Below, in pieces: positions 1 to 64,000 of a stretch of DNA of 64,000 nucleotides (its first letter is position 1; each line of letters opens with the position of its first letter). The position numbers and the translations under genes are program-made. The notes beneath the pieces are model-generated. The model did not search any database and was not told where the DNA came from. It saw only the letters and a list, made by a program, of their open reading frames with translations. This DNA is from Chloroflexota bacterium (lineage in GTDB: Bacteria > Chloroflexota > Anaerolineae > Anaerolineales > Villigracilaceae), in the NCBI GenBank assembly GCA_019873735.1, contig JAIOAQ010000010.1, positions 16,607 through 80,606 on the forward strand, read 5' to 3'.

Positions 1-302
1 TCTACGCAATTCGGTGGAAGCAGGTGGCTGTAAATCAGCACGCCGACGGCAATCGGCAGGTCGTACGCTGGTCCTTCCTTGCGGACGGCGGCGGGCGCTA
101 AGTTGACGACAATGCGAATGCGCGGGTAGGGCAGGCCGGCATTTTTGATGGCTGCCTGAACGCGCTCGCGGCTCTCTTGCACGGCCGCATCGGGCAGGCC
201 GACAATGGTCATGCCCGGCAATCCCTGACCGGTATCTACCTCGACTTCTACAATGACGCCGTCTAAGCCGATGACGGCGCAGGAAAAGACGCGTGCCAGC
301 AT
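1..302 (-). CDS. comM: ComM/YifB-like Mg-chelatase-family ATPase, N-terminal part
   Basis: Only the first 100 or so codons lie in the window; the gene runs off the left edge. The translation begins [15 protein letters not shown] and continues through [19 protein letters not shown] and a segment ending in [23 protein letters not shown]. This is the typical N-terminal ChlI-like domain of the YifB/ComM family, which precedes a Mg-chelatase-type AAA+ domain. ComM is a hexameric helicase that aids branch migration during natural transformation in some bacteria. The AAA+ part cannot be checked here. The start is the ATG read from position 302. A strong terminator separates it from the DUF3597 gene upstream, so it is probably transcribed separately. 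Confidence 0.85.
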
Positions 303-329
303 GGGTTGATTCTATCACCGTTCTGAAGG

Positions 330-367
330 TCAAAAAAAACGTGGATTGAACATCCACGTTTTTTTTG
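330..367 (-). terminator. Rho-independent terminator after the DUF3597 gene
   Basis: Arms AACGTGGAT and ATCCACGTT are separated by five bases (tgaac) and flanked by eight As on the left and eight Ts on the right, so the hairpin with U-tract works on either strand. It lies about 20 bases past the stop of the minus-strand DUF3597 gene and just before comM. Confidence 0.85.
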
Positions 368-387
368 TTCGGTAGTGACTGGCGTTG

Positions 388-852
388 CTAGTCCAGCAAT
401 TCTTTGGGAATGTTGCCGCCGTTTTCGGCAATCTTTTTCAAGACGGTCTTGTGAAGCCAGGTATTCATCTTGGCCGAGTCGCTCATCAGTTCCTCGGGGC
501 AGCCGAGTTCTTTGGCCAACTCGTTTCGGGCTTCGCGGCTGCTATCCAGGCCAAGCAGTTTGAGCAAGTCCACGATGGAGACTTTCCAGTCCAGGCCAGA
601 GCCAGCGGCAAGGGTCTCCAGTTTCTTGACCACGTCCACTTCTGAGATCGGCTCAACGGCGGGAGCGGCAGGTTTGGATGTTATTTTGGCGTCCGGCTCA
701 ATCTCTACAGGTGCGGAGGTTGAGGCGGGTTTGGCGGGGATGAACGTGCCCGTGATTGGTTTTGGAGGGACCGGCGCGGCGGGTGGAGGGGCGGGCGCTT
801 CTTTTTTCTTGCCAAGACCAAGTTTATCCAGAATGGCAGAGAAAAGGCTCAT
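388..852 (-). CDS. DUF3597 domain protein
   Basis: A 154-residue protein. It starts MSLFSAILDKLGLGKKKE, has a Pro/Ala-rich linker (about residues 19-65), and ends in a conserved helical domain with WKVSIVDLLKLLGLDSS, KELGCPEELMSDSAKMN and WLHKTVLKKIAENGGNIP. That is the DUF3597 signature. The family has no established function; the N-terminal segment is amphipathic and the C-terminal domain is a small helical fold. A clear ribosome site (AAAGGAG) precedes the ATG. It lies downstream of the suf operon on the same strand, 115 bases past the Rieske gene, but nothing shows a link to Fe-S metabolism. Confidence 0.85.
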   Translation of the reverse strand: MSLFSAILDKLGLGKKKEAPAPPPAAPVPPKPITGTFIPAKPASTSAPVEIEPDAKITSKPAAPAVEPISEVDVVKKLETLAAGSGLDWKVSIVDLLKLLGLDSSREARNELAKELGCPEELMSDSAKMNTWLHKTVLKKIAENGGNIPKELLD

Positions 853-966
853 GGGTTAAACTCCTTTCAGAATAGGGGGATAAAAAGCGTTCCGATTTCA
901 TTATACATTTGTTTTTGCTCAATTGCGAACGGAGAACGTATGATTGCCCTCACCCGTTTTTTGTAT

Positions 967-1317
967 TTATTCACCCTTCGGGATACCCACTTCGATTGTG
1001 CCATTGACGATCCGCACCGGATAGGCCGGAATATCGGTTCCGGCCGGCAGACGGGTGACCTGCCCGGTACGGATATCGAATTGGGCTCCATGACGCGGGC
1101 AGACGATTTCGTAGTCGTTTAAGTCGCCGTCTCCCAGCGGGCCTTCATCGTGTGAACAAACATCGCCAATGGCAAAAAGCTTTCCCGCCACGTTAAAGAT
1201 GACAATCGGCCGATCGCCGATTTCAACAAACAGGCGTTCGCCGTTGGGCAGGGCATCCAGGGGGGCAATTTCAAAGAATTCGCATTGTTCGGGAGGCAGT
1301 TGGGTATAGTTGTACAT
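967..1317 (-). CDS. Rieske-type [2Fe-2S] ferredoxin of the suf operon
   Basis: A 116-residue single-domain Rieske protein. The cluster ligands are visible as C54-S-H56 (VCSHDEGPLGDG) and C73-P-R-H76 (CPRHGAQFD), giving the two-Cys, two-His set of a Rieske centre. It has no membrane anchor or signal peptide, so it resembles the soluble ferredoxin components of ring-hydroxylating dioxygenases (and NirD-like proteins). Such a gene is often the last member of suf operons in Actinobacteria and Chloroflexota, next to sufU. A role in supplying electrons for cluster assembly is an inference. It starts about 20 bases after the sufU stop, so it is co-transcribed. Confidence 0.9.
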   Translation of the reverse strand: MYNYTQLPPEQCEFFEIAPLDALPNGERLFVEIGDRPIVIFNVAGKLFAIGDVCSHDEGPLGDGDLNDYEIVCPRHGAQFDIRTGQVTRLPAGTDIPAYPVRIVNGTIEVGIPKGE

Positions 1318-1339
1318 AAAACGCTCGCTTTTTGAGTGG

Positions 1340-1735
1340 CTACTCTACCAGTTCATCGCTGGCTTCTCCCAGTCCATATACGCCTGCCTTAAGCACCTTC
1401 AGGGACAGGAGGGCGCATTTCAATCGCACCGGTCCCAGTTCAATGCCAAGCAAATCGAGCACAAACTCCTTGTTTAACTGCTTGATTTCGTCTATGGTTT
1501 TGCCGATCACCGCCTCCATCAGCAAGTCTGCAGAAGCCTGTGAGATGGCGCAGCCCTTGCCGTCAAAAGCGGCTTCGGTGACGCGCCCGTCTTCTCCCAC
1601 GCGCAAGGTGACTTCAATGTGGTCCCCGCAGAGCGGATTGTCGTCCTCAAACTGGATGTCGTGCGGGTCAAGCCGCCCGCGAAACTGAGGGCTCTTGTAG
1701 CGCTCAATGATGGTTTCTCGATACAAATCGTCCAT
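1340..1735 (-). CDS. sufU: SufU Fe-S assembly / zinc-dependent sulfurtransferase
   Basis: 131 residues, SufU/IscU family. The ligand residues are present: C36 and D38 in NPLCGDHI, C62 in GKGCAISQAS, and C107 in RLKCALLSL. The insertion between the second and third cysteines is longer than in IscU, which is typical of SufU. In Firmicutes SufU binds zinc and accepts the persulfide from SufS, passing it to SufBCD. It directly follows sufS in the operon, consistent with that partnership. Confidence 0.93.
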   Translation of the reverse strand: MDDLYRETIIERYKSPQFRGRLDPHDIQFEDDNPLCGDHIEVTLRVGEDGRVTEAAFDGKGCAISQASADLLMEAVIGKTIDEIKQLNKEFVLDLLGIELGPVRLKCALLSLKVLKAGVYGLGEASDELVE

Positions 1736-1784
1736 ACAAATCTCCAGCGTCTACATCCACAAGACAAACGTACCTGTGAACGCC

Positions 1785-3011
1785 TTATCCGAAAATTTCT
1801 TTTACTTTGTAAATTCCGTTCACCAGTTTGTCCACCTCTTCCAGGGTATTGTAGATGTAAAAACTGGCGCGGGTGCTGGCAGGAATGCCGAATTTCTCGT
1901 GCAAAGGTTGGGCGCAGTGGTGACCGGCGCGCACGGCTATGCCCGACATGTCCAAAATCTGTGCCACATCATGAGGATGGACGCCATCCAGCGTAAACGC
2001 GGCTACCCCGCCTTTTTTATCTGCTGAGGGACCCAGTACGTGCAGTCCCGGAATCTCTTCGAGACGTTCCAGGGCATAGGCGATGATCTCCTGCTCATGC
2101 GCTCGGACCGCGCTCATGCCTGCTTCTGTTAAATAGTCCACTGCCGCTCCCAGGCCAACCGCCTCGGCAATGGCAGGCGTTCCGGCCTCAAATTTGTGGG
2201 GCAGGTCGTTTGGGCGGAAGGAGCGTAATTTGACTTCTTTAATCATATCGCCCCCGCCCAGGAAGGGATGCATACTCTCCAGCAATTTTTCCTTGCCATA
2301 CAGCACGCCAATGCCGGTAGGACCGAGCATCTTGTGCGCCGAAAAGGCCAGGAAATCAACGTCCAGGGCGCGCACATCTATTGGCAGGTGCGGCACAGAT
2401 TGGGCGCCATCCACCAGGGTGAGGGCGCCGGCTTCGTGCGCCAGTCGAATGATCTCCTCGGCCGGCGTGACCGTGCCCAGGACGTTGGACATATGTGTAA
2501 AAGCAACCAGTTTAGGGTCTTGGGAAAGAAGCGCCCGGTAAACTTCCAGGTCGAGCAAGCCTTCCTCGGTCACCGGGATGAATTCCAGGCGGATGCCGCG
2601 TTCGGCCGCCAGCATATGCCAGGGAACGAGGTTGGAGTGATGTTCCATCTCGGTCAGGATGACCAGATCGCCGCTTTTTAGACTGGCGCGGGCCCAAGCG
2701 TAAGCCACCAGGTTGATCGACTCGGTTGTGTTGCGGGTGAAGAGGATTTGCCGGGCGGCCGGGGCGTTGATGAAACGGGCAACCTTCTGGCGCGCTTCTT
2801 CGTAGAGGGCTGTGGCTTCCTCTGCCAGTGTGTGGACGCCGCGGTGGATGTTAGCATTTGAGAGGCGGTAGAAATTGTCCATCGCCTGAATCACCGCAAG
2901 CGGTTTTTGTGATGTTGCCGTGGAGTCTAGATAAACCAGCGGCACGCCAGGGCGTACTTCACGCTGCAAGACGGGGAAATCGTGGCGAATGCGAGCGATG
3001 TCGAGACTCAT
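1785..3011 (-). CDS. sufS: Cysteine desulfurase SufS (group II)
   Basis: 408-residue PLP enzyme that releases sulfur from cysteine as a protein persulfide for SufU/SufBCD. Visible active-site elements are the PLP lysine K227 in SAHKMLGPTG, D201 in VDGAQS, H125 in EMEHHSN, and the catalytic C366 in VRAGHHCAQPL. The RAGHHC form of the short cysteine loop marks the SufS/group II class rather than NifS/IscS. It starts six bases after the stop of the 101-aa unknown gene, so the two are translated from one mRNA. Confidence 0.96.
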   Translation of the reverse strand: MSLDIARIRHDFPVLQREVRPGVPLVYLDSTATSQKPLAVIQAMDNFYRLSNANIHRGVHTLAEEATALYEEARQKVARFINAPAARQILFTRNTTESINLVAYAWARASLKSGDLVILTEMEHHSNLVPWHMLAAERGIRLEFIPVTEEGLLDLEVYRALLSQDPKLVAFTHMSNVLGTVTPAEEIIRLAHEAGALTLVDGAQSVPHLPIDVRALDVDFLAFSAHKMLGPTGIGVLYGKEKLLESMHPFLGGGDMIKEVKLRSFRPNDLPHKFEAGTPAIAEAVGLGAAVDYLTEAGMSAVRAHEQEIIAYALERLEEIPGLHVLGPSADKKGGVAAFTLDGVHPHDVAQILDMSGIAVRAGHHCAQPLHEKFGIPASTRASFYIYNTLEEVDKLVNGIYKVKEIFG

Positions 3012-3016
3012 GGCGT

Positions 3017-3322
3017 TTAATAATCCGGAATTTCTTTGGTCCCGCTTTTCTTGGCCGAGCCGGCAGGGCGCAAATGCTCAGAGTTGGATGGATACCACAG
3101 AATCCGGTCTGGCACCATCCAGCCATCGGTTAGAAAAACGTTGGAGCGAAATTGCACCGCGACCATCTTGGCATCTACCTGGACAACAATACCTTTAATC
3201 CAGCCGCGCACGCGTTCACTGCCTTTTTCATGGTCGCAGAATACCTCTACTTTGTCGCCCACCTCGAATTCGTGTTCCGGGGCCGGGCGGCGCATATAGG
3301 TAATTTTTTGTTCTATTGCCAT
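3017..3322 (-). CDS. Uncharacterised small protein inside the suf operon
   Basis: 101 residues, no signal peptide or membrane segment. The core is beta-rich: EFEVGDKVEVFCDHEKG, VRGWIKGIVVQVDAKMVAVQF and then TDGWMVPDRILWYP. The 'VGDKVEV...RGWIKGIVVQVD...MVAVQF' pattern resembles small SH3/KOW/Tudor-like barrels. The tail is basic (SAKKSGTKE). I do not recognise a named family. It sits between sufD and sufS, almost touching sufS, which argues for a role tied to Fe-S assembly or simple co-expression. A good ribosome site (GGAGG) precedes the ATG. Confidence 0.8.
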   Translation of the reverse strand: MAIEQKITYMRRPAPEHEFEVGDKVEVFCDHEKGSERVRGWIKGIVVQVDAKMVAVQFRSNVFLTDGWMVPDRILWYPSNSEHLRPAGSAKKSGTKEIPDY

Positions 3323-3358
3323 CCAAAAACCTCCAGGGAGTCCCTCCCAAAAGACTTA

Positions 3359-3440
3359 TTTTACCGCTGAGACGCAGAGTAGACAGAGAATGGGTCGATG
3401 TTAAACTCTGCGTTCTCAGCGTCTCCGCGGTGAGTTTTTG
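3359..3440. repeat. Dispersed intergenic palindrome (ACCGCGGAGACGC type)
   Basis: The left arm contains ACCGCTGAGACGCAGAG. The right arm reads, as reverse complement, ACCGCGGAGACGCTGAG followed by AACGCAGAG. The two arms face each other around a short centre between sufD and the 101-aa gene. It belongs to the same class of short-unit palindromes seen near 45.8, 47.15 and 50.15 kb. A transcript through it can fold into a long hairpin inside the suf mRNA. Confidence 0.75.
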
Positions 3441-3448
3441 TGGTGAAG

Positions 3449-4789
3449 TTATTCTTCCACTGTTTTGATATAAATTGCCCGTTGGAAGCGTTCGCGCACG
3501 CCCTCAAACGGAATGCGCTGCATGATTGGGTCAAAGAAGCCTTCAACAATCAGCCGTTCTGCATCTTTGGGCGGGATGCCGCGCGAAAGCAGGTAGAAGA
3601 GCGGCTCCTGCTCAATTTTACTGACGGTTGCGCCGTGTGTACAGCGCACATCGTCGGCGCAGATTTCCAGGCCGGGGATGCTGTCGGCGCGTGCCTGGTC
3701 GCTCAAGACCAGGTTGCGGTTGGCCTGATAGCCGTCGGTTTTTTGAGCGCCGGGGGCAACATAAATCATCCCCTGCCAAACGGAGCGACTTTTTCCCTTG
3801 AGAGCGCCTTTGAAGAGCAGGTCGCTGGTTGTATGCGGAGCAAGGTGGTTTTGCTGGGTGTCATGATCCAGGTGCTGATTGCCGTCGGCAAAGTAAAAGC
3901 CAGACATGCGCCCGCTGGCACCTTCGCCCACCAGGTCAAGTTCGGAGAAGTTTTTGGTCAGTCGGGAGCCGACTGCGCCAAAGATCCAATCCAGGCTGCC
4001 GCCGCGTTCGACGCGGGCACGTTCATGGCTGAAATTCCAGACGTGTCTGCCCCAGGATTGCAATTCCACGAAGTGTAGTTGGGCGTCTTCACCAACGTGA
4101 ATCTCAACGAGGCCGGCGTGCATGGCGTTACCTGTCTCGTCAGGAGAGGCGGCTTCGTGGACATACGTTACCGAGGCGCCCGCTTCCAACCAGACGATGA
4201 GGTGCGAGATGTGCCCCAGGCTTGTTCCTGGCCCCCAGAGAATGCTGTGCAGGGGTTGCTCAACGGTCACGTTTTGGGGGACGTAGAGAAGGACGCCGTT
4301 TTGTGAGAAGGCTGAAGCCAGGGCTGCAAATTTGCCTTCCTCCGGGCGGACGATCTGCCCGGCCAGGCGGTTGAGCAGTTCGGGATATTCGCGCTCGGCG
4401 GTCTGCAAGTCGGTGAAGATCACGCCCTGTTGGGCGAGAGCAGGATCGAGGTCGAGCCGTGCCCCGCCGGGGAGCAGGACAATCTGTCCGCCGTGCTGCT
4501 TGGCGGTGAGCGGTTTGAGCAGTTCGTCAGGGACAGGCGCCAGGTCGCGGTACGTTTCGGGGGCTGGCAGGCGGAAGTCTGCCGCCGGCAGAGCGCGCAA
4601 ATCGGTGCGCCGCCAGGCTTCGTCGGTGGGTGCAGGCATTGGCAGACGGGAAAAGGTCTCAAACGCGCGGCGGCGGAACTCGGTCAGAGCGCCGCCGGAC
4701 GGAAGCATGTCGGCCGTGAAAGCAAAATTTTGGGCAACAGAGACGCCCGGCCGAGTGCGTGAAATTGTGATTTTGGGTTTTTCCTGCAT
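3449..4789 (-). CDS. sufD: SufD, scaffold subunit of the SufBCD complex
   Basis: About 446 residues from the ATG at 4789; an in-frame TTG lies five codons upstream but has no better ribosome site. SufD pairs with SufB on the SufC ATPase dimer to build Fe-S clusters. The SufBD core beta-helix region is recognisable through CADDVRCTHGATVSKIEQEPLFY and LLSRGIPPKDAERLIVEGFF, the conserved C-terminal stretch with a histidine in 'CTHGAT'. The N-terminal helical region contains TDEAWRRTDLRALP, the 'WRxTD' motif common in SufD. No intein is present here, in contrast to sufB. It lies 66 bases after sufB. Confidence 0.94.
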   Translation of the reverse strand: MQEKPKITISRTRPGVSVAQNFAFTADMLPSGGALTEFRRRAFETFSRLPMPAPTDEAWRRTDLRALPAADFRLPAPETYRDLAPVPDELLKPLTAKQHGGQIVLLPGGARLDLDPALAQQGVIFTDLQTAEREYPELLNRLAGQIVRPEEGKFAALASAFSQNGVLLYVPQNVTVEQPLHSILWGPGTSLGHISHLIVWLEAGASVTYVHEAASPDETGNAMHAGLVEIHVGEDAQLHFVELQSWGRHVWNFSHERARVERGGSLDWIFGAVGSRLTKNFSELDLVGEGASGRMSGFYFADGNQHLDHDTQQNHLAPHTTSDLLFKGALKGKSRSVWQGMIYVAPGAQKTDGYQANRNLVLSDQARADSIPGLEICADDVRCTHGATVSKIEQEPLFYLLSRGIPPKDAERLIVEGFFDPIMQRIPFEGVRERFQRAIYIKTVEE

Positions 4790-4855
4790 GTGTGTCCGTT
4801 TCAAGGTTTAACAGGTTTGAGTGTTGGAAGGTGTGGTTGCCAAACGGCCAGCATA

Positions 4856-7800
4856 CTAGCCAATTGAGCCTTCCATTTGCAATTGGATGAGACGGTTCAT
4901 TTCTACGGCGTACTCCATCGGCAGTTCTTTAACCAGCGGTTCGATGAAGCCCGAAACCACCATTGTTGTGGCTTCCTCCTCGCTCAGGCCGCGCGACATG
5001 AGGTAGAAGAGTTGCTCCTCGCCGACCTTACTGACGGAGGCTTCGTGACCGATGGTGACGTCGTCTTCGTCAATCTCAATGTAAGGGTAAGTGTCCGAGC
5101 GCGATTGGGGGTCAAGCAGCAGCGCGTCGCAGACAACGTTGGATTTGACGCCCTTGGCGCCCTTATAGACTTTGAGCAGGCCGCGGTAGGAGGCGCGTCC
5201 GCCAGCCTTGCTGATGGATTTGGATGTGATTTTGCTACTGGTGTTGGGAGCAAAATGTACCATCTTAGAGCCGGCATCCTGTATCTGACCGGCGCCAGCA
5301 AAGGCCATGGAGAGCATTTCGCCGTGCGCGCCGGGTTCCATCAGGTAGCAGGAGGGGTACTTCATGGTGACCTTGCTCCCCATGTTTGCATCCACCCATT
5401 CGTGGGTGGCATCGGCATAGACTTTGGCGCGCTGGGTGACGAGGTTGTAGACGTTGTGACTCCAGTTTTGAATGGTGGTGTAGCGGGAGCGGGCGCCTTT
5501 TTTGACGATGATTTCAATCACGCCGCTGTGGAAGGAGTCGGTGGTGTATTGAGGAGCGGTGCAGTTGTGCGAAATGACGCCTTCCGCCAGGTAGGATTCG
5601 TCTTCTTCCACCGAGAAGTTGTACACTTCGGTTTCCTGCTCTTCAACGGTGATGTTCTTGATGGGCATATACTGGAAATTTTCGTCCAGCACAAACGGCG
5701 AGCCGCTCCAGTCGCCTGCGGGAGCCTGCACGCCCACCATCTCGCCAAATTGCGGATTGAACGGGGATGCAATCACCACCGTGTAGATGTCTCTGCGTGG
5801 AGCAGTGCGCTTCTGATGATTCACCGAAGCGGCAATCCCCAACCGCAGTAAAGCATCGCGGAAGGTGTATGCCAGGTTGGGGGAAACCGAATTGTAGCGG
5901 AACATGTTTTTGCGGGCGTCATAACTTCCGTCTCCTAACCACATGCCGCGCACAAATTCGGTCAGGAATTCGCGGGGAGCGCTCAAAATCCATTCAGGGA
6001 TGCGCTTTTCATAGACAGTTGCGCCGAACTCGCGGGCAAAAGCGCGGGCGGCTTCGGTAGAAGCAAGCACCAGCGTCTGCCCATTTTGGCGAGGAGCATT
6101 TTCAATGGGGGCTTTGCCGAAGTAACGCTGCATCAGGTCTCTGGCATCCGAAATCAGGCTGTTTTCTTTGACGTTGAAAGACAGGGTGAGGTAATGCTCG
6201 TTATCCACATGTCCTTCAGCAAAATAGTAGCCAAGCAAGCGATAAAACTCTGGCTCTTGCGGGAATTCAACGTAATGCTGAACCGGGGCATGGCGGCCGC
6301 GGCCAATTTCGACATTGATTCCAGCCGCCACGAGTTCAGCCTCCGGCTGGTAGACCGGCACGACCAGATAATCACCTTCTCTGACGCTATCGGCGCGTGC
6401 CCAAACGAGTTGGAACTCCTTGTTGCGCTCCGAGCGACGCTGACGGCGCGCAACCAAGAGCGGGTGTTCTGCAGTCACGCGCAGGGTGCGTTTGCTATCG
6501 CCGTAGTATTGAATATTGTAAATCTTGCCATGATACGGCCGCACCTGAGTGTGATAGACCTTGCGCCAGCGTCCCAGGTGAGTCAACACTTCGTCGCCAA
6601 CCTGTACCTGTTCAATGGGTTTTTCGCCCTGGCGGGTGCGTACCTGTGCCCCAGCGAGGAAACAGCCCTCCACGTAATGCACCTGCGCGCCCTCGTCCAC
6701 AATAATGAGCGAGCGCTCAAATTGCCCCACGTTGGCAGTATTCAGGCGGAAGTAGGCCTGTAGCGGCAAGTCCACCTTGACGCCCGGCGGCACATAGACA
6801 AACGAGCCGCCCGACCAGACGGCGCTGTTTAACGCAGCAAACTTGTTATCTTCGATGGGGATGACCGTGCCAAAATATTCGCGGAACAGGTCGGGGTGCT
6901 GCCTCAGGCCGTCTTCGATGGAGAGGAAGATAACGCCTTGCTTTTCGAGGTGCTCCTGAATGGAGTGATAGACCATCTCAGAGTTGTGCACGATAAGCCC
7001 CTCAGCCACGAAGTTATGAGGACCATCCACTTCGATATCGAAGACTTCCTCTACGCCAGCAGGCACTATGGATTCGACGCGGGCATAACCAAAATACTCG
7101 TTGATATGATTGCCTAATGCCATGTTCTCGATGTCGAAATAAGGCGCATCGTTTTTTGCAGCTATTTCCAGCAACCGGGATAAAGTTGAACGACTTCCAG
7201 ATTTCAGGTTTGTGCGTTCCGTAATCGTTGGACTAAAGTCCTGCCTCAGTTCATGAAAGTCGGGTAAACCCGACTCGCGCCCATAACCCGAAAGGGTTTC
7301 CACGTACTGAGAAGGTGGCGTTAGCCCCACCGAATCCACATCAGGCAAAGCCTTCACTACTGCCACCAGGTCGCCGGGTTGAATGTCGCGCAGATATTTC
7401 CAGGTGCGAATATAGCGCCCGCGCTGCTTGCCTTCCGATTTGTGGTGTTCCAGCACCAGGAAGGGATGGTTTTCCGTTGCGCGAATGGCGCGGGTGCCGA
7501 CCTTTACTTCATACACCGGCCGTTCCCCTTTTGGCATGAAATTTTTCACAGGCGCAGGAAGGATGGTGTTCGTCGTTTCATCGAACGAGAAGACCACATC
7601 ACCGGGCAGGATATTGCGAATCGGGACAACCCCGCGAGTGGTATAAACGCGCGTGTCACCGCTCAAACATTCATATTGCGCGCCAAGCCCGGCCAAAAAC
7701 TTGCGCTCGGCTTCCGGCACGCCCAGGCGGTCGAAGGTGCGCTTGATGTCATCCGGCACGTCGTCCCACGATTTCTCCTGCTTCTCCGTCGGCCTGACGT

Positions 7801-8053
7801 AGTAGTAAATCTCATCCAGATTCAGGCCGCTCAGATCGGGGCCCCAGGTAGGCATAGGACGGCTGAGAAAATGCTCTAATGCCTTAAGGCGAAACTCAAG
7901 CATCCATTTCGGCTCGCCCTTCATGTAAGAGATTTGCTCTACGACCTCTCGGCTCAAACCTTTCTGAGATTTGAAGGCGTAGTAATCATCTCGGTCTCGA
8001 AATCCGTATTTGTATTCTCCAATTGCTTCCAGCAAACGGGCATCGTCGCTCAT
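4856..8053 (-). CDS. sufB: SufB precursor interrupted by two inteins
   Basis: A 1065-residue precursor. Removing residues 129-357 and 464-830 leaves a 469-residue protein, the usual size for SufB, the main scaffold of the SufBCD complex. Exteins are collinear with normal SufB: residues 1-128 end FLAGLGAQYE, residues 358-463 start SEMVYHSIQEHLEKQG and end VHYVEG, and residues 831 onward start CTAPQYTTDSFHSG, followed by ARSRYTTIQNWSHNVYN and EASVSKVGEEQLFYLMSRG. Both junctions join perfectly conserved SufB motifs (AQYE/SEMVYH and YVEG/CTAP). Splicing of both inteins is therefore required for function. It lies between sufC (24 bases upstream) and sufD. Confidence 0.97.
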   Translation of the reverse strand: MSDDARLLEAIGEYKYGFRDRDDYYAFKSQKGLSREVVEQISYMKGEPKWMLEFRLKALEHFLSRPMPTWGPDLSGLNLDEIYYYVRPTEKQEKSWDDVPDDIKRTFDRLGVPEAERKFLAGLGAQYECLSGDTRVYTTRGVVPIRNILPGDVVFSFDETTNTILPAPVKNFMPKGERPVYEVKVGTRAIRATENHPFLVLEHHKSEGKQRGRYIRTWKYLRDIQPGDLVAVVKALPDVDSVGLTPPSQYVETLSGYGRESGLPDFHELRQDFSPTITERTNLKSGSRSTLSRLLEIAAKNDAPYFDIENMALGNHINEYFGYARVESIVPAGVEEVFDIEVDGPHNFVAEGLIVHNSEMVYHSIQEHLEKQGVIFLSIEDGLRQHPDLFREYFGTVIPIEDNKFAALNSAVWSGGSFVYVPPGVKVDLPLQAYFRLNTANVGQFERSLIIVDEGAQVHYVEGCFLAGAQVRTRQGEKPIEQVQVGDEVLTHLGRWRKVYHTQVRPYHGKIYNIQYYGDSKRTLRVTAEHPLLVARRQRRSERNKEFQLVWARADSVREGDYLVVPVYQPEAELVAAGINVEIGRGRHAPVQHYVEFPQEPEFYRLLGYYFAEGHVDNEHYLTLSFNVKENSLISDARDLMQRYFGKAPIENAPRQNGQTLVLASTEAARAFAREFGATVYEKRIPEWILSAPREFLTEFVRGMWLGDGSYDARKNMFRYNSVSPNLAYTFRDALLRLGIAASVNHQKRTAPRRDIYTVVIASPFNPQFGEMVGVQAPAGDWSGSPFVLDENFQYMPIKNITVEEQETEVYNFSVEEDESYLAEGVISHNCTAPQYTTDSFHSGVIEIIVKKGARSRYTTIQNWSHNVYNLVTQRAKVYADATHEWVDANMGSKVTMKYPSCYLMEPGAHGEMLSMAFAGAGQIQDAGSKMVHFAPNTSSKITSKSISKAGGRASYRGLLKVYKGAKGVKSNVVCDALLLDPQSRSDTYPYIEIDEDDVTIGHEASVSKVGEEQLFYLMSRGLSEEEATTMVVSGFIEPLVKELPMEYAVEMNRLIQLQMEGSIG
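5564..6664 (-). other. SufB intein 2, LAGLIDADG endonuclease-containing (367 aa)
   Basis: Precursor residues 464-830. Splicing block A is CFLAGAQVRTRQG (C1 nucleophile), block B is LRVTAEHPLLV with the T-x-x-H motif, blocks F and G are VYNFSVEEDESYLAEG and GVISHN, and the next extein residue is Cys831. Two dodecapeptide motifs lie in the centre, LLGYYFAEGHV (605-615) and FVRGMWLGDGSY (700-711), with acidic residues E612 and D707 in place, so the homing endonuclease may be active. The insertion point YVEG/CTAP matches the known SufB site used by the Mycobacterium tuberculosis SufB intein. Confidence 0.95.
6983..7669 (-). other. SufB intein 1, mini-intein without visible endonuclease (229 aa)
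   Basis: Precursor residues 129-357. Block A is CLSGDTRVYTTRG (C1), block B is AIRATENHPFLV (T-x-x-H), block F is VFDIEVDGPHNFVAEG, block G is LIVHN, and the next extein residue is Ser358. No LAGLIDADG or HNH motif is seen. The stretch between blocks B and F (about residues 205-325) is longer than in the smallest inteins and has no recognisable fold, so it may be the remains of a lost endonuclease. Insertion is between AQYE and SEMVYH. Confidence 0.93.
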
Positions 8054-8077
8054 TCTTCACCTCTAAAGTCAAAGCCA

Positions 8078-8854
8078 TCAGACAGCAATTCCATTTTCGT
8101 ATTTCTCGCGTATCCAGTCGTACCCATGTTCTTCAAGATGCAATGCCAAATCTGGTCCGCCCGATTCAACAATCCGGCCGCCCAGCATAATATGGACGAC
8201 ATGGGGCTTGATATAGTTCAACAGGCGTTGATAGTGCGTAATGACCAGGACGCCCAGATCCGGCCCGGCAAGCGCGTTTACGCCATCGGCAACGATTCTC
8301 AGGGCATCAATGTCCAGGCCAGAGTCGGTCTCGTCCAGGATGGCGATCTCGGGTTTTAAGGTTGCCATTTGGAGAATCTCGGCGCGTTTTTTCTCGCCGC
8401 CTGAGAAACCATCATTCAAGTAGCGACCGGCAAAAGCCGGATCCATTTTCAGCATTTCCATATGCCCTTTGAGCAACTTGCGAAATTCGGGGACGGGAAT
8501 GCCCTTATCTTCAGGATTTTCGGCTCTGCGGCGGGCATTAAGTGCTGTGCGTAAGAAATTGGCGACTGTCACCCCCGGAATGGCTACCGGATATTGGAAA
8601 GCGAGGAAGATTCCCAGCCGCGAACGTTCGTCTGGCTCCAACTCAAGGATGTTTTGACCCTTGAAGATAACCTCGCCTTGCGTTACTTCATATGCGGGGT
8701 GCCCCATCAAGGTATAAGCCAGGGTGGATTTGCCGGTGCCGTTGGGCCCCATGATGGCATGAATTTCACCTTGCTTGATGGTGAGCGATACACCTTTGAG
8801 AATTTCCTTGTCTGCAATATTGACGTGCAGATTCTTGATTTCAAGTTGAGACAT
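8078..8854 (-). CDS. sufC: SufC ATPase of the SufBCD complex
   Basis: 258-residue ABC-type ATPase that drives conformational change of SufBD. Walker A is GPNGTGKST (36-44), the ABC signature is FSGGEKKR (150-157) and Walker B is [11 protein letters not shown] (171-181), with the Suf-typical SGLDIDAL continuation and H-loop in VITHYQRLL. It has no membrane partner and is the first gene of the operon, directly downstream of the regulated promoter near 8.96 kb. Confidence 0.97.
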
Positions 8855-8952
8855 TGGGATGTGCTCCTTCAGAAGACGATAAACGACAGACCCTGGACTC
8901 CCAAAGAACGATGTGTGTCGTCTCGGGTCTATCGTTTGTACTATCGGAAGGC

Positions 8953-8981
8953 ATTATAGCAAAGAGGACGAGATTTGTCAA
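8953..8981 (-). promoter_or_regulatory. suf operon promoter
   Basis: Read on the minus strand: TTGACA (8981-8976), 17-base spacer, TATAAT (8958-8953). Both hexamers are perfect sigma-70 consensus. It lies about 100 bases upstream of the sufC start, leaving a roughly 95-base leader. Confidence 0.9.
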
Positions 8982-8993
8982 TATTTATGATAA
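8975..8993 (-). promoter_or_regulatory. Putative SufR operator at the suf promoter
   Basis: The 19-mer TTATCATAAATATTGACAA (minus strand) is an imperfect inverted repeat, TTRTCA-N7-TGAYAA, that overlaps the -35 box. The identical 19 bases occur at the same place in the sufR promoter (10280-10298). Binding by SufR is inferred from this sharing. Confidence 0.75.
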
Positions 8994-9032
8994 TTTTCTA
9001 GTAAATTCCCTCTTTGTGAAAGGGGCATGCCT

Positions 9033-10118
9033 TTACAAGCCGCCTACTGGATTCCCTTGCTCGTCGTAAATCGGCAGGCTGTCTATGTCGCCGTTTAGGA
9101 TTTCAACAAATTCGGCCGCAACCCAGGCGCGCCCGTTGGGAGCCGATGCAAACTGGATCAGATACCAGTCTCCTTTTTGCGTGCGGCCTAGAATGACCAC
9201 CTGCGTTTGCGGCTTGAGAACGCCAATAGCCTGGCTGTTTTGATCAGGGGCCAGGCGTACATTAAGCAAGATGACGGTTTTCCCTGTGGGGCCAGATGGA
9301 AGTGTCCCTGGCAGCGGGATGACCGGCGCGGGTGTGCCGCTGTTTTCGTCGGCGACGGGTGTCCCTAGCAGGTTGTATATTGGCAGGCTGCCAGGATTGC
9401 CCTCCAGCGTGAGCACATTGGCCGAAACCCAGCCGCGATGATCAGGGCCGGAGGGATAGTCAATTTGCAGCCAGGAGTTGTTCTTGAGCCGGCCCGTGAG
9501 GGTGACAACACTGCCCGGCGGTAAAATGCCAATGCTGATAAAACCGGTTCCCGGTCCGACGCGCACATTGGTGACGTAATTGACGGTGGCAGTTAATGCC
9601 CCGGCCGGGGGTAGGTTTAGGGGGAGCGGTGTGCCGGTTATTTCGTATAGGAGCGGCGGCAGTACCTGTGGCGTAAGTCCGCTATCCGCGCCGACAACGA
9701 TTGCCAGATAGCCCATTTCCCCTTTAAGTTCTATGCTTTTTGCTGTCACCCAGGCTGTCCCGCTGGGAGCCGGGGTGTAGACGATCCAAAGCCAACTGGC
9801 GTCTTCGTTGCGGCCAATGACCTGTACGGTTTCGTTGGGGAAAAGGCCGCCGATGCGCTCCCCAAGGTTTTTGTTGGGCAGGGTACGCACATTGGTCGCG
9901 AGGCGTACAATGCCGGTGATGGGCTGCGGGGTTAGCGGCCCGCTTGCGGTAGGGCTGGGTGTGACAATGACTTGTGTTTCTGTAAAGGGGATAACGGTAT
10001 CTGTTAGCGTGGGCGGCGGTGGTGTAGGGCTGGCAGTGGGGGTTGGGCTGGGAGAGGTTTTACAACCAGCCAGCAGGATTAGTGTGAGCAGGAAAAGGAT
10101 GCAGGTTTGTCTTAACAT
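9033..10118 (-). CDS. Lipoprotein with three bacterial SH3 repeats
   Basis: 361 residues. The signal peptide ends in a lipobox (LLAGC, Cys19), followed by a Thr/Pro/Ser linker of about 50 residues. Three SH3_3-like repeats follow, each with an 'NVR-P..' strand, a 'G-L-P...V-V-I-GR' core and a 'W-I...G-AWV' end: about 70-130 (ATNVRTLPNKNLG), 160-220 (VTNVRVGPGTGFIS) and 275-340 (LLNVRLAPDQNSQ). Each repeat is followed by a phrase of the form GxLxSLPIY/GYLAIV. Such proteins bind cell-envelope components; no enzyme domain is present. It is convergent to nothing and lies upstream of sufC, divergent from sufR. Confidence 0.88.
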   Translation of the reverse strand: MLRQTCILFLLTLILLAGCKTSPSPTPTASPTPPPPTLTDTVIPFTETQVIVTPSPTASGPLTPQPITGIVRLATNVRTLPNKNLGERIGGLFPNETVQVIGRNEDASWLWIVYTPAPSGTAWVTAKSIELKGEMGYLAIVVGADSGLTPQVLPPLLYEITGTPLPLNLPPAGALTATVNYVTNVRVGPGTGFISIGILPPGSVVTLTGRLKNNSWLQIDYPSGPDHRGWVSANVLTLEGNPGSLPIYNLLGTPVADENSGTPAPVIPLPGTLPSGPTGKTVILLNVRLAPDQNSQAIGVLKPQTQVVILGRTQKGDWYLIQFASAPNGRAWVAAEFVEILNGDIDSLPIYDEQGNPVGGL

Positions 10119-10279
10119 ATGACTCTTCTCAACTATTGTCTCTCTGCGTGTTACTTCTCAGCGGCAAAATGACCTCTTTGTACCCCGGAGATTGCCCGGC
10201 GGGCAATGAGATTTGACGCTTCATCACTAATTTTACTGGAAAATTGAGCCAAGAGGACATTTGTTTATATAATAGATAT

Positions 10280-10298
10280 TTATCATAAATATTGACAA
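10280..10298 (+). promoter_or_regulatory. Putative SufR operator at the sufR promoter
   Basis: TTATCATAAATATTGACAA, identical over all 19 bases to the site at the suf operon promoter, again overlapping the -35 hexamer. This fits autoregulation by SufR. Confidence 0.75.
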
Positions 10299-10320
10299 GT
10301 CATGAACTTGTGGGTATACT
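10292..10320 (+). promoter_or_regulatory. sufR-sufT promoter
   Basis: TTGACA (10292-10297), 17-base spacer, TATACT (10315-10320). Transcription should begin near 10327, so an in-frame ATG at 10302 lies inside the promoter and cannot be the start of sufR. Confidence 0.9.
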
Positions 10321-10349
10321 GGCGCAAAGGAAACGGTGAGAGAGACCTT

Positions 10350-10985
10350 ATGAAAGCCACCCGCGAACGCATTTTACAAACGCTGCTGCGTCAGCCGCGC
10401 ACGACAATTAACGAGTTGGCCGAGGCCGTGGGCATTAATCCTATCTCGGTGCGTCATCATTTGACCAATTTGCAGATCGAGGGCCTGGTTGCGGCCGAAG
10501 AGGAACGGCACGGAGTGGGAAGGCCGCGCCTGGTATATTTTCTGACCGAGGCCGGCCTTGAACGGTTCCCAACCCGTTACCTGCGCCTGACGACGCGCCT
10601 GCTATCCCAACTGAAAGAGAAATTGCCCCAGCCTGTGGTCGGGCAGATATTCTCGGATGTCGCACAGGATTTGGCGTCCAAGCATTCACAGCAGATGGAA
10701 GGCTTGAATCTGGAGCAGCGCCTGGAGGCGGCGCGTAATGTGCTGGCAGAAGAAGGTTTTGTCATTGAATGGGAAAAAAAGGGGGATGAGTACCACATCC
10801 ATGAAATCAGTTGCCCCTATCTTCAGGTTGGGCAAAGCCACCCAGAAGTCTGTATGGTGGACCAGACCCTGATTTCGAATATGCTGGCGGTGCCGGCAGA
10901 AAAGGTACGCTGTATTTTGGACGGAGATGCTTTATGCACGTTTATTGTTCAGGCCGCTAAGGAGAAAACCGATGAGCGAGGCTGA
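10350..10985 (+). CDS. sufR: SufR-type Fe-S-sensing repressor
   Basis: 211 residues from the ATG at 10350, chosen because it follows a GGTGAG ribosome site and lies downstream of the promoter. A winged helix-turn-helix is at the N-terminus (RERILQTLLRQPRTTINELAEAVG, then ISVRHHLTNLQIEGLV and GRPRLVYFLTEAG). The C-terminal sensor domain has cysteines in SCPYLQVGQSHPEVC (C-x12-C), VRC and ALC. SufR holds an Fe-S cluster through such cysteines and represses suf genes when clusters are sufficient. Here the spacing of the last two cysteines differs from the cyanobacterial C-x12-C-x13-C-x14-C. It overlaps sufT by 14 bases. Confidence 0.9.
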   Translation: MKATRERILQTLLRQPRTTINELAEAVGINPISVRHHLTNLQIEGLVAAEEERHGVGRPRLVYFLTEAGLERFPTRYLRLTTRLLSQLKEKLPQPVVGQIFSDVAQDLASKHSQQMEGLNLEQRLEAARNVLAEEGFVIEWEKKGDEYHIHEISCPYLQVGQSHPEVCMVDQTLISNMLAVPAEKVRCILDGDALCTFIVQAAKEKTDERG

Positions 10986-11319
10986 GAAGAACGAAATCAG
11001 GTGGTTGATACATGATACTCATCCAGAATTGGTCCAGCCGCTGCGGGAGAGTCTATCGCAGGTGGTAGACCCGGAAATTGGCATGAACGTGATTCAATTG
11101 GGCCTGATTCGTCAGGTAGAAATGCGGGACGATGTTTTGCATCTCAAAATGATTTTGACGACGCCGTTTTGCCCTTACGGGCCGGCGATTATCGAATTGA
11201 CAAAGGAAAAAGCCCAGCAGGCGGTCAACCATCCGGTACTGATTGAAATCGGTGCAGAGCCGTGGGATTTTTCGATGCTTGAGGATCCATCTGCTTTTGA
11301 TTGGGGAATGTACGCTTGA
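10972..11319 (+). CDS. sufT: SufT/MIP18-family (DUF59) Fe-S maturation protein
   Basis: 115 residues from the ATG at 10972 (MSEAEKNEIRW), which has a ribosome site AAGGAG and overlaps the sufR stop. The DUF59 core shows LSQVVDPEIGMNVIQLGLI, the conserved 'DPE' motif, and LTTPFCPYGPAI with the conserved cysteine. SufT-like proteins help deliver Fe-S clusters to target proteins. Pairing with sufR supports the same job. The extension after the DUF59 core (EPWDFSMLEDPSAFDWGMYA) is also seen in some metal-sulfur cluster assembly factors. Confidence 0.9.
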   Translation: MSEAEKNEIRWLIHDTHPELVQPLRESLSQVVDPEIGMNVIQLGLIRQVEMRDDVLHLKMILTTPFCPYGPAIIELTKEKAQQAVNHPVLIEIGAEPWDFSMLEDPSAFDWGMYA

Positions 11320-11351
11320 AAATAGGGCTTTTTTAACCACGTTGCGCGCAG

Positions 11352-11385
11352 AACCGCAGCCACATTGGGTGGTTGCGGTTATGTT
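11352..11385. terminator. Hairpin between convergent sufT and xdh
   Basis: Arms AACCGCAGCCAC and GTGGTTGCGGTT around a five-base loop (attgg), with one mismatch, followed by ATGTTTTG. It lies between two convergent genes and probably ends both transcripts. Confidence 0.7.
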
Positions 11386-11407
11386 TTGTCGGGCAATATC
11401 TGCCGGG

Positions 11408-14260
11408 CTATGTTTTGTCTGCTGGAGACGTATTCTGTTTTCTCTCCCAAAGGGCCGCCGCTATCTTTTCCTGATCTACCGGCAAGCGGTCTATTCGCAC
11501 GCCGACCGCGTTGTAGATGGCATTGGTGATGGCCGGCGGGGTGGGGATGCTGACGATTTCGCCCACGCCCTTCGCACCGTAGGGGCCCTCGGCGGTGGGA
11601 TGCTCGACGATGATGGCGGTGATTTCTGGTGTGAGTTGGATGCCGGGGATGCGGTAGCGCGCCAGCCGGTCGGTAACCACCTGTCCGCCCTCAACGATGA
11701 ATTCCTCCGTCAGAGCATGGCCGAGACCCATCATCACGCCGCCTTCCACCTGCCCTTGCAGGCCGAGCGGGTTGATGGCTGCGCCCACGTCATTGGCCGA
11801 GATGACGCGTAAGACACGTACCTCGCCGGTCAGTGTGTTGACTTCCACTTCGGCAGCCTGCGCGGCAAATGAGTAGGCGAAGTGCATGTCGCCGCCTGTG
11901 CCCAGCGGCTGGGTCTTGGGGGCCTCGTATTCATAGCGGACGCGTGGACGCTGGCCCAGGGCGGTCATTTCTCGATAGACTTCGGCGTAGGTGAGCGTGT
12001 GTCCGTTGATATGGACTTTGCTGTCTTCGAAGCGCACTTGCTCCGGGCGTACATCATACTTTTCAGCCAGCACGGCGCTGATTTGTTCGCGCAGGGTGCG
12101 GGCCGCCAGGCGCGCGGCGTTGCCGGTTACGTAGGTCTGGCGCGAGGCGGTGGTGGGACCGCCGTCGGGGGTCAGATCGGTGTCCATAACGAGGACCCGC
12201 ACGAGGTCGGGATGAAGCGAGAGTTCCTCCGCCACGGCCAGCCGCATGACGGTCACCAATCCCTGTCCAAGTTCGGCAGCCGAACTACGCGTCTCGAATG
12301 TGCCGTCTTCATACAACTCTACGTCTGCGCCGGATTTGTCGGGCGCGCCGCCGCCCAGACCGGTATTCTTGTAGGCTGCGGCGAAGCCCCAGGCGCGTAC
12401 CAGGTGCGGGGCGTTGGGCGCCGGGCGGGGCTTGAACAGTTCGCCGCGCGGCAAACCCGAAACCCGACTCATGGCATCCGACACCCTGTCAATACATTCG
12501 GTCAGTCCCACGCTGTCGCGCAGTTCCTGGCCGGTGTTGGTGATGCTGCCCACGTGCAGGGCGTTCATGCGGCGCAGTTCGATGGGGTCGAGATTCAATT
12601 TCTCGGCCAGCATGTCCATCATGCTCTCGACTGCAAAGGCCGATTGCAGCACGCCAAAGCCGCGGAAGGCGCCGGCCGGCGGGTTGTTGGTGTACATGGC
12701 GTAACAGTCGGCGCGCACATGCGGGATATCGTATGGCCCGGCCGAGTGGGTGGTGGCGCGGGTCATCACCTTTTCGCCCAGCGAGGCGTAAGCACCTGTA
12801 TCGCCGTATAGTTCGGTCTCTACCGCCGTCAGCCGCCCGTCCTTTTTGGCGCCCACTTTGACGCGAATCTGGGTGGCGTGCCGTTTGGGATGCACCAGCA
12901 GGCTCTCGCGGCGGTCAAAGAGCAGTTTTACCGGCCGTCCGGTGGCATGGGCCAGCAGCGCGGCGTGAATCTGCCCGGCGATGTCTTCCTTGCCGCCAAA
13001 GCCGCCGCCCATCAACTGCCCGACAATGCGCACTCGCTCCTCCGGCCAGCCCAGCGCCCGCGCCACCTGGGTGCGGTCCTGATAGGGGATTTGCGAACCG
13101 ACGTAGATTTCCATGCGTCCGTTGGGCAGCGGCACGGCAATGCTGCATTCCGGCTCTAAAAAGGCGTGATCGGTGGCCGGGGTGTGGAAGGTGTGCTCCA
13201 GGATGACCTCCGCCTCGGCAAAACCCTGCTCCATATCGCCCTTGCGGACTTTGATATGTTTGAGCAGATTCCCTTTTTCGTGGATTTGTGGGACTCCCTC
13301 CTGACGGGCCTGGACCGGATCCAGGATGGGAGGCTGGAGGTCGAACTCCGCTTCGATCAAAGCCGCAGCCTGCTCGGCGATCTCGGGCGTTTCCGCAGCG
13401 ACGATGGCCAGCGCGTCGCCCACGTAGCGAATCCGCTCTCCGAGGCCAATCATCACCGGCCAGTCGTAGATGACTAGGCCATGTGTCTTCTCGCCGGGGA
13501 TGTCTTCAGTGGTCAAAACGGCGGCTACGCCTGGCAGTGCCCTGGCTTTGGACACGTCCAGTTTCTTCAGGAAGGCGTGCGGCACCATTGCCCGGCGCAC
13601 GGCGGCATACAGCATCCTGTCAAAGACCAGGTCGTCGGTGTACAGGGCTTTGCCGGTCACTTTTTCCACCGCATCCGGGCGGATGTGACGATGCCCAACG
13701 ACTTTGTGGGCATGGACCGAATCGGGTATATGCGGCGGCGGGACGGGTTCGCCCGTGCGCAGAGCATGAGCAGCGGCCTGAATGGCGTTCTCGATGGTTG
13801 GGTAACCGGCGCAGCGGCAAAGCGTGTCTTTGAGCGCGGCGCGGATGTCATCGCGCGTTGGGTTTGGGTTGCGCTGGAGCAGGGCATAGGCGGTCATGAT
13901 CTGCCCGGGGATACAGAATCCGCATTGCACCGCCCCGTGCTGGACAAAGGCCTCCTGCAGAGGATGAAGTTTGATCCCCATTCCTTGCTCATCTTCCTTA
14001 GGGAGAGGGGCAGAGGTGGAAGCCAGCCCTTCGATGGTCAATACAGTCTTGCCATTGGCCCGCTCGGCGGGGTAAACGCAGGACAGGACGGGTTCGCCAT
14101 CCACGATGACGGTACAGGCGCCGCATTCGGCTTCCTGGCAACCGATCTTTGTGCCGGTCAGCCGCAGGCGTTTGCGCAGCAGGTCGGCCAGCATCTCGCC
14201 GGGGATGGCGGGGAGGGTATGAGATTGTCCGTTAACAGTAAGGGTGATTTGGTTGCTCAT
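11408..14260 (-). CDS. Xanthine dehydrogenase, fused 2Fe-2S and molybdopterin subunit
   Basis: 950 residues. Residues 1-165 are a two-cluster ferredoxin module: GCQEAECGACTVIVDGEPVLSC binds the plant-type cluster, and QCGFCIPGQ with CRCAGYP binds the second. Residues from about 190 are the molybdopterin domains (VVGHRHIRPDAVEKVTGKALYTDD, GGGFGGKED, AFRGFGVLQS), ending with GAKGVGE, where the Glu is the catalytic base of the xanthine oxidase family. In E. coli-type XDH these are separate XdhC and XdhA chains; here they are one protein. The FAD subunit is the next gene upstream. Hypoxanthine/xanthine is the likely substrate because of the transporter and deaminase neighbours; another N-heterocycle is possible. 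Confidence 0.92.
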   Translation of the reverse strand: MSNQITLTVNGQSHTLPAIPGEMLADLLRKRLRLTGTKIGCQEAECGACTVIVDGEPVLSCVYPAERANGKTVLTIEGLASTSAPLPKEDEQGMGIKLHPLQEAFVQHGAVQCGFCIPGQIMTAYALLQRNPNPTRDDIRAALKDTLCRCAGYPTIENAIQAAAHALRTGEPVPPPHIPDSVHAHKVVGHRHIRPDAVEKVTGKALYTDDLVFDRMLYAAVRRAMVPHAFLKKLDVSKARALPGVAAVLTTEDIPGEKTHGLVIYDWPVMIGLGERIRYVGDALAIVAAETPEIAEQAAALIEAEFDLQPPILDPVQARQEGVPQIHEKGNLLKHIKVRKGDMEQGFAEAEVILEHTFHTPATDHAFLEPECSIAVPLPNGRMEIYVGSQIPYQDRTQVARALGWPEERVRIVGQLMGGGFGGKEDIAGQIHAALLAHATGRPVKLLFDRRESLLVHPKRHATQIRVKVGAKKDGRLTAVETELYGDTGAYASLGEKVMTRATTHSAGPYDIPHVRADCYAMYTNNPPAGAFRGFGVLQSAFAVESMMDMLAEKLNLDPIELRRMNALHVGSITNTGQELRDSVGLTECIDRVSDAMSRVSGLPRGELFKPRPAPNAPHLVRAWGFAAAYKNTGLGGGAPDKSGADVELYEDGTFETRSSAAELGQGLVTVMRLAVAEELSLHPDLVRVLVMDTDLTPDGGPTTASRQTYVTGNAARLAARTLREQISAVLAEKYDVRPEQVRFEDSKVHINGHTLTYAEVYREMTALGQRPRVRYEYEAPKTQPLGTGGDMHFAYSFAAQAAEVEVNTLTGEVRVLRVISANDVGAAINPLGLQGQVEGGVMMGLGHALTEEFIVEGGQVVTDRLARYRIPGIQLTPEITAIIVEHPTAEGPYGAKGVGEIVSIPTPPAITNAIYNAVGVRIDRLPVDQEKIAAALWERKQNTSPADKT

Positions 14261-14349
14261 CGTTTCTCGAAATCGTAAAATTACCGCAACTGCCTGCTAT
14301 CCCTCATTATCCAGGTCGCGCTCACATCGGACGAGGGGTAGGCAAAGAA

Positions 14350-15237
14350 TCAACCTGCTCGTTCCCAGGCAGATTCGATCACGTCTCTAAACAGCCCGCC
14401 GACAAGGTGACGGCGATAGTCGGCGCTGGCGCGGCGCGGGCTGGTGCGGAATTGGACCTGGTCGAGCAGGGCGATCAGCGCGCGCTCGATTGTTTCATTT
14501 GTCGGTGTTTGACCGCGTAAAACCGCTTCTGCCTTGGTTGCACGGAATGGGATGGGGCCGCCCGGCCCAACGGCAATGCGAATGTCGCGGATGCGGTCTC
14601 CTTCGCGCGCCAGCCAGATGGCGCAGTTGATGATGGGCAGAGCCACGCCTTGCGGGCGCATGATGCGTTTGAAGCAGGAGGAGACCTTAAAGGCCTCTGA
14701 GGCCTCTAGCACCTGGATGTAAAACCCAACGATGATTTCTTTATTCTTGTCAATTGCCGACTTGCCGGGGCCGAGGAATAACTGGCTCAGTGGGACGATT
14801 CGGTTTTCGCCGGATATGGCGGCGATTTCTGCCTGGGTATCCAGGGCCAGCAGGGCAATGGTGCCATCGGCGGCGGGGAGGGCATGGGCCACGTTGCCGC
14901 CCAGGGTGGCCACATTGCGCACCTGAGGGCCGGCGATTAAAGCCGAGGCCTCGGTCAATGCCCGGGCATGGCGGGCCACCAGCGGGTCGGAGTGGACGCG
15001 GCTGACGGGGACGGCGGCACCGATGAAGAGATGTTCGCCGCGCAGTTCAATCACGGTCATCTCGGCTACGGCGGTCAGATCTACCAGTGTTTGCACCGGC
15101 GCGTGACGTCCCTGTCGCAGGTCAAGCAGCAGATCTGTGCCGCCGGCGATGGGGAGGACAGGTTTCGGCGCAGAATCCAGGGCTTGCCTGACTTCGGCAA
15201 GCGTTTGGGGTCGAAGGTATATTTGCCAGGGAAGCAT
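14350..15237 (-). CDS. Xanthine dehydrogenase FAD-binding subunit
   Basis: 295 residues, CoxM/XdhB family. FAD contacts are seen in IAGGTDLLLDLRQGR and ATLGGNVAHALPAADG. The C-terminal CO dehydrogenase flavoprotein domain includes RIMRPQGVALPIINCAIWLA and IRIAVGPGGPIPFRAT. It passes electrons from the 2Fe-2S centres of the fused partner at 11408-14260 to NAD or another acceptor. It begins three bases after the stop of the upstream ABC permease, so transport and oxidation are in one operon. Confidence 0.92.
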   Translation of the reverse strand: MLPWQIYLRPQTLAEVRQALDSAPKPVLPIAGGTDLLLDLRQGRHAPVQTLVDLTAVAEMTVIELRGEHLFIGAAVPVSRVHSDPLVARHARALTEASALIAGPQVRNVATLGGNVAHALPAADGTIALLALDTQAEIAAISGENRIVPLSQLFLGPGKSAIDKNKEIIVGFYIQVLEASEAFKVSSCFKRIMRPQGVALPIINCAIWLAREGDRIRDIRIAVGPGGPIPFRATKAEAVLRGQTPTNETIERALIALLDQVQFRTSPRRASADYRRHLVGGLFRDVIESAWERAG

Positions 15238-15240
15238 AGG

Positions 15241-16209
15241 CTAGAGGCCGCGTTCACCACGGATGTAAGGAACGCCCAGGGCGGCCGGCGCGCCGATTCG
15301 TTTGCGCATGGCTTCGCGTGAGCCGATGACCAGGACGATCACGGTAAAGGCGTAGGGTAGCATCTGCAGGAAAAAGCCCCAATAAGGGTTGTAGTAGAAA
15401 GGATTGGCAAAGCCAAAGAGCATGGTGGGACCTTGAATATCGAGAATCAGCCGCCGCAAGGCGCCGAAAGCATAGGAGCCGACAGCAGCCCGGACGGGGT
15501 CCCACTGGGCAAAGATGACCAGCCCTACGGCAATCCAGCCTTGCCCGGCGGTAGTCAGTTCGCTGAACCAACCCGGCGAGACGGCCAGGCTGATGGTAGC
15601 CCCTGCCAGGCCGGCCATAACGCCGCCTACGAAGACGTACAGATAGCGCATCCGAAAGACATTGATGCCCAGGGCGTCGGCGGCGGCGGGATATTCACCT
15701 ACGGCGCGCAGGTGCATGCCTGGGCGGGTGCGGTTGATGTAATACCAGGAGAGGGGGACAAGGATGTAGCCAAAATATACCAGGATGCTGTGTCGGGTGA
15801 AGAAGATGGGTCCCAGGATGGGAATTTGCGAGAGGACGGGGATGGAGAAGACAGGCATGAGGGAGACTGTGCCGGCTTTGCTCAGACCCTCTCCAAGCAC
15901 CAGACTGATGCCGGTGCTTAGAAAGGTCAGGGCAAGGCCGCTAACGACCTGATCGGCTTGCAGGGTGATGGTGATAAAGGCGTGAATCTGGCTGATGAGG
16001 CCGGCAAAGAGCATGGCTACCAAAACACCCAACCAGGGGTTGCCGGTTGCGATGGTGGTGCTAAAAGCAGACATGGCGCCGATGAGCATCATGCCCTCTA
16101 CGCCCAGGTTCATGACTCCGGAGCGTTCGGCAAGGATTTCACCGATGGTTGCAAAGAGTAAAACGGTGCCGGTTGCAACACCGGCTTGCAGGACAATAAT
16201 GAGGTCCAT
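15241..16209 (-). CDS. ABC transporter permease (nucleoside/purine type, second)
   Basis: 322 residues, BPD_transp_2 family with about eight to nine hydrophobic segments. LFATIGEILAERSGVMNLGVEGMMLIGAMSAF is the typical start of the NupQ/YufQ-type permease, followed by GQGWIAVGLVIFAQWDPVRAAVGSYAFG. It works with the permease at 16214 and ATPase at 17337. Such BMP-dependent transporters take up nucleosides or purine bases. Confidence 0.92.
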   Translation of the reverse strand: MDLIIVLQAGVATGTVLLFATIGEILAERSGVMNLGVEGMMLIGAMSAFSTTIATGNPWLGVLVAMLFAGLISQIHAFITITLQADQVVSGLALTFLSTGISLVLGEGLSKAGTVSLMPVFSIPVLSQIPILGPIFFTRHSILVYFGYILVPLSWYYINRTRPGMHLRAVGEYPAAADALGINVFRMRYLYVFVGGVMAGLAGATISLAVSPGWFSELTTAGQGWIAVGLVIFAQWDPVRAAVGSYAFGALRRLILDIQGPTMLFGFANPFYYNPYWGFFLQMLPYAFTVIVLVIGSREAMRKRIGAPAALGVPYIRGERGL

Positions 16210-16213
16210 GAGC

Positions 16214-17344
16214 CTACTTCTCCTCGGCTGTATTTACAATGCGGACGCGGTAGCGCAACAGAAAGTCGCTGGCGATGAGACAAACCAGGATGATGCCCTG
16301 TATCATTTTAGGCACGCCGGATGGTTGGATTTCGCGCCCAGCCAGGATGAGAGCGCCAAACAGGATTGAGACGAAAATAATGGCCAGCGGGTTGAGTTTG
16401 GAAAGCCAGGCGACAATGATGCCGGTAAAGCCATAGCCGGCAGCGATAGGGGCTGTTTGCAGGCGATGCACCATTCCGCTTACTTCGGACATGCCGCCGA
16501 GCCCTGCCAGGGCACCGGAAAGCATCATCACCAGGAGTGTGTTTTTGGCAATGTTGACGCCCGCGTAACGGGCCGCCTGGGGGTTATCTCCAATCAGGCG
16601 GATTTCATAACCCCAACAACTGCGGAAGACAACCAGCCACAAAATCACGGCTGCCAGGATGCCGAATAGCAGTCCCATGTGTGTGGTCAGGCCGCTCAGT
16701 GCTGGGATGTTTTGAGCATAATCTGTTAAACGTGGCAGCCAGGCGTTCAAGGGGAATTTGGGACTCATTTGAAATCCGGCTTCGGTCCATACGGCAAAAA
16801 TCCAGAAGTTGACCCAAGCGACAGCAATGTAATTCAACATCAGGCTGCTGATAATCTCATTGACATTGAATTTGGCTTTCAGATAGCCGGGGATGAAGCC
16901 CCAGATTGCCCCGCCCGCCATTCCTGCCAGCATCATGAGGGGGATGAAAACCCAACGCGATGTTTCCGGAGGCAGAACTTTTGTCAGCACAATGGCGCTG
17001 GCGCCAAAAGCGCCCATGATGAATTGTCCCTCCGCGCCGATGTTCCACAATTTCATCCGGAAAGCGATAGAACATGCCAGGGCTGTCATCAAGATTGGCG
17101 TGGCTTTAACAATCGTATCTGAAATGACCCCAATATTGCCGAAGGAGGCTTTGGCAATATGCGCGTAAGAACGGATGGGGTCCCCGCCCGCCAGTTTAAT
17201 CAGGATGCCGCCCAGAATAAGCGCCAGGATCAGCGCGCCTACCGAAATAAGCGGTGGATACCAGGCAGGAGGTTCGCTTAAGCGTGGTTCGATGCGAATG
17301 CGATAAAACTTGATGCGTGTGAAAAGTTTTGTTTTCTCAGCCAT
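16214..17344 (-). CDS. ABC transporter permease (nucleoside/purine type, first)
   Basis: 376 residues from the ATG at 17344 (MAEKTKLF), which overlaps the stop of the ATPase gene; a longer reading frame exists but lies inside the ATPase gene. NupP/YufP-type permease: SFGNIGVISDTIVKATPILMTALACSIAFRMKLWNIGAEGQFIMGA and GYGFTGIIVAWLSKLNPLAIIFVSILFGAL are family signatures. Around nine membrane segments. It ends four bases before the next permease. Confidence 0.92.
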   Translation of the reverse strand: MAEKTKLFTRIKFYRIRIEPRLSEPPAWYPPLISVGALILALILGGILIKLAGGDPIRSYAHIAKASFGNIGVISDTIVKATPILMTALACSIAFRMKLWNIGAEGQFIMGAFGASAIVLTKVLPPETSRWVFIPLMMLAGMAGGAIWGFIPGYLKAKFNVNEIISSLMLNYIAVAWVNFWIFAVWTEAGFQMSPKFPLNAWLPRLTDYAQNIPALSGLTTHMGLLFGILAAVILWLVVFRSCWGYEIRLIGDNPQAARYAGVNIAKNTLLVMMLSGALAGLGGMSEVSGMVHRLQTAPIAAGYGFTGIIVAWLSKLNPLAIIFVSILFGALILAGREIQPSGVPKMIQGIILVCLIASDFLLRYRVRIVNTAEEK

Positions 17345-18944
17345 GCACGCGTACTCCCTGTTGTTCAATCTGTTCGAGCGGCGTTCCTGTCATCATCAGA
17401 CCAATCGTTTCAATCAGACCCGGGTCTGGCTCACCGGGCTCGATTTTCACTTCGCCCATGATTTTTCCCTCGTAAATCACGTAGATTCGGTCGCTTAGGG
17501 AGAGTAACTCCTCAAGTTCTTCTGAGATAAGCAGGATGGCAGCGCCAGCCTCGCGTTGTGCCAGAAGAAGCCGGTGAACGCCCTCGATAGCCCCTACATC
17601 CAGGCCGCGTGTTGGCTGGACGGCAACCATAAACTGGGGTTGACCAGAAATCTCACGTGCCAGAATGACTCGTTGCAGGTTCCCGCCCGAGAGCAGCCGT
17701 ACCGGCGTTGAAACGTGTGGTACAATGATGTCATAGGCCTGTTTGAGTTCGTTGGCGTACTTGACGGCCAGCGGCATGTTCAGAAGCCCATACTGAGAAA
17801 TAGGGGACTGACGATATTTTCTCATAATGACATTGTCGGTGACGCTCAAATTGGGCGCCGTCCCGACATGGGTGCGGTCTTCGGGGATGTAAGCCATGCC
17901 GCGCTGAATACCAAAGATGACACTGCGATTGCTGACTGTTTCGCCGTTCAGGTAAATGCGTCCTTGTTTGCATTTGCGCAAGCCGGTAATTACCTGTGAT
18001 AATTCGCGCTGCCCGTTGCCGGCAACACCGGCCAGGCCAACAATTTCTCCTGCACAAACGTTGATGGAGACGCCGCGCAGGGCTGGCAGGCCTTTGTCGT
18101 TGTCGGCGTGTACATCCTGGATGTCCAGAACAACTTCTCCGCGCTGGACAGGTTTCTTTTCCAGGTTGAAAATCACATCACGCCCTACCATCAAATTGGC
18201 CAATTGTTGTCGGGTAAGTCCCCTGGCGGGTTGTCCGGCTGCAGTTACTTTGCCGCGCCGAAGAACGGTCACCCGATCGGCAATGGCCGTGATTTCGTTT
18301 AACTTATGGCTGATGAAGATAATGGATTTTCCTTGGGCAGTCATCGAACGCAGGATGCTGAACAGGCCTTCAATTTCCTGGGGCGCCAGGACAGCAGTCG
18401 GTTCATCCATGATGAGGACATTGGCGCCGCGATAAAGCATTTTCAGGATTTCTACCCGCTGCTGTTCGCCAACTGAGAGTTGCCAGATTTTGGCACGCGG
18501 GTCAACTTCCAGTCCAAATTGTTTGCCCAATTCTGCAATTTTGGAGTCGTATCGAGAAAGATTCAAAATGAATCTTGGATTGTCTAAGCCAAGCAGGATA
18601 TTTTCTGTAACGGTCTGTGATGGTACCAGCATAAAATGCTGATGGATCATGCCGATTCCAGCATTGATGGCATCACGGGGCGAAGAGAAAGTGACGGGGA
18701 CGCCGTTGATTTTGATAACGCCGGAATCTTGTCGGTAAAGCCCGGCCAATACATTCATCAGGGTGCTTTTCCCGGCTCCATTCTCGCCAAGCAGAGCATG
18801 GATTTCGCCGGGACGCAATTCAAAATCTACGTGGTCATTAGCAAGCACACCGGGAAATCGCTTGACGATACCGCGCATTTCTACAACGAACGGGGGCTGG
18901 GCGGGGGATGGGTCTGGGTTGTTGGGGAGGTTGGGTTGAGCCAT
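17337..18944 (-). CDS. ABC transporter ATPase, double-domain (nucleoside/purine type)
   Basis: About 535 residues from the third in-frame ATG (MAQPNLPN), seven bases after an AGGAG site; the two upstream ATGs are too close to it. Two ABC domains in tandem: the first has Walker A GENGAGKS, signature LSVGEQQR and Walker B LIMDEPTAVL; the second has Walker A-like GVAGNGQREL (degenerate), signature LSGGNLQR and the line QPTRGLDVGAIEGVHR. This is the NupO/YufO/RbsA-like arrangement used by BMP-family importers. Overlaps the next permease gene by eight bases. Confidence 0.93.
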   Translation of the reverse strand: MAQPNLPNNPDPSPAQPPFVVEMRGIVKRFPGVLANDHVDFELRPGEIHALLGENGAGKSTLMNVLAGLYRQDSGVIKINGVPVTFSSPRDAINAGIGMIHQHFMLVPSQTVTENILLGLDNPRFILNLSRYDSKIAELGKQFGLEVDPRAKIWQLSVGEQQRVEILKMLYRGANVLIMDEPTAVLAPQEIEGLFSILRSMTAQGKSIIFISHKLNEITAIADRVTVLRRGKVTAAGQPARGLTRQQLANLMVGRDVIFNLEKKPVQRGEVVLDIQDVHADNDKGLPALRGVSINVCAGEIVGLAGVAGNGQRELSQVITGLRKCKQGRIYLNGETVSNRSVIFGIQRGMAYIPEDRTHVGTAPNLSVTDNVIMRKYRQSPISQYGLLNMPLAVKYANELKQAYDIIVPHVSTPVRLLSGGNLQRVILAREISGQPQFMVAVQPTRGLDVGAIEGVHRLLLAQREAGAAILLISEELEELLSLSDRIYVIYEGKIMGEVKIEPGEPDPGLIETIGLMMTGTPLEQIEQQGVRVHG

Positions 18945-18994
18945 GGTCATGCTCCTGGGGCGCATGGGATTGATAATACTTGAATTGCCTACCT

Positions 18995-19040
18995 CTAAAG
19001 AAGGGGCCAGAACCCTTCAAGTCCTGGCCCCTTTGATTTT
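18995..19040 (-). terminator. Hairpin between bmpA and the transporter ATPase gene
   Basis: Arms AAGGGGCCAG (19001-19010) and CTGGCCCCTT (19024-19033) with a 13-base loop; on the minus strand it is followed by CTTTAG, a weak U-tract. Likely an intra-operon attenuator or RNA-stabilising stem that keeps the binding protein in excess of the membrane components, as is usual for such operons. Confidence 0.7.
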
Positions 19041-19050
19041 TGGCAGGTGG

Positions 19051-20250
19051 TTACTGCAACGATGGCAGTTCGGCGGTGATTCCTTCAGCCCACCAGTACA
19101 TACCGGTCTTGACGTCAGGATTCCACTCTTTGAACTGATCGAGGTCCAGTTGTTCCAGCGAGACGCCATCTGCCAGGATCAGGTTGCCCTTGTTATCGTA
19201 GATCGGGCCTTTGAAGACATCGAAGCGGGTGAATTCGCCGGCCAGCATCTTATCCAGGGTGTCCTTTACCATGGCGATGACCTCTGGGTCAAGGTCTTTC
19301 ATGCCGGGTGTCAGTTCCTGGCCTTCCATGAAGCCATACAGGCCCAGCGCGCCGCTGTCGGCGTCAAAGTAATCCCAGCCTGGGACATAGGTGCCGGCAA
19401 TGGTTTCTTCTGTAATCTTGGCGTAGATGGGGCCCCAGTTCCAGTAGGGCGCGGTCAGGCAGCGTTCTACCTTGCAGGAGCCGTACCAGTCGTAGGTGAC
19501 GCCCCACTTGCCCTTTTCCTGCGCCACATCTGCTACTGCGGGGGTATCCGCACCGGTGAAGACCACTTGCGCCCCGGCGTCGAACAGGGAGGCAGCAGCT
19601 TCCTTCTCAATGATGGGGTCATGCCAGGTGTTGATCCAGCGGACGTCCATGGTGCACTCGGGGCAGGTTTTCTTCATGCCCAGCGCAATGGCATTGCCCA
19701 GGCGCAGTTCTTCCGGAATGGGGAAGGTGGCCATGTAGCCGAGTTTGGGATTGCCGTCGGCCTTGGCGCGGGCGCCAGCAATCATACCGGCCAGATATTT
19801 CATGTTTTCCATCGCGCCAAACAGGTTGCCAAAGTTTTTCTGATTGGTCTTGTAGCCGCTGATGTGGATGAACATGACATCCGGGAACTCTTCCGCCACC
19901 GTCTCCATCGGGTCCATGAAACCGAAGGAAGTGCCGAAGATGAGGTCAAAACCCTTGCGGGCCAGGCTGCGGAAGACCTGCTCGGAGTCCGCGCCTTCTG
20001 GCACGTTCTCGATATAGGCTACATGGACGTTAGGGACGTTTTCTTCCACGTAAACCAGGCCCTCGTAGTGTGCCTGTGACCAGCCGCCGTCGTCGTGCGG
20101 GCCAATCAGCACCATAGCAACATTGAATTTGCCGCTTTTGATATCCGGAATCTGGAAGCCGCCGACTTCCTCCGTTTTTGGTCCGCAGGCCGCAAGCACC
20201 ATCGCTACAACGGCCAGCCAAAGGGCCACAACATAAAACGACTTACGCAT
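19051..20250 (-). CDS. BMP-family substrate-binding lipoprotein of the purine ABC transporter
   Basis: 399 residues. Signal peptide with lipobox VLAACG (Cys21). PnrA/BmpA-like fold signatures: FNVAMVLIGPHDDGGWSQAHYEGL at the start of the first lobe, FDLIFGTSFGFMDPMETVAEEFPDVMFIHISG, and GAQVVFTGADTPAVADVAQEKGKW. PnrA-type proteins bind purine nucleosides. It is the first gene of the transport/xanthine dehydrogenase operon and has a ribosome site AGGAGG eight bases before its ATG. Confidence 0.92.
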   Translation of the reverse strand: MRKSFYVVALWLAVVAMVLAACGPKTEEVGGFQIPDIKSGKFNVAMVLIGPHDDGGWSQAHYEGLVYVEENVPNVHVAYIENVPEGADSEQVFRSLARKGFDLIFGTSFGFMDPMETVAEEFPDVMFIHISGYKTNQKNFGNLFGAMENMKYLAGMIAGARAKADGNPKLGYMATFPIPEELRLGNAIALGMKKTCPECTMDVRWINTWHDPIIEKEAAASLFDAGAQVVFTGADTPAVADVAQEKGKWGVTYDWYGSCKVERCLTAPYWNWGPIYAKITEETIAGTYVPGWDYFDADSGALGLYGFMEGQELTPGMKDLDPEVIAMVKDTLDKMLAGEFTRFDVFKGPIYDNKGNLILADGVSLEQLDLDQFKEWNPDVKTGMYWWAEGITAELPSLQ

Positions 20251-20358
20251 TTACTCCTCCTTTTCTAGTAATAGGGGTATGAAATATATGTTTGACAAGC
20301 ATGAGGGGAAACGACAAGCACTCTTTGATGAGCAACCTCCTTTCGGATCGGCATAGGT

Positions 20359-20371
20359 GTTGTCTGACAAC
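20359..20371. promoter_or_regulatory. Perfect palindrome at the bmpA promoter, putative GntR operator
   Basis: GTTGTCTGACAAC, arms GTTGTC/GACAAC around one base, lying three bases downstream of the -10 box of the bmpA promoter. The same 13 bases occur at the same place in the promoter of the deaminase operon (32717-32729). Confidence 0.8.
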
Positions 20372-20374
20372 TTC

Positions 20375-20404
20375 ATTGTATAACACTTTTGGCAAAAAAA
20401 TCAA
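20375..20404 (-). promoter_or_regulatory. bmpA operon promoter
   Basis: Minus strand: TTGATT (20404-20399), then 18 bases to TACAAT (20380-20375), or 16 bases to TATACA (20382-20377). The transcript start would fall on the palindrome at 20359-20371, so a bound repressor would block initiation. Confidence 0.65.
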
Positions 20405-20450
20405 GTACATTTCTCACAATAAATTTGGTAAATTATCCAAAATGCTGTTT

Positions 20451-21659
20451 TCAAGGCCACCGGCTCATGCCCTGTAGCAGGTCCGGCAGATACCACACCT
20501 GTTCGTCGGTGGCCGCCTGGCCTGCAGGCAGATAAGAAGTGCCATCTAATAAGTTCAGCGGCCCGGTCCATAGATTTAGGCCAAAAGCCAGTTCTTCAAC
20601 AAAATGATCCAGACCCACGTTGACCGCTTGCGAGAGAGCCGGGCCGCGAAAGAAGCCGATGGCGCTGGTATCGCTTTCGTTGATATCGGCCCAGTCTGGC
20701 CCGTTCCAGCGGAAAGCGGGCTGCCAGTTGCCATCCTGAGCGGCCTTGACAGCCGTTACGTAGGCCGGGCCCCAGTTGAAATAAGGGACGCCCAGGCAGG
20801 TTTGAGGCGCGGCTTGGCAGGCAGGGATAGAGTCGTACGCGATGACCCACGCATGGCGCCCGGCTGCGTTTTGCATTTGGGCAACTGGAATGGCCTGTTG
20901 GGTGCCGGGGCCAAGAATCAACACATCGCTCCCGTTTGCGTACAGATTTTCGGCGCTTTGAGCGGGATCGCCGGCAGGGGCAACCAAAAACTTTAATCGG
21001 ATTGGGTCTTGCGCGCGATAATTTTGCCAGCAATACTTTGTGCCCAAAAAGGCCGAAGCCGCCAAACGTCGGCTCTCATACTCGTCCCTCAAACCCAAAT
21101 AGCCGATGTTTCCGGTTTGTGTGGTCAGGGCCGCCGCGCAGCCTGCAATCATTTGCCCGTATTCCATACGTCCGGCGACATTGCTCAGGTTCGGTAGGGC
21201 GGCATAATTTTGCCCGGATGGCCAAGCCTGATCTCCGGCAACAATGACCACATACAACTCGGGATGAGCGCGGGCAAACTGTAGTCCGCTCTCTGCCATT
21301 TGACTTGAAGTAAAGATGATCAGGCGCGCCCCTTGTCCTTTGAGTTTCTCTGCTGCCAGAGCCGGCTCGATGCCGGGCTGATCAATGTAAATCATTTTTG
21401 TATCTGAAAGTTTTGCCTCTACGTAGGTTCCTGCCAGATAGTGTGCCTGATTCTCGCCCTGATCATTATATGGGCCGCTTAAAATCAGGCCAAAGGTGTA
21501 AAGGACGGGAGTTGGTTCAACCAGCGTTGGGACAAGAGTAATATGGGAAAAGTCGAATTCTGGCTGAGTATGCCTTGGGGCGCAGCCCATCAGCCCCACA
21601 CCGATTCCCAGCAGGCAGACCAGCAAAATAGATCGAGAGGGCTTGGATGCCGCGGTCAT
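20451..21659 (-). CDS. Second BMP-family lipoprotein, orphan
   Basis: About 402 residues from the ATG at 21659, which overlaps the upstream stop as ATGA. Signal peptide LLGIGVGLMGCAP with a lipobox. The mature part follows the BMP/PnrA pattern: TFGLILSGPYNDQGENQAHYLAG matches 'vallv-gp-dDgG-sqAhyeG' of the bmpA product, and GARLIIFTSSQMAESGLQFARAHPELYVVIVAGD and SNVAGRMEYGQMIAGCAAAL match the later core. It is divergent in sequence from the neighbouring BMP protein and has no transporter of its own, so it may feed the same permease with another ligand, or act as a sensor. Confidence 0.8.
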   Translation of the reverse strand: MTAASKPSRSILLVCLLGIGVGLMGCAPRHTQPEFDFSHITLVPTLVEPTPVLYTFGLILSGPYNDQGENQAHYLAGTYVEAKLSDTKMIYIDQPGIEPALAAEKLKGQGARLIIFTSSQMAESGLQFARAHPELYVVIVAGDQAWPSGQNYAALPNLSNVAGRMEYGQMIAGCAAALTTQTGNIGYLGLRDEYESRRLAASAFLGTKYCWQNYRAQDPIRLKFLVAPAGDPAQSAENLYANGSDVLILGPGTQQAIPVAQMQNAAGRHAWVIAYDSIPACQAAPQTCLGVPYFNWGPAYVTAVKAAQDGNWQPAFRWNGPDWADINESDTSAIGFFRGPALSQAVNVGLDHFVEELAFGLNLWTGPLNLLDGTSYLPAGQAATDEQVWYLPDLLQGMSRWP

Positions 21660-23692
21660 GGCGCACAACCCAATTCGGCCTCTGCTTTTTGCACGGCCTG
21701 TTCTTTTGCCGCGCTGGCCGGCGTGCTTTCTTCGATCCGCGCCCAGAGTTGACACAAGAGGGGGCGCATGTAGTTTTTGCTGACCAGGTATGCCTCTTTG
21801 GAGATTTCCTGAGCGCGTTCCCAGTTGCCGGTATGCGCATAGCCTTCGATGAAGACAAAGCGCTCAACGGGATTATTGGGGTGGTCGTTCAGGTTGAAGG
21901 CAATCTCTCCCAGAGCGGCTACTTGTTCCCAGTCGCCGCGCTGACGCGCCAGATCGGCTTGTTCGAAGTAGTAACACCAGCCATGCGGCGGCTCCGGCTG
22001 GTAGATTGCCGGCAGTTGCGGCTTGCCTTCCAAAAGAATCCACTTGTTGCTTGAAAGCGCCGCTGCATCCCGCATCAACGGTCCTATCAGTTTGTTGTTA
22101 ACGTCCAGGTCTGCTTCCAGCACTCGCAGGCAGGAGGGTGGAGAATAGACAAGGACAATCGCCTGAGATGTATTTCCGTGGAAGACGGCGACGCGGTCAT
22201 AGTCGTGTGCTGTTTGATAACCGGGCTTGAGGGCGGGCAGGTTATTGCCTCCCAGCCGATTGGTGGGGAAGTAAATCATGTAGTGAAGTTCGGCAGAGCG
22301 ATTTTCGGGCGCGTATATCCAGTTCAGCGGGGTCGAAAGAGAGTTATCGCTGTAATATGAAATGGCATCTTCGTTCATGATTAACATGGTGCCGGGTTGT
22401 ATGCCCGGCATGCGCCATGACATTTGCCAGAACAGATTTTTTTGGGTGATCCAGGCGCGGCGGTATTCGTCGCTCCACTGGAATTGCCGGCCTGCAGAAA
22501 AGGCAATCACCAATACTACCAGCATTACCTTTAGCCACTGTTTGGCCTTTAGCCACGTTAACAGGCCTGCCAAAAGCAGACTGGCGCCCAGCATAAAAGG
22601 GATGGTAAAACGATTCATCGGGAAGGCAAGCGTTGGCGGCTGCCCAATCAAGTAGAACGGCCAACCGGCAACCAGACAGATGAGCAAACCGGCAGCTGCA
22701 GCCTCTTTGCCTCCCTGGCGGTTGCCTGGCGGCTCATCCCGGACCCGTAAGAGGGTCGCCGTTAAACCGGCTGCTACACCTGCGGTGACCAGAATCCACA
22801 GTGCAAAGACGCGCCAGCCGAGCATGAAAGGATTGGGAATGGAAAACGCCTTCAGCCAGGCCGGCAGGTTGACCAGCCATATGCTTTTGACGAGCATGTA
22901 GGCCAGGTCTATTAAAGTTTGAAGAGGCGTTGCCGTAAGGCTTTCGAGCAAATTAAATTGATAGTGGGTTGTCTGCCCCTTATACAGGAATGCCCGCCAG
23001 TAGACGGCAAGCAGGAAAACGCTCAGGTAGGGAATCCAGGCCTGGGTCGCCCGAACCAGCCTTGAGCGTCGTCCTGACGCGTGATGTGAGATGGCAAAGA
23101 GGGCCAGGGGGCGCAAGAGGTCCAAAAGGAAAAAGTACTCCAGCGTCCACAAATTGGCTGCCGAAAGAAGCAGGGCAGGGATGGTTAATGGCCAGTAAAG
23201 GCGTTTTCTCTCCTGTGCAACGAGCATGAGCCAGAAAGAGAGCAGAAAAGCCGTCAGGATAATCCAGAAATGCGCGTATAAATAGGCAGCAAATTGTTGA
23301 TTGAAACCGGGGTAAATCAGCAACAGCAGGCTGGCCCACAAGGCCAGGCTTTTTTGCTTTGGCCACAGTTTGCGTAGAAGCAACCAGAATGATAGGCCCG
23401 TTAGCCAACGCCAAACTAGGCCGAAAATTTGCCAGGCCAGCGGCTTGTGCGGCAAGATCCGCGTGGTAATCCAATATAACTCACCCCAGACAGGCCGATT
23501 TTCTGAAAAATAGAGCAGGTTTTTTTCGCGGCCCAATTCATAAGGTATCCACGACATGGGCAGATCATCCCAGTAAAAACCCAGGGATGAAATTTGCAGC
23601 CCATAGGCCAGGATACACACGCCCAGCATAAGCAGGGGCGGGCCTGCGGGTGAATTGATGAATTTTTCTATGCGGCTGCTGATGCTTTTCAT
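21656..23692 (-). CDS. Polytopic membrane protein, GT-C-like, with soluble C-terminal domain
   Basis: 678 residues. About 11 to 12 hydrophobic segments fill residues 15-420. The first loop contains SLGFYWDDLPM, an acidic pair after the first membrane helix as in GT-C glycosyltransferases (GT39/GT83-like). Residues from about 430 form a soluble region (NLFWQMSWRMPGIQPGTMLIMNEDAIS) and end in helical TPR-like repeats (LGEIAFNLNDHPNNPVERFVFIEGYAHTGNWERAQEISKEA). I cannot assign a substrate. It overlaps the orphan BMP gene by four bases and lies between the two purine operons. Confidence 0.7.
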   Translation of the reverse strand: MKSISSRIEKFINSPAGPPLLMLGVCILAYGLQISSLGFYWDDLPMSWIPYELGREKNLLYFSENRPVWGELYWITTRILPHKPLAWQIFGLVWRWLTGLSFWLLLRKLWPKQKSLALWASLLLLIYPGFNQQFAAYLYAHFWIILTAFLLSFWLMLVAQERKRLYWPLTIPALLLSAANLWTLEYFFLLDLLRPLALFAISHHASGRRSRLVRATQAWIPYLSVFLLAVYWRAFLYKGQTTHYQFNLLESLTATPLQTLIDLAYMLVKSIWLVNLPAWLKAFSIPNPFMLGWRVFALWILVTAGVAAGLTATLLRVRDEPPGNRQGGKEAAAAGLLICLVAGWPFYLIGQPPTLAFPMNRFTIPFMLGASLLLAGLLTWLKAKQWLKVMLVVLVIAFSAGRQFQWSDEYRRAWITQKNLFWQMSWRMPGIQPGTMLIMNEDAISYYSDNSLSTPLNWIYAPENRSAELHYMIYFPTNRLGGNNLPALKPGYQTAHDYDRVAVFHGNTSQAIVLVYSPPSCLRVLEADLDVNNKLIGPLMRDAAALSSNKWILLEGKPQLPAIYQPEPPHGWCYYFEQADLARQRGDWEQVAALGEIAFNLNDHPNNPVERFVFIEGYAHTGNWERAQEISKEAYLVSKNYMRPLLCQLWARIEESTPASAAKEQAVQKAEAELGCAP

Positions 23693-23699
23693 CTACGGA

Positions 23700-23745
23700 T
23701 ACAAAACTCCTGGCGGAAGAGCAATTCCCCCGCCAGGAGTTGATG
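23700..23745 (-). terminator. Terminator of the arcC operon
   Basis: Arms AACTCCTGGCGG (23705-23716) and CCGCCAGGAGTT (23730-23741), a 12-bp perfect stem; on the minus strand it is followed by TTTTG. It lies just after the arcC stop, marking the end of the 32.7-23.7 kb operon. Confidence 0.88.
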
Positions 23746-23750
23746 GATAG

Positions 23751-24707
23751 TTACGGCACAATCCACGTCCCGGTCTCGCCTTTGAGGGCGCGGCCGATGT
23801 TTTCGGGATTGGTGATGAGCGCCTTGCCGTTGGGGTTGGCTTCCAGGTACCAGATGATGGCCTGAATCTTGGGCGCCATCGAGCCTTTGGCAAAGTGCGT
23901 GCCTTCCGCCAGGTATTGCTTGGCCTCGGCCAGGGTCATCTTGTCAATCCATTTCTGGTCGGGCTTGCCGAAGTTGAGGGCCACCTTTTCGACCGCGGTG
24001 GAGATGACGAAGAGGTCGGCGTTGATTTCGCGCGCCAGCAGGCTGGAGGCGTAGTCCTTGTCAATCACTGCGGCGGTGCCGACGTATTCGCCGTTGCCCT
24101 TGTCGATGACCGGGATGCCGCCGCCGCCGACGGTGATGACGATAATGCCGGCATTCAACAGCGTTTTGACCGTTTCGAGTTCGACCACTTCCTTGGGCAG
24201 GGGCGAGGCGACGACGCGCCGCCAGCCGCGCCCGGCGTCTTCGACCACGTTCCAGCCCATTTCCTTCTCGCGGCGTTTGGCCTCGGCCTCGTCCATGAAA
24301 CTGCCAATGGGCTTGGTGGGATTCTGGAAGGCTTTATCGTTCTTGTCCACCAGCACCTGGGTCACAACCGTGGCGACGTTCTTCTTGATGCCGCGCCGGT
24401 AGAGTTCGTTTTGCAGATTCTGCTGCAGGGCGTAGCCGATGGCGCCCTGGCTGTCGGCGCCGCACACGTCGAGCGGGACCTCGTGCATGCCCTCCACCTT
24501 CGCGGCGATTTCCGAGCGGCGCAGGATGAAGCCCACCTGCGGCCCGTTGCCGTGACCGATGGCCACGTCCCAGCCGGCTTCGATCATGTCGGCGATGTGG
24601 TAGCAGGTCTCTTTCGCGGCCTGGTACTGGTCCTCAACCGTTTTGTGTTTTTCGTCTTTGATGAGTGAATTGCCGCCAATGGCGACGACTGCGAGTTTTC
24701 TTGCCAT
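23751..24707 (-). CDS. arcC: Carbamate kinase
   Basis: 318 residues from the ATG at 24707, which follows AAGGAG; a longer frame runs back into the repeat array. Amino-acid-kinase fold: MARKLAVVAIGGNSLIKDE, AIGHGNGPQVGFIL, VITVGGGGIPV and IDKDYASSLLAREINADLFVISTAV. Carbamate kinase converts carbamoyl phosphate and ADP to ATP, CO2 and ammonia. As the last gene after two carbamoyltransferases and a YgeY-like hydrolase it corresponds to yqeA/arcC in purine-fermentation clusters, where it harvests ATP from the purine ring carbamoyl unit. Confidence 0.95.
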   Translation of the reverse strand: MARKLAVVAIGGNSLIKDEKHKTVEDQYQAAKETCYHIADMIEAGWDVAIGHGNGPQVGFILRRSEIAAKVEGMHEVPLDVCGADSQGAIGYALQQNLQNELYRRGIKKNVATVVTQVLVDKNDKAFQNPTKPIGSFMDEAEAKRREKEMGWNVVEDAGRGWRRVVASPLPKEVVELETVKTLLNAGIIVITVGGGGIPVIDKGNGEYVGTAAVIDKDYASSLLAREINADLFVISTAVEKVALNFGKPDQKWIDKMTLAEAKQYLAEGTHFAKGSMAPKIQAIIWYLEANPNGKALITNPENIGRALKGETGTWIVP

Positions 24708-24740
24708 TGAAATTCTCCTTGGGTGTGCATGAGGGAGCAG

Positions 24741-24853
24741 GGGAGCAGGTACACAAGTATATGGGTACACAAGTACACAAGTCTACCTGTATACCTGTAT
24801 ACCTGTATACCTGTCTACTTGTTTACCTGTTTACCTGTTTACCTGTCTACCCT
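24741..24853. repeat. TACCTGT octamer array 1
   Basis: About a dozen degenerate 8-base units. On the left they read GGTACACAAGTA-type and on the right TACCTGTA/TACCTGTT-type, so the array turns over at its middle and can form a long hairpin. On the minus strand it directly follows the stop of the carbamoyltransferase gene at 24852 and ends just before arcC. Confidence 0.85.
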
Positions 24854-25841
24854 AAGACATCGTCAACGCCATGACCGCCTTCTGTGCGTGCAGGCGGTTT
24901 TCAGCCTCGTCATAGACGACCGAGTTGGGGCCGTCAATCACGCCGTCGGTGACTTCGATATTGCGGTCGGCGGGCAGCGGGTGCATGTAAATGGCGTCCG
25001 GCTTGGCAAGGGCCATCTTGCGTTCGTCGGTGATCCAGTGTTCGTATTTCTTGATGATCTTCGCGCCCTCTTCGGCGTCTGGGGTGTGGACCATCGCACC
25101 CCACGACTTGGCGTAGATGATGTCGGCGTCCTTGAAAGCCTTTTCCATCCCGTCCGGGTCGGAGATGACCTCGAAGCCGACTCCCGCTTTCCTGGCCTCG
25201 GCCTCGGCCTGGTCCATGATCTCGGGCATCAGGCGGAATTCCGGCGGGTGGACGAGGGTGACATCCAGCCCAAAGCGCGGCATCTGCAGGATGAGTGACT
25301 GCGGCACCGACATCGGCTTCTGGTACGAAGCGGCGTAAGCCCACGAGACGACCATCTTCTTGCGGCGCAGGTCGCGGCCTTTTTTCTCGACGATGGTCAT
25401 CAGGTCGGCCAGGCACTGGAAGGGATGGTAGATATCGCATTGCATGTTCAGCACCGGGACGCGCGAGTACTTGGCCACCTCGTTGATGTACTTGTTGCCC
25501 ACGCCCCAGTCCACGTGGCGGATGGCGATGCCGTCGAAGTAGCGGCCAAAGATTTCGCCGATTTCCTTCGGCGTGTCGCCATGGGCGATTTGGGTGGTGC
25601 GGCTTTCGATGAAAGCGCCGTGTCCGCCCAGTTGGGCGATGCCGGCCTCGAACGAACCGCGCGTGCGGGTGGACGAGAAGAAGAACAGCATCGCCAGCAC
25701 TTTATCGCGCAGATAAGCGTGCGGTTCGTTGAGGGCGCGCTTGCGCTTCAGGTCGAAGGCCACGTCGAGGACGGTTTCGACTTCTTCTTTGGTAAAGTCC
25801 AGGTCGCCGATCAAGTCACGGCCATGAAGAAATGTTTGCAT
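24852..25841 (-). CDS. Ornithine-carbamoyltransferase-like protein (YgeW/ArgF family)
   Basis: 329 residues. Carbamoyl-phosphate site STRTR is at 57-61 (FFFSSTRTRGSFE). The second site is HPFQCLADL (139-147), and the third is MHPLPADRNIEVTDGV near the C-terminus, where OTCases have HCLPA. The protein ends in the OTCase-like VVYDEAENRLHAQKAVMALTM. It is close to the OTCase branch but the HPLPAD loop and QCDIYHPFQ segment are not those of a standard anabolic ArgF; its second substrate is open. YgeW-like function in a purine-derived pathway is an inference from neighbours (YgeY-like, carbamate kinase, xanthine dehydrogenase). Confidence 0.85.
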   Translation of the reverse strand: MQTFLHGRDLIGDLDFTKEEVETVLDVAFDLKRKRALNEPHAYLRDKVLAMLFFFSSTRTRGSFEAGIAQLGGHGAFIESRTTQIAHGDTPKEIGEIFGRYFDGIAIRHVDWGVGNKYINEVAKYSRVPVLNMQCDIYHPFQCLADLMTIVEKKGRDLRRKKMVVSWAYAASYQKPMSVPQSLILQMPRFGLDVTLVHPPEFRLMPEIMDQAEAEARKAGVGFEVISDPDGMEKAFKDADIIYAKSWGAMVHTPDAEEGAKIIKKYEHWITDERKMALAKPDAIYMHPLPADRNIEVTDGVIDGPNSVVYDEAENRLHAQKAVMALTMS

Positions 25842-25856
25842 AAGTAAATCTCCTTT

Positions 25857-26810
25857 CTATTCCATCGCGCCCAAAACCAGCGCCAGCAGCGCCATGCGCA
25901 TCACCACGCCGTTGAAGGCCTCCTGCCAGTAACGCGACCAACGGGTGATGTCCACATCGGTCGGGACCTCGTCCATGCGCGGCAGGGAGTGGAGCAGGAT
26001 GGCGTCCGACTTGGCTTTGGTGGCCAGCAGTTCGCGGGTGATCTTGTAGTTGGCGGGGGTCAGGCCCACGTCGCCCTTGCGCTCATCGCGGGACTTGGTG
26101 TAATCGGGCTGAACAACCGGCTCGACCAGGATGACATCCGCATCGGCGATGGCCTGCTCGACATGCTCGGCTTCGCGGAAATTCAGGCTGTACTGACGCA
26201 ACTCGGCCTTGAATTCCTCGGTCAGCGACATGTCGGGGGGAGCCACAAACGTGATCGGGCAATCGAACTGGGTGAGCGCGTAAGCCAGCGAGTGCATGGT
26301 GCGCATGCGCATGTCGCCCACTGCCAGCCACTTCAGGCCGTCAATGGTGCCTTTTTCCTTCAGCACGGTGTAGAGGTCGGTCAGAATCTGGGTCGGGTGC
26401 TCGCCCCAGCCATCGCCGCCGTTGATGACGGGGATGGAAGCCCATTTGGCCGCCTCGTGCGGCGCGCCCTGCTGGAAGTGGCGCATGACGATCACATCGC
26501 CGTAGAACTCCAGCATCTTGACCGTATCCTTGATGGACTCCTGGTAGAAGTCCCCGGCGCGGGTCATCTTGGCATCGGCAAAGCCGGTCACGTGACCGCC
26601 CAGGCGGTGCATGGCCGCCTCGTGCGCCAGGCGCGTGCGGGTGGACGGCTGATAGAAGGCCGTCACCAGCGTCTTTTCCTTCAACAGGTCGCTGTTGCGG
26701 CGCTGAACGGCAATCGGCTCCAACTCAGCCGCCACGTCGAAGACATGGAAAAATTCATTCCTTTCGAAATCTTTGAGGGACAGGATGTCCCGGCCAGCAA
26801 AACTACGCAT
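25857..26810 (-). CDS. Aspartate-carbamoyltransferase-like protein
   Basis: 317 residues. STRTR is at 56-60 (YQPSTRTRLAHEAAMHRLGG), the second site is GDGWGEHPTQILTDLYT and the C-terminal loop is LLHSLPRMDEVPTDVD followed by YWQEAFNGVVMRMALL, which is the ATCase (PyrB) pattern. The usual PyrB 'GDLxxGRxxHSL' is here VGDMRMRTMHSL. No pyrI, pyrC or carA/B is nearby, so a catabolic role in this operon is more likely than pyrimidine synthesis. Only 15 bases separate it from the next carbamoyltransferase gene. Confidence 0.87.
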   Translation of the reverse strand: MRSFAGRDILSLKDFERNEFFHVFDVAAELEPIAVQRRNSDLLKEKTLVTAFYQPSTRTRLAHEAAMHRLGGHVTGFADAKMTRAGDFYQESIKDTVKMLEFYGDVIVMRHFQQGAPHEAAKWASIPVINGGDGWGEHPTQILTDLYTVLKEKGTIDGLKWLAVGDMRMRTMHSLAYALTQFDCPITFVAPPDMSLTEEFKAELRQYSLNFREAEHVEQAIADADVILVEPVVQPDYTKSRDERKGDVGLTPANYKITRELLATKAKSDAILLHSLPRMDEVPTDVDITRWSRYWQEAFNGVVMRMALLALVLGAME

Positions 26811-26842
26811 TGTGAAACTCCTTTTGGTGGTTTAGTGATTAA

Positions 26843-26960
26843 GTGCACAGGTAAAGGTAAGCAGGTACACAAGTATACAAGTACATCTCTACCTGTGTAC
26901 CTGTCTACCTGTCTACCTGTCTACCTGTACCCGTGTACGTTTTTGCCTGCCTACCTATGT
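26843..26960. repeat. TACCTGT octamer array 2
   Basis: Same unit as array 1: AGCAGGTACACAAGTATAC on the left arm, then five copies of TACCTGTS on the right. On the minus strand it begins inside the last codons of the four-helix-bundle gene (its final residues and stop come from repeat sequence) and runs to the start region of the ATCase-like gene. Confidence 0.85.
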
Positions 26961-27451
26961 ACATCTTCATCTCCTTCATCTTCCAAACTTGCGTAATATT
27001 CCGCCTGATCTTCGCGGATTTTCTTGTCACCATATTCTTGCGCGCCGGCGCGTTGACGGCGGACATATGTCATAAAACCGTTGAGTGCCTGTTCTGTTTG
27101 GCGGATTAGTTTGTAAAGCGCTTCAAATTCGGGTTGAGCAATGTATTGCAACACGCGTGCGTCAATCAATCTGGCCAGCGTTTCCATCAATTCACCGCGG
27201 GCAATGGAATAGTAATGCAGGCTGTCAAGGTAGTGGTAGCGCCCGTAGGCTTCGCCAATATTGCCGGTCACGCCTTTGGCAGAGCGGCGAATTTGAGCGT
27301 ACAAATCGAATTTTTCATCAGCAGGCAGTGTTTTAGAAAAAGCGTGTATTTTTGCCATCACCTCCAGCGCAAGTTGATAGCACTCCAGGTCCTCAAACCC
27401 GCGCTTGCCTTTTTCTCCAGGCGATTCATACAACGGCTTTCTTTCTGTCAT
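26951..27451 (-). CDS. Four-helix-bundle protein (S23/IVP family)
   Basis: 166 residues. FEDLECYQLALEVMAKIHAFSKTLP, IRRSAKGVTGNIGEAYGR and ARGELMETLARLIDARVLQYI are the hallmark of the 23S rRNA-intervening-sequence-encoded four-helix-bundle family (TIGR02436). Function is unknown; some relatives are Avd proteins of diversity-generating retroelements, but no reverse transcriptase is nearby. The C-terminal tail is acidic (EDEGDEDVHR). It is flanked on both sides by TACCTGT arrays within an otherwise metabolic operon, which suggests it arrived as a cassette. Confidence 0.85.
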   Translation of the reverse strand: MTERKPLYESPGEKGKRGFEDLECYQLALEVMAKIHAFSKTLPADEKFDLYAQIRRSAKGVTGNIGEAYGRYHYLDSLHYYSIARGELMETLARLIDARVLQYIAQPEFEALYKLIRQTEQALNGFMTYVRRQRAGAQEYGDKKIREDQAEYYASLEDEGDEDVHR

Positions 27452-27520
27452 CTGTTTACCCGTCTACCTGTTTACTTGTGTACCTGCGTACCTTTATACC
27501 TGTTTACCTGCCATACCCGG
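27452..27520. repeat. TACCTGT octamer array 3
   Basis: Seven to eight degenerate units (GTTTACCCGTCTACCTG, then TTTACTTGTGTACCTGCG). On the minus strand it overlaps the last codons and stop of the YgeY-like gene (the tail GKQV is read from repeat units) and reaches the start of the four-helix-bundle gene. Confidence 0.82.
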
Positions 27521-28714
27521 TAACAGAGCATAGAACTCAGTCGCTGCCACCACATCGTCCAAAGGCACTTGTTCCAGATTGGTGTGAGCAAACTTCTCAT
27601 CGCCCGGCCCAAAGCCGATAGAGGGAATGCCCGCTTTGCCCGCCCAATAGGTGCCGTTGGTGGAGAAATCCCACGTTCCCAGTTCCCGCTTCTCGTTCCA
27701 GAGCATTTCCACCGCCCGCTGGGCAGCCTGAATCAGCGGGTGAGTATCCTCCAGCAGCCAGGGCGGGTAGAACTTTGAGACCGGGAAGACAAAGCCGGTG
27801 TAGGAAGGCGTATCGTAGAACAACTCCTCCACCTGGATTTCTTCCTGCAGGTAATCGGGAATCAGACCCTTCACCTGAGCAATGACCTGCTCGCGGGTTT
27901 CGCTGAGAGTCATGCGGCGGTCAATGTAGATGGTGAACTGATCGGGGACGGCATTGAGCGAGGCAGTGCGCGCCTCAGCGTCGGTTACGGCAATCGAGGC
28001 ATACCCTTGCACCGGATGATAGCCGAAGCCGAAACGCATGCGCCGGTCAAGGTCGCGAATCGCAGCGATAACGCCCGCCATCTTATAGACGGCGTTGTCG
28101 CCCAAATAATGCGAGGCGGCGTGTGCCGAGCGGCCCTTGGCAATGACGCGTAACTCCACCCGCCCCTTGTGGCCGCGATAAACTTGCATGCGGGTTGGCT
28201 CGCCGATGACCACAAAGTCGGGCCGCACCTGCGGATCCACCTCCACAAAGGCATTGGGGGCAATGCCATCGCACTGCTCTTCCATGTTGCCGAAGTAATA
28301 GGCCGTGTACCCCTCCAGCAGGCCGAGGTCGCGCGCCAGCGCCAGGCCATAGACCATGCCAGGGGTGGAATTCTTCTCGTCGCAGGCGCCGCGCGCATAC
28401 AGAATGCCGTTTTCCACCTTGCCGGTGAAGGGATCCCACTCCCACTCATCCGGGTCGCCCACGCCGACGGTGTCAATGTGCGAATCGAAGACGAGAACCT
28501 TCGGCCCGTTTCCGATGCGCCCGATGGTATTCCCCATCTTATCGAAACGTACTTCATCGAAGCCGAGTTTGCGCATTTCGGCCTGAATCCGCTCTCCCAC
28601 GTCTTTGATTTGGCCATCCATGCTGGGAATGGCGCAAATGTCGCGCATAAAACGGATAATGTCGTCCTGGGCGTTGTGTACGCGTTCTCGAATTTGTTTA
28701 ACGATATTGTCCAT
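27494..28714 (-). CDS. YgeY-family M20 metallohydrolase
   Basis: 406 residues. Metal and catalytic residues of the M20 family: VFDSHIDTV (His and Asp), RGACDEKNSTPGM (Asp), NMEEQCDG (Glu-Glu pair, catalytic and bridging) and VIGEPTRMQVYRGHKGR (Glu); the last His is in FGPGDEKFAHTNLEQV. The combination of the GEPT(R)MQVYRGHKGR and GYHPVQGYAS segments is characteristic of the YgeY selenium-metabolism-linked group, which acts after hydantoinase in anaerobic purine breakdown. No ygeX, hyuA or ygfK is in the window, so the substrate is not established. It starts two bases after the GntR stop. Confidence 0.85.
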   Translation of the reverse strand: MDNIVKQIRERVHNAQDDIIRFMRDICAIPSMDGQIKDVGERIQAEMRKLGFDEVRFDKMGNTIGRIGNGPKVLVFDSHIDTVGVGDPDEWEWDPFTGKVENGILYARGACDEKNSTPGMVYGLALARDLGLLEGYTAYYFGNMEEQCDGIAPNAFVEVDPQVRPDFVVIGEPTRMQVYRGHKGRVELRVIAKGRSAHAASHYLGDNAVYKMAGVIAAIRDLDRRMRFGFGYHPVQGYASIAVTDAEARTASLNAVPDQFTIYIDRRMTLSETREQVIAQVKGLIPDYLQEEIQVEELFYDTPSYTGFVFPVSKFYPPWLLEDTHPLIQAAQRAVEMLWNEKRELGTWDFSTNGTYWAGKAGIPSIGFGPGDEKFAHTNLEQVPLDDVVAATEFYALLPGMAGKQV

Positions 28715-28716
28715 AA

Positions 28717-29433
28717 TCAGGCACCACCGACCTTGCGTACAATGTGGAAATGGAAGTAGCCAGGCAAAAAGTAACTGTGAGAATAGTCCACAATGCGCCC
28801 AGAAGCGCTGTAAAGACGCGAAGTGAATTTCAAGAGAACGTCATCCCGCTGAATTTCCATCGCTCTGGCCACCTCAGTGGTTGCATTTGTGGCGCTGATG
28901 TCTGCGCGCGAAATCGTCAGTGCGTCACCGCGTTGAAGCAAGTAATCCAACACGGAGCCACCAAATCGTTCGGGCAGATCCCCAGGTCTGAGGACATCTT
29001 GGGGCAGGATGTCTATCAGATAGGCCGCCGGGCGATTATCAGTTAGAATGACCCGTTGAACCCGTGTAAGGGGCGTGCCAAGGGGGACGTTGAGGGCTTC
29101 GGCTGTTTCCCTGTCTGCAAGAATTTCGTCAATGTGCAGGTAACGAACGGCAATGCTCTTGTTTTGGCGCTTGGCCAATGTTTCCAAACTTTCCAGCACT
29201 TCCAGTCCGCTTTCGAGAATTGGAACCTGACCGACCACAAAGGTGCCCGCGCCCTGCCGCCGGCGAATCAGCCCCTGCGTTTCGAAAGCGCGCATTGCCT
29301 CTCTTAATGTCGCCCGGCTGACTCCCAGTTGTCGGGAAAGCACCGGTTCTGAGGGAAGCCGCTCTCCCGGCGGGGTATGCGAAATGATCACAGCCAGTTC
29401 GGTCTGTAATCGCTGGAAAGGAAATTGTGACAT
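28717..29433 (-). CDS. GntR-family transcriptional regulator (UTRA type)
   Basis: 238 residues. Winged helix: LPSEPVLSRQLGVSRATLREAMRAFETQGLIRRRQGAGTFV. The C-terminal half (ESLETLAKRQNKSIAVRYL, GTPLTRVQRVILTDNRPAAYLIDILPQDVL, DVLLKFTSRLYSASGRIVDYSHSYFLPGYFHFHI) is a UTRA ligand-binding domain of the HutC branch. Located inside the purine catabolic operon, between adenine deaminase and the YgeY-like gene, it is the natural candidate to bind the shared palindrome GTTGTCTGACAAC at the two operon promoters. The effector is likely a purine or nucleotide, but this is inferred. Confidence 0.93.
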   Translation of the reverse strand: MSQFPFQRLQTELAVIISHTPPGERLPSEPVLSRQLGVSRATLREAMRAFETQGLIRRRQGAGTFVVGQVPILESGLEVLESLETLAKRQNKSIAVRYLHIDEILADRETAEALNVPLGTPLTRVQRVILTDNRPAAYLIDILPQDVLRPGDLPERFGGSVLDYLLQRGDALTISRADISATNATTEVARAMEIQRDDVLLKFTSRLYSASGRIVDYSHSYFLPGYFHFHIVRKVGGA

Positions 29434-29468
29434 ACATCACCTCTTGGGAGGAAAGCACAGATCGGCGG

Positions 29469-31265
29469 CTATTTTTCAACCAGCGGGATGAACTCAAAAC
29501 GGGTGACATCTACCAATCCCAGATCAGATATGCGCAGTTCTGGTATGACTACAAGCCCCAGTAAACTCAGTTGCATGTTGGGATTGTTGATCTTGCAGCC
29601 GCAAGCCCGGAATCCATCCAGTACGCTGGCGGCTTTTTGGGCTACCACTTCGGCAGGTTGATTAGACATCAGGCCGGCAATTTTGAGTTCCACCAGGCCA
29701 ATAACTTCGCCGTTTCGGACGACCACCTGGCCGCCGCCGACCTCGGCTAATTTGTTGGCGGCAATGGCCATGCTCTCATCATCCGTTCCAACCACTACCA
29801 GATGGTGACTGTCGTGGGCGACAGTTGACGCTACTGCACAAGGTTGGGTGAAACCGAAGCCCCGCACCAGACCCAGGCTGATGGCTCCACTGCCTTTGTG
29901 GCGCTCAATAACCGCCACTTTGGCAATGTCGCTCTGCACGTCGGCATGGATTTGGCCATCAACTACAGCAAGATCTAGTTTTAGGTGACGGGTGGGAGCC
30001 TGATTTTCAATGATGCCCATCACGTTGGCGCGGACTGTACCAGCGCCTGTCTGTTTTTCTGACAGGCGGATTTGAAAGTCTTCAGCCGTTAGCGGCCGTT
30101 TCAGGTGCACCGACTGCGTTGCCCAGTCGGGGTAAGGGAAGGCTGGCAGCGAAACGGTCAGACGGCCGCGCTCGGCGATAATTTGTCCACGCGCGATCAC
30201 CATTTCGGCAAAGAATTCTTTGACCTCGTTGACGATCAAAATATCTGCCCAGCGGGCCGGCGCCAGCATGCCGATTTCACGGCTCAGGCCAAAATGTTCG
30301 GCAGTATTGATCGTTGCCATCTGGATGGCGGTCATGGGTGGCAGGCCTTCTTTCATGGCGTGCCTGAGGACGCGATCCATATGGCCTTGCTGAGCCAGGG
30401 TTGCGGCGTGAGAGTCGTCGGTGCACAGGATGAAATGTCGCGCGTCTAGTTTGTATTTGGTAATTGCTTTGACTTGTGCAGCCACATCTTGCCAGGCCGA
30501 ACCGTAACGCAACATCGGTTTCATCCCCTGGCGGACGCGTTCAATGGCATCCTCCAGCGTTGTGCCTTCGTGATCGTCCTCGGGTCCACCTACAGCATAG
30601 GCATGGAAGGCCGGTCCAAGGTCGGGTGAGGCATAATGGCCGCCAATCACTTTTCCGGCTTTGCGCGCGGCTTCCATCTCGGCTAACATCTTTGGGTCAC
30701 CGGCCGAAACGCCGGGATAGTTCATCATCTCGCCCAGGCCGATGATGCCGTTCCACGTCATGGCTTCGGCCACTTCGTCTGGTCCGATTGAACCGCCGGG
30801 TGTTTCCAGGCCGGGCGCTGAAGGGACGCAAGATGGCATTTGCACCCAGACGTGAATTGGTTGTTGGGCGGCCTCGTCCACCATCAGTTTGACGCCTTTC
30901 AGCCCAAAGATGTTGGCAATTTCGTGCGGGTCAATGAACATGCCGGTTGTACCGTGTGGCGCCACAGCGCGCACAAATTCGGTCACCGTAATCATGCCCG
31001 ATTCAACATGCATGTGACCGTCCAGCAGGCCTGGTACCAGATACTTGCCGCCTGCATCCATGACAATGGTGCTGCCTTTGATCGTATGGGAAGCGTTTGG
31101 TCCAATGTAGGCAATACGACCATCTTTGATGGCAATATCTGTGTCGGGGATGAATTCACCAGACTGGACGCAAACCCAGGTGCCGCGACGGATGACCATG
31201 TCGGCAGGAGCGCGTCCCATGGCAACGTCAATCAATGTTTTCGTGATGTTTGAATCGTTTGGCAT
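29469..31265 (-). CDS. ade: Adenine deaminase
   Basis: 598 residues, amidohydrolase superfamily. LLDGHMHVESGMIT, GTTGMFIDPHEIANIFGLKG, VQMPSCVPSAPG, IIGLGEMMNYPG and FILCTDDSHAATLAQQGHMD are the adenine deaminase signatures, supplying the metal and substrate residues. The C-terminal domain includes ASTVAHDSHHLVVVGTDDESMAIAANKL. It converts adenine to hypoxanthine, feeding xanthine dehydrogenase. It lies 39 bases after the upstream deaminase gene. Confidence 0.95.
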   Translation of the reverse strand: MPNDSNITKTLIDVAMGRAPADMVIRRGTWVCVQSGEFIPDTDIAIKDGRIAYIGPNASHTIKGSTIVMDAGGKYLVPGLLDGHMHVESGMITVTEFVRAVAPHGTTGMFIDPHEIANIFGLKGVKLMVDEAAQQPIHVWVQMPSCVPSAPGLETPGGSIGPDEVAEAMTWNGIIGLGEMMNYPGVSAGDPKMLAEMEAARKAGKVIGGHYASPDLGPAFHAYAVGGPEDDHEGTTLEDAIERVRQGMKPMLRYGSAWQDVAAQVKAITKYKLDARHFILCTDDSHAATLAQQGHMDRVLRHAMKEGLPPMTAIQMATINTAEHFGLSREIGMLAPARWADILIVNEVKEFFAEMVIARGQIIAERGRLTVSLPAFPYPDWATQSVHLKRPLTAEDFQIRLSEKQTGAGTVRANVMGIIENQAPTRHLKLDLAVVDGQIHADVQSDIAKVAVIERHKGSGAISLGLVRGFGFTQPCAVASTVAHDSHHLVVVGTDDESMAIAANKLAEVGGGQVVVRNGEVIGLVELKIAGLMSNQPAEVVAQKAASVLDGFRACGCKINNPNMQLSLLGLVVIPELRISDLGLVDVTRFEFIPLVEK

Positions 31266-31304
31266 ATTTCCTTATCCTATGGCTTGCGAGTGCCAGGAGC
31301 CCGC

Positions 31305-32690
31305 TCATGCCGCCTCCAGCAGCCGCCTGGCCGCCCGGTTGTGCCGTTCGACAAGTTTCCTCTCGTCGAGCGTGGTCAACTGCCCTTCGCGGACAACGAA
31401 CCGGCCGCCGATCACCGTATAGTCGGCGCGGACGGGGTGACAGAAGACCGCCGCCGCCACCGGGTCGTGCAGCGCCCCGGCGTATTCCAGCCGGTCGAGT
31501 TTGATGGCGAAGAAATCGGCGCATTTGCCGACCTCCAGGCTGCCGATGTCGCTTCGCCCCAGCACCGCCGCCCCGCCGCGCGTGGCCAGCCAGAGGGCAT
31601 CGCGCGCCGTCATCAGTTTGCGCGACGGGTCGTTGGAAAGCGAAAAGCCGGTGATGCCTTCCTTGAGCCGTGCCAGCAGCATGGCCTGACGGGCCTCGGC
31701 CAGCATGTGCGAACTGTCGTTGCTGGCGCTGCCGTCCACACCCAGGCCGACCTTGACGCCCGCCGCCAGGTATTCCTTGATCGGCGCGATGCCGGAGGCC
31801 AGGCGCATGTTCGAGGAGGGGCAATGCGCCACGCCGCAGCCGTGTCTGGCAAAGGTCTGCACTTCCTCGCCGTTGACGTAGATGGCATGGGCAAACCAGA
31901 CATCCTCCCCCACCCAATCGAGCGACTGCATGTAGGGGACAGGACGGTAGCCGAACTTTTGCAGGCAGAACTGCTCCTCGTCCTCGGTCTCGGCCAGGTG
32001 GGTGTGCAGATGAACGCCATACTGCCGCGCCAGGCGGGCCGATTCGCGCATCAGGTCGCCGGTCACCGAGAAGGGCGAGCAGGGGGCGAGGACGATCTGG
32101 ACGAACGAACCCGGCCGCGGGTCGTGGTAGGTTTCGATCAGCCGCTGGCTGTCGCGCAGGATGTTATCCTCGCTGTCCACCACCGAATCGGGCGGCAGGC
32201 CGCCGTCTTTTTCGCTCAAACTCATCGAGCCGCGCGAGGCGTGGATGCGGACGCCAATCTCTTTGGCGGCGGCAATCTCATCGTCCAGTTTCGAGCCGTT
32301 CGGGTAGAGGTAGAGATGGTCGGAGGCGGTGGTGCAGCCCGAAAGCGCCAGTTCGGCCAGCGCCGTTTGCGCCGAGATGAAGATATCTTCGGGGGTGAGC
32401 CGCGCCCAGATGGGGTAGAGCGTCTTCAGCCAGTTGAACAGGTTGGCGTCTTGCGCGGCCGGGACGGCGCGGGTGAGGGTCTGGTAGAAGTGGTGATGGG
32501 TGTTGACCAGCCCCGGCAGAATGATGTGGCCGCGCAGGTCGAGGATTTCGTCGGCCTCGTGAGGCAAGTCTGAAACTTGCCCGATTGCCTCGATGAAGCC
32601 GTCGCGGACGAAAAGACCACCATCGGGAATCTCCCGCCGGTGGTCGTCCATCGTGACAAGATAGGCGTGCTGGATGAGAAGTGTGCTCAT
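31305..32690 (-). CDS. 8-oxoguanine / guanine deaminase (amidohydrolase)
   Basis: 461 residues. GLVNTHHHFYQTLTRAVP gives the HxH metal motif, followed by LHTHLAETEDEEQF (second His, proton-shuttling Glu), VWFAHAIYVNGEE (His) and GLGVDGSASNDSSHM (Asp). The 'NTHHHFYQTLTRA...LFNWLKTLYPIW' form is typical of 8-oxoguanine deaminases in the ATZ/TRZ group; SsnA-type and guanine deaminases are close alternatives. As first gene of the operon, its job would be to deaminate guanine-type bases to xanthine or urate. Confidence 0.88.
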   Translation of the reverse strand: MSTLLIQHAYLVTMDDHRREIPDGGLFVRDGFIEAIGQVSDLPHEADEILDLRGHIILPGLVNTHHHFYQTLTRAVPAAQDANLFNWLKTLYPIWARLTPEDIFISAQTALAELALSGCTTASDHLYLYPNGSKLDDEIAAAKEIGVRIHASRGSMSLSEKDGGLPPDSVVDSEDNILRDSQRLIETYHDPRPGSFVQIVLAPCSPFSVTGDLMRESARLARQYGVHLHTHLAETEDEEQFCLQKFGYRPVPYMQSLDWVGEDVWFAHAIYVNGEEVQTFARHGCGVAHCPSSNMRLASGIAPIKEYLAAGVKVGLGVDGSASNDSSHMLAEARQAMLLARLKEGITGFSLSNDPSRKLMTARDALWLATRGGAAVLGRSDIGSLEVGKCADFFAIKLDRLEYAGALHDPVAAAVFCHPVRADYTVIGGRFVVREGQLTTLDERKLVERHNRAARRLLEAA

Positions 32691-32714
32691 AGATTGGGAA
32701 AGGGGAGAAAGGTC

Positions 32715-32731
32715 TAGTTGTCTGACAACTA
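32715..32731. promoter_or_regulatory. Perfect palindrome at the deaminase operon promoter, putative GntR operator
   Basis: TAGTTGTCTGACAACTA: eight-base arms around a single central base. The inner 13 bases are identical to the site at the bmpA promoter. It lies five bases downstream of the -10 box. Confidence 0.8.
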
Positions 32732-32736
32732 CTTAT

Positions 32737-32765
32737 AGTTTAACAAATAAAGACATAGATGTCAA
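32737..32765 (-). promoter_or_regulatory. Deaminase/carbamoyltransferase operon promoter
   Basis: Minus strand: TTGACA (32765-32760), 17-base spacer, TAAACT (32742-32737). Initiation would fall inside the palindrome at 32715-32731. Confidence 0.7.
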
Positions 32766-32915
32766 TCACTTTACAAAATAAGGCTCAAGCCTTTACCTTT
32801 TCGATCCTTGCCGCCCGCTTCTGAAGATCCTTGCAGTGTTTGGAAGTGATTGAAAGCCTCTCAATAGTGTCTGATGGATTCAACGGCATAAACTTCTTTC
32901 TTGTAGCCTTGGTGC

Positions 32916-32921
32916 TATAAT
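32916..32921 (+). promoter_or_regulatory. -10 box before the CreD-like gene
   Basis: TATAAT 25 bases upstream of the start codon; no good -35 partner. A strong ribosome site AGGAGG sits between it and the ATG. Confidence 0.5.
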
Positions 32922-32945
32922 CCACTTTAAATCAGGAGGCTTGTC

Positions 32946-34133
32946 ATGAGTGTTGGACGTTTGATTGCCATTGTTTTCATCTTCATCGGCGCTACCATTG
33001 CATGGATGATTCTGGGAACCAGCATTGTTGTGCGCTCGGACTACGGTGATACCAGCCTTGTCCACCAGGTGCAAACCTTGTGGGGCTCGCCGCATACGCA
33101 ATCTGCCCCAACGGTGACGTGGACAAAGTCCAAAGACCATGTTCAAACGCTTGAATTGGACTCCAGCAACGTCAACGTAGATTTAAAACTTCAACATCGC
33201 CGCAAAGGCCTGTACTGGTATGCGACCTATGAGGTTGCTTTTGACGGTACCTATGCCTTTACCAACACCTTAGACGAAGACAAGGTGTTCACCGTCACCT
33301 TCAATTTCCCATCCTCCGGTACAATTTATGACGACTTTGAGTTTCGGGTAGGCGACCAGTTGGTCTCTCCGGGAGGTCAATTGTACAGCGGCGCCAGCAC
33401 GGAAATTTCTGTCCCCAGAGGGGCTACGGTTCCTATTCATGTCGCCTATAAGTCGCGAGGTCTGAATGAATGGCGCTACAGTTTTTCGGATGGAATCATT
33501 ACCGTCAGGAATTTTAAGATGACGGTTACCACCGATTTTGATGAATACGATTTCCCCGAATCCACAATTTCACCTTCTACCAAAACGAAGACCGCTCAGG
33601 GCTGGGTTTTTACCTGGGAATTTAATAACCTGGTCTCCGATTTTGACCTGGGAGTTAAGATGCCTTCCAAACTCAACCCCGGCCCGCTTGCCAGCCGGAT
33701 GAGTTACTTTGCCCCCGTCTCGCTGCTGTTCTTTTTTACCATCCTGATTGTGCTTGGCGCAGTCAAGGGGCAAAATCTGCATCCCATGCACTATTTCTTC
33801 TTGAGTGCCAGTTTCTTTGCTTTTCATTTGCTCTTCGCTTACCTGGTAGATCACATTTTGGTAGAGATTTCCTTTGTCATCTCCGCGCTGGTTTCGATGG
33901 CGTTGGTGGTTATCTATCTGGGCCGCGTCAATGGCTGGCGTTTTGCCTTGTGGGCCGGCCTGGCACAGTTTCTCTTCCTGGTGCTTTTCTCGTACGCTTT
34001 CTTCTTCGAAGGATATACCGGCCTGGTGATTACGATCGGCGCGATCATTACGCTGGCGGTCATGATGCAAATCACCGCCCACGTAGACTGGGCAGACGTT
34101 TTCCGCAGAAAAGACAAGAACAGCGCCACTTAA
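32946..34133 (+). CDS. CreD-like inner membrane protein
   Basis: 395 residues. One N-terminal membrane segment (about 5-25), a large extracytoplasmic beta-rich domain (about 50-235; EVAFDGTYAFTNTLDEDKVFTVTFNFP), then five to six membrane segments. The C-terminal part HPMHYFFLSASFFAFHLLFAYLVDHI, followed by 'VISALVSMALVVIYL' and ending ITAHVDW, matches the CreD family ('HP.QY..vglal..FyLLLlalsEh' and 'TRRVDW'). CreD's molecular function is unknown; it is linked to envelope stress responses. The extracytoplasmic domain is divergent from proteobacterial CreD. Confidence 0.75.
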   Translation: MSVGRLIAIVFIFIGATIAWMILGTSIVVRSDYGDTSLVHQVQTLWGSPHTQSAPTVTWTKSKDHVQTLELDSSNVNVDLKLQHRRKGLYWYATYEVAFDGTYAFTNTLDEDKVFTVTFNFPSSGTIYDDFEFRVGDQLVSPGGQLYSGASTEISVPRGATVPIHVAYKSRGLNEWRYSFSDGIITVRNFKMTVTTDFDEYDFPESTISPSTKTKTAQGWVFTWEFNNLVSDFDLGVKMPSKLNPGPLASRMSYFAPVSLLFFFTILIVLGAVKGQNLHPMHYFFLSASFFAFHLLFAYLVDHILVEISFVISALVSMALVVIYLGRVNGWRFALWAGLAQFLFLVLFSYAFFFEGYTGLVITIGAIITLAVMMQITAHVDWADVFRRKDKNSAT

Positions 34134-34150
34134 GTTGGAGATAACCCCCT

Positions 34151-34960
34151 ATGCTTAAACGGTTCATCCTGACCCTTGTCCTGCTTCTGACCCTTTCGGC
34201 CTGTGCCGACCCGGATGTGCTTCCGGCCTTGCCGAGCGCCTTTCCTTCGGCCACCCCAATTATCCTGACCGTTTTCCCGACGTGGACTTCCACACCGACG
34301 CTGCCGGCCACATCCACGCCCAGCCTGACCCTTGAGCCCACCTCAACCAGCGAACCGACCCTCAGCCCGACTCCAAGTGAGACCGCCACGCCAGAAGTCA
34401 CAGCCACACCGGTTAAATTGCGCGGCGAAGTATTGGAACTGGCCAATTGTCGCTATGGCCCGGGCGCTCCCTATTTGTATAAGTATGGGCTGGTGAAAGG
34501 CAACCGTCTCGAGGTTATCGGCCGCCGCGAAGATGGCAAATGGCTCTACGTTCAGGCGATTGGCGGGAACAACCCCTGTTGGGTCAAAGCCTCGCTCATG
34601 CAAGTGGACGGGGATGTGATGAGCCTGGAAGTCTATTATCCCGAAAAGGCCCCCTTGCCTAAATCTCCCTACTACCCGCCCACAACTATCCTGAGCGCAT
34701 CGCGCAATGGCAGCCTGGTGGAAGTCTCATGGCTGGATGTTCCCCTGCGGGCAGGGGATGAAGAAGACGAAAACATGCTGCATTACATTGTGGAAGTCTG
34801 GCGCTGCGAGGGCGGACAACTCATTTTCGAGCCATTGGCCACCAACGACCTTTCCATCACTTTTGTGGACGATCCCGGCTGTGATCAACCCTCCCATGGG
34901 CGGGTTTTTGTTCAGGAAAAGCATGGTTTTGCCGGGCCGGCCGAAATTCCCTGGCCATGA
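34151..34960 (+). CDS. SH3-domain lipoprotein
   Basis: 269 residues. Signal peptide with lipobox LTLSACAD, then a Thr/Pro/Ser linker to about residue 85. One SH3_3-like domain follows: LELANCRYGPGAPYLYKYGLVKGNRLEVIGRREDGKWLYVQ and NPCWVKASLMQVDGD. The C-terminal part (about 180-269) resembles a fibronectin-type or small beta domain (SASRNGSLVEVSWLDVPL). It starts 17 bases after the CreD-like gene and is probably co-transcribed. Confidence 0.82.
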   Translation: MLKRFILTLVLLLTLSACADPDVLPALPSAFPSATPIILTVFPTWTSTPTLPATSTPSLTLEPTSTSEPTLSPTPSETATPEVTATPVKLRGEVLELANCRYGPGAPYLYKYGLVKGNRLEVIGRREDGKWLYVQAIGGNNPCWVKASLMQVDGDVMSLEVYYPEKAPLPKSPYYPPTTILSASRNGSLVEVSWLDVPLRAGDEEDENMLHYIVEVWRCEGGQLIFEPLATNDLSITFVDDPGCDQPSHGRVFVQEKHGFAGPAEIPWP

Positions 34961-34970
34961 CCCTGGATTG

Positions 34971-35012
34971 CCAACGTCCCGAAGGTTGCTGTAAAAACCT
35001 TCGGGACGTTGG
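34971..35012. terminator. Bidirectional terminator between SH3 lipoprotein and slyD-like gene
   Basis: Arms CCAACGTCCCGAAGGTT (34971-34987) and AACCTTCGGGACGTTGG (34996-35012): a 17-bp perfect stem with an eight-base loop and no marked U-tract, sited between convergent genes. Confidence 0.8.
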
Positions 35013-35014
35013 GA

Positions 35015-35500
35015 CTAATGACCATGTGTGTGCGGGTGGCCGTGTTCCAATTCCTCATCGGTGGCCGGCCGAACGCCGACAATGGTCACATCGAAGTGCA
35101 ACTCCTTACCGGCTAGCGGGTGATTGAAGTCCAGGCGCACTTGTTCGGCATCCACGCGGTCAATGCGGGCGAAAATTGGCTCGCCGTGTTCTCCCTCCAG
35201 GCGCAGCGCCGTGCCTTCCTCAAGTTTCAGATTGGACGGAAATTCACTGCGCGGCACATCAACGAAGGCATCTTCGTCGCGCTCACCGTAGCCATCCTCG
35301 GGCGAGACGGTCACATGCTTGCTGTCCCCAACTGCCAGGCCTTCCATCTCTCGCTCCAAGCCCGGGATGATATTCCCAAAACCATGCAGGTATTCCAGCG
35401 GCGCATTGTCCTGAGATGCATCAATCTCTTCGCCGTCTACCTGTAAACGGTATGCAATTGAAATGACCTGGCCGTCCCCAACACGTAAAACATCACTCAT
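35015..35500 (-). CDS. FKBP-type peptidyl-prolyl isomerase, SlyD-like
   Basis: 161 residues. SlyD fold: ISIAYRLQVDGEEIDASQDNAPLEYLHGFGNIIPGLEREMEGL and KHVTVSPEDGYGERDEDAFVDVPRSEFP (insert-in-flap), then LDFNHPLAGKELHFDVTIVGVRPAT. The short tail HGHPHTHGH is His-rich and likely metal-binding. Cytoplasmic: no signal peptide. The ribosome site AGGAGAA precedes the ATG. Confidence 0.93.
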   Translation of the reverse strand: MSDVLRVGDGQVISIAYRLQVDGEEIDASQDNAPLEYLHGFGNIIPGLEREMEGLAVGDSKHVTVSPEDGYGERDEDAFVDVPRSEFPSNLKLEEGTALRLEGEHGEPIFARIDRVDAEQVRLDFNHPLAGKELHFDVTIVGVRPATDEELEHGHPHTHGH

Positions 35501-35676
35501 GATTTATTCTCCTTTTCTGGCCGGTAAATTTGTTGAGACAGCCAGAGAGTGTGATTGTACCCTGCTTTTGTTAATTCGAGATTAAGGATAGGCCCTCGAA
35601 ACAGAATCAAGCCGGGGCCGGGATGGAACCGACCGGTTCCGGCCCGACCCCGAGGCTGCTCTCGTTAAATCTGGCT

Positions 35677-36558
35677 TTATTCTCCCTGTTGAATTTCCGC
35701 CGCGCGCAGGGTGTTCTTCATCAGCATAGCAATTGTCATTGGGCCAACGCCGCCGGGAACCGGCGTGATGTACCCCGCCACCTCTTTGGCTTCGTCGAAG
35801 TTGACGTCTCCCACCAGGCGGTAGCCGCTCTTCTTGCTTGGGTCCGGCTTGGAGTTGATGCCCACGTCAATCACGGCCGCGCCGGGTTTGATCCACTCGC
35901 CGCGTACCATTTCTGCTTTTCCAATGGCAGCGATCAGGATGTCAGCCTGACGGATGACGGCAGGCAGGTCGCGGGTTCGCGAGTGGCAGACGGTAACGGT
36001 AGCGTTTTTGCCGATCAAAAGCAGGGCGGCCGGCATGCCGACAATATTGGAGCGCCCCAGCACGACCGCGTTGGCGCCCTCAATTTGTACGCCGGCCTGC
36101 TCTAATAGATAAATGCAGCCGTAGGGCGTGCAAGGCACAAACAGCGGCTCGCGTCCTTTTTGTGCCAGCCGCCCAATGTTCAGCGGCGAAAAGCCATCTA
36201 CGTCCTTTTCGATGCTAATGGCTTGCAGGACGCGTTCCTCGTTCAGATGTGCCGGCAGCGGCAACTGTACCAGGATGCCGTTCACTTTGGGGTCTTGGTT
36301 GAGGCGTTGGACCAGGCCTTCCACTTCTTCCTGCGTCGCATCGGCTGGCAGGTGATGGTGGAAGGATTCCATCCCCAATTCGGCGCAGGCCTTTTGTTTT
36401 GATGCAACATAGGTGGCCGAATCTACGCGGTCGCCGACCAGTACGGTAGCCAGCCCCGGTTTGGGTTTGCCGGCGGCTACACGCTGAGCCACTTTGGCGG
36501 CCACTTCGTCGCGCACTTGCTGGGCAATCAATTTCCCGTCAATAATTTGGGCTGTCAT
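35677..36558 (-). CDS. folD: Bifunctional methylene-THF dehydrogenase / cyclohydrolase
   Basis: 293 residues. YVASKQKACAELGME includes the catalytic lysine, VQLPLPAHLNE, KDVDGFSPLNIGRL and VLGRSNIVGMPAALLL are FolD signatures, and YITPVPGGVGPMTIAMLMKNT closes the family pattern. It interconverts 5,10-methylene-, methenyl- and 10-formyl-tetrahydrofolate. Monocistronic by context. Confidence 0.96.
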   Translation of the reverse strand: MTAQIIDGKLIAQQVRDEVAAKVAQRVAAGKPKPGLATVLVGDRVDSATYVASKQKACAELGMESFHHHLPADATQEEVEGLVQRLNQDPKVNGILVQLPLPAHLNEERVLQAISIEKDVDGFSPLNIGRLAQKGREPLFVPCTPYGCIYLLEQAGVQIEGANAVVLGRSNIVGMPAALLLIGKNATVTVCHSRTRDLPAVIRQADILIAAIGKAEMVRGEWIKPGAAVIDVGINSKPDPSKKSGYRLVGDVNFDEAKEVAGYITPVPGGVGPMTIAMLMKNTLRAAEIQQGE

Positions 36559-36642
36559 TGTTCATCTCTCCTCATAACTCATTTGGCGTGTTTGCAGTCA
36601 TTATACAATTTTCATTTTCCCCCCGAATAGTGACAATTGACC

Positions 36643-36654
36643 GGACAAATGTCC
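36643..36654. promoter_or_regulatory. Short palindrome upstream of folD
   Basis: GGACAAATGTCC, arms GGACA/TGTCC. It lies in the folD upstream region (about 90 bases before the start), with a TATAAT-like -10 closer to folD. Could be chance. Confidence 0.35.
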
Positions 36655-36743
36655 TTATTGTTGTCGGGAAGCGCCCCGGCGACGCTGCTTCAATGTGCTT
36701 TCAAACGTTGTTCAAGCCTTTGCAGCGTTTGGGGCGCGATGGT

Positions 36744-37931
36744 TTACAGGTATTCTTTCAACTGGCGGCTGTAATGTGGCTGGCGTAACTGTCGCAGGGC
36801 GTGATTTTCAATCTGGCGGATGCGTTCGCGTGTCAGGCCAAACTTTTCTCCCACTTCTTCTAAGGTGTAGGTCTTTCCGTCGTCCAGGCCGAAACGCAGC
36901 CGCAGAATACGCGCCTCGCGGGGATGCAGGCTGTTGAGCACTTCCTCTAGCCGCTCTTTGAGCATGGCTTGATACACATTCTGAAGCGGGGATGGGTTGA
37001 CCGTGTCCTCAATGAAGTAACCAAGTTCCGATTCCTCGTCATCGCCCACAGGCGACTCAAGCGAGAGCGGCACCCAGGAAACTTGCATAATCCATTGTAG
37101 TTTTTGCACGCCGATTTTTAATCTGGCGGCCAATTCTTCGATGGTAGGTGTGCGGCCCAGGCTTTGTTCTAATTCATGGCTGGTTTTGTATATTTGCCGA
37201 ATGCGGTCTACCATGTGGACCGGCACGCGAATGGTGCGAGCCTGACAGGCGATGGCGCGGCTAATGGTCTGCCGTATCCACCAGGTGGCATAGGTGGAGA
37301 AGCGAAAGCCGCGCCGGTATTCGAATTTCTCTACGGCTTTCATTAATCCCAAATTGCCCTCTTGAATCAAATCCAGGAATGGCACGCCGTGACCAATGTA
37401 ACGCTTGGCAATGCTGACAACCAGGCGTGTATTGGCTTTAATCAGATGATCGCGCGCCAGTGCGCCGTCCTGAATAATTGTTTCCAACCGATGACGGGTA
37501 GCCGGACTTGAGCGAGGTCCCAGTCTGGCAAGTTTTTGTTTGGCCTGCTGAGCCTTATCTATGCGGATGGCAAGATTTAGTTCGTCTTCGGCGGTGAGCA
37601 GGGGCACGCGCGACATCTCTTTGAGATAGAGGCCGGTAATATCATCCGATGACGGGCTGTCGTCTTTTTCCACTTCCACGAATGCCTGCTCTTCGGGCAG
37701 GCCAATTTCTACAAACTGAAAGGATGTGGCCTCATCATCGGTGAGATCAACGATTTCGACCCCCCGGCTTCGAAGTGCAAAGAGGATGGCATTCAATCGT
37801 TCTGCATCCTGGCTGGCATTGGGAACGACTTCCATCAAGTCATCCGTGGTTAAGTAACCCTGAATGCCGGCTCTTTCGAGCAGCATTTCTATTTTGCTTT
37901 GTAACTGCTTTTGCCGACCTATGGGTGCCAC
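36744..37931 (-). CDS. sigA: RNA polymerase primary sigma factor (RpoD/SigA)
   Basis: About 395 residues from a GTG at 37931 that follows GGGAGG; a frame nine codons longer has no such site. A short region 1.1-like helix bundle (about 6-60) is followed by region 1.2 ([22 protein letters not shown]), region 2 ([60 protein letters not shown]), region 3 and region 4 ([43 protein letters not shown]). The [15 protein letters not shown] and region 4.2 motifs mark a group 1 or 2 sigma-70. No region 1.1 acidic stretch or long non-conserved region is seen, so a group 2 factor is an alternative. Confidence 0.93.
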
Positions 37932-38126
37932 GTGACCTCCCAAATTGCCCGCAGACAAGAAGCAATTGCAGACAACCGGTTTACATTGAAATATTTTGTG
38001 TCGGTGAATCTCTGAATAGTCTCATGCGCTTAAGTACCCCAAAGGGCGGGGGCGTTGTCTGCTTGTTTTGGATTGATTGTCTTGTTGTCTTACGTTGCAA
38101 GCCGCCAATGGCGCATGCTCCCGTAA

Positions 38127-38639
38127 TTAAAGGTCCAGTAAATCCTTAAGCGTTGAAAATGGCGATTCGTCTTGTGGGTGCATGTGGCCGCAGTCGGCCT
38201 CGTTCAGGTTCTGGCCGCATTGCAGGCATAAACCTTTACAGTCTGGTTTGCAGATCGGGTTGATGGGAATTTCCAGCAGGGCGTAATCGCGTACCAGGGG
38301 TCTCAAATTCAGGTTTGCATCTTCTGGCAGGATTAAGCCAGAGTCGGTTACAGAGCGCCGGGAAAAGGCGTACAGTTCTTCGATGTCGAAGGCCACGGTT
38401 TGTTCAAAATTGCTCAGGCAGCGGACGCATTCCACGGTCAGTTGAGCCTCAAAATGGGCTTGCAGATACAACCCCTGCGGTGTCCGTCCTACGTGGGCAA
38501 CACCCCTGAAATGACGTAACTCCAGGTCATCTGCGACCTGGAGTTTGTGAAAATCGAAATCAAATTGGTGGCTATAACCGACTTCCTGGCTGACGATAAA
38601 ACCGACGTTAAAGCGGAGGGGATTGCGGGGATGGCTCAC
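38127..38639 (-). CDS. YceD/DUF177 family protein
   Basis: About 170 residues from a GTG at 38639 (SHPRNPLRFNVGFIV); the ATG further upstream lies inside the promoter's -10 box and cannot be used. ARC: AQLTVECVRCLSNFEQTVAFDIEELYAFS and ICKPDCKGLCLQCGQNLNEADCGH, the two cysteine clusters typical of the YceD family. The family is usually encoded before rpmF (ribosomal protein L32) and linked to ribosome assembly; no rpmF follows it here. Confidence 0.88.
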   Translation of the reverse strand: MSHPRNPLRFNVGFIVSQEVGYSHQFDFDFHKLQVADDLELRHFRGVAHVGRTPQGLYLQAHFEAQLTVECVRCLSNFEQTVAFDIEELYAFSRRSVTDSGLILPEDANLNLRPLVRDYALLEIPINPICKPDCKGLCLQCGQNLNEADCGHMHPQDESPFSTLKDLLDL

Positions 38640-38677
38640 AGTAAATCTCGGTAGTTTATAAAGGGATGTGTGAAAGC

Positions 38678-38706
38678 ATTCTAGCACACTCGACTTGCAT
38701 CGTCAA
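38678..38706 (-). promoter_or_regulatory. Promoter of the YceD-family gene
   Basis: Minus strand: TTGACG (38706-38701), 17-base spacer, TAGAAT (38683-38678). Together with the start choice above it gives a leader of about 32 bases. Confidence 0.85.
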
Positions 38707-38732
38707 GTGTTTTTCGTGTAGCCAAAAAGCGT

Positions 38733-39608
38733 TTATGTCTTGCCTTGCTGGTTGACCAGATAAATGCCGGCTAATACCAGCAGCCCGCCGGCAATGTCGG
38801 CCAATGACGGCGATTCCCTCAGCAGCAGGAATCCAAGGATGGCGGTGACCAATACCTGTCCTAGCAGCGTGACCGAAACGCGCGCTGCGGGCAGGTGTCC
38901 CATAGCATAGTTGATGACCAGCCAGCCGACAAATTGCGGCACCAGTCCAAGTCCGACCAGCGCCAGCCAGGTGCGCAGGCTGAAGCCGGTTAACATCTGA
39001 CTGCTGAACAGGTTGGCCGGCAGGAGCAATAAGGTACAGGCCAACATGGTGAAAGTGTTCAACGTCAATGTATCCATTCGACTGCGCGCTTTTTGGGTGA
39101 CCAGCATGTACCCCGCATAACAAAAACTGGTAGCAATTGCCAGCAGATCGCCGGTATTGAAGCGCAATTCTTGAACGGCTTTTCCGCCTACGATTAACAC
39201 CATGCCGGTTAGGGCAATGGTCAGTCCCAGCCAGTACTTTTGAGAGAGTCTTTCACGAAAGAGCAGCATGGCTCCCAGTCCCACCCACAGCGGCGAGTTG
39301 TTGGCCAACAGCGTGGAGACCGCCGCCGATGTAAGCAGGATGGACGTATTCCATAACGCCAGGTCCAGGGCAAAGAAAAGGCTGCCAAGTACAATCCATC
39401 CCAGGTCTGGAGGTGATGGCAGGCGCTTTTTTCTTCTGAACAGGTAAAGGGAGAATAGGGCTATACCGGCAAAGAGAACGCGATAAAAAGCAGAGACCAA
39501 GCCCGGTACATTGGCGATTTTAACAAAGATGGCCGATGTGCCGATACAGATCACGCCGACTGCCAGGGCAAAATAGGCGCGCCACGGACTGAGAGATGAT
39601 GGCTTCAT
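38733..39608 (-). CDS. EamA/DMT-family transporter
   Basis: 291 residues with ten predicted membrane segments in two EamA repeats. LAVGVICIGTSAIFVKIANVPGLVSAFYRVLFAGI is the first repeat start and LLLPANLFSSQMLTGFSLRTWLALVGLGLVPQFVGWLVINYAMGHL lies in the second. Substrate unknown; metabolite export is typical. It ends with the short tail VNQQGKT. Eight bases follow the P-loop ATPase stop. Confidence 0.9.
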   Translation of the reverse strand: MKPSSLSPWRAYFALAVGVICIGTSAIFVKIANVPGLVSAFYRVLFAGIALFSLYLFRRKKRLPSPPDLGWIVLGSLFFALDLALWNTSILLTSAAVSTLLANNSPLWVGLGAMLLFRERLSQKYWLGLTIALTGMVLIVGGKAVQELRFNTGDLLAIATSFCYAGYMLVTQKARSRMDTLTLNTFTMLACTLLLLPANLFSSQMLTGFSLRTWLALVGLGLVPQFVGWLVINYAMGHLPAARVSVTLLGQVLVTAILGFLLLRESPSLADIAGGLLVLAGIYLVNQQGKT

Positions 39609-39616
39609 AGAGAAGG

Positions 39617-41161
39617 CTATCTCTCCCGCAATTCATCGTAGTCGGGGTGATCGGGGAAGGGGTAGATAATGTAGGGCTGGTCGCGCACAACCTGTAATTT
39701 GTTGTAGAACATGGGGTGAATGACACACTCGTCGCCGTCTGAAATCACCAGCCGGTCTTTCAAGAAATATTCGAAGTCTGCTTCGATGATGCCGGTTCGC
39801 TCATCTTTCTTGCGCACACGCCCGACAATGCCCAATTCGGCTACCAGTTTGCGGAAGCCGGCGGCCGTATAACTGTTGTTTGGCCAGAAGCGCGCTGACT
39901 TCCTGGCCACCTGGTCAATGTAGTTTCCTTGAAAGATGGCGGGCGAGTGGGCCAGGGCCTCTTGGGTGATGTCTGCAACGCCAGGGTAGATGCGGTTATA
40001 GGAATTCAGCACCTCATCTGCCAGGTCCGATTCGATATCTGCAACAACCCGAGCAATGGGGATTTCTCTAAAGTTGGGGTATTTGCCGGCCTCGCGGGCC
40101 TCTTTGGCAATGGCGTTGCACAATACAACCAACTGACGCGGCCGCATCTGGGTATGGCGCAAAATATAGGGCAGGCTTTGTTCTGGCTGTCCACGCAGAT
40201 TGATGATTTGCTCTCCGAAAAACGGATTCCACATTCTGGTTCGCACTTCGTCAAAGTTTTCCCAATCAACGCGCATCATGCCGGCGGCGTGCCCCTCAAA
40301 AGCCAGGCTCTTCTTGAAACGCCATGTGATCAACCGCACCAGGTCTTTCGGCCGCCAGTTCATGTAAACCGGGTTGCGGATGAACTTGGTCGTGTTGGGG
40401 ATATTGCCTTCCTTAATGTAGGGGAAAATTTCCGACGAGATAAAGGTTTTGATATGGATTCCGCGGCGTGTATAACGAATATTGAAGTCGCTGGCGCTTT
40501 GGATGAGCGCCGCGGTAATGGACATCATAATTTCGTTTTCGCGGTCATAGCGCTCAAAGGTATCTACGGCGATAATCACGGGTTCATCGGTAGTAAGCGC
40601 GAGGACGGCATCTCTAGCAGATTGAAATTCTGGATTGCCCGGCAATTGGATTAATTCGTCTGCAATTCCCCCGTTTTCATCAATGTAGTTTTTTGCAATG
40701 TAGTGGAAAACAGTTCCGGCCTCGCGGCAAGGCTGCTGGACGCCAATCAGCCTGTACATGTGGTTTATCAAGTTTTCGTCCTGCTCGCAGTATTCGCTGA
40801 AAATGAGCAGCCAGAACAAAAGGTCCCATATCCTGCGCACATCGCCAACTACCAGGTCGGGATTGAGATAAGCCTGATTGCCAAAGCGGCGGTTGAGGGT
40901 GTTGTAGATATCAGAGACATCCACCAAAATACAGTGCGCTTTCTTGATGGTGTCCTGAAACTCAAAATAACGGGTCAGAGAGGTCTTGCCCGAACCACGC
41001 CGGCCAACAATCAGATATGTCTCGTTTTCGAGCGCCTCTTGGTTGAAGCGGCTCAAACCATAGAAAAACTCTTGGTAGCGATCCTGCAATACAGCATATT
41101 CATGCTCGCAGGATTCTGCGCCAAAAGGGTATTCAAAATATGGTTGAGACGATGCATTCAT
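39617..41161 (-). CDS. P-loop ATPase (Sll1717-like family)
   Basis: 514 residues. Walker A is LIVGRRGSGKTSLTRYF (about 49-65), and a Walker B-like strand is VIIAVDTFERYDREN. The N-terminus reads FEYPFGAESCEHEYAVLQDRYQEFF, the C-terminal third (QVARKSARFWPNNSYTAAGFRKLVAELGIVGRV) looks like a winged-helix. This arrangement fits the P-loop ATPase, Sll1717 family, proteins of unknown function related to STAND/KAP-like NTPases. No partner effector is adjacent. The product could be a signalling or regulatory ATPase; I do not assign a function. Confidence 0.7.
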   Translation of the reverse strand: MNASSQPYFEYPFGAESCEHEYAVLQDRYQEFFYGLSRFNQEALENETYLIVGRRGSGKTSLTRYFEFQDTIKKAHCILVDVSDIYNTLNRRFGNQAYLNPDLVVGDVRRIWDLLFWLLIFSEYCEQDENLINHMYRLIGVQQPCREAGTVFHYIAKNYIDENGGIADELIQLPGNPEFQSARDAVLALTTDEPVIIAVDTFERYDRENEIMMSITAALIQSASDFNIRYTRRGIHIKTFISSEIFPYIKEGNIPNTTKFIRNPVYMNWRPKDLVRLITWRFKKSLAFEGHAAGMMRVDWENFDEVRTRMWNPFFGEQIINLRGQPEQSLPYILRHTQMRPRQLVVLCNAIAKEAREAGKYPNFREIPIARVVADIESDLADEVLNSYNRIYPGVADITQEALAHSPAIFQGNYIDQVARKSARFWPNNSYTAAGFRKLVAELGIVGRVRKKDERTGIIEADFEYFLKDRLVISDGDECVIHPMFYNKLQVVRDQPYIIYPFPDHPDYDELRER

Positions 41162-41205
41162 TGCTTTTTACCTCCCATAAATTGTCTCTTATCGGCAAGT
41201 CGCAA

Positions 41206-42204
41206 CTATACTTGCCGATCAATAATATATCTGGACAATTGTTCCAGGCTGTCTCGCTCCGGGCTAGGAGGGCAGGATGCCAGAATCTCCAGGGCGTCTT
41301 CAATGTAGTCGCGCGCTTCCTGCATGGAACGCTGGATGGAATCGCTCCCGCGTATTGACTCGATGAGTCTCTCCATGCGCTCGCGGTTGCCCCAGCCGCC
41401 ATCTCTGAGCAAATGGACGTCGGGATCATTGGGATGCGTCTCAATATAATATAACGCCGGCAGAGTCACCAATCCTTGAAGCAAGTCGGAGCCAAGAGGT
41501 TTTCCTACGGTTGCCTGGTCGCCGGTGAAATCCAGGATGTCATCTACAATTTGGAAGGCCATGCCGATTTTGTGGCCGAAGCGGCGCATGGATTCGACGG
41601 TCTCGTCGTCTGCTGGACTGACTTTGGCCGCGGCGCGGGCGCACATTTCGAACAGCGAAGCAGTCTTGGAAAAGATGCGCTTGTAATAATTTTCCCGGCT
41701 GATTAATCCGCGGCTGGTAAACATCTGCGTCAACTCGCCATTGACGATGACAGCCAGCGTTTCGGCAAACCACTGCATCAGGGTGACATTTTCGGTTTCG
41801 GCGGCCAGTTTGGCGGCGCGGGCAAAGATGAAATCGCCGGTCAACACAGTCGCAGCCGGGGACCAGCGCGCGTTGAGGGTAGGAATGCCGCGCCGCAGCA
41901 GGGAGCCGTCAATCAAGTCGTCATGCACCAGGGTGGCGGTGTGGAGCATTTCCACGGCTGCCCCCAGGGTGATTAATTTGTCGTGCGGGGCGCCGAGCAT
42001 GCGGCCAACTAAAAGCACCAGCGTTGGGCGAATACGCTTTCCGCCGGACGAGAGCAAGTGTTCCAGAGCCGCGCGCAAATCGGGGTGGCAGTCTTCTCCC
42101 TGCGCACACATGCGGGCTTCTACCTCGGTAATCATCGCTTGAATGGGAGCAAGGGCGGGATAAGAGTTCAAGTCAATCGGTCCAACCAAAAAGGAATTTT
42201 GCAC
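41206..42204 (-). CDS. Polyprenyl diphosphate synthase
   Basis: 332 residues. First aspartate-rich motif LVHDDLIDGS (DDxxD), second QIVDDILDFTGD, with SSGGKRIRPTLVLLVGRM at the N-terminus. The enzyme elongates isoprenoid chains for quinone or cell-wall carriers. Product chain length cannot be read reliably. Its start overlaps the tatD stop by 32 bases; a later start may be used. Confidence 0.92.
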   Translation of the reverse strand: MQNSFLVGPIDLNSYPALAPIQAMITEVEARMCAQGEDCHPDLRAALEHLLSSGGKRIRPTLVLLVGRMLGAPHDKLITLGAAVEMLHTATLVHDDLIDGSLLRRGIPTLNARWSPAATVLTGDFIFARAAKLAAETENVTLMQWFAETLAVIVNGELTQMFTSRGLISRENYYKRIFSKTASLFEMCARAAAKVSPADDETVESMRRFGHKIGMAFQIVDDILDFTGDQATVGKPLGSDLLQGLVTLPALYYIETHPNDPDVHLLRDGGWGNRERMERLIESIRGSDSIQRSMQEARDYIEDALEILASCPPSPERDSLEQLSRYIIDRQV

Positions 42205-43009
42205 TGGCTGAGGTCGTCACGGCGACCTGCTCAAGACTACACTGGTGCAGCAGGGCTATTTTATCAGCAATCAGGCGCACGTAGGCGGGCTCGTTGCGCT
42301 TGCCGCGCTGCGGGGCGGGCGCCTGGAAGGGAGCGTCGGTCTCGATCAGCAGACGGTCCAGCGGCAGGCCGGCGATGAGTTCCTGCCGTTCTTTGCGATA
42401 GGTGACCGGGCCGGTGACGCCGATGCAAAAACCGAGGGCGATTGCCCGCCGCGCCGTTGAAAGCGAACCCGAAAACGAGTGCAGCACCCCCGGCCGGGCT
42501 GCCAGCGCGTCGTTCCCGGACCTGAGGCCTGCTACCCAGTCCTCCAGAATCTTCATCAAGTCCGCCGCGCAGGGGCCGTCGGGGGCGTCGCCTTTTTCCC
42601 GCAGGTGAATCACCACCGGCAGGCCGAGTTCGGCGGCCAGGTCGAGTTGCGCCCGCAGGAGGCGCTGTTGCAGGTCGTGCGGGGCGGCGTCCCAGTAGTA
42701 GTCCAGGCCGATTTCGCCGATGGCGACGACTTTGGGATGCCGCGCCAGTTCACGGAAAGGGTCGAAGGCCGAAGGGCCGACGTCGGACGCTCGACCCGCC
42801 ACCTCCAACGCCTCGGTCGGGTGGACGCCGATGGCGGCAAAGAGTATGGGGTGAGATTCAGCCAGTTTGACGGCCGACAGGCTGGAGGTCAGATTAAGAC
42901 CCGGAATGAGGATGCGTTCGACCCCGGCCCGGACGGCGCGTTCCAGCACGGCGTCGCGGTCGGGGTCGAATTTGTGAAAGTCCAGGTGGCAGTGGGTGTC
43001 GGTTAACAC
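42173..43009 (-). CDS. tatD: TatD-family metal-dependent hydrolase/DNase
   Basis: 278 residues. LTDTHCHLDF (HxH metal motif), VAIGEIGLDYYWD (Glu and Asp), LGLPVVIHLREKGDAPD (His), GVLHSFSGSLSTAR and LLIETDAPFQAPAPQRGKRNEPAYV complete the TatD active site. The gene overlaps the polyprenyl synthase start and lies five bases after the phosphoglucomutase stop. Confidence 0.94.
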   Translation of the reverse strand: MLTDTHCHLDFHKFDPDRDAVLERAVRAGVERILIPGLNLTSSLSAVKLAESHPILFAAIGVHPTEALEVAGRASDVGPSAFDPFRELARHPKVVAIGEIGLDYYWDAAPHDLQQRLLRAQLDLAAELGLPVVIHLREKGDAPDGPCAADLMKILEDWVAGLRSGNDALAARPGVLHSFSGSLSTARRAIALGFCIGVTGPVTYRKERQELIAGLPLDRLLIETDAPFQAPAPQRGKRNEPAYVRLIADKIALLHQCSLEQVAVTTSASAKFLFGWTD

Positions 43010-43014
43010 GTCGT

Positions 43015-44439
43015 TCAGGCGATGCCCGCCACTTTCAGCCCGTCTTGCAGGATGGCCTGCACTTTGTTTTTGTGGGTGGTCTCGCAGTAGACGCGCATGA
43101 TCGGCTCGGTGCCGCTGAAGCGGATGAGCAGCCAGCCGCCGTCTTCGAGGCGGAATTGGAAGCCGTCGAGGGTGACGAGTTCGGTGACTTTCAGGCCGCC
43201 GATGGTCTGCGGTTTGGCGGCCAGGATGGCGGCTTCGCGGTCGGCGCGGTTTCCTTTGAAGGGGGTGTCAATGCGGTCGTAGTAGTATTCGGCGCCGAGT
43301 TTGTCGAAGAGCATTTGCAGCAGTTCGGTCGGTTTTTTGCCGGTGCGCACCATGAAGTCGAGGAAGTAGAGGCCGGCCAGGATGCCGTCGCGCTCGGGGA
43401 CGTTGCCGCGGAAGGCGTAGCCGCCGCTTTCCTCGCCGCCGATGAGGGCATTCGTCTCGGTCATTTTCGGGGCGACGTATTTGAAGCCCACGCCGGTCTC
43501 GTGGACGGGGACGCCGTAGAGTTGGCCGAGTTTGTTGAGCATGGTGGTGGTGGAGAGGGTTTTGACGATGTCGCCGCGCTCGCCGCGCACTTCGAGCAGG
43601 TAGTAGGCCAGCAGGGCGTAGACGCGCAGTTGGTTGATGAATTCGCCGTTTTCGTCGCCGATGCCGCAGCGGTCGGCGTCGCCGTCGGTGATGAGGAGGA
43701 CGTCGGCGCGATGCTCGCGGGTGGCGCGCAGGCCAACGTCAATGTTGGGGCGGATAGGTTCGGGGCGTTTCATCTCCGGGAAGAGCGGGTTGCGCTGATT
43801 GTGGATTTCGATGACTTTGGTCTTGCCGCCTTCCAGGAGGCGGGTGAAGTAGCCGGCGCCGTTGCCCCACATGGCGTCCACCAGCACGGTCAGGCCGGCG
43901 TCTTTGATGGGCTGGAGGTCAATCAACTTTTGGATATGGGCGATGTAGGGCGAGGCGGCGTCGAATTTGACGATTTGGCCTTCTTTTTCGGCCTGGGCGT
44001 AGGGCTGGCGTTTCACCTCTTCGACGCTATCGGGGATGAGGGCCTCGATGCGCTTCAGCCCGGCCGGATCAATCGCGCCGCCCGTCTCGTTGCGCACTTT
44101 GAAGCCGTTGTCGGTGGGCGGGTTGTGGCTGGCGGTGATGTTGACCGCGCCGCAGGCTTTCTTGTCCACTACGGCATAGGCGATGACGGGGGTGGGGGTG
44201 GCCTCCTGGGTGAGATAGACGCGGAAGCCGTTGCCGGCCAGCACTTCGGCCACGGCGGCGGCGAAGTGTTCGCTGGCGAAGCGTTTGTCGTGGCCGACGA
44301 CGATCCATTGGCCGGCGCGGCCCTGTTCGAGCATGTAGGCGGCGTAGCCCTGGGCGGCGCGGCGGACGTTGTCGAAGGTGTAGTCCTCGGCGATGACGCC
44401 GCGCCAGCCGTCGGTGCCGAAGGTGATTTTGTAGGTCAT
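43015..44439 (-). CDS. Phosphoglucomutase/phosphomannomutase family protein
   Basis: 474 residues, alpha-D-phosphohexomutase fold. Phosphoserine loop: [18 protein letters not shown]; metal loop: [18 protein letters not shown]; sugar loop: [11 protein letters not shown]; phosphate-binding: [16 protein letters not shown]. It interconverts glucose- or mannose-1- and 6-phosphates for cell-wall or storage-sugar synthesis; substrate preference is not visible. High third-position G/C compared with the ATPase gene at 39.6 kb. Confidence 0.93.
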
Positions 44440-44506
44440 GCGTGGGTCTCCGTGAAGTGAATTCTGAGTGCAAGATTATAACAGAGACAGGAACCGATTA
44501 CTCGCT

Positions 44507-45535
44507 TTATGGAACGCAAACGCAGATCTGTTGGTTGCCGAAGTTATAGCACTGGTATTGCCCAGATGGACAGGCCACTTTTTTGGGCGGATTGGTTACA
44601 CACAACCCCGGCTCGTCCCCTTTGGGTTGAAAGCCTACGGCAATCCGGCAGACGCTGTCTAATTCGGCAAGTTCTTTGATGGGGTAGAAATTCTCCAGTT
44701 CGATCAAAGCCGCTCCGGCCTGTTCGTGGGTCATGTGGTCGTTGAAGTCAAACAAGGCGGGGTTTAAGTCGCGGCCTGCCCAGGCGCCGGCCATGTAGGT
44801 CGGGTCGCCTGTCAACAGCGCGGTTTTGACGGCTATCTGTACGGTGGTTGGATCCTGCGGCGCGACGCGCGCCCAGGCCAGGTCCGGATCGTCGCCCTGA
44901 CCGCTGTCAAATAAAAGTGTTTCGTAGCCGTTGCCATTGCCGTATTCATCTGCACCGACGGTTATCCTGCCGCCAACATCGCCGTTGGCATCGTACCAGA
45001 CCTGAACCCCGTCGACATTCCAATCCGTTGAAGCAGGGTTAGAGGCCAGAATCAGCCATTCCCCGCTTCCGTCCAGGTCGGAGTCGATTTCAAAGCCATA
45101 CTGTCCACTCAGGTGCTTCTCTTTATCTCCTCCGCGCAGCGTAATCGTAGCGTAAATCCAGGCATCATCCTGGTAGAAGATGGAGTTGATGATATCCAGT
45201 TCGGGAAAATACTGATCCATTGTGTTGGCGTTGAATGGACGTTCGTAGCGGCCAAATGTAAAGCGGTCGCCGCCGGGGGCGCGCTTTTGATTGGCTGTGG
45301 TGGACGAGTCTTGATCGCCGGCCTGGCTGGTGCGCTCGTAGGGCAGGTCAACCGGGACGTCTTTGTGTTCGATGGCGGGCGGCGCTTCGGGCGTTGCCTC
45401 AGGCGTGGGAGGCAGGATGGCGGTGGGGGGTGGGGGCGGTTCCGCCTGAGGGGTGGCCTGGCCAAAACTGCAAGCCAGGATGACGAGAACAAGGGCAACC
45501 CCTACGCTCAGGCGTAGAATCAGATTTTGGTTCAT
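44507..45535 (-). CDS. Uncharacterised secreted lipoprotein with Cys-rich tail
   Basis: 342 residues. Signal peptide VGVALVLVILACSFG with a lipobox, then a Pro/Thr/Glu-rich linker. The mature core (about 85-290) contains DIINSIFYQDDAWIYATITLRGGD, FEIDSDLDGSGEWLILASNP and VQVWYDANGDVGG, with several D/N-rich loops that look calcium-binding (DSDLDGSGE, DANGDVGG). The end is PSGQYQCYNFGNQQICVCVP, with four to five cysteines. I do not recognise the family; a substrate-binding or beta-sandwich envelope protein is possible. A palindrome and promoter precede it. Confidence 0.75.
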   Translation of the reverse strand: MNQNLILRLSVGVALVLVILACSFGQATPQAEPPPPPTAILPPTPEATPEAPPAIEHKDVPVDLPYERTSQAGDQDSSTTANQKRAPGGDRFTFGRYERPFNANTMDQYFPELDIINSIFYQDDAWIYATITLRGGDKEKHLSGQYGFEIDSDLDGSGEWLILASNPASTDWNVDGVQVWYDANGDVGGRITVGADEYGNGNGYETLLFDSGQGDDPDLAWARVAPQDPTTVQIAVKTALLTGDPTYMAGAWAGRDLNPALFDFNDHMTHEQAGAALIELENFYPIKELAELDSVCRIAVGFQPKGDEPGLCVTNPPKKVACPSGQYQCYNFGNQQICVCVP

Positions 45536-45556
45536 AGCATATCTCCTGAAAATGCG

Positions 45557-45574
45557 CCTTACAGAATTGTAAGG
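45557..45574. promoter_or_regulatory. Palindrome at the lipoprotein gene start site
   Basis: CCTTACAGAATTGTAAGG: seven-base perfect arms around a four-base centre, lying eight bases downstream of the -10 box for the lipoprotein gene (45535). Likely an operator. Confidence 0.6.
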
Positions 45575-45582
45575 TCATTTGC

Positions 45583-45611
45583 ATTATACAGCCATATGTG
45601 GGGCTTCCCAA
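45583..45611 (-). promoter_or_regulatory. Promoter of the lipoprotein gene
   Basis: Minus strand: TTGGGA (45611-45606), 17-base spacer, TATAAT (45588-45583). Confidence 0.75.
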
Positions 45612-45799
45612 TAGCCTTTTTGTTTGGGTGAATGTAACTCCCTCCCTTTAACCCTCCTGCAGGTTAGAACGGGGCGGGCAGCCAATGCCAGCACTTGCGA
45701 AGATGCCTTGTGATTTGGACATTGCGCCAAAACCTGCGGGAGGGTAGGTAGTTACGGCCATCATGAGAAAGCCCTCGATGGGTCTGCTGCAAAAAGGAC

Positions 45800-45960
45800 G
45801 TTTCTAACGCAAGGGCGCAAAGCCGCTAAGGTTTTTGTGTAGGATAAGCCTCATAAGACTTGTCCTACATTCACACCAGACATTATCCAAAACCGAAAAT
45901 TTTGCAGTGGAAATTGCATTTTCTTCGCGCCTTGGCGGCTTTGCGTTGAGATTTTCTGTT
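45800..45960. repeat. Dispersed intergenic palindrome (AACGCAAAG type), large loop
   Basis: Left arm AACGCAAGGGCGCAAAG, then CCGCTAAGG; right arm, as reverse complement, AACGCAAAGCCGCCAAGG. About 100 bases separate the arms. The 45536-45976 gap otherwise holds only the lipoprotein promoter and palindrome; I see no further gene in it. Confidence 0.75.
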
Positions 45961-45976
45961 TTTGCGGTGAAGCCAC

Positions 45977-47137
45977 CTACCTGACTTTTCCTCTCCCCAC
46001 CCTGACGCGTATCCCCCCATTGACCAGACTCAGCGACGTATCCAACTCCATGCGCATCTGACCGAGCAGGGCGGGGTCGCTGCACAGCACGGTGACGTTC
46101 CAGCCGGGGCATTTTTGGCGCAGCACGTCGCCGAAGCGGGCATACAGGTTGCGCAAATCCTTTCCCTCGCTGACGCGTCGCCCGTAGGGCGGGTTGGTGA
46201 CGATCCAGCCCGGCCCGGGCGGCGGCTCGATGGCAGAAACCGCCCGGCAACTGAACTCGATGGCCTGCGCCACGCCGGCGCGTTCGGCGTTCTGCCGCGC
46301 CATCTCAATCGCCCCCGCGTCGCGGTCGGAGGCGAGGATGGTTGGGGATGGATCACGGTTAATGGCTGATGAAGTTCGAATGGATGTCCAGAGTTGCTGG
46401 TCGAAACCAGGCCAATCCATGAAGGCGAAACGGCGGTTGAGACCAGGCGGGATGCCCAGCGCCATCAGCGCCGCCTCGATGGGGATCGTCCCGGAGCCGC
46501 AGAAGGGGTCGAGCAGGGGCGAGCGCCCGTCCCAGCCGGAGGCGAGCAGGAGACCCGCCGCCAGGGTCTCGCGCAGGGGGGCTTTGGCAACCGCCTGCCG
46601 GTAGCCGCGCTTGTGCAGGATCGTGTCGGATGAATCCACGCTGACGGTGACTTTGTCCTCGGCCAGGCGGACGACGATCAACTGCGGCGGGTGGTCGGCG
46701 TCCTCCTCGGCTTTGACGAGCGGGGAGGGCTGCCCCAGCCGGTCGGCGAGGGCCATCAGGAGGACGCGGGCGACCGCGTCGGAGTGGTAGAGTCTGGATT
46801 TGTGGCAGGTGACGCGCAGGGCCACCGGCTGACCAGGACGCAGGAAGCGTTCCCAGGGCAGGCGGGCGGCTTTGAGACGCAGTTCGTCGAAGTCACGCGC
46901 CAGGAAGGGCATGCCCAGGCGCACCAGGACGCGGCTGGCCGTGCGCAGATCCAGGTTGGCGCGGTAGAGTTCGGGGAGGCTGCCGCGAAACTCCACGCCG
47001 CCGGCGGCCGGACGAGGGGCGGAAAAGACCGAATCAACGGGAGCAGGCTGCGGGTCCGGGAAGAGGCGGGAAAGTTCGAGGGCGGTAAATGGCTCGAGGC
47101 CGGGGGCGGTTACAGCGAAGAAAATGTCCAAGGGCAA
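45977..47137 (-). CDS. THUMP-domain class I RNA methyltransferase (RlmL/YpsC-like)
   Basis: 386 residues. An N-terminal ferredoxin-like/THUMP part (about 1-160: VTAPGLEPFTALELSRLFPDP) is followed by an SAM-binding methyltransferase domain with LLDPFCGSGTIPIEAALMALG and the catalytic NPPY motif in WIVTNPPYGRRV. Members make 2-methylguanosine in rRNA. It is shorter than E. coli RlmL, matching only its N-terminal half, as in Gram-positive relatives. Confidence 0.9.
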   Translation of the reverse strand: MPLDIFFAVTAPGLEPFTALELSRLFPDPQPAPVDSVFSAPRPAAGGVEFRGSLPELYRANLDLRTASRVLVRLGMPFLARDFDELRLKAARLPWERFLRPGQPVALRVTCHKSRLYHSDAVARVLLMALADRLGQPSPLVKAEEDADHPPQLIVVRLAEDKVTVSVDSSDTILHKRGYRQAVAKAPLRETLAAGLLLASGWDGRSPLLDPFCGSGTIPIEAALMALGIPPGLNRRFAFMDWPGFDQQLWTSIRTSSAINRDPSPTILASDRDAGAIEMARQNAERAGVAQAIEFSCRAVSAIEPPPGPGWIVTNPPYGRRVSEGKDLRNLYARFGDVLRQKCPGWNVTVLCSDPALLGQMRMELDTSLSLVNGGIRVRVGRGKVR

Positions 47138-47235
47138 GACCTTAACACGAAGGGCACGAAGGAAGAGGCTCGAAGGGTCACGAAGGTTTCTTTTGCGTTT
47201 TCCTTCGTGTTTCCTGGTGTCCTTCGCGCTGCGTT
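47138..47235. repeat. Dispersed palindrome (CACGAAGG type) overlapping the ygiQ 3' end
   Basis: Left arm units ACACGAAGGGCACGAAGG and GGGTCACGAAGG; right arm CCTTCGTGTTTCCTGGTG, then TCCTTCGCG. It spans the rlmL-ygiQ gap and extends into the last codons of ygiQ, encoding the tail QREGHQETRRKTQKKPS. Confidence 0.75.
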
Positions 47236-48950
47236 ACGATTTCTTTTTGCCGCGCTTTGCGGCGCAGGTCTTTTTCAACGAAGAGCGGCTGGCCGGTGAA
47301 GGGGTCGCGCTCGGTGTAGTACATCAGGCTGGAGTAGGTGGATGGGGTGGGGGTGAAGACCTGCACCTGCTCGGGGTGGATCTTGAGTTCGCGGCTGGCA
47401 AAGTGTTTGACTTTTTGCATGTCGGCTTCGCTGCAGCCGGGGTGGGCGGCGATGAGGTAGTAAGTGAGGAATTGGCGCTTGCCGGTTGCGCGGTTCAGGC
47501 GGTCGAAGCGGCGCTTGAACTCCAGCAGGGCGGCGCGGCCGGGTTTGCCCATCAGGCCAAGGACGCGGTCTTCGACATGCTCCGGGGCGACTTTGAGTTG
47601 GCCGGAGACGTGATGCGCCACCAGTTCGCGCAGGTAGGCGTCGCCGTGTTCGCGGTCGCACAGGATCAGGTCGTAGCGCAGGCCGGAGGCGACGAAGACT
47701 TTCTTGACGCCGGGGATGCGGCGCACTTTCTTGAGCAGTTCGGTCTGCGGCTGATGGTTCACCGGCAGCAGCGGGCAGACTTCGGGATAGGCGCAGCGTT
47801 TGGCGGTGCAGATGCCTTTGGCGAGTTTTTTCGGGCATTCGAAGCCATACATGTTGGCCGTCGGGCCGCCCAGGTCCTGGATGTAGCCTTTGAAGTCGGG
47901 GTGATGTGTCAGCCGTTCGATTTCGGCCAGGATGGATTCGGGGCTGCGCCAGCGCACGGTCGTCCCCTCGTGGACGGAGATGGCGCAGAAGTTGCACTCG
48001 CCGTAGCAGCCGCGATGGGTGGCGATGGAAAAGCCGATCGTTTCGAGGGCTTTGACCGGCCCCTGTTTCTCGTAGAAGGGATGCTGACGGCGCTCGAAGT
48101 CGAGGGCGTAGATGGCGTCCAGTTCGGCCTGCGTCTCGGTCGGGGCGGGCGGATTCTGGACCAGGTAGCGGTCGCCGTGTTTCTGGAAGAGGCCGCGGGC
48201 GCTGACGGGGTCGTTGTTGCGGTAGAAGGTGTGGAACATCTGGGTGAAGGCGTCTTTGTCGGCGGCGACGGTCTCGTAGGCGGGCAGTTCCAGGTAGCCG
48301 GCGGGCGGCTCTTTGGCGATGTAGCACAGACCGCGCACGCGGCGCGGGTCGCTGCCATCGCGCAGGCAGGCGGCCAGTTCGAGGACGCTGCGCTCGGCCA
48401 TGCCGTAGAGGAGATAGTCGGCTTTGGCGTCGAACAGCACCGAGCGGCGGATGGCGTCGTCCCAGTAGTCGTAGTGGGCGACGCGCCGCAAACTGGCTTC
48501 GATGCCGCCGAGGACGATGGGCGGGGCGAGTCCCCTCTCCCCTTGGGAGAGGGCGGAGGGTGAGGGGACAGTTTTCATCCACCGGCGAATCAGGTTGCTA
48601 TAGACAATCGTCGCCCGGTCGGGGCGGCGGGTGTTTTCGCCGCCGGGGGTGTAGTCGTCGGAGCGGCGCTTTTTCTTCAGGGCGGTGTAGTTAGCCACCA
48701 TCGAGTCCACACTGCCGGCAGTGACGCCCCAAAAGAGGCGCGGTAAGCCAAGCCGCCCGATGTCGGTCAGGCTCGAAACGTCCGGCTGGGCGATGATGCC
48801 GACGCGGTAACCGGCATTGAGCAGCACCTTGCCGATGACCGCCGCGCCGATGAACGGGCTGTCTATGTACGAGTCGCCGCTGACGAGGATGACATCCAAT
48901 TCGTCCCAGCCCAGGCGCTGCATTTCTTCGCGGGTGGTTGGCAGGAACAT
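47178..48950 (-). CDS. ygiQ: YgiQ-family radical SAM protein
   Basis: 590 residues. MFLPTTREEMQRLGWDELDVILVSGD is the YgiQ start and RGCYGECNFCAIS gives the radical SAM CxxxCxxC motif. AHPGCSEADMQKVKHFA and QVQVFTPTPSTYSSLMYYTE complete the family. Its natural reaction is not established. The C-terminal tail is formed by an intergenic repeat, so it is not conserved protein. The start ATG lies seven bases from a -10 box shared with iscS. Confidence 0.93.
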   Translation of the reverse strand: MFLPTTREEMQRLGWDELDVILVSGDSYIDSPFIGAAVIGKVLLNAGYRVGIIAQPDVSSLTDIGRLGLPRLFWGVTAGSVDSMVANYTALKKKRRSDDYTPGGENTRRPDRATIVYSNLIRRWMKTVPSPSALSQGERGLAPPIVLGGIEASLRRVAHYDYWDDAIRRSVLFDAKADYLLYGMAERSVLELAACLRDGSDPRRVRGLCYIAKEPPAGYLELPAYETVAADKDAFTQMFHTFYRNNDPVSARGLFQKHGDRYLVQNPPAPTETQAELDAIYALDFERRQHPFYEKQGPVKALETIGFSIATHRGCYGECNFCAISVHEGTTVRWRSPESILAEIERLTHHPDFKGYIQDLGGPTANMYGFECPKKLAKGICTAKRCAYPEVCPLLPVNHQPQTELLKKVRRIPGVKKVFVASGLRYDLILCDREHGDAYLRELVAHHVSGQLKVAPEHVEDRVLGLMGKPGRAALLEFKRRFDRLNRATGKRQFLTYYLIAAHPGCSEADMQKVKHFASRELKIHPEQVQVFTPTPSTYSSLMYYTERDPFTGQPLFVEKDLRRKARQKEIVTQREGHQETRRKTQKKPS

Positions 48951-48965
48951 GGTGTGGATTATAAT
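48938..48965 (+). promoter_or_regulatory. iscS promoter, sharing its -10 box with ygiQ
   Basis: Plus strand: TTGGCA (48938-48943), 16-base spacer, TATAAT (48960-48965). The central ATTATAAT (48958-48965) also reads TATAAT on the minus strand toward ygiQ, whose start is 7 bases away; iscS starts 8 bases away. Confidence 0.75.
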
Positions 48966-48973
48966 CGTGAATT

Positions 48974-50125
48974 ATGGACAAGATTTACCTGGATTACGCC
49001 GCCACCACGCCTGTGGATTCCCGCGTGTTGGAGGCCATGCTGCCCTATTTTAGCGATTCGTTCGGCAACCCGTCGTCTGTTCACCGTTATGGACAGCGCG
49101 CCGAGGCGGCGGTAGAGGATGCCCGTGAAACCGTCGCCGCCGTGCTGGGCTGCCGCCCGGAGGAGGTCATCTTCACCTCCTGCGGCTCGGAATCGGACAA
49201 CCTGGCGCTGCGCGGCGCGGCCCTGGCCGTGCGCCAGCAGACCGGCGCAAACTGGATTCTGACCAGCCGCGCCGAGCATCCCGCCGTCAGCAAGACCGCC
49301 GCCGACCTGGAGAAGCACTACGGCTTCCACGTCGAATGGCTGGAGGTGGATGAATTCGGCCGCCTCCTGCCGGAAGCGGTGGAGAAAGCCATCTGCAAGG
49401 AGACTGCCCTGGTCTCGGTCATGTACGCCAACAACGAGATCGGCACGATCAACCCCATCCGTGAGATTGCCGAGGTCTGCCATCGGCACGGCGTCCTCTT
49501 CCACACCGACGCGGTGCAGGCGGCTGCCTACCTGCCGGTGAACGTGGACGACCTGGGCGTGGACCTGCTCTCGCTGGGGGCGCACAAGTTCTACGGCCCG
49601 AAGGGCGTCGGCGCGCTCTACGTCCGCAAGGGGACGCCGCTGCTGCCGGTGCTGACCGGCGGCGGGCAGGAGGGCGGCCGCCGTGCCGGGACCTCCAACG
49701 TGCCTTACCTCGTCGGCCTGGGGGAGGCCCTGCGGCTGACGGCGGCGGAGCGCGAGGCGCGGGCTGCCCACGTCCGTCCGCTGCGTGACCACCTGATCGG
49801 CGCGGTGCTGGAGTCCATCCCCGAGGCGCGGCTCACAGGTCACCCCGCCGAGCGGCTGCCCAATCACGCCTCCTTTGTCTTCCGCGGCGCGGATGGCAAC
49901 GCCCTGCTGCAACTGCTGGACGCAGCCGGCTTCGCCTGTTCCTCCGGCTCGGCCTGCAAGACCGGCAACCCCGAACCGAGTGAGGTGATGACCGCCCTCG
50001 GCCTGCCGCGCGAGTGGGGCCTGGGGTCATTGCGCGTCACCCTGGGCGCCCAGACGACGGCGCAGGAGGTGGAGCAATTCCTGCAGGCCCTGCCGTCCCT
50101 GGTGGAGAAGGCTCGCCGCAGATGA
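48974..50125 (+). CDS. iscS: Cysteine desulfurase (NifS/IscS type)
   Basis: 383 residues. MDKIYLDYAATTPVD, PLP lysine K205 in SLGAHKFYGPKG, and the active loop FACSSGSACKTGNPEP with catalytic C328, the group I form. This differs from the SufS in the suf operon. With mnmA downstream it most likely supplies sulfur for tRNA 2-thiouridine. No ribosome site precedes the ATG, consistent with a leaderless message. Very G/C-rich codon usage. Confidence 0.94.
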   Translation: MDKIYLDYAATTPVDSRVLEAMLPYFSDSFGNPSSVHRYGQRAEAAVEDARETVAAVLGCRPEEVIFTSCGSESDNLALRGAALAVRQQTGANWILTSRAEHPAVSKTAADLEKHYGFHVEWLEVDEFGRLLPEAVEKAICKETALVSVMYANNEIGTINPIREIAEVCHRHGVLFHTDAVQAAAYLPVNVDDLGVDLLSLGAHKFYGPKGVGALYVRKGTPLLPVLTGGGQEGGRRAGTSNVPYLVGLGEALRLTAAEREARAAHVRPLRDHLIGAVLESIPEARLTGHPAERLPNHASFVFRGADGNALLQLLDAAGFACSSGSACKTGNPEPSEVMTALGLPREWGLGSLRVTLGAQTTAQEVEQFLQALPSLVEKARRR

Positions 50126-50129
50126 ACAC

Positions 50130-50215
50130 GCTTGCAGAAAATCTCAACGCAAAGACGCCAGGCCGCAAAGGAAATCGGCTTTAAATCTTGGCGGCTTTGC
50201 GTTAGAAACGCCCTT
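50130..50215. repeat. Dispersed intergenic palindrome (AACGCAAAG type), compact
   Basis: CTCAACGCAAAGACGCCAGG on the left and GGCGGCTTTGCGTTAG on the right form an imperfect stem of about 20 bp between iscS and pcs. Confidence 0.75.
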
Positions 50216-50282
50216 TTGTAGTAGAGTCACAGAGAATTACAAAAAGGAACACTTCATTACTTTCTTGGATAAGGTGAATGTC

Positions 50283-50996
50283 ATGCTCAATAAACTGCCT
50301 CTCTTCTTACGTAAAACCCTTGCCTGGGGGGTACATCTCTTCACGGCCACCGGAGCGGCGTGGGGGTTTCTTTCTATTCTTGCCATTCAGGCCGGTAATT
50401 ACCGCGCCGCCATTGGCTGGATGGTGTTGGCGATCCTGGTAGACAGTTTCGACGGCATGCTGGCGCGCTGGCTGGACGTGAAAACCTATGCCCCCGGCCT
50501 GGATGGCGCGCTGCTGGACAATATTCTGGATTACCTGAACTATGTCATTGTCCCGGCTTATTTCCTGTATGTTAGCGACCTCTTGCCTGCGGGCTGGAAC
50601 CTGGCCGGGGCGCTGTCCATTCTGTTGACCTCTGCTTACCAGTTTTCGCAAGTGGATGCCAAGACGGAAGATCACTATTTCAAAGGCTTCCCCTCCTACT
50701 GGAATGTGCTGGTGATTTACATGCTTGTCTTAGGCACCGGTGCGTGGCTGAATCTGGCCTTGCTCCTCCTCTGCAATATCCTGGTCTTTGTCCCGATCAA
50801 GTACGTCTATCCCAGCCGCAACACGGTGGCGCGCCGCCTGACGCTTTTGCTCTCTTACCTGTATGGCGCTTTAGGACTTTACGGCCTGGCGCAATATCCC
50901 GATGTGCCGCGTTGGGCCATTTGGGCCTCGCTGGTCTATGTGGCCTATTATGTGGCGTTGAGTTTGTGGCCGAAACGGCGCCTGGCGCAGGCCTGA
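50283..50996 (+). CDS. pcs: Phosphatidylcholine synthase (CDP-alcohol phosphatidyltransferase)
   Basis: About 237 residues from the ATG at 50283, six bases after AAGGTG. The CDP-alcohol motif is seen as DSFDGMLARWLDVKT, then APGLDGALLDNILDYLNY. The following VIVPAYFL and eight predicted membrane segments match the Pcs group, which joins CDP-diacylglycerol and choline to phosphatidylcholine. Pcs normally has 'FDG..LD..VDYl.YV..P..F'; here it is LDGALLDNILDYLNYVIVP. Membrane protein of the cytoplasmic membrane. Confidence 0.87.
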   Translation: MLNKLPLFLRKTLAWGVHLFTATGAAWGFLSILAIQAGNYRAAIGWMVLAILVDSFDGMLARWLDVKTYAPGLDGALLDNILDYLNYVIVPAYFLYVSDLLPAGWNLAGALSILLTSAYQFSQVDAKTEDHYFKGFPSYWNVLVIYMLVLGTGAWLNLALLLLCNILVFVPIKYVYPSRNTVARRLTLLLSYLYGALGLYGLAQYPDVPRWAIWASLVYVAYYVALSLWPKRRLAQA

Positions 50997-51012
50997 ATTG
51001 GGGAAGGTTGGG

Positions 51013-52089
51013 ATGAGAGTTGTCGTTGCCATGTCCGGAGGCGTAGATTCCTCCGTCGCCGCGGCCCTGCTGAAACAGCAGGGCCATGACGTGATTGGGA
51101 TGATGCTGCGTCTCTGGTCTGAGCCGGGCAAAGAAGACAGTAACCGCTGCTGCACGCCCGATTCCATGTCGCTCGCCCGGCGCGTGGCGGCCAAACTCGA
51201 TATCCCCTTCTACGTGGTGGATGCCAAAGAGGTCTTCCGCCAGACGGTGGTGGAAGCCTTCCTGGCCGGTTACGCCGCCGGCCAGACGCCCAACCCGTGC
51301 CTGGTCTGCAACCGTCTCATCCGCTGGCAATTTCTGTTTGAGCGCGCCCTCGACCTGGGCGCCGAGTGCATGGCCACCGGTCACTATGTGCGCCGGCAGA
51401 CGGTGGACGGCACCTATCAATTGCTGCGCGCCGTGGATCGCAGCAAAGATCAGTCCTACGTTTTGCATGTCCTGACGCAGGACAAACTGGCCCGCAGTTT
51501 GTTTCCGGTGGGGGAGTATCCCAAGTCCGAAATCCGCACCCTGGCGCGGACCTTTGGCCTGCCCACCGCTCACCGGCCGGATAGCCAGGACCTGTGCTTC
51601 CTGGCAGGCGAGGATTACCGCGCCTTCCTGCGCCGCCACGCGCCGGAGATGGCCCTCCCCGGCCCGATTCGCACCCGCGACGGGCAGACGCTTGGTCAGC
51701 ACAATGGCCTGGCCAACTATACGATTGGTCAGCGCAAGGGACTGGGGCTCTCCTCGCCGCAGCCGCTCTATGTGCTGGAAAAAGACGCCGCCGCCAACGT
51801 CCTGATTGTCGGCCCGGCGGAGGAACTGGGGGCGCAGGTCTGCGAGGTGGGCGAGGTGAACTGGATTTCCGGTCAGCCGCCGGCCGGGACATTTCGGGCC
51901 GAGGTCAAGGCGCGCTACACGGCCAAAGAAGTCCCGGCGGAGGTGACGCCGCTCGAAACGGGCAGCAGGTGTCGGGTCCGCTTTGAGGCGCTGGTGCGGG
52001 ACCTGACGCCAGGGCAGGCGGCGGTGTTCTATGACGGCGATCTTGTCCTCGGCGGGGGGACGATTCTGTCGGTCAAGGCGGGCGCCTGA
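51013..52089 (+). CDS. mnmA: tRNA 2-thiouridylase MnmA
   Basis: About 358 residues from the ATG at 51013, preceded by GGGAAGG; an in-frame TTG five codons earlier is weaker. PP-loop VVAMSGGVDSSVAA, first catalytic Cys in NPCLVCNRLIRW, second in RPDSQDLCFLAGEDYRAFL, tRNA contact regions TIGQRKGLGLSSPQPLYVLEKDAAAN. It adds sulfur at position 34 of Lys/Glu/Gln tRNAs, with sulfur from the iscS product encoded two genes upstream. Confidence 0.95.
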   Translation: MRVVVAMSGGVDSSVAAALLKQQGHDVIGMMLRLWSEPGKEDSNRCCTPDSMSLARRVAAKLDIPFYVVDAKEVFRQTVVEAFLAGYAAGQTPNPCLVCNRLIRWQFLFERALDLGAECMATGHYVRRQTVDGTYQLLRAVDRSKDQSYVLHVLTQDKLARSLFPVGEYPKSEIRTLARTFGLPTAHRPDSQDLCFLAGEDYRAFLRRHAPEMALPGPIRTRDGQTLGQHNGLANYTIGQRKGLGLSSPQPLYVLEKDAAANVLIVGPAEELGAQVCEVGEVNWISGQPPAGTFRAEVKARYTAKEVPAEVTPLETGSRCRVRFEALVRDLTPGQAAVFYDGDLVLGGGTILSVKAGA

Positions 52090-52167
52090 CGACATGGAAA
52101 GAGAAATCTCTATAACAGAGGCCCACCTTGCACTATTATCGTGGAGAGATTTGGAAAGAAGGCAAAC

Positions 52168-53742
52168 GTGAAAAAGACAATGATCATCTATCTGGTTTTC
52201 CTCTTCTTGCTGACCTCGTGCCTCAACAACGGCAGTGAGATGTCCTCAACAGCACAGGGAGCAACCGTAACCAATACGCCCACCTTGACGGCCGTCTCCG
52301 CGCCTACGTTTCCTCCCACGCCGGTCCCGCCGACGCCCATCCCCAGCCCAACCCCGCTGCCTGCAATCGAACTGACTTATCACCGCATTCAAATCGAATA
52401 CCTCCTGACCTCCGACTGGGGCTCGCTGGAAATCACCGGAATCGAGAACGCCCTGGCAGTCACGGTGATCGAACAGACCGGCACGCCAAATGTGAGTGTC
52501 ACGGCCAGCCAGATTGATGTCAATCGCCCGCTGGCCGACCTGAAGACCCAGCCGGAAGTTCGCCTGCTGATCGAGGTGGCCCTGCCGGCCGATACGAGCG
52601 GTATGCTCAAGTTCCTGTCTCAGCACGGAGCAATCAACGGTTCACTGACCCGCGTCTACCTGCTGCCCGTTGACGGGGAGGCGCTGCTGCTCCGGGAGTT
52701 CGATCACCGCTGGGTAGACCCGAACAACCCCGACACCAGCGCGGCCCGCTTCACTGTTGACCTGAGCGCGCTGCAGACGGCCGTGCCCTGGAAACAGTCC
52801 GTGTCGCGTAGCGGCATCGAGCGGCTGGTCTGGGCGATCTACTATCCCTGGTATATGGAGGAGTTCGGTCAGCGCTGGTGGGCGAGTGACATCTGGACCG
52901 ACCGGCCGCTTGAACCCTGGTCGTCGGACGACCCTGCCGGCCTGCGCGCGCACATCGAGCAGGCCCGCTCGGCCGGCATTGACGGTTTCCTGGTCGAATG
53001 GTGCGGCGGACCGACTCTCGGCGACGCGCTGATCGATCGGAACTTTGGTACGCTGCTCGACCTGGCGCTCGAACTGAATTTCAAGATCGCGGCTTATTAT
53101 GACCTGCTATGCACCGGAGATGAGTTCCGGCCGGCCGACCTGGAGTACCTGCTGACCGTCCACGCGGCTCACCCGGCCTACTATCACATGAACGGCCTGC
53201 CGGTCGTGGTGATGTACAGCACCGGGTCGGAAGATCCGTCGGAATGGCCGGGCCTGCTGGACGGGTTCCGCCAGCGCGGGCTGGATGCCATCTTTGTCGG
53301 CGAGAGTTACGATCCCGCCCAGTTTGCTTTCTTTGACGGCCTGCACCAGTACCACAATTTCTACATCGCCGATCTCCCCGAGGTCTATCGCGCCGTCCAG
53401 CAGGCCTCGCTGCTGCAGAGCCTGTCCGCTCCGGCTGGTCGGCCGCGCTTCTGGGCCGCCACCGTCGCGCCCGGCTTCGACAACACCCCGCTCTACAACG
53501 GGCGCGATACCCTGGCCCAGGGCATGACCGAGCAGGACATCACCATTCTGGACCGCGCCGATGGCCAGACCTATAGCAACGCCTGGGAAATGGCCATCCA
53601 GAGCGGCGCGGAGTGGATCATCATCACCTCCTGGAACGAATGGCAGGAGAACAGCCACATTGAGCCGAGCCAGTATTACGGCACTCAGTACCTCGACCTG
53701 ACACGAGATTTCATAAACGCATGGAAACACAACACCCCATGA
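52168..53742 (+). CDS. GH99-like glycoside hydrolase lipoprotein
   Basis: About 524 residues from the GTG at 52168 (MKKTMIIYL), which follows AAGAAGG. Lipobox LLTSCLN, Thr/Pro linker, a beta domain (about 80-220), then a (beta/alpha)8-like domain with VWAIYYPWYMEEFGQRWW, SAGIDGFLVEWCGGP, GLPVVVMYSTGSEDP and IIITSWNEWQENSHIEPSQYYG. The YYPWY and TSWNEWxE-xxIEPS-xYG motifs are those of GH99/GH71-type and 'WbsX-like' proteins (endo-acting mannosidases). The substrate is not predictable. It overlaps the following gene by four bases. Confidence 0.82.
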   Translation: MKKTMIIYLVFLFLLTSCLNNGSEMSSTAQGATVTNTPTLTAVSAPTFPPTPVPPTPIPSPTPLPAIELTYHRIQIEYLLTSDWGSLEITGIENALAVTVIEQTGTPNVSVTASQIDVNRPLADLKTQPEVRLLIEVALPADTSGMLKFLSQHGAINGSLTRVYLLPVDGEALLLREFDHRWVDPNNPDTSAARFTVDLSALQTAVPWKQSVSRSGIERLVWAIYYPWYMEEFGQRWWASDIWTDRPLEPWSSDDPAGLRAHIEQARSAGIDGFLVEWCGGPTLGDALIDRNFGTLLDLALELNFKIAAYYDLLCTGDEFRPADLEYLLTVHAAHPAYYHMNGLPVVVMYSTGSEDPSEWPGLLDGFRQRGLDAIFVGESYDPAQFAFFDGLHQYHNFYIADLPEVYRAVQQASLLQSLSAPAGRPRFWAATVAPGFDNTPLYNGRDTLAQGMTEQDITILDRADGQTYSNAWEMAIQSGAEWIIITSWNEWQENSHIEPSQYYGTQYLDLTRDFINAWKHNTP

Positions 53743-54716
53743 ATGTTCCGCTAGATTGGCTGCTTGAGGGCGAACCCTGGATTGTATATCGTACCAGGCG
53801 CGATTTGCTGGGGCAGTCTGAAGACGACCCTCAGGTAAAGTCTGCCCGAAACGCAATGCTGGCAAGTGCCCAGGTGCAAAACCTGGTTGCCGAACTATCA
53901 GACTGGCCGGGGGTGGTGATATCAAGCCACAAGAGCGCCAGCCAACCGTTTCATAAACTGACATTTATTGCCGATCTGGGGTTGGCCATGCATGACCCCG
54001 GCATTGACGCGATTGCAGGCCGCATTTTGGAACATCAGTCCGCCGAAGGCCCTTTCCAACTTCCAATGAGTGTCTCTGTACACTATGGGGGAACGAGACA
54101 GGATCAATGGGCCTGGGCGTTGTGCGATGCGCCGCTTATTGTGTATGCATTGATCAAATTTGGCCTGGAGAACGAACCTGCGGTGCAGGCAGCCATCAAA
54201 TACCTTGTTGGATTAATACGCGAGAATGGCTGGCCCTGCGCCGTTTCGAAGGAATTGGGTAAGTTCCGTGGACCAGGACGCAAGGATGATCCTTGCCCGT
54301 TTGCGAATCTGGCCATGCTCAAGGCGCTTTCGGAAGTTGAATCGTTGCGCGATAGCCCGGCCTGTCAAATTGGCGCAGAGGCACTTCTCACTTTATGGAA
54401 CGAAAGTGCGACACAACACCCATATATGTTCTATGCCGGCACCGATTTTCGTAAACTCAAAGTGCCGTTTGTCTGGTATGATCTCATGCACGTGCTTGAT
54501 GTGCTGTCACGGTTTTCGTGGCTTCGAAAAGATGCCCGCCTGTTGGATATGCTTGAAATACTGAAAAGCAAGGCAGATCGGCAAGGGCGCTTTACACCCG
54601 AATCAATTTGGACAGCATGGAAGGAGTGGGAGTTCGGGCAGAAAAAGGAGCCGTCTCGCTGGCTGACCTTGATGGCATGGAGGATCATCAGAAGGATAGA
54701 ATCTGAAGCGCGATAG
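53739..54716 (+). CDS. Uncharacterised alpha/alpha-barrel-like protein (prenyltransferase/squalene-cyclase-like repeats)
   Basis: About 325 residues. Start is taken as the ATG at 53739, overlapping the upstream stop as ATGA; an ATG at 53721 is an alternative. The repeating helical pairs (LTFIADLGLAMHDPGIDAIAGRILEHQSAEGPF, then VQAAIKYLVGLIRENGWPC and CPFANLAMLKALSEV) with 'GPF' and 'GWPC' turns resemble the terpenoid cyclase/prenyltransferase repeat fold. No DxDD catalytic motif is seen. No signal peptide. I cannot assign a function. Coupled to the GH99-like lipoprotein gene. Confidence 0.65.
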   Translation: MNVPLDWLLEGEPWIVYRTRRDLLGQSEDDPQVKSARNAMLASAQVQNLVAELSDWPGVVISSHKSASQPFHKLTFIADLGLAMHDPGIDAIAGRILEHQSAEGPFQLPMSVSVHYGGTRQDQWAWALCDAPLIVYALIKFGLENEPAVQAAIKYLVGLIRENGWPCAVSKELGKFRGPGRKDDPCPFANLAMLKALSEVESLRDSPACQIGAEALLTLWNESATQHPYMFYAGTDFRKLKVPFVWYDLMHVLDVLSRFSWLRKDARLLDMLEILKSKADRQGRFTPESIWTAWKEWEFGQKKEPSRWLTLMAWRIIRRIESEAR

Positions 54717-55019
54717 AGTAAAGATGTGTAAGAGAACGCGGAAGCCGTTCGCCGAATTGCGTTTGGTGTTAAAATAAAAAACAATGGTTTCCAAACAACC
54801 GCAACCCGTTCAAGCCGGTTAAGATACCTGTGGATGCGCAGGCAAAAGTACGCGCGAAGGAATGGCAACTGCGGGCAATGGCACGGCAGGGCGGAGACCT
54901 CCACCACGAGAAACCACCTTGGCGGTGTGATACTCGGCGTAACTCCTACGAGACAGGAGGGCGTACTTCACAGCGCATTGTTCTGTGCCTTTGTTCGTCT
55001 TGTTCATAAGGAGATTCGC
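54717..55019. other. 303-base gap with no supported gene
   Basis: Contains only short overlapping frames and no recognisable RNA motif. A minus-strand frame of 62 codons (54819-55007) has no family resemblance. The part 54830-54990 is G/C-rich with possible stems (CTCCACCACG, CCACCTTGG), so a structured leader for the DUF805 gene cannot be excluded. Confidence 0.4.
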
Positions 55020-55397
55020 ATGAACTGGTACCTTACTGTCCTGAAAAAATATGCGGTTTTCAGCGGCCGCGCAAGGAGGAAGGAATACTGGATGTTCTTC
55101 CTCTTCAACGTCATTTTCACCATCTTGGCCACCGTCCTGGATAACCTTCTGGGAACCGCTATTGAAGATTTGGGCTATGGCTTTTTCTACATCGTGTATG
55201 CCCTGGCAGTTCTTGTTCCCTCACTGGCCGTAGCCGTTCGGAGACTCCACGATATTGGCAAAAGCGGCTGGTGGCTTCTCGTCTCGTTTGTCCCTCTGAT
55301 CGGCGGCATTTGGCTGCTGGTCTTGCTGGCTACCGACAGCCAGCCCGGCGAGAATGAATACGGTCCCAACCCTAAAGAGAATCCTGTTGCGTCGTAG
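55020..55397 (+). CDS. DUF805 family membrane protein
   Basis: 125 residues with four hydrophobic segments. MNWYLTVLKKYAVFSGRARRKEYWMFFLFN and VAVRRLHDIGKSGWWLLVSFVPLIGGIWLLVLLATDSQPGENEYGPNP are the DUF805 signature. Function of the family is unknown. Ribosome site AAGGAG precedes the ATG, and a strong terminator follows. Confidence 0.93.
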   Translation: MNWYLTVLKKYAVFSGRARRKEYWMFFLFNVIFTILATVLDNLLGTAIEDLGYGFFYIVYALAVLVPSLAVAVRRLHDIGKSGWWLLVSFVPLIGGIWLLVLLATDSQPGENEYGPNPKENPVAS

Positions 55398-55419
55398 CGT
55401 TTCTGTTGGTTGTTTTTAG

Positions 55420-55466
55420 AATCAAAACGAGCCTTGCGTTAAGCGTAAGGCTCGTTTTGATTTTAT
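55420..55466 (+). terminator. Terminator between DUF805 and FGE-like genes
   Basis: Arms AATCAAAACGAGCCTT (from 55420) and AAGGCTCGTTTTGATT (to 55462) around CGTTAAGCGT; followed by TTATT on the plus strand and TTTTAGA-like sequence on the minus. Works for both convergent genes. Confidence 0.88.
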
Positions 55467-55548
55467 TCACCGGTTCAACCGTTGCCGAAATAAGCGTTTC
55501 CCCCAGGGCTTTTGTGAGCAGATAAGCGCCGTATTGCTGACGCCGCGT

Positions 55549-57081
55549 CTATTGGCATGTACATATATCCTGGCATGCAACCGTTGGCGGGCAGTTGGGA
55601 TCGGGCCTGCAGACCAGGGTTTGCCCGGGAGGACATCCGCCTGGGTTGCCGCCGCCGGTGCACGATTTGAACTTGATCTGAGCGGTCTGACACAATGTCC
55701 CGACTGCCGGATAGGGATAACACTTGCCATCAACGGCATAGGTGCCGGCCGGGCACAGAGGGTATGAGTTGCTGGAAGGCAGCGCCTGGCAGCAATTGTT
55801 GGCTGCATTGTAGGTGAAACCAGGCAGACAGGCCGTCCCTGGCGGCACAGAGCCGTTGTAAACACAACTGCTCCCGTCCGCGCTCAGCGTGTAGGATGGA
55901 GCGCATGTTGGCGCGCCAACAGGCCCGGCCTCGCACTTGGCGCAAATCTCCACGCTTCCGGGGGAGGAACAGACGTACAGGTTTCCGCTCACAAGCGTGC
56001 AACCACCAGCATTGATAGCCGCTCCATCGGGGCCGCTAAATGTGATGTTTGTGAGCGGTGTGTTGTTTTGGCCGCAATAAGAGCCCTGAGAGATGGAAAG
56101 ATCCGGGCATTTGAATGCAGGGATTTCGCCGCTTGCGTTAGCGTTGGGCGGCATCTCGTAAACCACTGCTGTTTGGCAGAAAGGCGCATAACCGGTTGGA
56201 TCTTCCACCACACAACGGAAACCGAGATCGTTGCGGCGGTCGCCGGGGTTGCTGGCAAAACGACGCGCCGATTCCGACAGGTAACCTGCGCTTGAAAAAC
56301 TGTTGGAGCGGACAGAGCGCTTAATCCCCGAATCTGGTCCCAGCGGATCGCGGTCGGGTGCTTCGGTGTAGTAGCCCGGTTTATACCAATCGGCTACCCA
56401 CTCGAAAACATTCCCCGCCATGTCAAAAGCGCCGTAGAAACTCTGACCTTGCGGATACTTGTTGACCTCGGTGGTGGTAGTGACACAGGTGCCAAAGTTG
56501 AGCAAATCACAGGAAGGCGCCGCATCACCCCATGGGTAAATATTGCCATCTGGGCCGCGGGCGGTTTTCTCCCACTCTGCCTCGGTAGGCAAACGCCCGC
56601 TAACCCAACTGCAGTAAGCGGCCGCCTGGCTATGGTCAATGCCGACAACAGGATCGTTTGCCCGTAAAGGATTCGTGTAGGCCTGGTTGATTTTGACATC
56701 CGGCGGGAGACAGTTTCCGGCCTCTACACAACGGGCGTACTGAGCATTGGTCACCGGAAAACGATAAATCCAAAAATCGCTCAAGTAGATGCGGCGAATG
56801 GGGTTATCGTCGCCGCCATTGCCCATAGTGAACTCTCCTGCCGGCACCGCTACCAGAATGCTGCCATCCACATACAGGTAAGTGCTGCCTCTTTTCATCT
56901 CTGGGCCGACAAGCAATACTGGCGCAAGCGTAGGTTCGGCCGTTGGGGGCAGGGTGGTTTCGGTTGGTGCCGCCTGGATTGGCGCCTCGGTCGGCGCCGC
57001 CGTTAGCGCTTCGGGTGCCTGCGGCGCGCACGAGGCCAGGAATACGGACAAAAGAAGAAAAACGAACAACAACTTTTTCAT
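55549..57081 (-). CDS. Formylglycine-generating-enzyme-like (FGE-sulfatase) lipoprotein with Cys-rich tail
   Basis: 510 residues. Lipobox LASCAPQ, Thr/Pro/Ala linker to about residue 60, then an FGE-sulfatase domain: AVPAGEFTMGNGGDDNP, IYRFPVTNAQYARCVEAGNC, RLPTEAEWEKTARGPDGNIYPWGD, AFDMAGNVFEWVADWY and RRNDLGFRCV. This is the SUMF1-type fold, but the paired catalytic cysteines of true FGE (a Cys near 'GGSYxC') are not seen, so a structural or binding role is likely. From about 300 a long cysteine-rich region (GSYCGQ, GGCTLVSGNLYVCSS, ACLPGFTYNAANNCC, ending ACQDICTCQ) follows, unusual for the family. Confidence 0.85.
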   Translation of the reverse strand: MKKLLFVFLLLSVFLASCAPQAPEALTAAPTEAPIQAAPTETTLPPTAEPTLAPVLLVGPEMKRGSTYLYVDGSILVAVPAGEFTMGNGGDDNPIRRIYLSDFWIYRFPVTNAQYARCVEAGNCLPPDVKINQAYTNPLRANDPVVGIDHSQAAAYCSWVSGRLPTEAEWEKTARGPDGNIYPWGDAAPSCDLLNFGTCVTTTTEVNKYPQGQSFYGAFDMAGNVFEWVADWYKPGYYTEAPDRDPLGPDSGIKRSVRSNSFSSAGYLSESARRFASNPGDRRNDLGFRCVVEDPTGYAPFCQTAVVYEMPPNANASGEIPAFKCPDLSISQGSYCGQNNTPLTNITFSGPDGAAINAGGCTLVSGNLYVCSSPGSVEICAKCEAGPVGAPTCAPSYTLSADGSSCVYNGSVPPGTACLPGFTYNAANNCCQALPSSNSYPLCPAGTYAVDGKCYPYPAVGTLCQTAQIKFKSCTGGGNPGGCPPGQTLVCRPDPNCPPTVACQDICTCQ

Positions 57082-57108
57082 TGAGCGGCTCCTGTATATG
57101 ATAAAATT

Positions 57109-57121
57109 GACAAATATTGTC
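57109..57121. promoter_or_regulatory. Palindrome at the FGE-like gene promoter
   Basis: GACAAATATTGTC, five-base arms around a three-base centre, three bases downstream of the -10 box of the FGE-like gene. Confidence 0.55.
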
Positions 57122-57124
57122 TTT

Positions 57125-57152
57125 ATTTTACCGTCTGTGCCGCGCTTTTCAA
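57125..57152 (-). promoter_or_regulatory. Promoter of the FGE-like gene
   Basis: Minus strand: TTGAAA (57152-57147), 16-base spacer, TAAAAT (57130-57125). Confidence 0.65.
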
Positions 57153-57278
57153 TAGGTCATTGGTCATCGGTTTTGATTTCTGCATACGCCTTTGGGCTTC
57201 AGGAACACCGCGCTCAGTGATTGGCCTTTTGCTCAATGATCGTTTGTCGAATACCCTGTAAACTATCGCCAAAACCCA

Positions 57279-57306
57279 TTGCGTTGAGTCTGTTTTGCGA
57301 TATACT
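57279..57306 (+). promoter_or_regulatory. Promoter of the 93-aa membrane protein gene
   Basis: TTGCGT, 16-base spacer, TATACT (57301-57306). The ATG follows 6 bases later. Confidence 0.65.
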
Positions 57307-57312
57307 TTTGCC

Positions 57313-57594
57313 ATGACTCTTCCCGCTTTTTTGCTTGGTGTGCTCATCTCCACCCTGTGTGGCGTGGCATTCCATTTCATTTTTGGCGGCGGTTTCAGGC
57401 GTCTGGCGCTGTATGTGGCCGTTGGCTGGATTGGCTTTTGGGGCGGACACTTGCTTGGAACGCTTCGCGGCTGGACCTTTCTGGCCATTGGCCCCCTCCA
57501 GACAGGGCCGGCCGTGCTGAGCGCCATCATCCTGCTGGGAGTGACGGCAGCCCTGAGCCGATTGTCAATTGGCGCTGCCGATTCGGAATCCTGA
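57313..57594 (+). CDS. Small membrane protein upstream of trmI
   Basis: 93 residues from the ATG at 57313 (MTLPAFLLGVLISTLCG). Three hydrophobic segments, a glycine-rich first part (HFIFGGGFRRL) and GWIGFWGGHLLGTLRG. Seen as a small membrane protein without named function. The -10 box lies six bases before the ATG and no ribosome site is present, so a leaderless message is likely. It ends 17 bases before trmI. Confidence 0.75.
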   Translation: MTLPAFLLGVLISTLCGVAFHFIFGGGFRRLALYVAVGWIGFWGGHLLGTLRGWTFLAIGPLQTGPAVLSAIILLGVTAALSRLSIGAADSES

Positions 57595-57611
57595 AAATTG
57601 CGAGGCGTCTT

Positions 57612-58475
57612 GTGCCCTGGAATCTAAAATCTACGCACGCACAGGCTGGCGACCTGGCACAACTGGTTGGCCTGCGCCACAAACACATTATTTTTACGCT
57701 CACCCCCGGTGCCGAGATCCACACACACCGGGGAATGCTCAAGCACGATGACCTGATTGGCCTGCCGTGGGGCAGCCAGGTTTTCAGCCATCAGGGCAGC
57801 CCCTTCTTTTTGCTCCAGCCCGCTTTGGGCGACTTGTTGATCGATTTGCCGCGCAATACGCAGATTCTGTACCCCAAGGACATTGGCTATATTCTGGTGA
57901 CCATGGGAATCGGCCCGGGTCAACGCGTCCTTGAAGCGGGTACCGGTTCCGGTTCGATGACCATCGCCCTGGCATACGCCGTTGGCCCAGAAGGGCGCGT
58001 CATCAGTTATGAGGCCCGCCCCGAAATTCAAAACCTGGCGCGCAAGAACCTGGAACGTGTAGGCTTGCAGGAACGGGTGGAATTCAAATTGAGGGACATC
58101 GCCGCCGGCTTTGATGAGACCAATGTTGATGCCTTTTTCCTGGATGTCATCAACCCTTACGATTACATCGCACAGGTGCGAGAAGCGCTCAAGCCCGGCG
58201 GATTCTTCTGCGGCCTGGTGCCGACATTCAATCAGGCAGCCCGTTTGCTGGGCGCCCTGCGCCTGAACAAGTTTGCTTTTCTTGAAGTCTGCGAGATTTT
58301 GTTGCGTTATTACAAGCCAGAGCCCACCCGCTTGCGCCCAACCGACCGCATGGTGGCCCATACCGGCTTCCTGGTCTTCGCCCGGCGGGTGGAAATTTCT
58401 GAGGATGCCCGCGCTCGAGATTTGCTCAAAGAAACGGGCGCAATTGGGCTGGAAGACACCCCCGACGCGGACTGA
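57612..58475 (+). CDS. trmI: tRNA (adenine-N1)-58 methyltransferase TrmI
   Basis: About 287 residues from the GTG at 57612, which has GAGG six bases before it; a longer frame overlaps the upstream gene. Family features: HTHRGMLKHDDLIGLPWGS, FFLLQPALGDLLIDLPRNTQILYPKDIGYILVTMGIGPGQ, SAM-binding VLEAGTGSGSMTIALAYAVG and the acidic DAFFLDVINPYDYI. It methylates A58 in the T-loop of tRNA. Known family members are common in Actinobacteria, Thermus and Chloroflexota. Confidence 0.93.
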   Translation: MPWNLKSTHAQAGDLAQLVGLRHKHIIFTLTPGAEIHTHRGMLKHDDLIGLPWGSQVFSHQGSPFFLLQPALGDLLIDLPRNTQILYPKDIGYILVTMGIGPGQRVLEAGTGSGSMTIALAYAVGPEGRVISYEARPEIQNLARKNLERVGLQERVEFKLRDIAAGFDETNVDAFFLDVINPYDYIAQVREALKPGGFFCGLVPTFNQAARLLGALRLNKFAFLEVCEILLRYYKPEPTRLRPTDRMVAHTGFLVFARRVEISEDARARDLLKETGAIGLEDTPDAD

Positions 58476-58494
58476 CGCCACCAACTGACGCCGG

Positions 58495-59097
58495 ATGATT
58501 TCTCTCAACGAGCACCTCATCTCTCAGCGCCTGGCAGCGGCCTATCGGCCGGGTCTGCAAACGACCGATGGCTATGCCAGATTGCTGCAAGGCAAAAACC
58601 TGATTTGCGCCGCGGTTTTGATGCCCCTGGTGCAGATTGGAGCAGACTGGCATCTGCTCTTCACGCGCCGGACCGAGCGCGTCGACCAGCATAAGGGACA
58701 GGTCTCCTTCCCCGGCGGCGCCTGCGACCCCGGTGAGACCACTCCCGAACAGACCGCCCTGCGCGAGGCAGAAGAAGAGATTGGCCTTCGACCGTCGGAT
58801 GTCCGCCTGCTTGGCCGTATGAATACCCTTGTCACGATTACCGGCTATCAGGTTGCCCAGGTGGTGGGCCTTATCCCCTGGCCCTATGTCTTTCGGGTAT
58901 CGACGTATGAAGTAGAACGCCTGTTTACAATGCCGCTGGATTGGCTTGCCCGCCGTGAGAATCGCTGGGAATTTTATCGCCCCGACTCGGGTCTGCCCGT
59001 GTTGGCCTATCACCCCTATGATGGGGAATTGTTGTGGGGAGCAACGGCGCGCATGGCGCTTGACTTTCTTAAAGTCATTGGCCTGGCCGATGGATAG
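58495..59097 (+). CDS. CoA-type Nudix hydrolase
   Basis: 200 residues. Nudix box GGACDPGETTPEQTALREAEEEIGL with the preceding LFTRRTERVDQHKGQVSFPGG, the CoA-pyrophosphatase (NudL/PCD1) signature with 'HxGQVxFPGG'. It likely cleaves CoA derivatives to phosphopantetheine products. The ATG overlaps nothing and lies 19 bases past trmI. Confidence 0.93.
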   Translation: MISLNEHLISQRLAAAYRPGLQTTDGYARLLQGKNLICAAVLMPLVQIGADWHLLFTRRTERVDQHKGQVSFPGGACDPGETTPEQTALREAEEEIGLRPSDVRLLGRMNTLVTITGYQVAQVVGLIPWPYVFRVSTYEVERLFTMPLDWLARRENRWEFYRPDSGLPVLAYHPYDGELLWGATARMALDFLKVIGLADG

Positions 59098-59099
59098 CA

Positions 59100-59137
59100 T
59101 TTAAAAACGCCCGCCGCCCAAAGGCGGCAGGCGCAAT
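59100..59137 (-). terminator. Terminator of rplY (shared with the Nudix gene)
   Basis: Arms CGCCCGCCGCC (59108-59118) and GGCGGCAGGCG (59123-59133) with loop CAAA; on the minus strand it is followed by TTTTTAA. Confidence 0.85.
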
Positions 59138-59158
59138 CGGTCAAATCCGGGGCACGGA

Positions 59159-59806
59159 CTACTTTTCTTCCTCTTCCTTTTCTTTCTTGCCGCGCTCTAC
59201 GCTCAATTCAGGCTCCGCCTGAACAGCAGCCTCCTCGCCGATTACCTCTTCACCCTCGGCAGCGGTGGCAACCACGATCATTTCGTCAGCGTCGCTCAAC
59301 ACTTCGACTTTGTCCGAGAGCGCAATATCGCGCACATAGATGCTATCGCCGATGTTTTCCAGAACAGAGATATCAACAACGATGCGTTCTGGCAAGTCTT
59401 GCGGGAAGCATTCCACTTCCAGTTCGTCCAGGCCGGTCACAATGACGGCATTGTAATTCTTGACGGCCGGTGAGTGCCCCGTCACCTCAATGCCCACTTT
59501 CGCGCGAATCTTTTCGGTCAACGAGACGGCCTGAAAATCTACATGCAGGTACTCGTTTTTGATGAAGTCGCGCTGCTTTTCGCGCACCAGGGCGGTGTAT
59601 TCTTTGCCATCCACCATTACGGTAACCAGGCTGGATGTGGTCAGGCGGGGCAGAACCAGACTGGCATTGTGCGCGTCCATCTGCAGGGGAATCGGCTCCA
59701 CGTTGTGCCCGTATAGCACGGCGGGCAATATCCCCTGGCGGCGCAGGGCGCGTACCTGCTTGCCCGTTACGGTACGCTTTGTGGTTTGAAAGACAACTTT
59801 CTCCAT
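59159..59806 (-). CDS. rplY: 50S ribosomal protein L25 (Ctc-type)
   Basis: About 215 residues from the ATG at 59806, preceded by GAGGAG. Ribosomal L25 N-domain: MEKVVFQTTKRTVTGKQVRALRRQGILPAVLYG, YTALVREKQRDFIKNEYLHVDFQAV. The C-terminal TL5/Ctc-like beta domain includes ECFPQDLPERIVVDISVLENIGDSIYVRDI. It binds 5S rRNA. The acidic, repetitive tail (EKEEEEK) is common in Chloroflexota versions. A good terminator follows. Confidence 0.94.
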   Translation of the reverse strand: MEKVVFQTTKRTVTGKQVRALRRQGILPAVLYGHNVEPIPLQMDAHNASLVLPRLTTSSLVTVMVDGKEYTALVREKQRDFIKNEYLHVDFQAVSLTEKIRAKVGIEVTGHSPAVKNYNAVIVTGLDELEVECFPQDLPERIVVDISVLENIGDSIYVRDIALSDKVEVLSDADEMIVVATAAEGEEVIGEEAAVQAEPELSVERGKKEKEEEEK

Positions 59807-59884
59807 TTTTTCTCCTCGAGCGCCTCTCACCCATTTTGGGGTTACCTTCGCTCTTATTTGGAAATATTGCCAGGCGCAGGCCTC

Positions 59885-59912
59885 GCAAAAAATTCGCCTC
59901 CCTGCGGAGGCG
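59885..59912 (-). terminator. Terminator of the glycerate kinase gene
   Basis: Arms CGCCTCC (59895-59901) and GGAGGCG (59906-59912), loop CTGC; on the minus strand followed by AATTTTTTG. Confidence 0.85.
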
Positions 59913-59956
59913 TGGATTGGAACGCCGTGGATTTTAGCCCAAAGAAGCGGGATTCG

Positions 59957-61300
59957 TCAAGTGTTTTCAATGAAGACAAAAACCAAATCGTTGACATTGG
60001 TGAGCGTAGGACCGGTCTTGATGAGTCCGCCTACCGCCTCAAAGAAATGGTAGGAGTCGTTGTTAGAGAGAAAAGCCTCCGGTTCACAACCGAGACGTTG
60101 GGCCTGCTCCCGTGTCTGAGATGTGACCACCGCCCCGGCCGCGTCGGTTGGACCATCGCCGCCGTCGGTGGCCAGCGCGGCCAGCGTCACCCCTTTCAGG
60201 CCGGCCAGGATGTCCACGGCGGCCAGCGCCAGTTCCTGATTGCGCCCGCCCAATCCCCGGCCGCGCAGGCTGACGGTTGTCTCTCCGCCTGCAATCAAGC
60301 AGGCAGGCGGTTGCACCGGCCCCATGCCGTTGGCCACTTGTTGTGCCAGCCGGGCCATTGCGCGCCCGGCCTGGCCGGCCTCGCCCTGAAGGGGGATGGC
60401 CGGCAAAAAAGTATGATAGCTCTCGCCTTGCGCCTGTTTGCGGGCGGCCTCTGCTGCCAGGCGGTTATTGGCGATGATGGTGTTTTGGACGCCGTCCAGG
60501 CGCATATCGCCGGGCTTGGGTGTTTCTGGAATTTGACCGCGTAATCCCTTTTGCAGGTGCCGGCGAATGCTCAAGGGCGGCTGGACGGCATACCTTTGCA
60601 GCACAGCCCAGGCGTCTTGAAAGGTGGATGAGTCCGAAACGGTTGGCCCGGAGGCGATGACATCGAGTTGGTCTCCAATGACATCGGACAGGATCAGGGT
60701 GATTAACTTAGCCGGAAAGGCGGCGATGGCCAGTCCGCCGCCTTTGACGGCATCGAGGTGTTTGCGCAGGGTGTTGATTTCGTGGATATCTGCGCCGCAG
60801 GCCAGCAGTTGGCCGGTGAGGGTTTGCAGGTCGGCAAGAGGAACGCGCGGGGCGGTGAGCAGGGCCGAGCCGCCGCCGGAGAGCAGGCAGATGATTAAGT
60901 CGTCCGGGCCGGCGTTTTTTGCCAGCGATAGTATTTTTCGTGTAGCCAAAACGCCGCGCCGGTCGGGAATCGGGTGAGAGGCTTCGGCAAAGATCAGGCC
61001 GGGGATGTGCAACCCGGCCCCGGCTTGGACGTGACCCGTTTTGGTGACCAAAAAGCCGGAGGTGAAATAAGGTCCCAGAATTTCTGCCGCTGCCTGAGCC
61101 ATCGGCACGGCGGCTTTTCCCGCACCGGTCAGGTAAATGTGAGCATATTTCTCTAAATTGTAGACCTGCCCGGCAACTGTCAGGGTGGGCCCCTCGCGTT
61201 GCATGCAACGCTGCACGGCCGCGCCCGGTTCGACGGCCTGCAGGGCGGCTTGAATAATGCGTTTTTGAGGCGGCGTGAGGTACGGAAGACTGGCGTTCAC
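59957..61300 (-). CDS. gckA: Glycerate 2-kinase (GckA/MOFRL family)
   Basis: 447 residues from a GTG at 61300. The N-terminal DUF4147 domain has [49 protein letters not shown] and [17 protein letters not shown]. The MOFRL domain has [28 protein letters not shown] and [16 protein letters not shown]. It phosphorylates glycerate to 2-phosphoglycerate in the serine-glyoxylate or Entner-Doudoroff-type routes. Divergent from the CcrM-like gene with a 14-bp palindrome between them. Confidence 0.94.
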
Positions 61301-61310
61301 GATTCAAAAG

Positions 61311-61324
61311 GTGACATTTGTCAC
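61311..61324. promoter_or_regulatory. Perfect palindrome between gckA and the CcrM-like gene
   Basis: GTGACATTTGTCAC: six-base arms around a two-base centre, 10 bases upstream of the gckA start and 36 bases upstream of the methyltransferase start. Likely an operator or sigma-overlapping site for the divergent pair. Confidence 0.6.
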
Positions 61325-61360
61325 GATTATACCTGCTCAAAATTTGGGTATAGTTATGGC

Positions 61361-62497
61361 ATGGAGATGCCTCTGAATCAAATCCTGCACGGCGATTGCG
61401 TTGAGGTGCTGCATTCTCTGCCGGAAAAATCGGTGGACTTGATCTTTGCCGATCCGCCCTACAATCTGCAATTGCAGAAGGTTTTGCATCGGCCCAATCT
61501 GAGCCGGGTGGATGCGGTAGATGACGACTGGGATCGGTTCGATTCTTTTGCGGCCTACGACGAGTTTACCCGCCGCTGGCTGGGCGCTTGTCGGCGTGTG
61601 TTAAAGCCCACCGGCACGATTTGGGTGATCGGCACCTATCACAATATTTTTCGTGTCGGTACGATCATGCAGGACCTTGGCTTCTGGATTCTAAACGATG
61701 TGATTTGGGTTAAGACCAACCCAATGCCCAATTTTCGGGGGGTGCGCTTTGCCAATGCTCATGAGACGCTGATTTGGGCCAGCACCGGCAAAGGCGCCAG
61801 GTACACCTTCAACCACCATGCCATGAAGGGTTTGAACGACGAAAAGCAGATGCGTTCTGACTGGTGGCTGCTGCCGCTGGCAACCGGCGCTGAACGTTTG
61901 AGGGATGAAAACGGGAGCAAGGTGCATTCGACGCAAAAGCCCGAAGCGCTGCTTTACCGGATCATTCTGGCATCTAGCCAGCCGGGCGATATTGTCCTTG
62001 ACCCGTTTTTTGGCAGCGGGACGACGGGGGTGGTTGCCAGGCGTCTGTATCGCAACTGGATTGGGATAGAGCGGGATGAACAGTATATTCAGGCGGCGCA
62101 AAGGCGGATTGCGGCCGTTCAGCCGCCGCCTTTTGACGCCCAGGTCTTTGATGTGCGCAGCCAGGCCAGAATTGCTCCCCGCGTGGCTTTCTCCGCGCTG
62201 GTGGAAGGCGGCTTTGTGCAGGCCGGAGAGAAGTTGTACTTTGACCGCGACGAGGCGCGCTGGGCAGTTGTGTGTTCCGATGCGCGTTTACGCACGCAGG
62301 ACGGCTTTGAGGGTAGTTTACATCAGGCGGCGCGGCATTACACCGGCGGCGTTCCCTGCAATGGATGGGAATACTGGTATTTGCGGCTGGAAGATGGCAG
62401 TTGGTTGTGCCTGGATGCCCTTCGCCAACAGTATCGGCAGCAGGCAGAGCAAAACCTGTCCCTGCCGGAGCAAAGTCAATCCGGGCAGGGAGGATAA
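61361..62497 (+). CDS. CcrM-like DNA adenine methyltransferase (GANTC type)
   Basis: About 378 residues from the ATG at 61361 ([13 protein letters not shown]); ATG at 61367 is also possible. Beta-class N6-adenine methyltransferase: ADPPYNLQL (DPPY), [59 protein letters not shown] and [15 protein letters not shown] (FxGxG SAM motif). The C-terminal part [42 protein letters not shown] is the DNA-binding RAMA-like domain of CcrM. The family methylates GANTC in alphaproteobacteria. No restriction partner is adjacent. Confidence 0.93.
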
Positions 62498-62863
62498 ACA
62501 GGCCGGAATCGTTTATTCTGCCCGTCCTGTCCATCTTGTTCCAGCAATTCTCAATATAGCAAAACCGGCACTGCCATTGGCAAAAAAGCGATTAAGGTGG
62601 GGTTGGCCACGAGTGTTGAGACAGGGTTTGAGAATATTCATAGGTGGATAAGACTCTTTAGAGTTGAAAAAGGGTCAGTTTAAGGTGGATAGGTTTGTTA
62701 AGGTTTTAGCTTTCTGAGGCAAGTATACCCCTCGACTTTGGCCTTTTGATATAGGTAGTTGAAGAGTTATGGTTGTGAGACCAGACTCTTGCGGGAGGCT
62801 TAAGTGGATAAAGAAATTTAGATACGAAAATGGGCATAATTAAGGTGCACTTTTGGAGAAAAC
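62498..62863. other. 366-base gap before the IS3-family transposase
   Basis: No gene is supported. The right part holds short related direct repeats: TTAAGGTGGGGTTGG, TTTAAGGTGGATAGG, CTTAAGTGGATAAAG and AATTAAGGTGCAC. These may include the left end of the insertion sequence, but the terminal repeat cannot be fixed without the right end. Confidence 0.5.
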
Positions 62864-63913
62864 ATGCCCAAGAAAAAGCACTTCACGTCCACGCAGAAAG
62901 CGCAGATTGTTCTGGAGATTCTCCGCGAAGACAAGACGATCGCACAAATTGCCTCCGAGAATGGCGTCCATCCGAACCAGTTGCATCGCTGGAAGAAACA
63001 GGCCCTGGAGAACCTCCCGCAGTTGTTCGAGGAAGATCGCAAGGGTGAGAAAATCCGGGAAGCCGAACACGATAGACAACTCAACCAATTGTATGCCGAG
63101 ATTGGTCGTCTGAGTGCCCAGTTATCCTGGCTCAAAAAAAATCTGGCCTCAACCCTGAGTAGGCAAGAGCGGCTAAGAATGCTGGAACCTGATCATCCAC
63201 AGCTCTCCCGCAAGGTGCAGGCAGAACTCCTGGGAGTGAGTTATTCCAGTTTGTTCTATCAACCTGTGCCGCCATCGCCACGCGAGATCGCCATCAAGCA
63301 CCGCATCGACCGCATCTACACCGAGCATCCCTACTACGGCTTGAGGCAGATTGCGGTGGTACTGAAACGGGAAGGGATCGCTGTTTCTCGGCCTACGGTG
63401 CAGCGCTATATGCGCGAAATGGGCATTTTTGGCCTTGGGCCAGGCCCAAACACGAGCAAACCGGCTCTCCAGCACCCGATTTACCCGTATTTGTTGCGCA
63501 ATGTGACGGCTGCTTACCCCAACCACATCTGGGGCATTGACATCACCTACATTCCCCTGAGAGCGGGCTGGTTGTACTTGGTGGTCGTCCTGGATTGGTT
63601 TTCAAGGTTCATCGTCAGCTGGCGCTTGAGCCAGAGCCTCGAAATCGACTTCGTGCTCGAAGCGGTAGACGAGGCCCTGCTGCAGGCCACGCCGCACATC
63701 TGGAACAGCGACCAGGGCAGTCATTTCACCGGCCCGCAGTATCTCGAGCGCTTGCTGGCCGCCCACGTCCAGATCAGCATGGATGGTCGCGGACGCGCCC
63801 AGGACAATATCTTAACCGAAAGATTGTGGCGCACCCTCAAATATGAAGAAGTCTATCTGCACGAGTACATCAGCCCAAAGGAGGCCTACGATAGTGCAAG
63901 GATTTTTCTGTAA
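62864..63913 (+). CDS. IS3-family transposase, single frame, truncated at the C-terminus
   Basis: 349 residues. The N-terminal helix-turn-helix (KAQIVLEILREDKTIAQIASENGVHPNQLHRWKKQALE) and leucine-zipper region are joined in one frame to the rve integrase core, so no frameshift is needed. DDE residues: D226 (GIDITYI), D283 (NSDQGSHF), E319 (NILTERLWRTLKYEEVYLHEYISPKEAYDSA). The frame then ends in RIFL, where full-length relatives continue with about 40 residues (YNxxRPHxxL). The bases after the stop do not restore this end in the other frames, so the element is probably inactive or interrupted. Confidence 0.9.
   Translation: MPKKKHFTSTQKAQIVLEILREDKTIAQIASENGVHPNQLHRWKKQALENLPQLFEEDRKGEKIREAEHDRQLNQLYAEIGRLSAQLSWLKKNLASTLSRQERLRMLEPDHPQLSRKVQAELLGVSYSSLFYQPVPPSPREIAIKHRIDRIYTEHPYYGLRQIAVVLKREGIAVSRPTVQRYMREMGIFGLGPGPNTSKPALQHPIYPYLLRNVTAAYPNHIWGIDITYIPLRAGWLYLVVVLDWFSRFIVSWRLSQSLEIDFVLEAVDEALLQATPHIWNSDQGSHFTGPQYLERLLAAHVQISMDGRGRAQDNILTERLWRTLKYEEVYLHEYISPKEAYDSARIFL
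62864..63913 (+). mobile_element. IS3-family insertion sequence remnant
   Basis: Transposase gene as above. Terminal inverted repeats could not be paired: the right end lies beyond the truncation point or outside the window. Only the coding part is marked. Confidence 0.6.
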
Positions 63914-64000
63914 AAGTGGTCTGGATACCTCTTTCGGAGTCTGAAAAGACAAAGATTGGGTACAATTAGTGCGCCCCTAACGGAACGGGAACGGCTCTTT

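Follow-up and report, generated by a model that had tools for sequence, protein, structure and literature searches.

A 28-bp dyad joined to the -35 boxes of sufC and sufR as a candidate operator of a SufR-like repressor in one order of Chloroflexota

The SufR of Synechocystis (sll0088) pairs an N-terminal DNA-binding domain with C-terminal cysteines, and the cyanobacterial sufR gene stands divergent from sufBCDS, its product repressing both the suf genes and itself (PMC8593673, PMC13421787, PMC6034842). It acts at two sites of unequal affinity (PMC6034842). In the published SufR systems, the cluster-loaded protein binds and represses, and loss of the cluster releases it (PMC8593673, PMC13421787). 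Among actinobacteria, SufR represses suf in Streptomyces avermitilis, in Mycobacterium (Rv1460, with cysteines at 203, 216 and 244; PMC6034842) and in Corynebacterium glutamicum, and the Streptomyces avermitilis site, CAAC-N6-GTTG, overlaps the -10 box (PMC11995493). Repression of suf in Myxococcus xanthus falls to RisR, a protein of the Rrf2 family that acts at an imperfect palindrome near the promoter, Tt/gGAC-N7-GTCCt/a (PMC9973013).

The locus described here lies in the window, a 64,000-nucleotide stretch of DNA from a Chloroflexota bacterium. Its suf genes follow one another on the minus strand in the order sufC-sufB-sufD-(small protein)-sufS-sufU-Rieske ferredoxin, and sufR is placed beside and divergent from them, as it is not in some other genomes, where it lies elsewhere. 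A 19-bp sequence repeated at the sufC and sufR promoters is, very probably, one half of a 28-bp operator that abuts both -35 boxes, where SufR, binding as a symmetric repressor, would silence sufR and the suf operon at once. The features concerned are the following.

8980..9007, minus strand: candidate operator copy at sufC, 28-bp dyad AATTTACTAGAAAATTATCATAAATATT; 16 of 18 dyad positions, p 0.005; also matches the search pattern given below
10266..10293, plus strand: candidate operator copy at sufR, 28-bp dyad TATATAATAGATATTTATCATAAATATT; 17 of 18 dyad positions, p 0.005
8976..8981, minus strand: sufC -35 hexamer, TTGACA, overlapping the operator end by 2 bp
8953..8958, minus strand: sufC -10 hexamer, TATAAT; spacer 17
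10292..10297, plus strand: sufR -35 hexamer, TTGACA
10315..10320, plus strand: sufR -10 hexamer, TATACT; spacer 17
10350..10985, plus strand: sufR, winged-helix regulator with C-terminal C-X12-C-X27-C; TIGR02702 below its cut-off, cysteines aligned
10972..11319, plus strand: sufT-like DUF59 gene; PF01883 above its cut-off, TIGR02945 below
8078..8854, minus strand: sufC; TIGR01978, 365.7 bits
4856..8053, minus strand: sufB with two intein-like insertions; TIGR01980, intein and Hint models
3449..4804, minus strand: sufD; TIGR01981
1785..3011, minus strand: sufS; TIGR01979
1340..1735, minus strand: sufU; TIGR01994
9033..10118, minus strand: SH3-domain, lipoprotein-like gene (ORF) between the operator copies; PF08239

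The start of sufR was taken as the ATG at 10350, since the start of the open reading frame at 10302 lies upstream of the -10 box. The sufT-like gene overlaps the end of sufR, and the two likely share one transcript. The SH3-domain gene is not part of the switch. The insertions in SufB match Hint, LAGLIDADG and intein splicing models, and SufB would need two splicing events. Between sufD and sufS lies a gene for a 101-aa protein (3017-3322, minus strand) that has a weak, below-cut-off Agenet match and matches no NCBIfam model; a DUF3597 protein (388-852, minus strand) is encoded after the suf operon.

The regulator itself resembles cyanobacterial SufR in its winged-helix, DNA-binding N-terminus, its C-terminal cysteines and the divergence of its gene from suf. 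PF13412 and PF01022 both exceed their cut-offs, marking an N-terminal winged helix-turn-helix. The cyanobacterial SufR model TIGR02702 (SufR_cyano) matches residues 3-199 of 210 with 91.5 bits (E 5.7e-26) against a cut-off of 178.8; a repeat search gave 91.1 bits and placed one of 14 control genomes above the cut-off. The protein is a SufR-like relative outside the cyanobacterial equivalog. All 42 aligned SufR proteins carry C-X12-C-X27-C, with an extra cysteine between these in 36, and the spacing X12/X27 equals that of Rv1460. A sequence search of the PDB with SufR returned two weak matches, covering the winged helix only, and among the 120 matches listed of 5821 SufR relatives (E<=1e-10) there was no usable cyanobacterial comparator.

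The DNA sites of the two systems differ. The cyanobacterial box is CAAC-N6-GTTG, whereas here an AT-rich dyad of 28 bp is joined to the -35 boxes, and often one shared site takes the place of the two unequal sites described in cyanobacteria. That the site differs from the published box, as the preliminary description had stated, is borne out: CAAC-N6-GTTG occurs in 0 of 79 sufC and 0 of 66 sufR upstream regions (about 0.3 expected by chance per set), and a relaxed form in one of the 66 (genome G182). RisR, for its part, is like this regulator in controlling suf from a palindrome near the promoter and unlike it in being an Rrf2-type protein with another box. Literature on SufR and suf, with most subscription papers and the regulon databases lying outside its coverage, yielded no operator of the present kind.

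The preliminary description had drawn attention to an identical 19-mer, TTATCATAAATATTGACAA, and this observation held: it occurs at 8975-8993 (minus strand) and 10280-10298 (plus strand) with zero mismatches, each copy covering TTGACA and each followed 17 bp downstream by a -10 box, TATAAT at sufC and TATACT at sufR. The window holds no further match at up to three mismatches, nor did 100 shuffles of it, and the rest of the 3.06-Mb assembly adds a single match, with three mismatches. The 19-mer was taken at that time for the operator itself, a palindrome TTRTCA-N7-TGAYAA centred over the -35 box. That an operator is shared by sufC and sufR has stood; that its unit is 19 bp has not, because relatives conserve a 28-bp dyad. 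Orthologous upstream regions mostly agree: where SufR is present, the dyad reaches p<=0.02 in 53 of 65 sufC and 58 of 65 sufR upstream regions, and the exact 19-mer is rare, being found in two of 81 at sufC (the window and G028) and one of 68 at sufR.

The identity of the 19-mer at two promoters and the pairing of five of six arm positions would speak for a 19-bp palindromic operator, which we nevertheless regard as highly improbable. The TGAC arm coincides with the -35 hexamer and has no mirror image on the promoterless side, where positions -27 to -30 reach no more than 0.42 bits. Further, TATCA is typical of sufC only, the sufR sites of relatives reading TATCT. The full pattern occurs in three of 81 sufC upstream regions (the window, G028 and G038) and two of 68 at sufR, the window's included; the G038 occurrence sits in a site shared by the two genes, the G028 sufC region carries the exact 19-mer, and in a smaller set of 45 loci the window's own copies were the only ones. 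The 19-mer comprises the promoter-proximal half of the 28-bp operator (14 bp), the remainder of TTGACA and one A, with the dyad axis falling at its far end. Its identity at the two promoters thus follows from the sharing of both the operator half and the -35 box.

The conserved unit among relatives is the 28-bp dyad AATAT-N4-GATA-N2-TATC-N4-ATATT, whose half-site is AATAT-N4-GATA. A first set of 61 genomes, in which 59 had a SufR match at E<=0.001 (the window's included, and some with a distant paralog only), supplied 54 sufR and 58 sufC upstream regions for reading. Promoters of the window's own family, f1, were aligned on the -35 box (33 for sufR, the window excluded, and 32 for sufC, with three promoters shifted by one base set aside). 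Conservation in f1 runs from -26 into the -35 hexamer around the axis GATAT|TTATC, and positions -27 to -36 do not exceed 0.12 bits for sufR or 0.42 bits for sufC. The consensus in sufR orientation is AATATTTATGATATTTATCTANNATATT, symmetric at its borders and core, and the sufC site is the sequence of the sufR site on the opposite strand. In G061 and G102 the sufR site is a near-perfect inverted repeat, ATATTTAAGATAAATATCTTAAATAT. Nearly all sufR promoters in the family have TATACT as their -10 box. For dyad scoring, the last 300 bp of each upstream region were used, regions shorter than 100 bp (G047, G053) were dropped and the threshold was p<=0.02.

Strong sites are nearly confined to the two promoters. 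The pattern ATTTATGATAWWTWTCTANNATATTGAC, at up to three mismatches, gave 58 matches in 39 of the 61 genomes, as against none for its reversed control in the same genomes. Of these, 57 fall no more than 330 bp ahead of sufR or sufC; for the remaining one, in G021, the contig ends 22 bases away. The sequence itself shows the dyad with its borders, the constant position of the dyad relative to the -35 box, this near-confinement and, as described below, the lack of detection at sufC in SufR-less genomes outside f1. A stretch so rich in A+T and immediately upstream of a -35 box might instead serve RNA polymerase as a UP-type element and owe its conservation to promoter strength alone. We hold this to be very unlikely, given the fixed G and C identities, the dyad symmetry, the sharp borders, the position over the -10 box in sod promoters and the failure to detect the dyad in SufR-less lineages outside f1, the last two of which are described below.

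The dyad also tracks the presence of SufR. Among 220 genomes sampled from the order, 204 have a SufR match at E<=1e-22. Nineteen genomes were without a strong match, namely the remaining 16 of the 220 together with G005, G021 and G031; some of the SufR-less genomes (G050, G105) have weak paralogs. Their sufC was found in 13 of the 19, the exceptions being G223, G049, G105, G130, G021 and G031. A further 13 SufR-carrying genomes were picked as relatives of SufR-less ones, and G058 was kept out of both groups. The dyad at sufC reached p<=0.02 in 53 of 65 genomes with SufR and in three of 13 without (Fisher 8.6e-5, kinship ignored), and outside f1 in 20 of 31 and none of 10, respectively (Fisher 4.8e-4, kinship ignored), values that overstate the link, related genomes being non-independent.

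The dyad was not detected at the sufC genes of SufR-less members of genus g55 and families f10 and f15; in g55, which is SufR-less, none of six sufC upstream regions had a significant dyad, and a seventh genome, G130, gave no sufC. Six SufR-carrying genomes of genus g48 have the dyad at sufR (6/6) and half of them at sufC (3/6), and SufR-less G135 of the same genus has a degenerate stretch only. In G058, with a best SufR match 29% identical, a variant dyad stands at sufC (p 0.02) and at the gene for that match (p 0.035). The three SufR-less assemblies of f1 (G005, G181, G183) speak against the link, all of them retaining the dyad at sufC; assembly gaps are a possible reason for the missing SufR there. 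Twelve of the 65 SufR-carrying genomes miss the threshold at sufC: by eye, the site is shifted, spaced more widely or just beyond 300 bp in G003, G056, G061 and G102, whereas G051, G143 and genus g63 have a weak site or none, and G040 scores only 12 of 18, which likewise counts against the link.

A symmetric form of the pattern, at up to two mismatches, matched in 40 of the 61 genomes (its control in two) and added 11 places away from suf, sorted by eye. Seven of these were read, with genes named from their translations: three superoxide dismutase (sod) genes, two rhodanese-like sulfurtransferase genes in two families, one metE and one hydrolase-like open reading frame, G029:C267, G001:C205, G025:C24 and G008:C1:1345507 being left out. 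The sod association extends further, 11 of 30 scored upstream regions passing p<=0.02 where about 0.6 would be expected; 41 genomes have a sod match, and the window's own genome has none at E<=1e-40. By eye, the site begins on the -10 box of a TTGAC promoter at nine sod genes (G006, G028, G017, G027, G004, G013, G033, G007 and G005), and in G018 it stands ahead of the -35 box, as at sufC. The sod dyads include those at 2505-2532 of locus L141, 2544-2571 of L142 and 2478-2505 of L144, together with loci L148-L177. The match at the sod of G040 lacks the core and is likely due to chance; the site at the start of the hydrolase-like frame in G031 was likewise taken for chance. The dyads at the two sulfurtransferase genes lie at 2494-2521 of L145 and 2480-2507 of L146; two of 16 sulfurtransferase upstream regions pass p<=0.02, and the link of this gene to the dyad is weak. 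About 108 bp ahead of the metE-like gene in G027 there is a dyad with one mismatch (L143, 2555-2582).

The sod and sulfurtransferase sites of some relatives would suit another iron or redox regulator, whether of the Fur/PerR or the Rrf2/IscR type, and the GATA/TATC cores may resemble Fur-type boxes. The binder could also be a second SufR-like protein, weaker in its match (about 25-33% identity, for example G000:C34), that the window genome and many of its relatives encode. RisR offers a precedent, an Rrf2 protein that represses suf from a different box (PMC9973013). We nonetheless think a binder other than SufR unlikely: few strong sites occur away from sufC and sufR, as fits a local autoregulator, the dyad goes undetected without SufR in g55, f10 and f15, and a variant site accompanies the diverged SufR of G058. 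SufR remains the likely binder. Repression seems to us more plausible than activation, given promoters close to consensus and a site that meets the -35 box at suf and overlies the -10 box at sod.

In 22 of the 66 genomes with long enough upstream regions for both genes, sufC and sufR diverge from one single site. Seven of the 22 belong to f1 and 15 to other families, and they include G037 and G051, where the dyad score is not significant; G046, with an overlapping, negative gap from a misplaced promoter, was left out. Between the facing -35 hexamers lie 24 bp in 16 of the 22 and 26-27 bp in six. Outside f1, the commonest layout is a lone operator that ends in a -35 box on either side. In the remaining genomes, the sites are separate, on different contigs or unrecognised, and the window genome has two copies about 1.26 kb apart that flank the SH3-domain gene. 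The shared single operator may be the older state, split into two later. In G044, sufC and sufR have two identical 28-bp copies, oriented alike and separated by 1.3 kb (L065, 220-247 and 1543-1570), such as a recent duplication would leave.

The operator copy at the window's sufR appears to be turned around. The f1 operators (34 of sufR and 35 of sufC, three one-base-shifted sufC sites realigned) were each scored against sufR-type and sufC-type matrices with the operator's own genome left out; the sufR matrix was built without the window's sufR site. The sufC-type matrix gave the better score for all 35 sufC sites, the window's own with 48.5 bits against 7.2, and the sufR-type matrix for 33 of 34 sufR sites. 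The sole exception is the sufR site of the window (12.3 bits sufR-type, 32.5 sufC-type), which on the evidence of this one assembly would be inverted relative to those of 33 f1 members. A misassembly, or a series of point changes in place of a real flip, seems improbable to us. It would account for a flip seen in only one f1 genome and for the innermost bases, which bear no sign of one, yet leave-one-out scoring puts the flipped type 20 bits ahead, the site agrees with the sufR consensus at 25 of 28 positions when flipped and at 19 of 28 as it lies, and the usual sufR -10 box, TATACT, is retained. We keep to a flip in place. Outside f1, the pattern match of G043 also has the opposite orientation, within a shared site. 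A site so nearly symmetric would be expected to function either way round.

We propose that SufR is the protein that binds the dyad and that, when bound, it would keep RNA polymerase off the -35 box. As in the published SufR systems, loss of the Fe-S cluster would release SufR, and expression of suf, sufR and sufT would then rise when clusters are scarce. Across a shared operator, one bound repressor could close two divergent promoters at once. In the broader reading, which we consider probable, a SufR-like repressor of this Chloroflexota order commands suf, sufR-sufT and, in some relatives, sod as a distinctive stress regulon, through one 28-bp dyad unlike the published box; the ancestral form would be a lone operator with -35 boxes built into both ends, split in many lineages and flipped in place at the window's sufR.

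A SufR-like regulator with a different operator can be traced through one order of Chloroflexota, including lineages in which neither was found, and the joint change of regulator and site can be studied there directly. On this reading, a single Fe-S sensor would govern iron-sulfur assembly and, in some lineages, the defence against superoxide as well. Where the operator is shared, with its -35 boxes built in, it would represent a very compact bidirectional switch.
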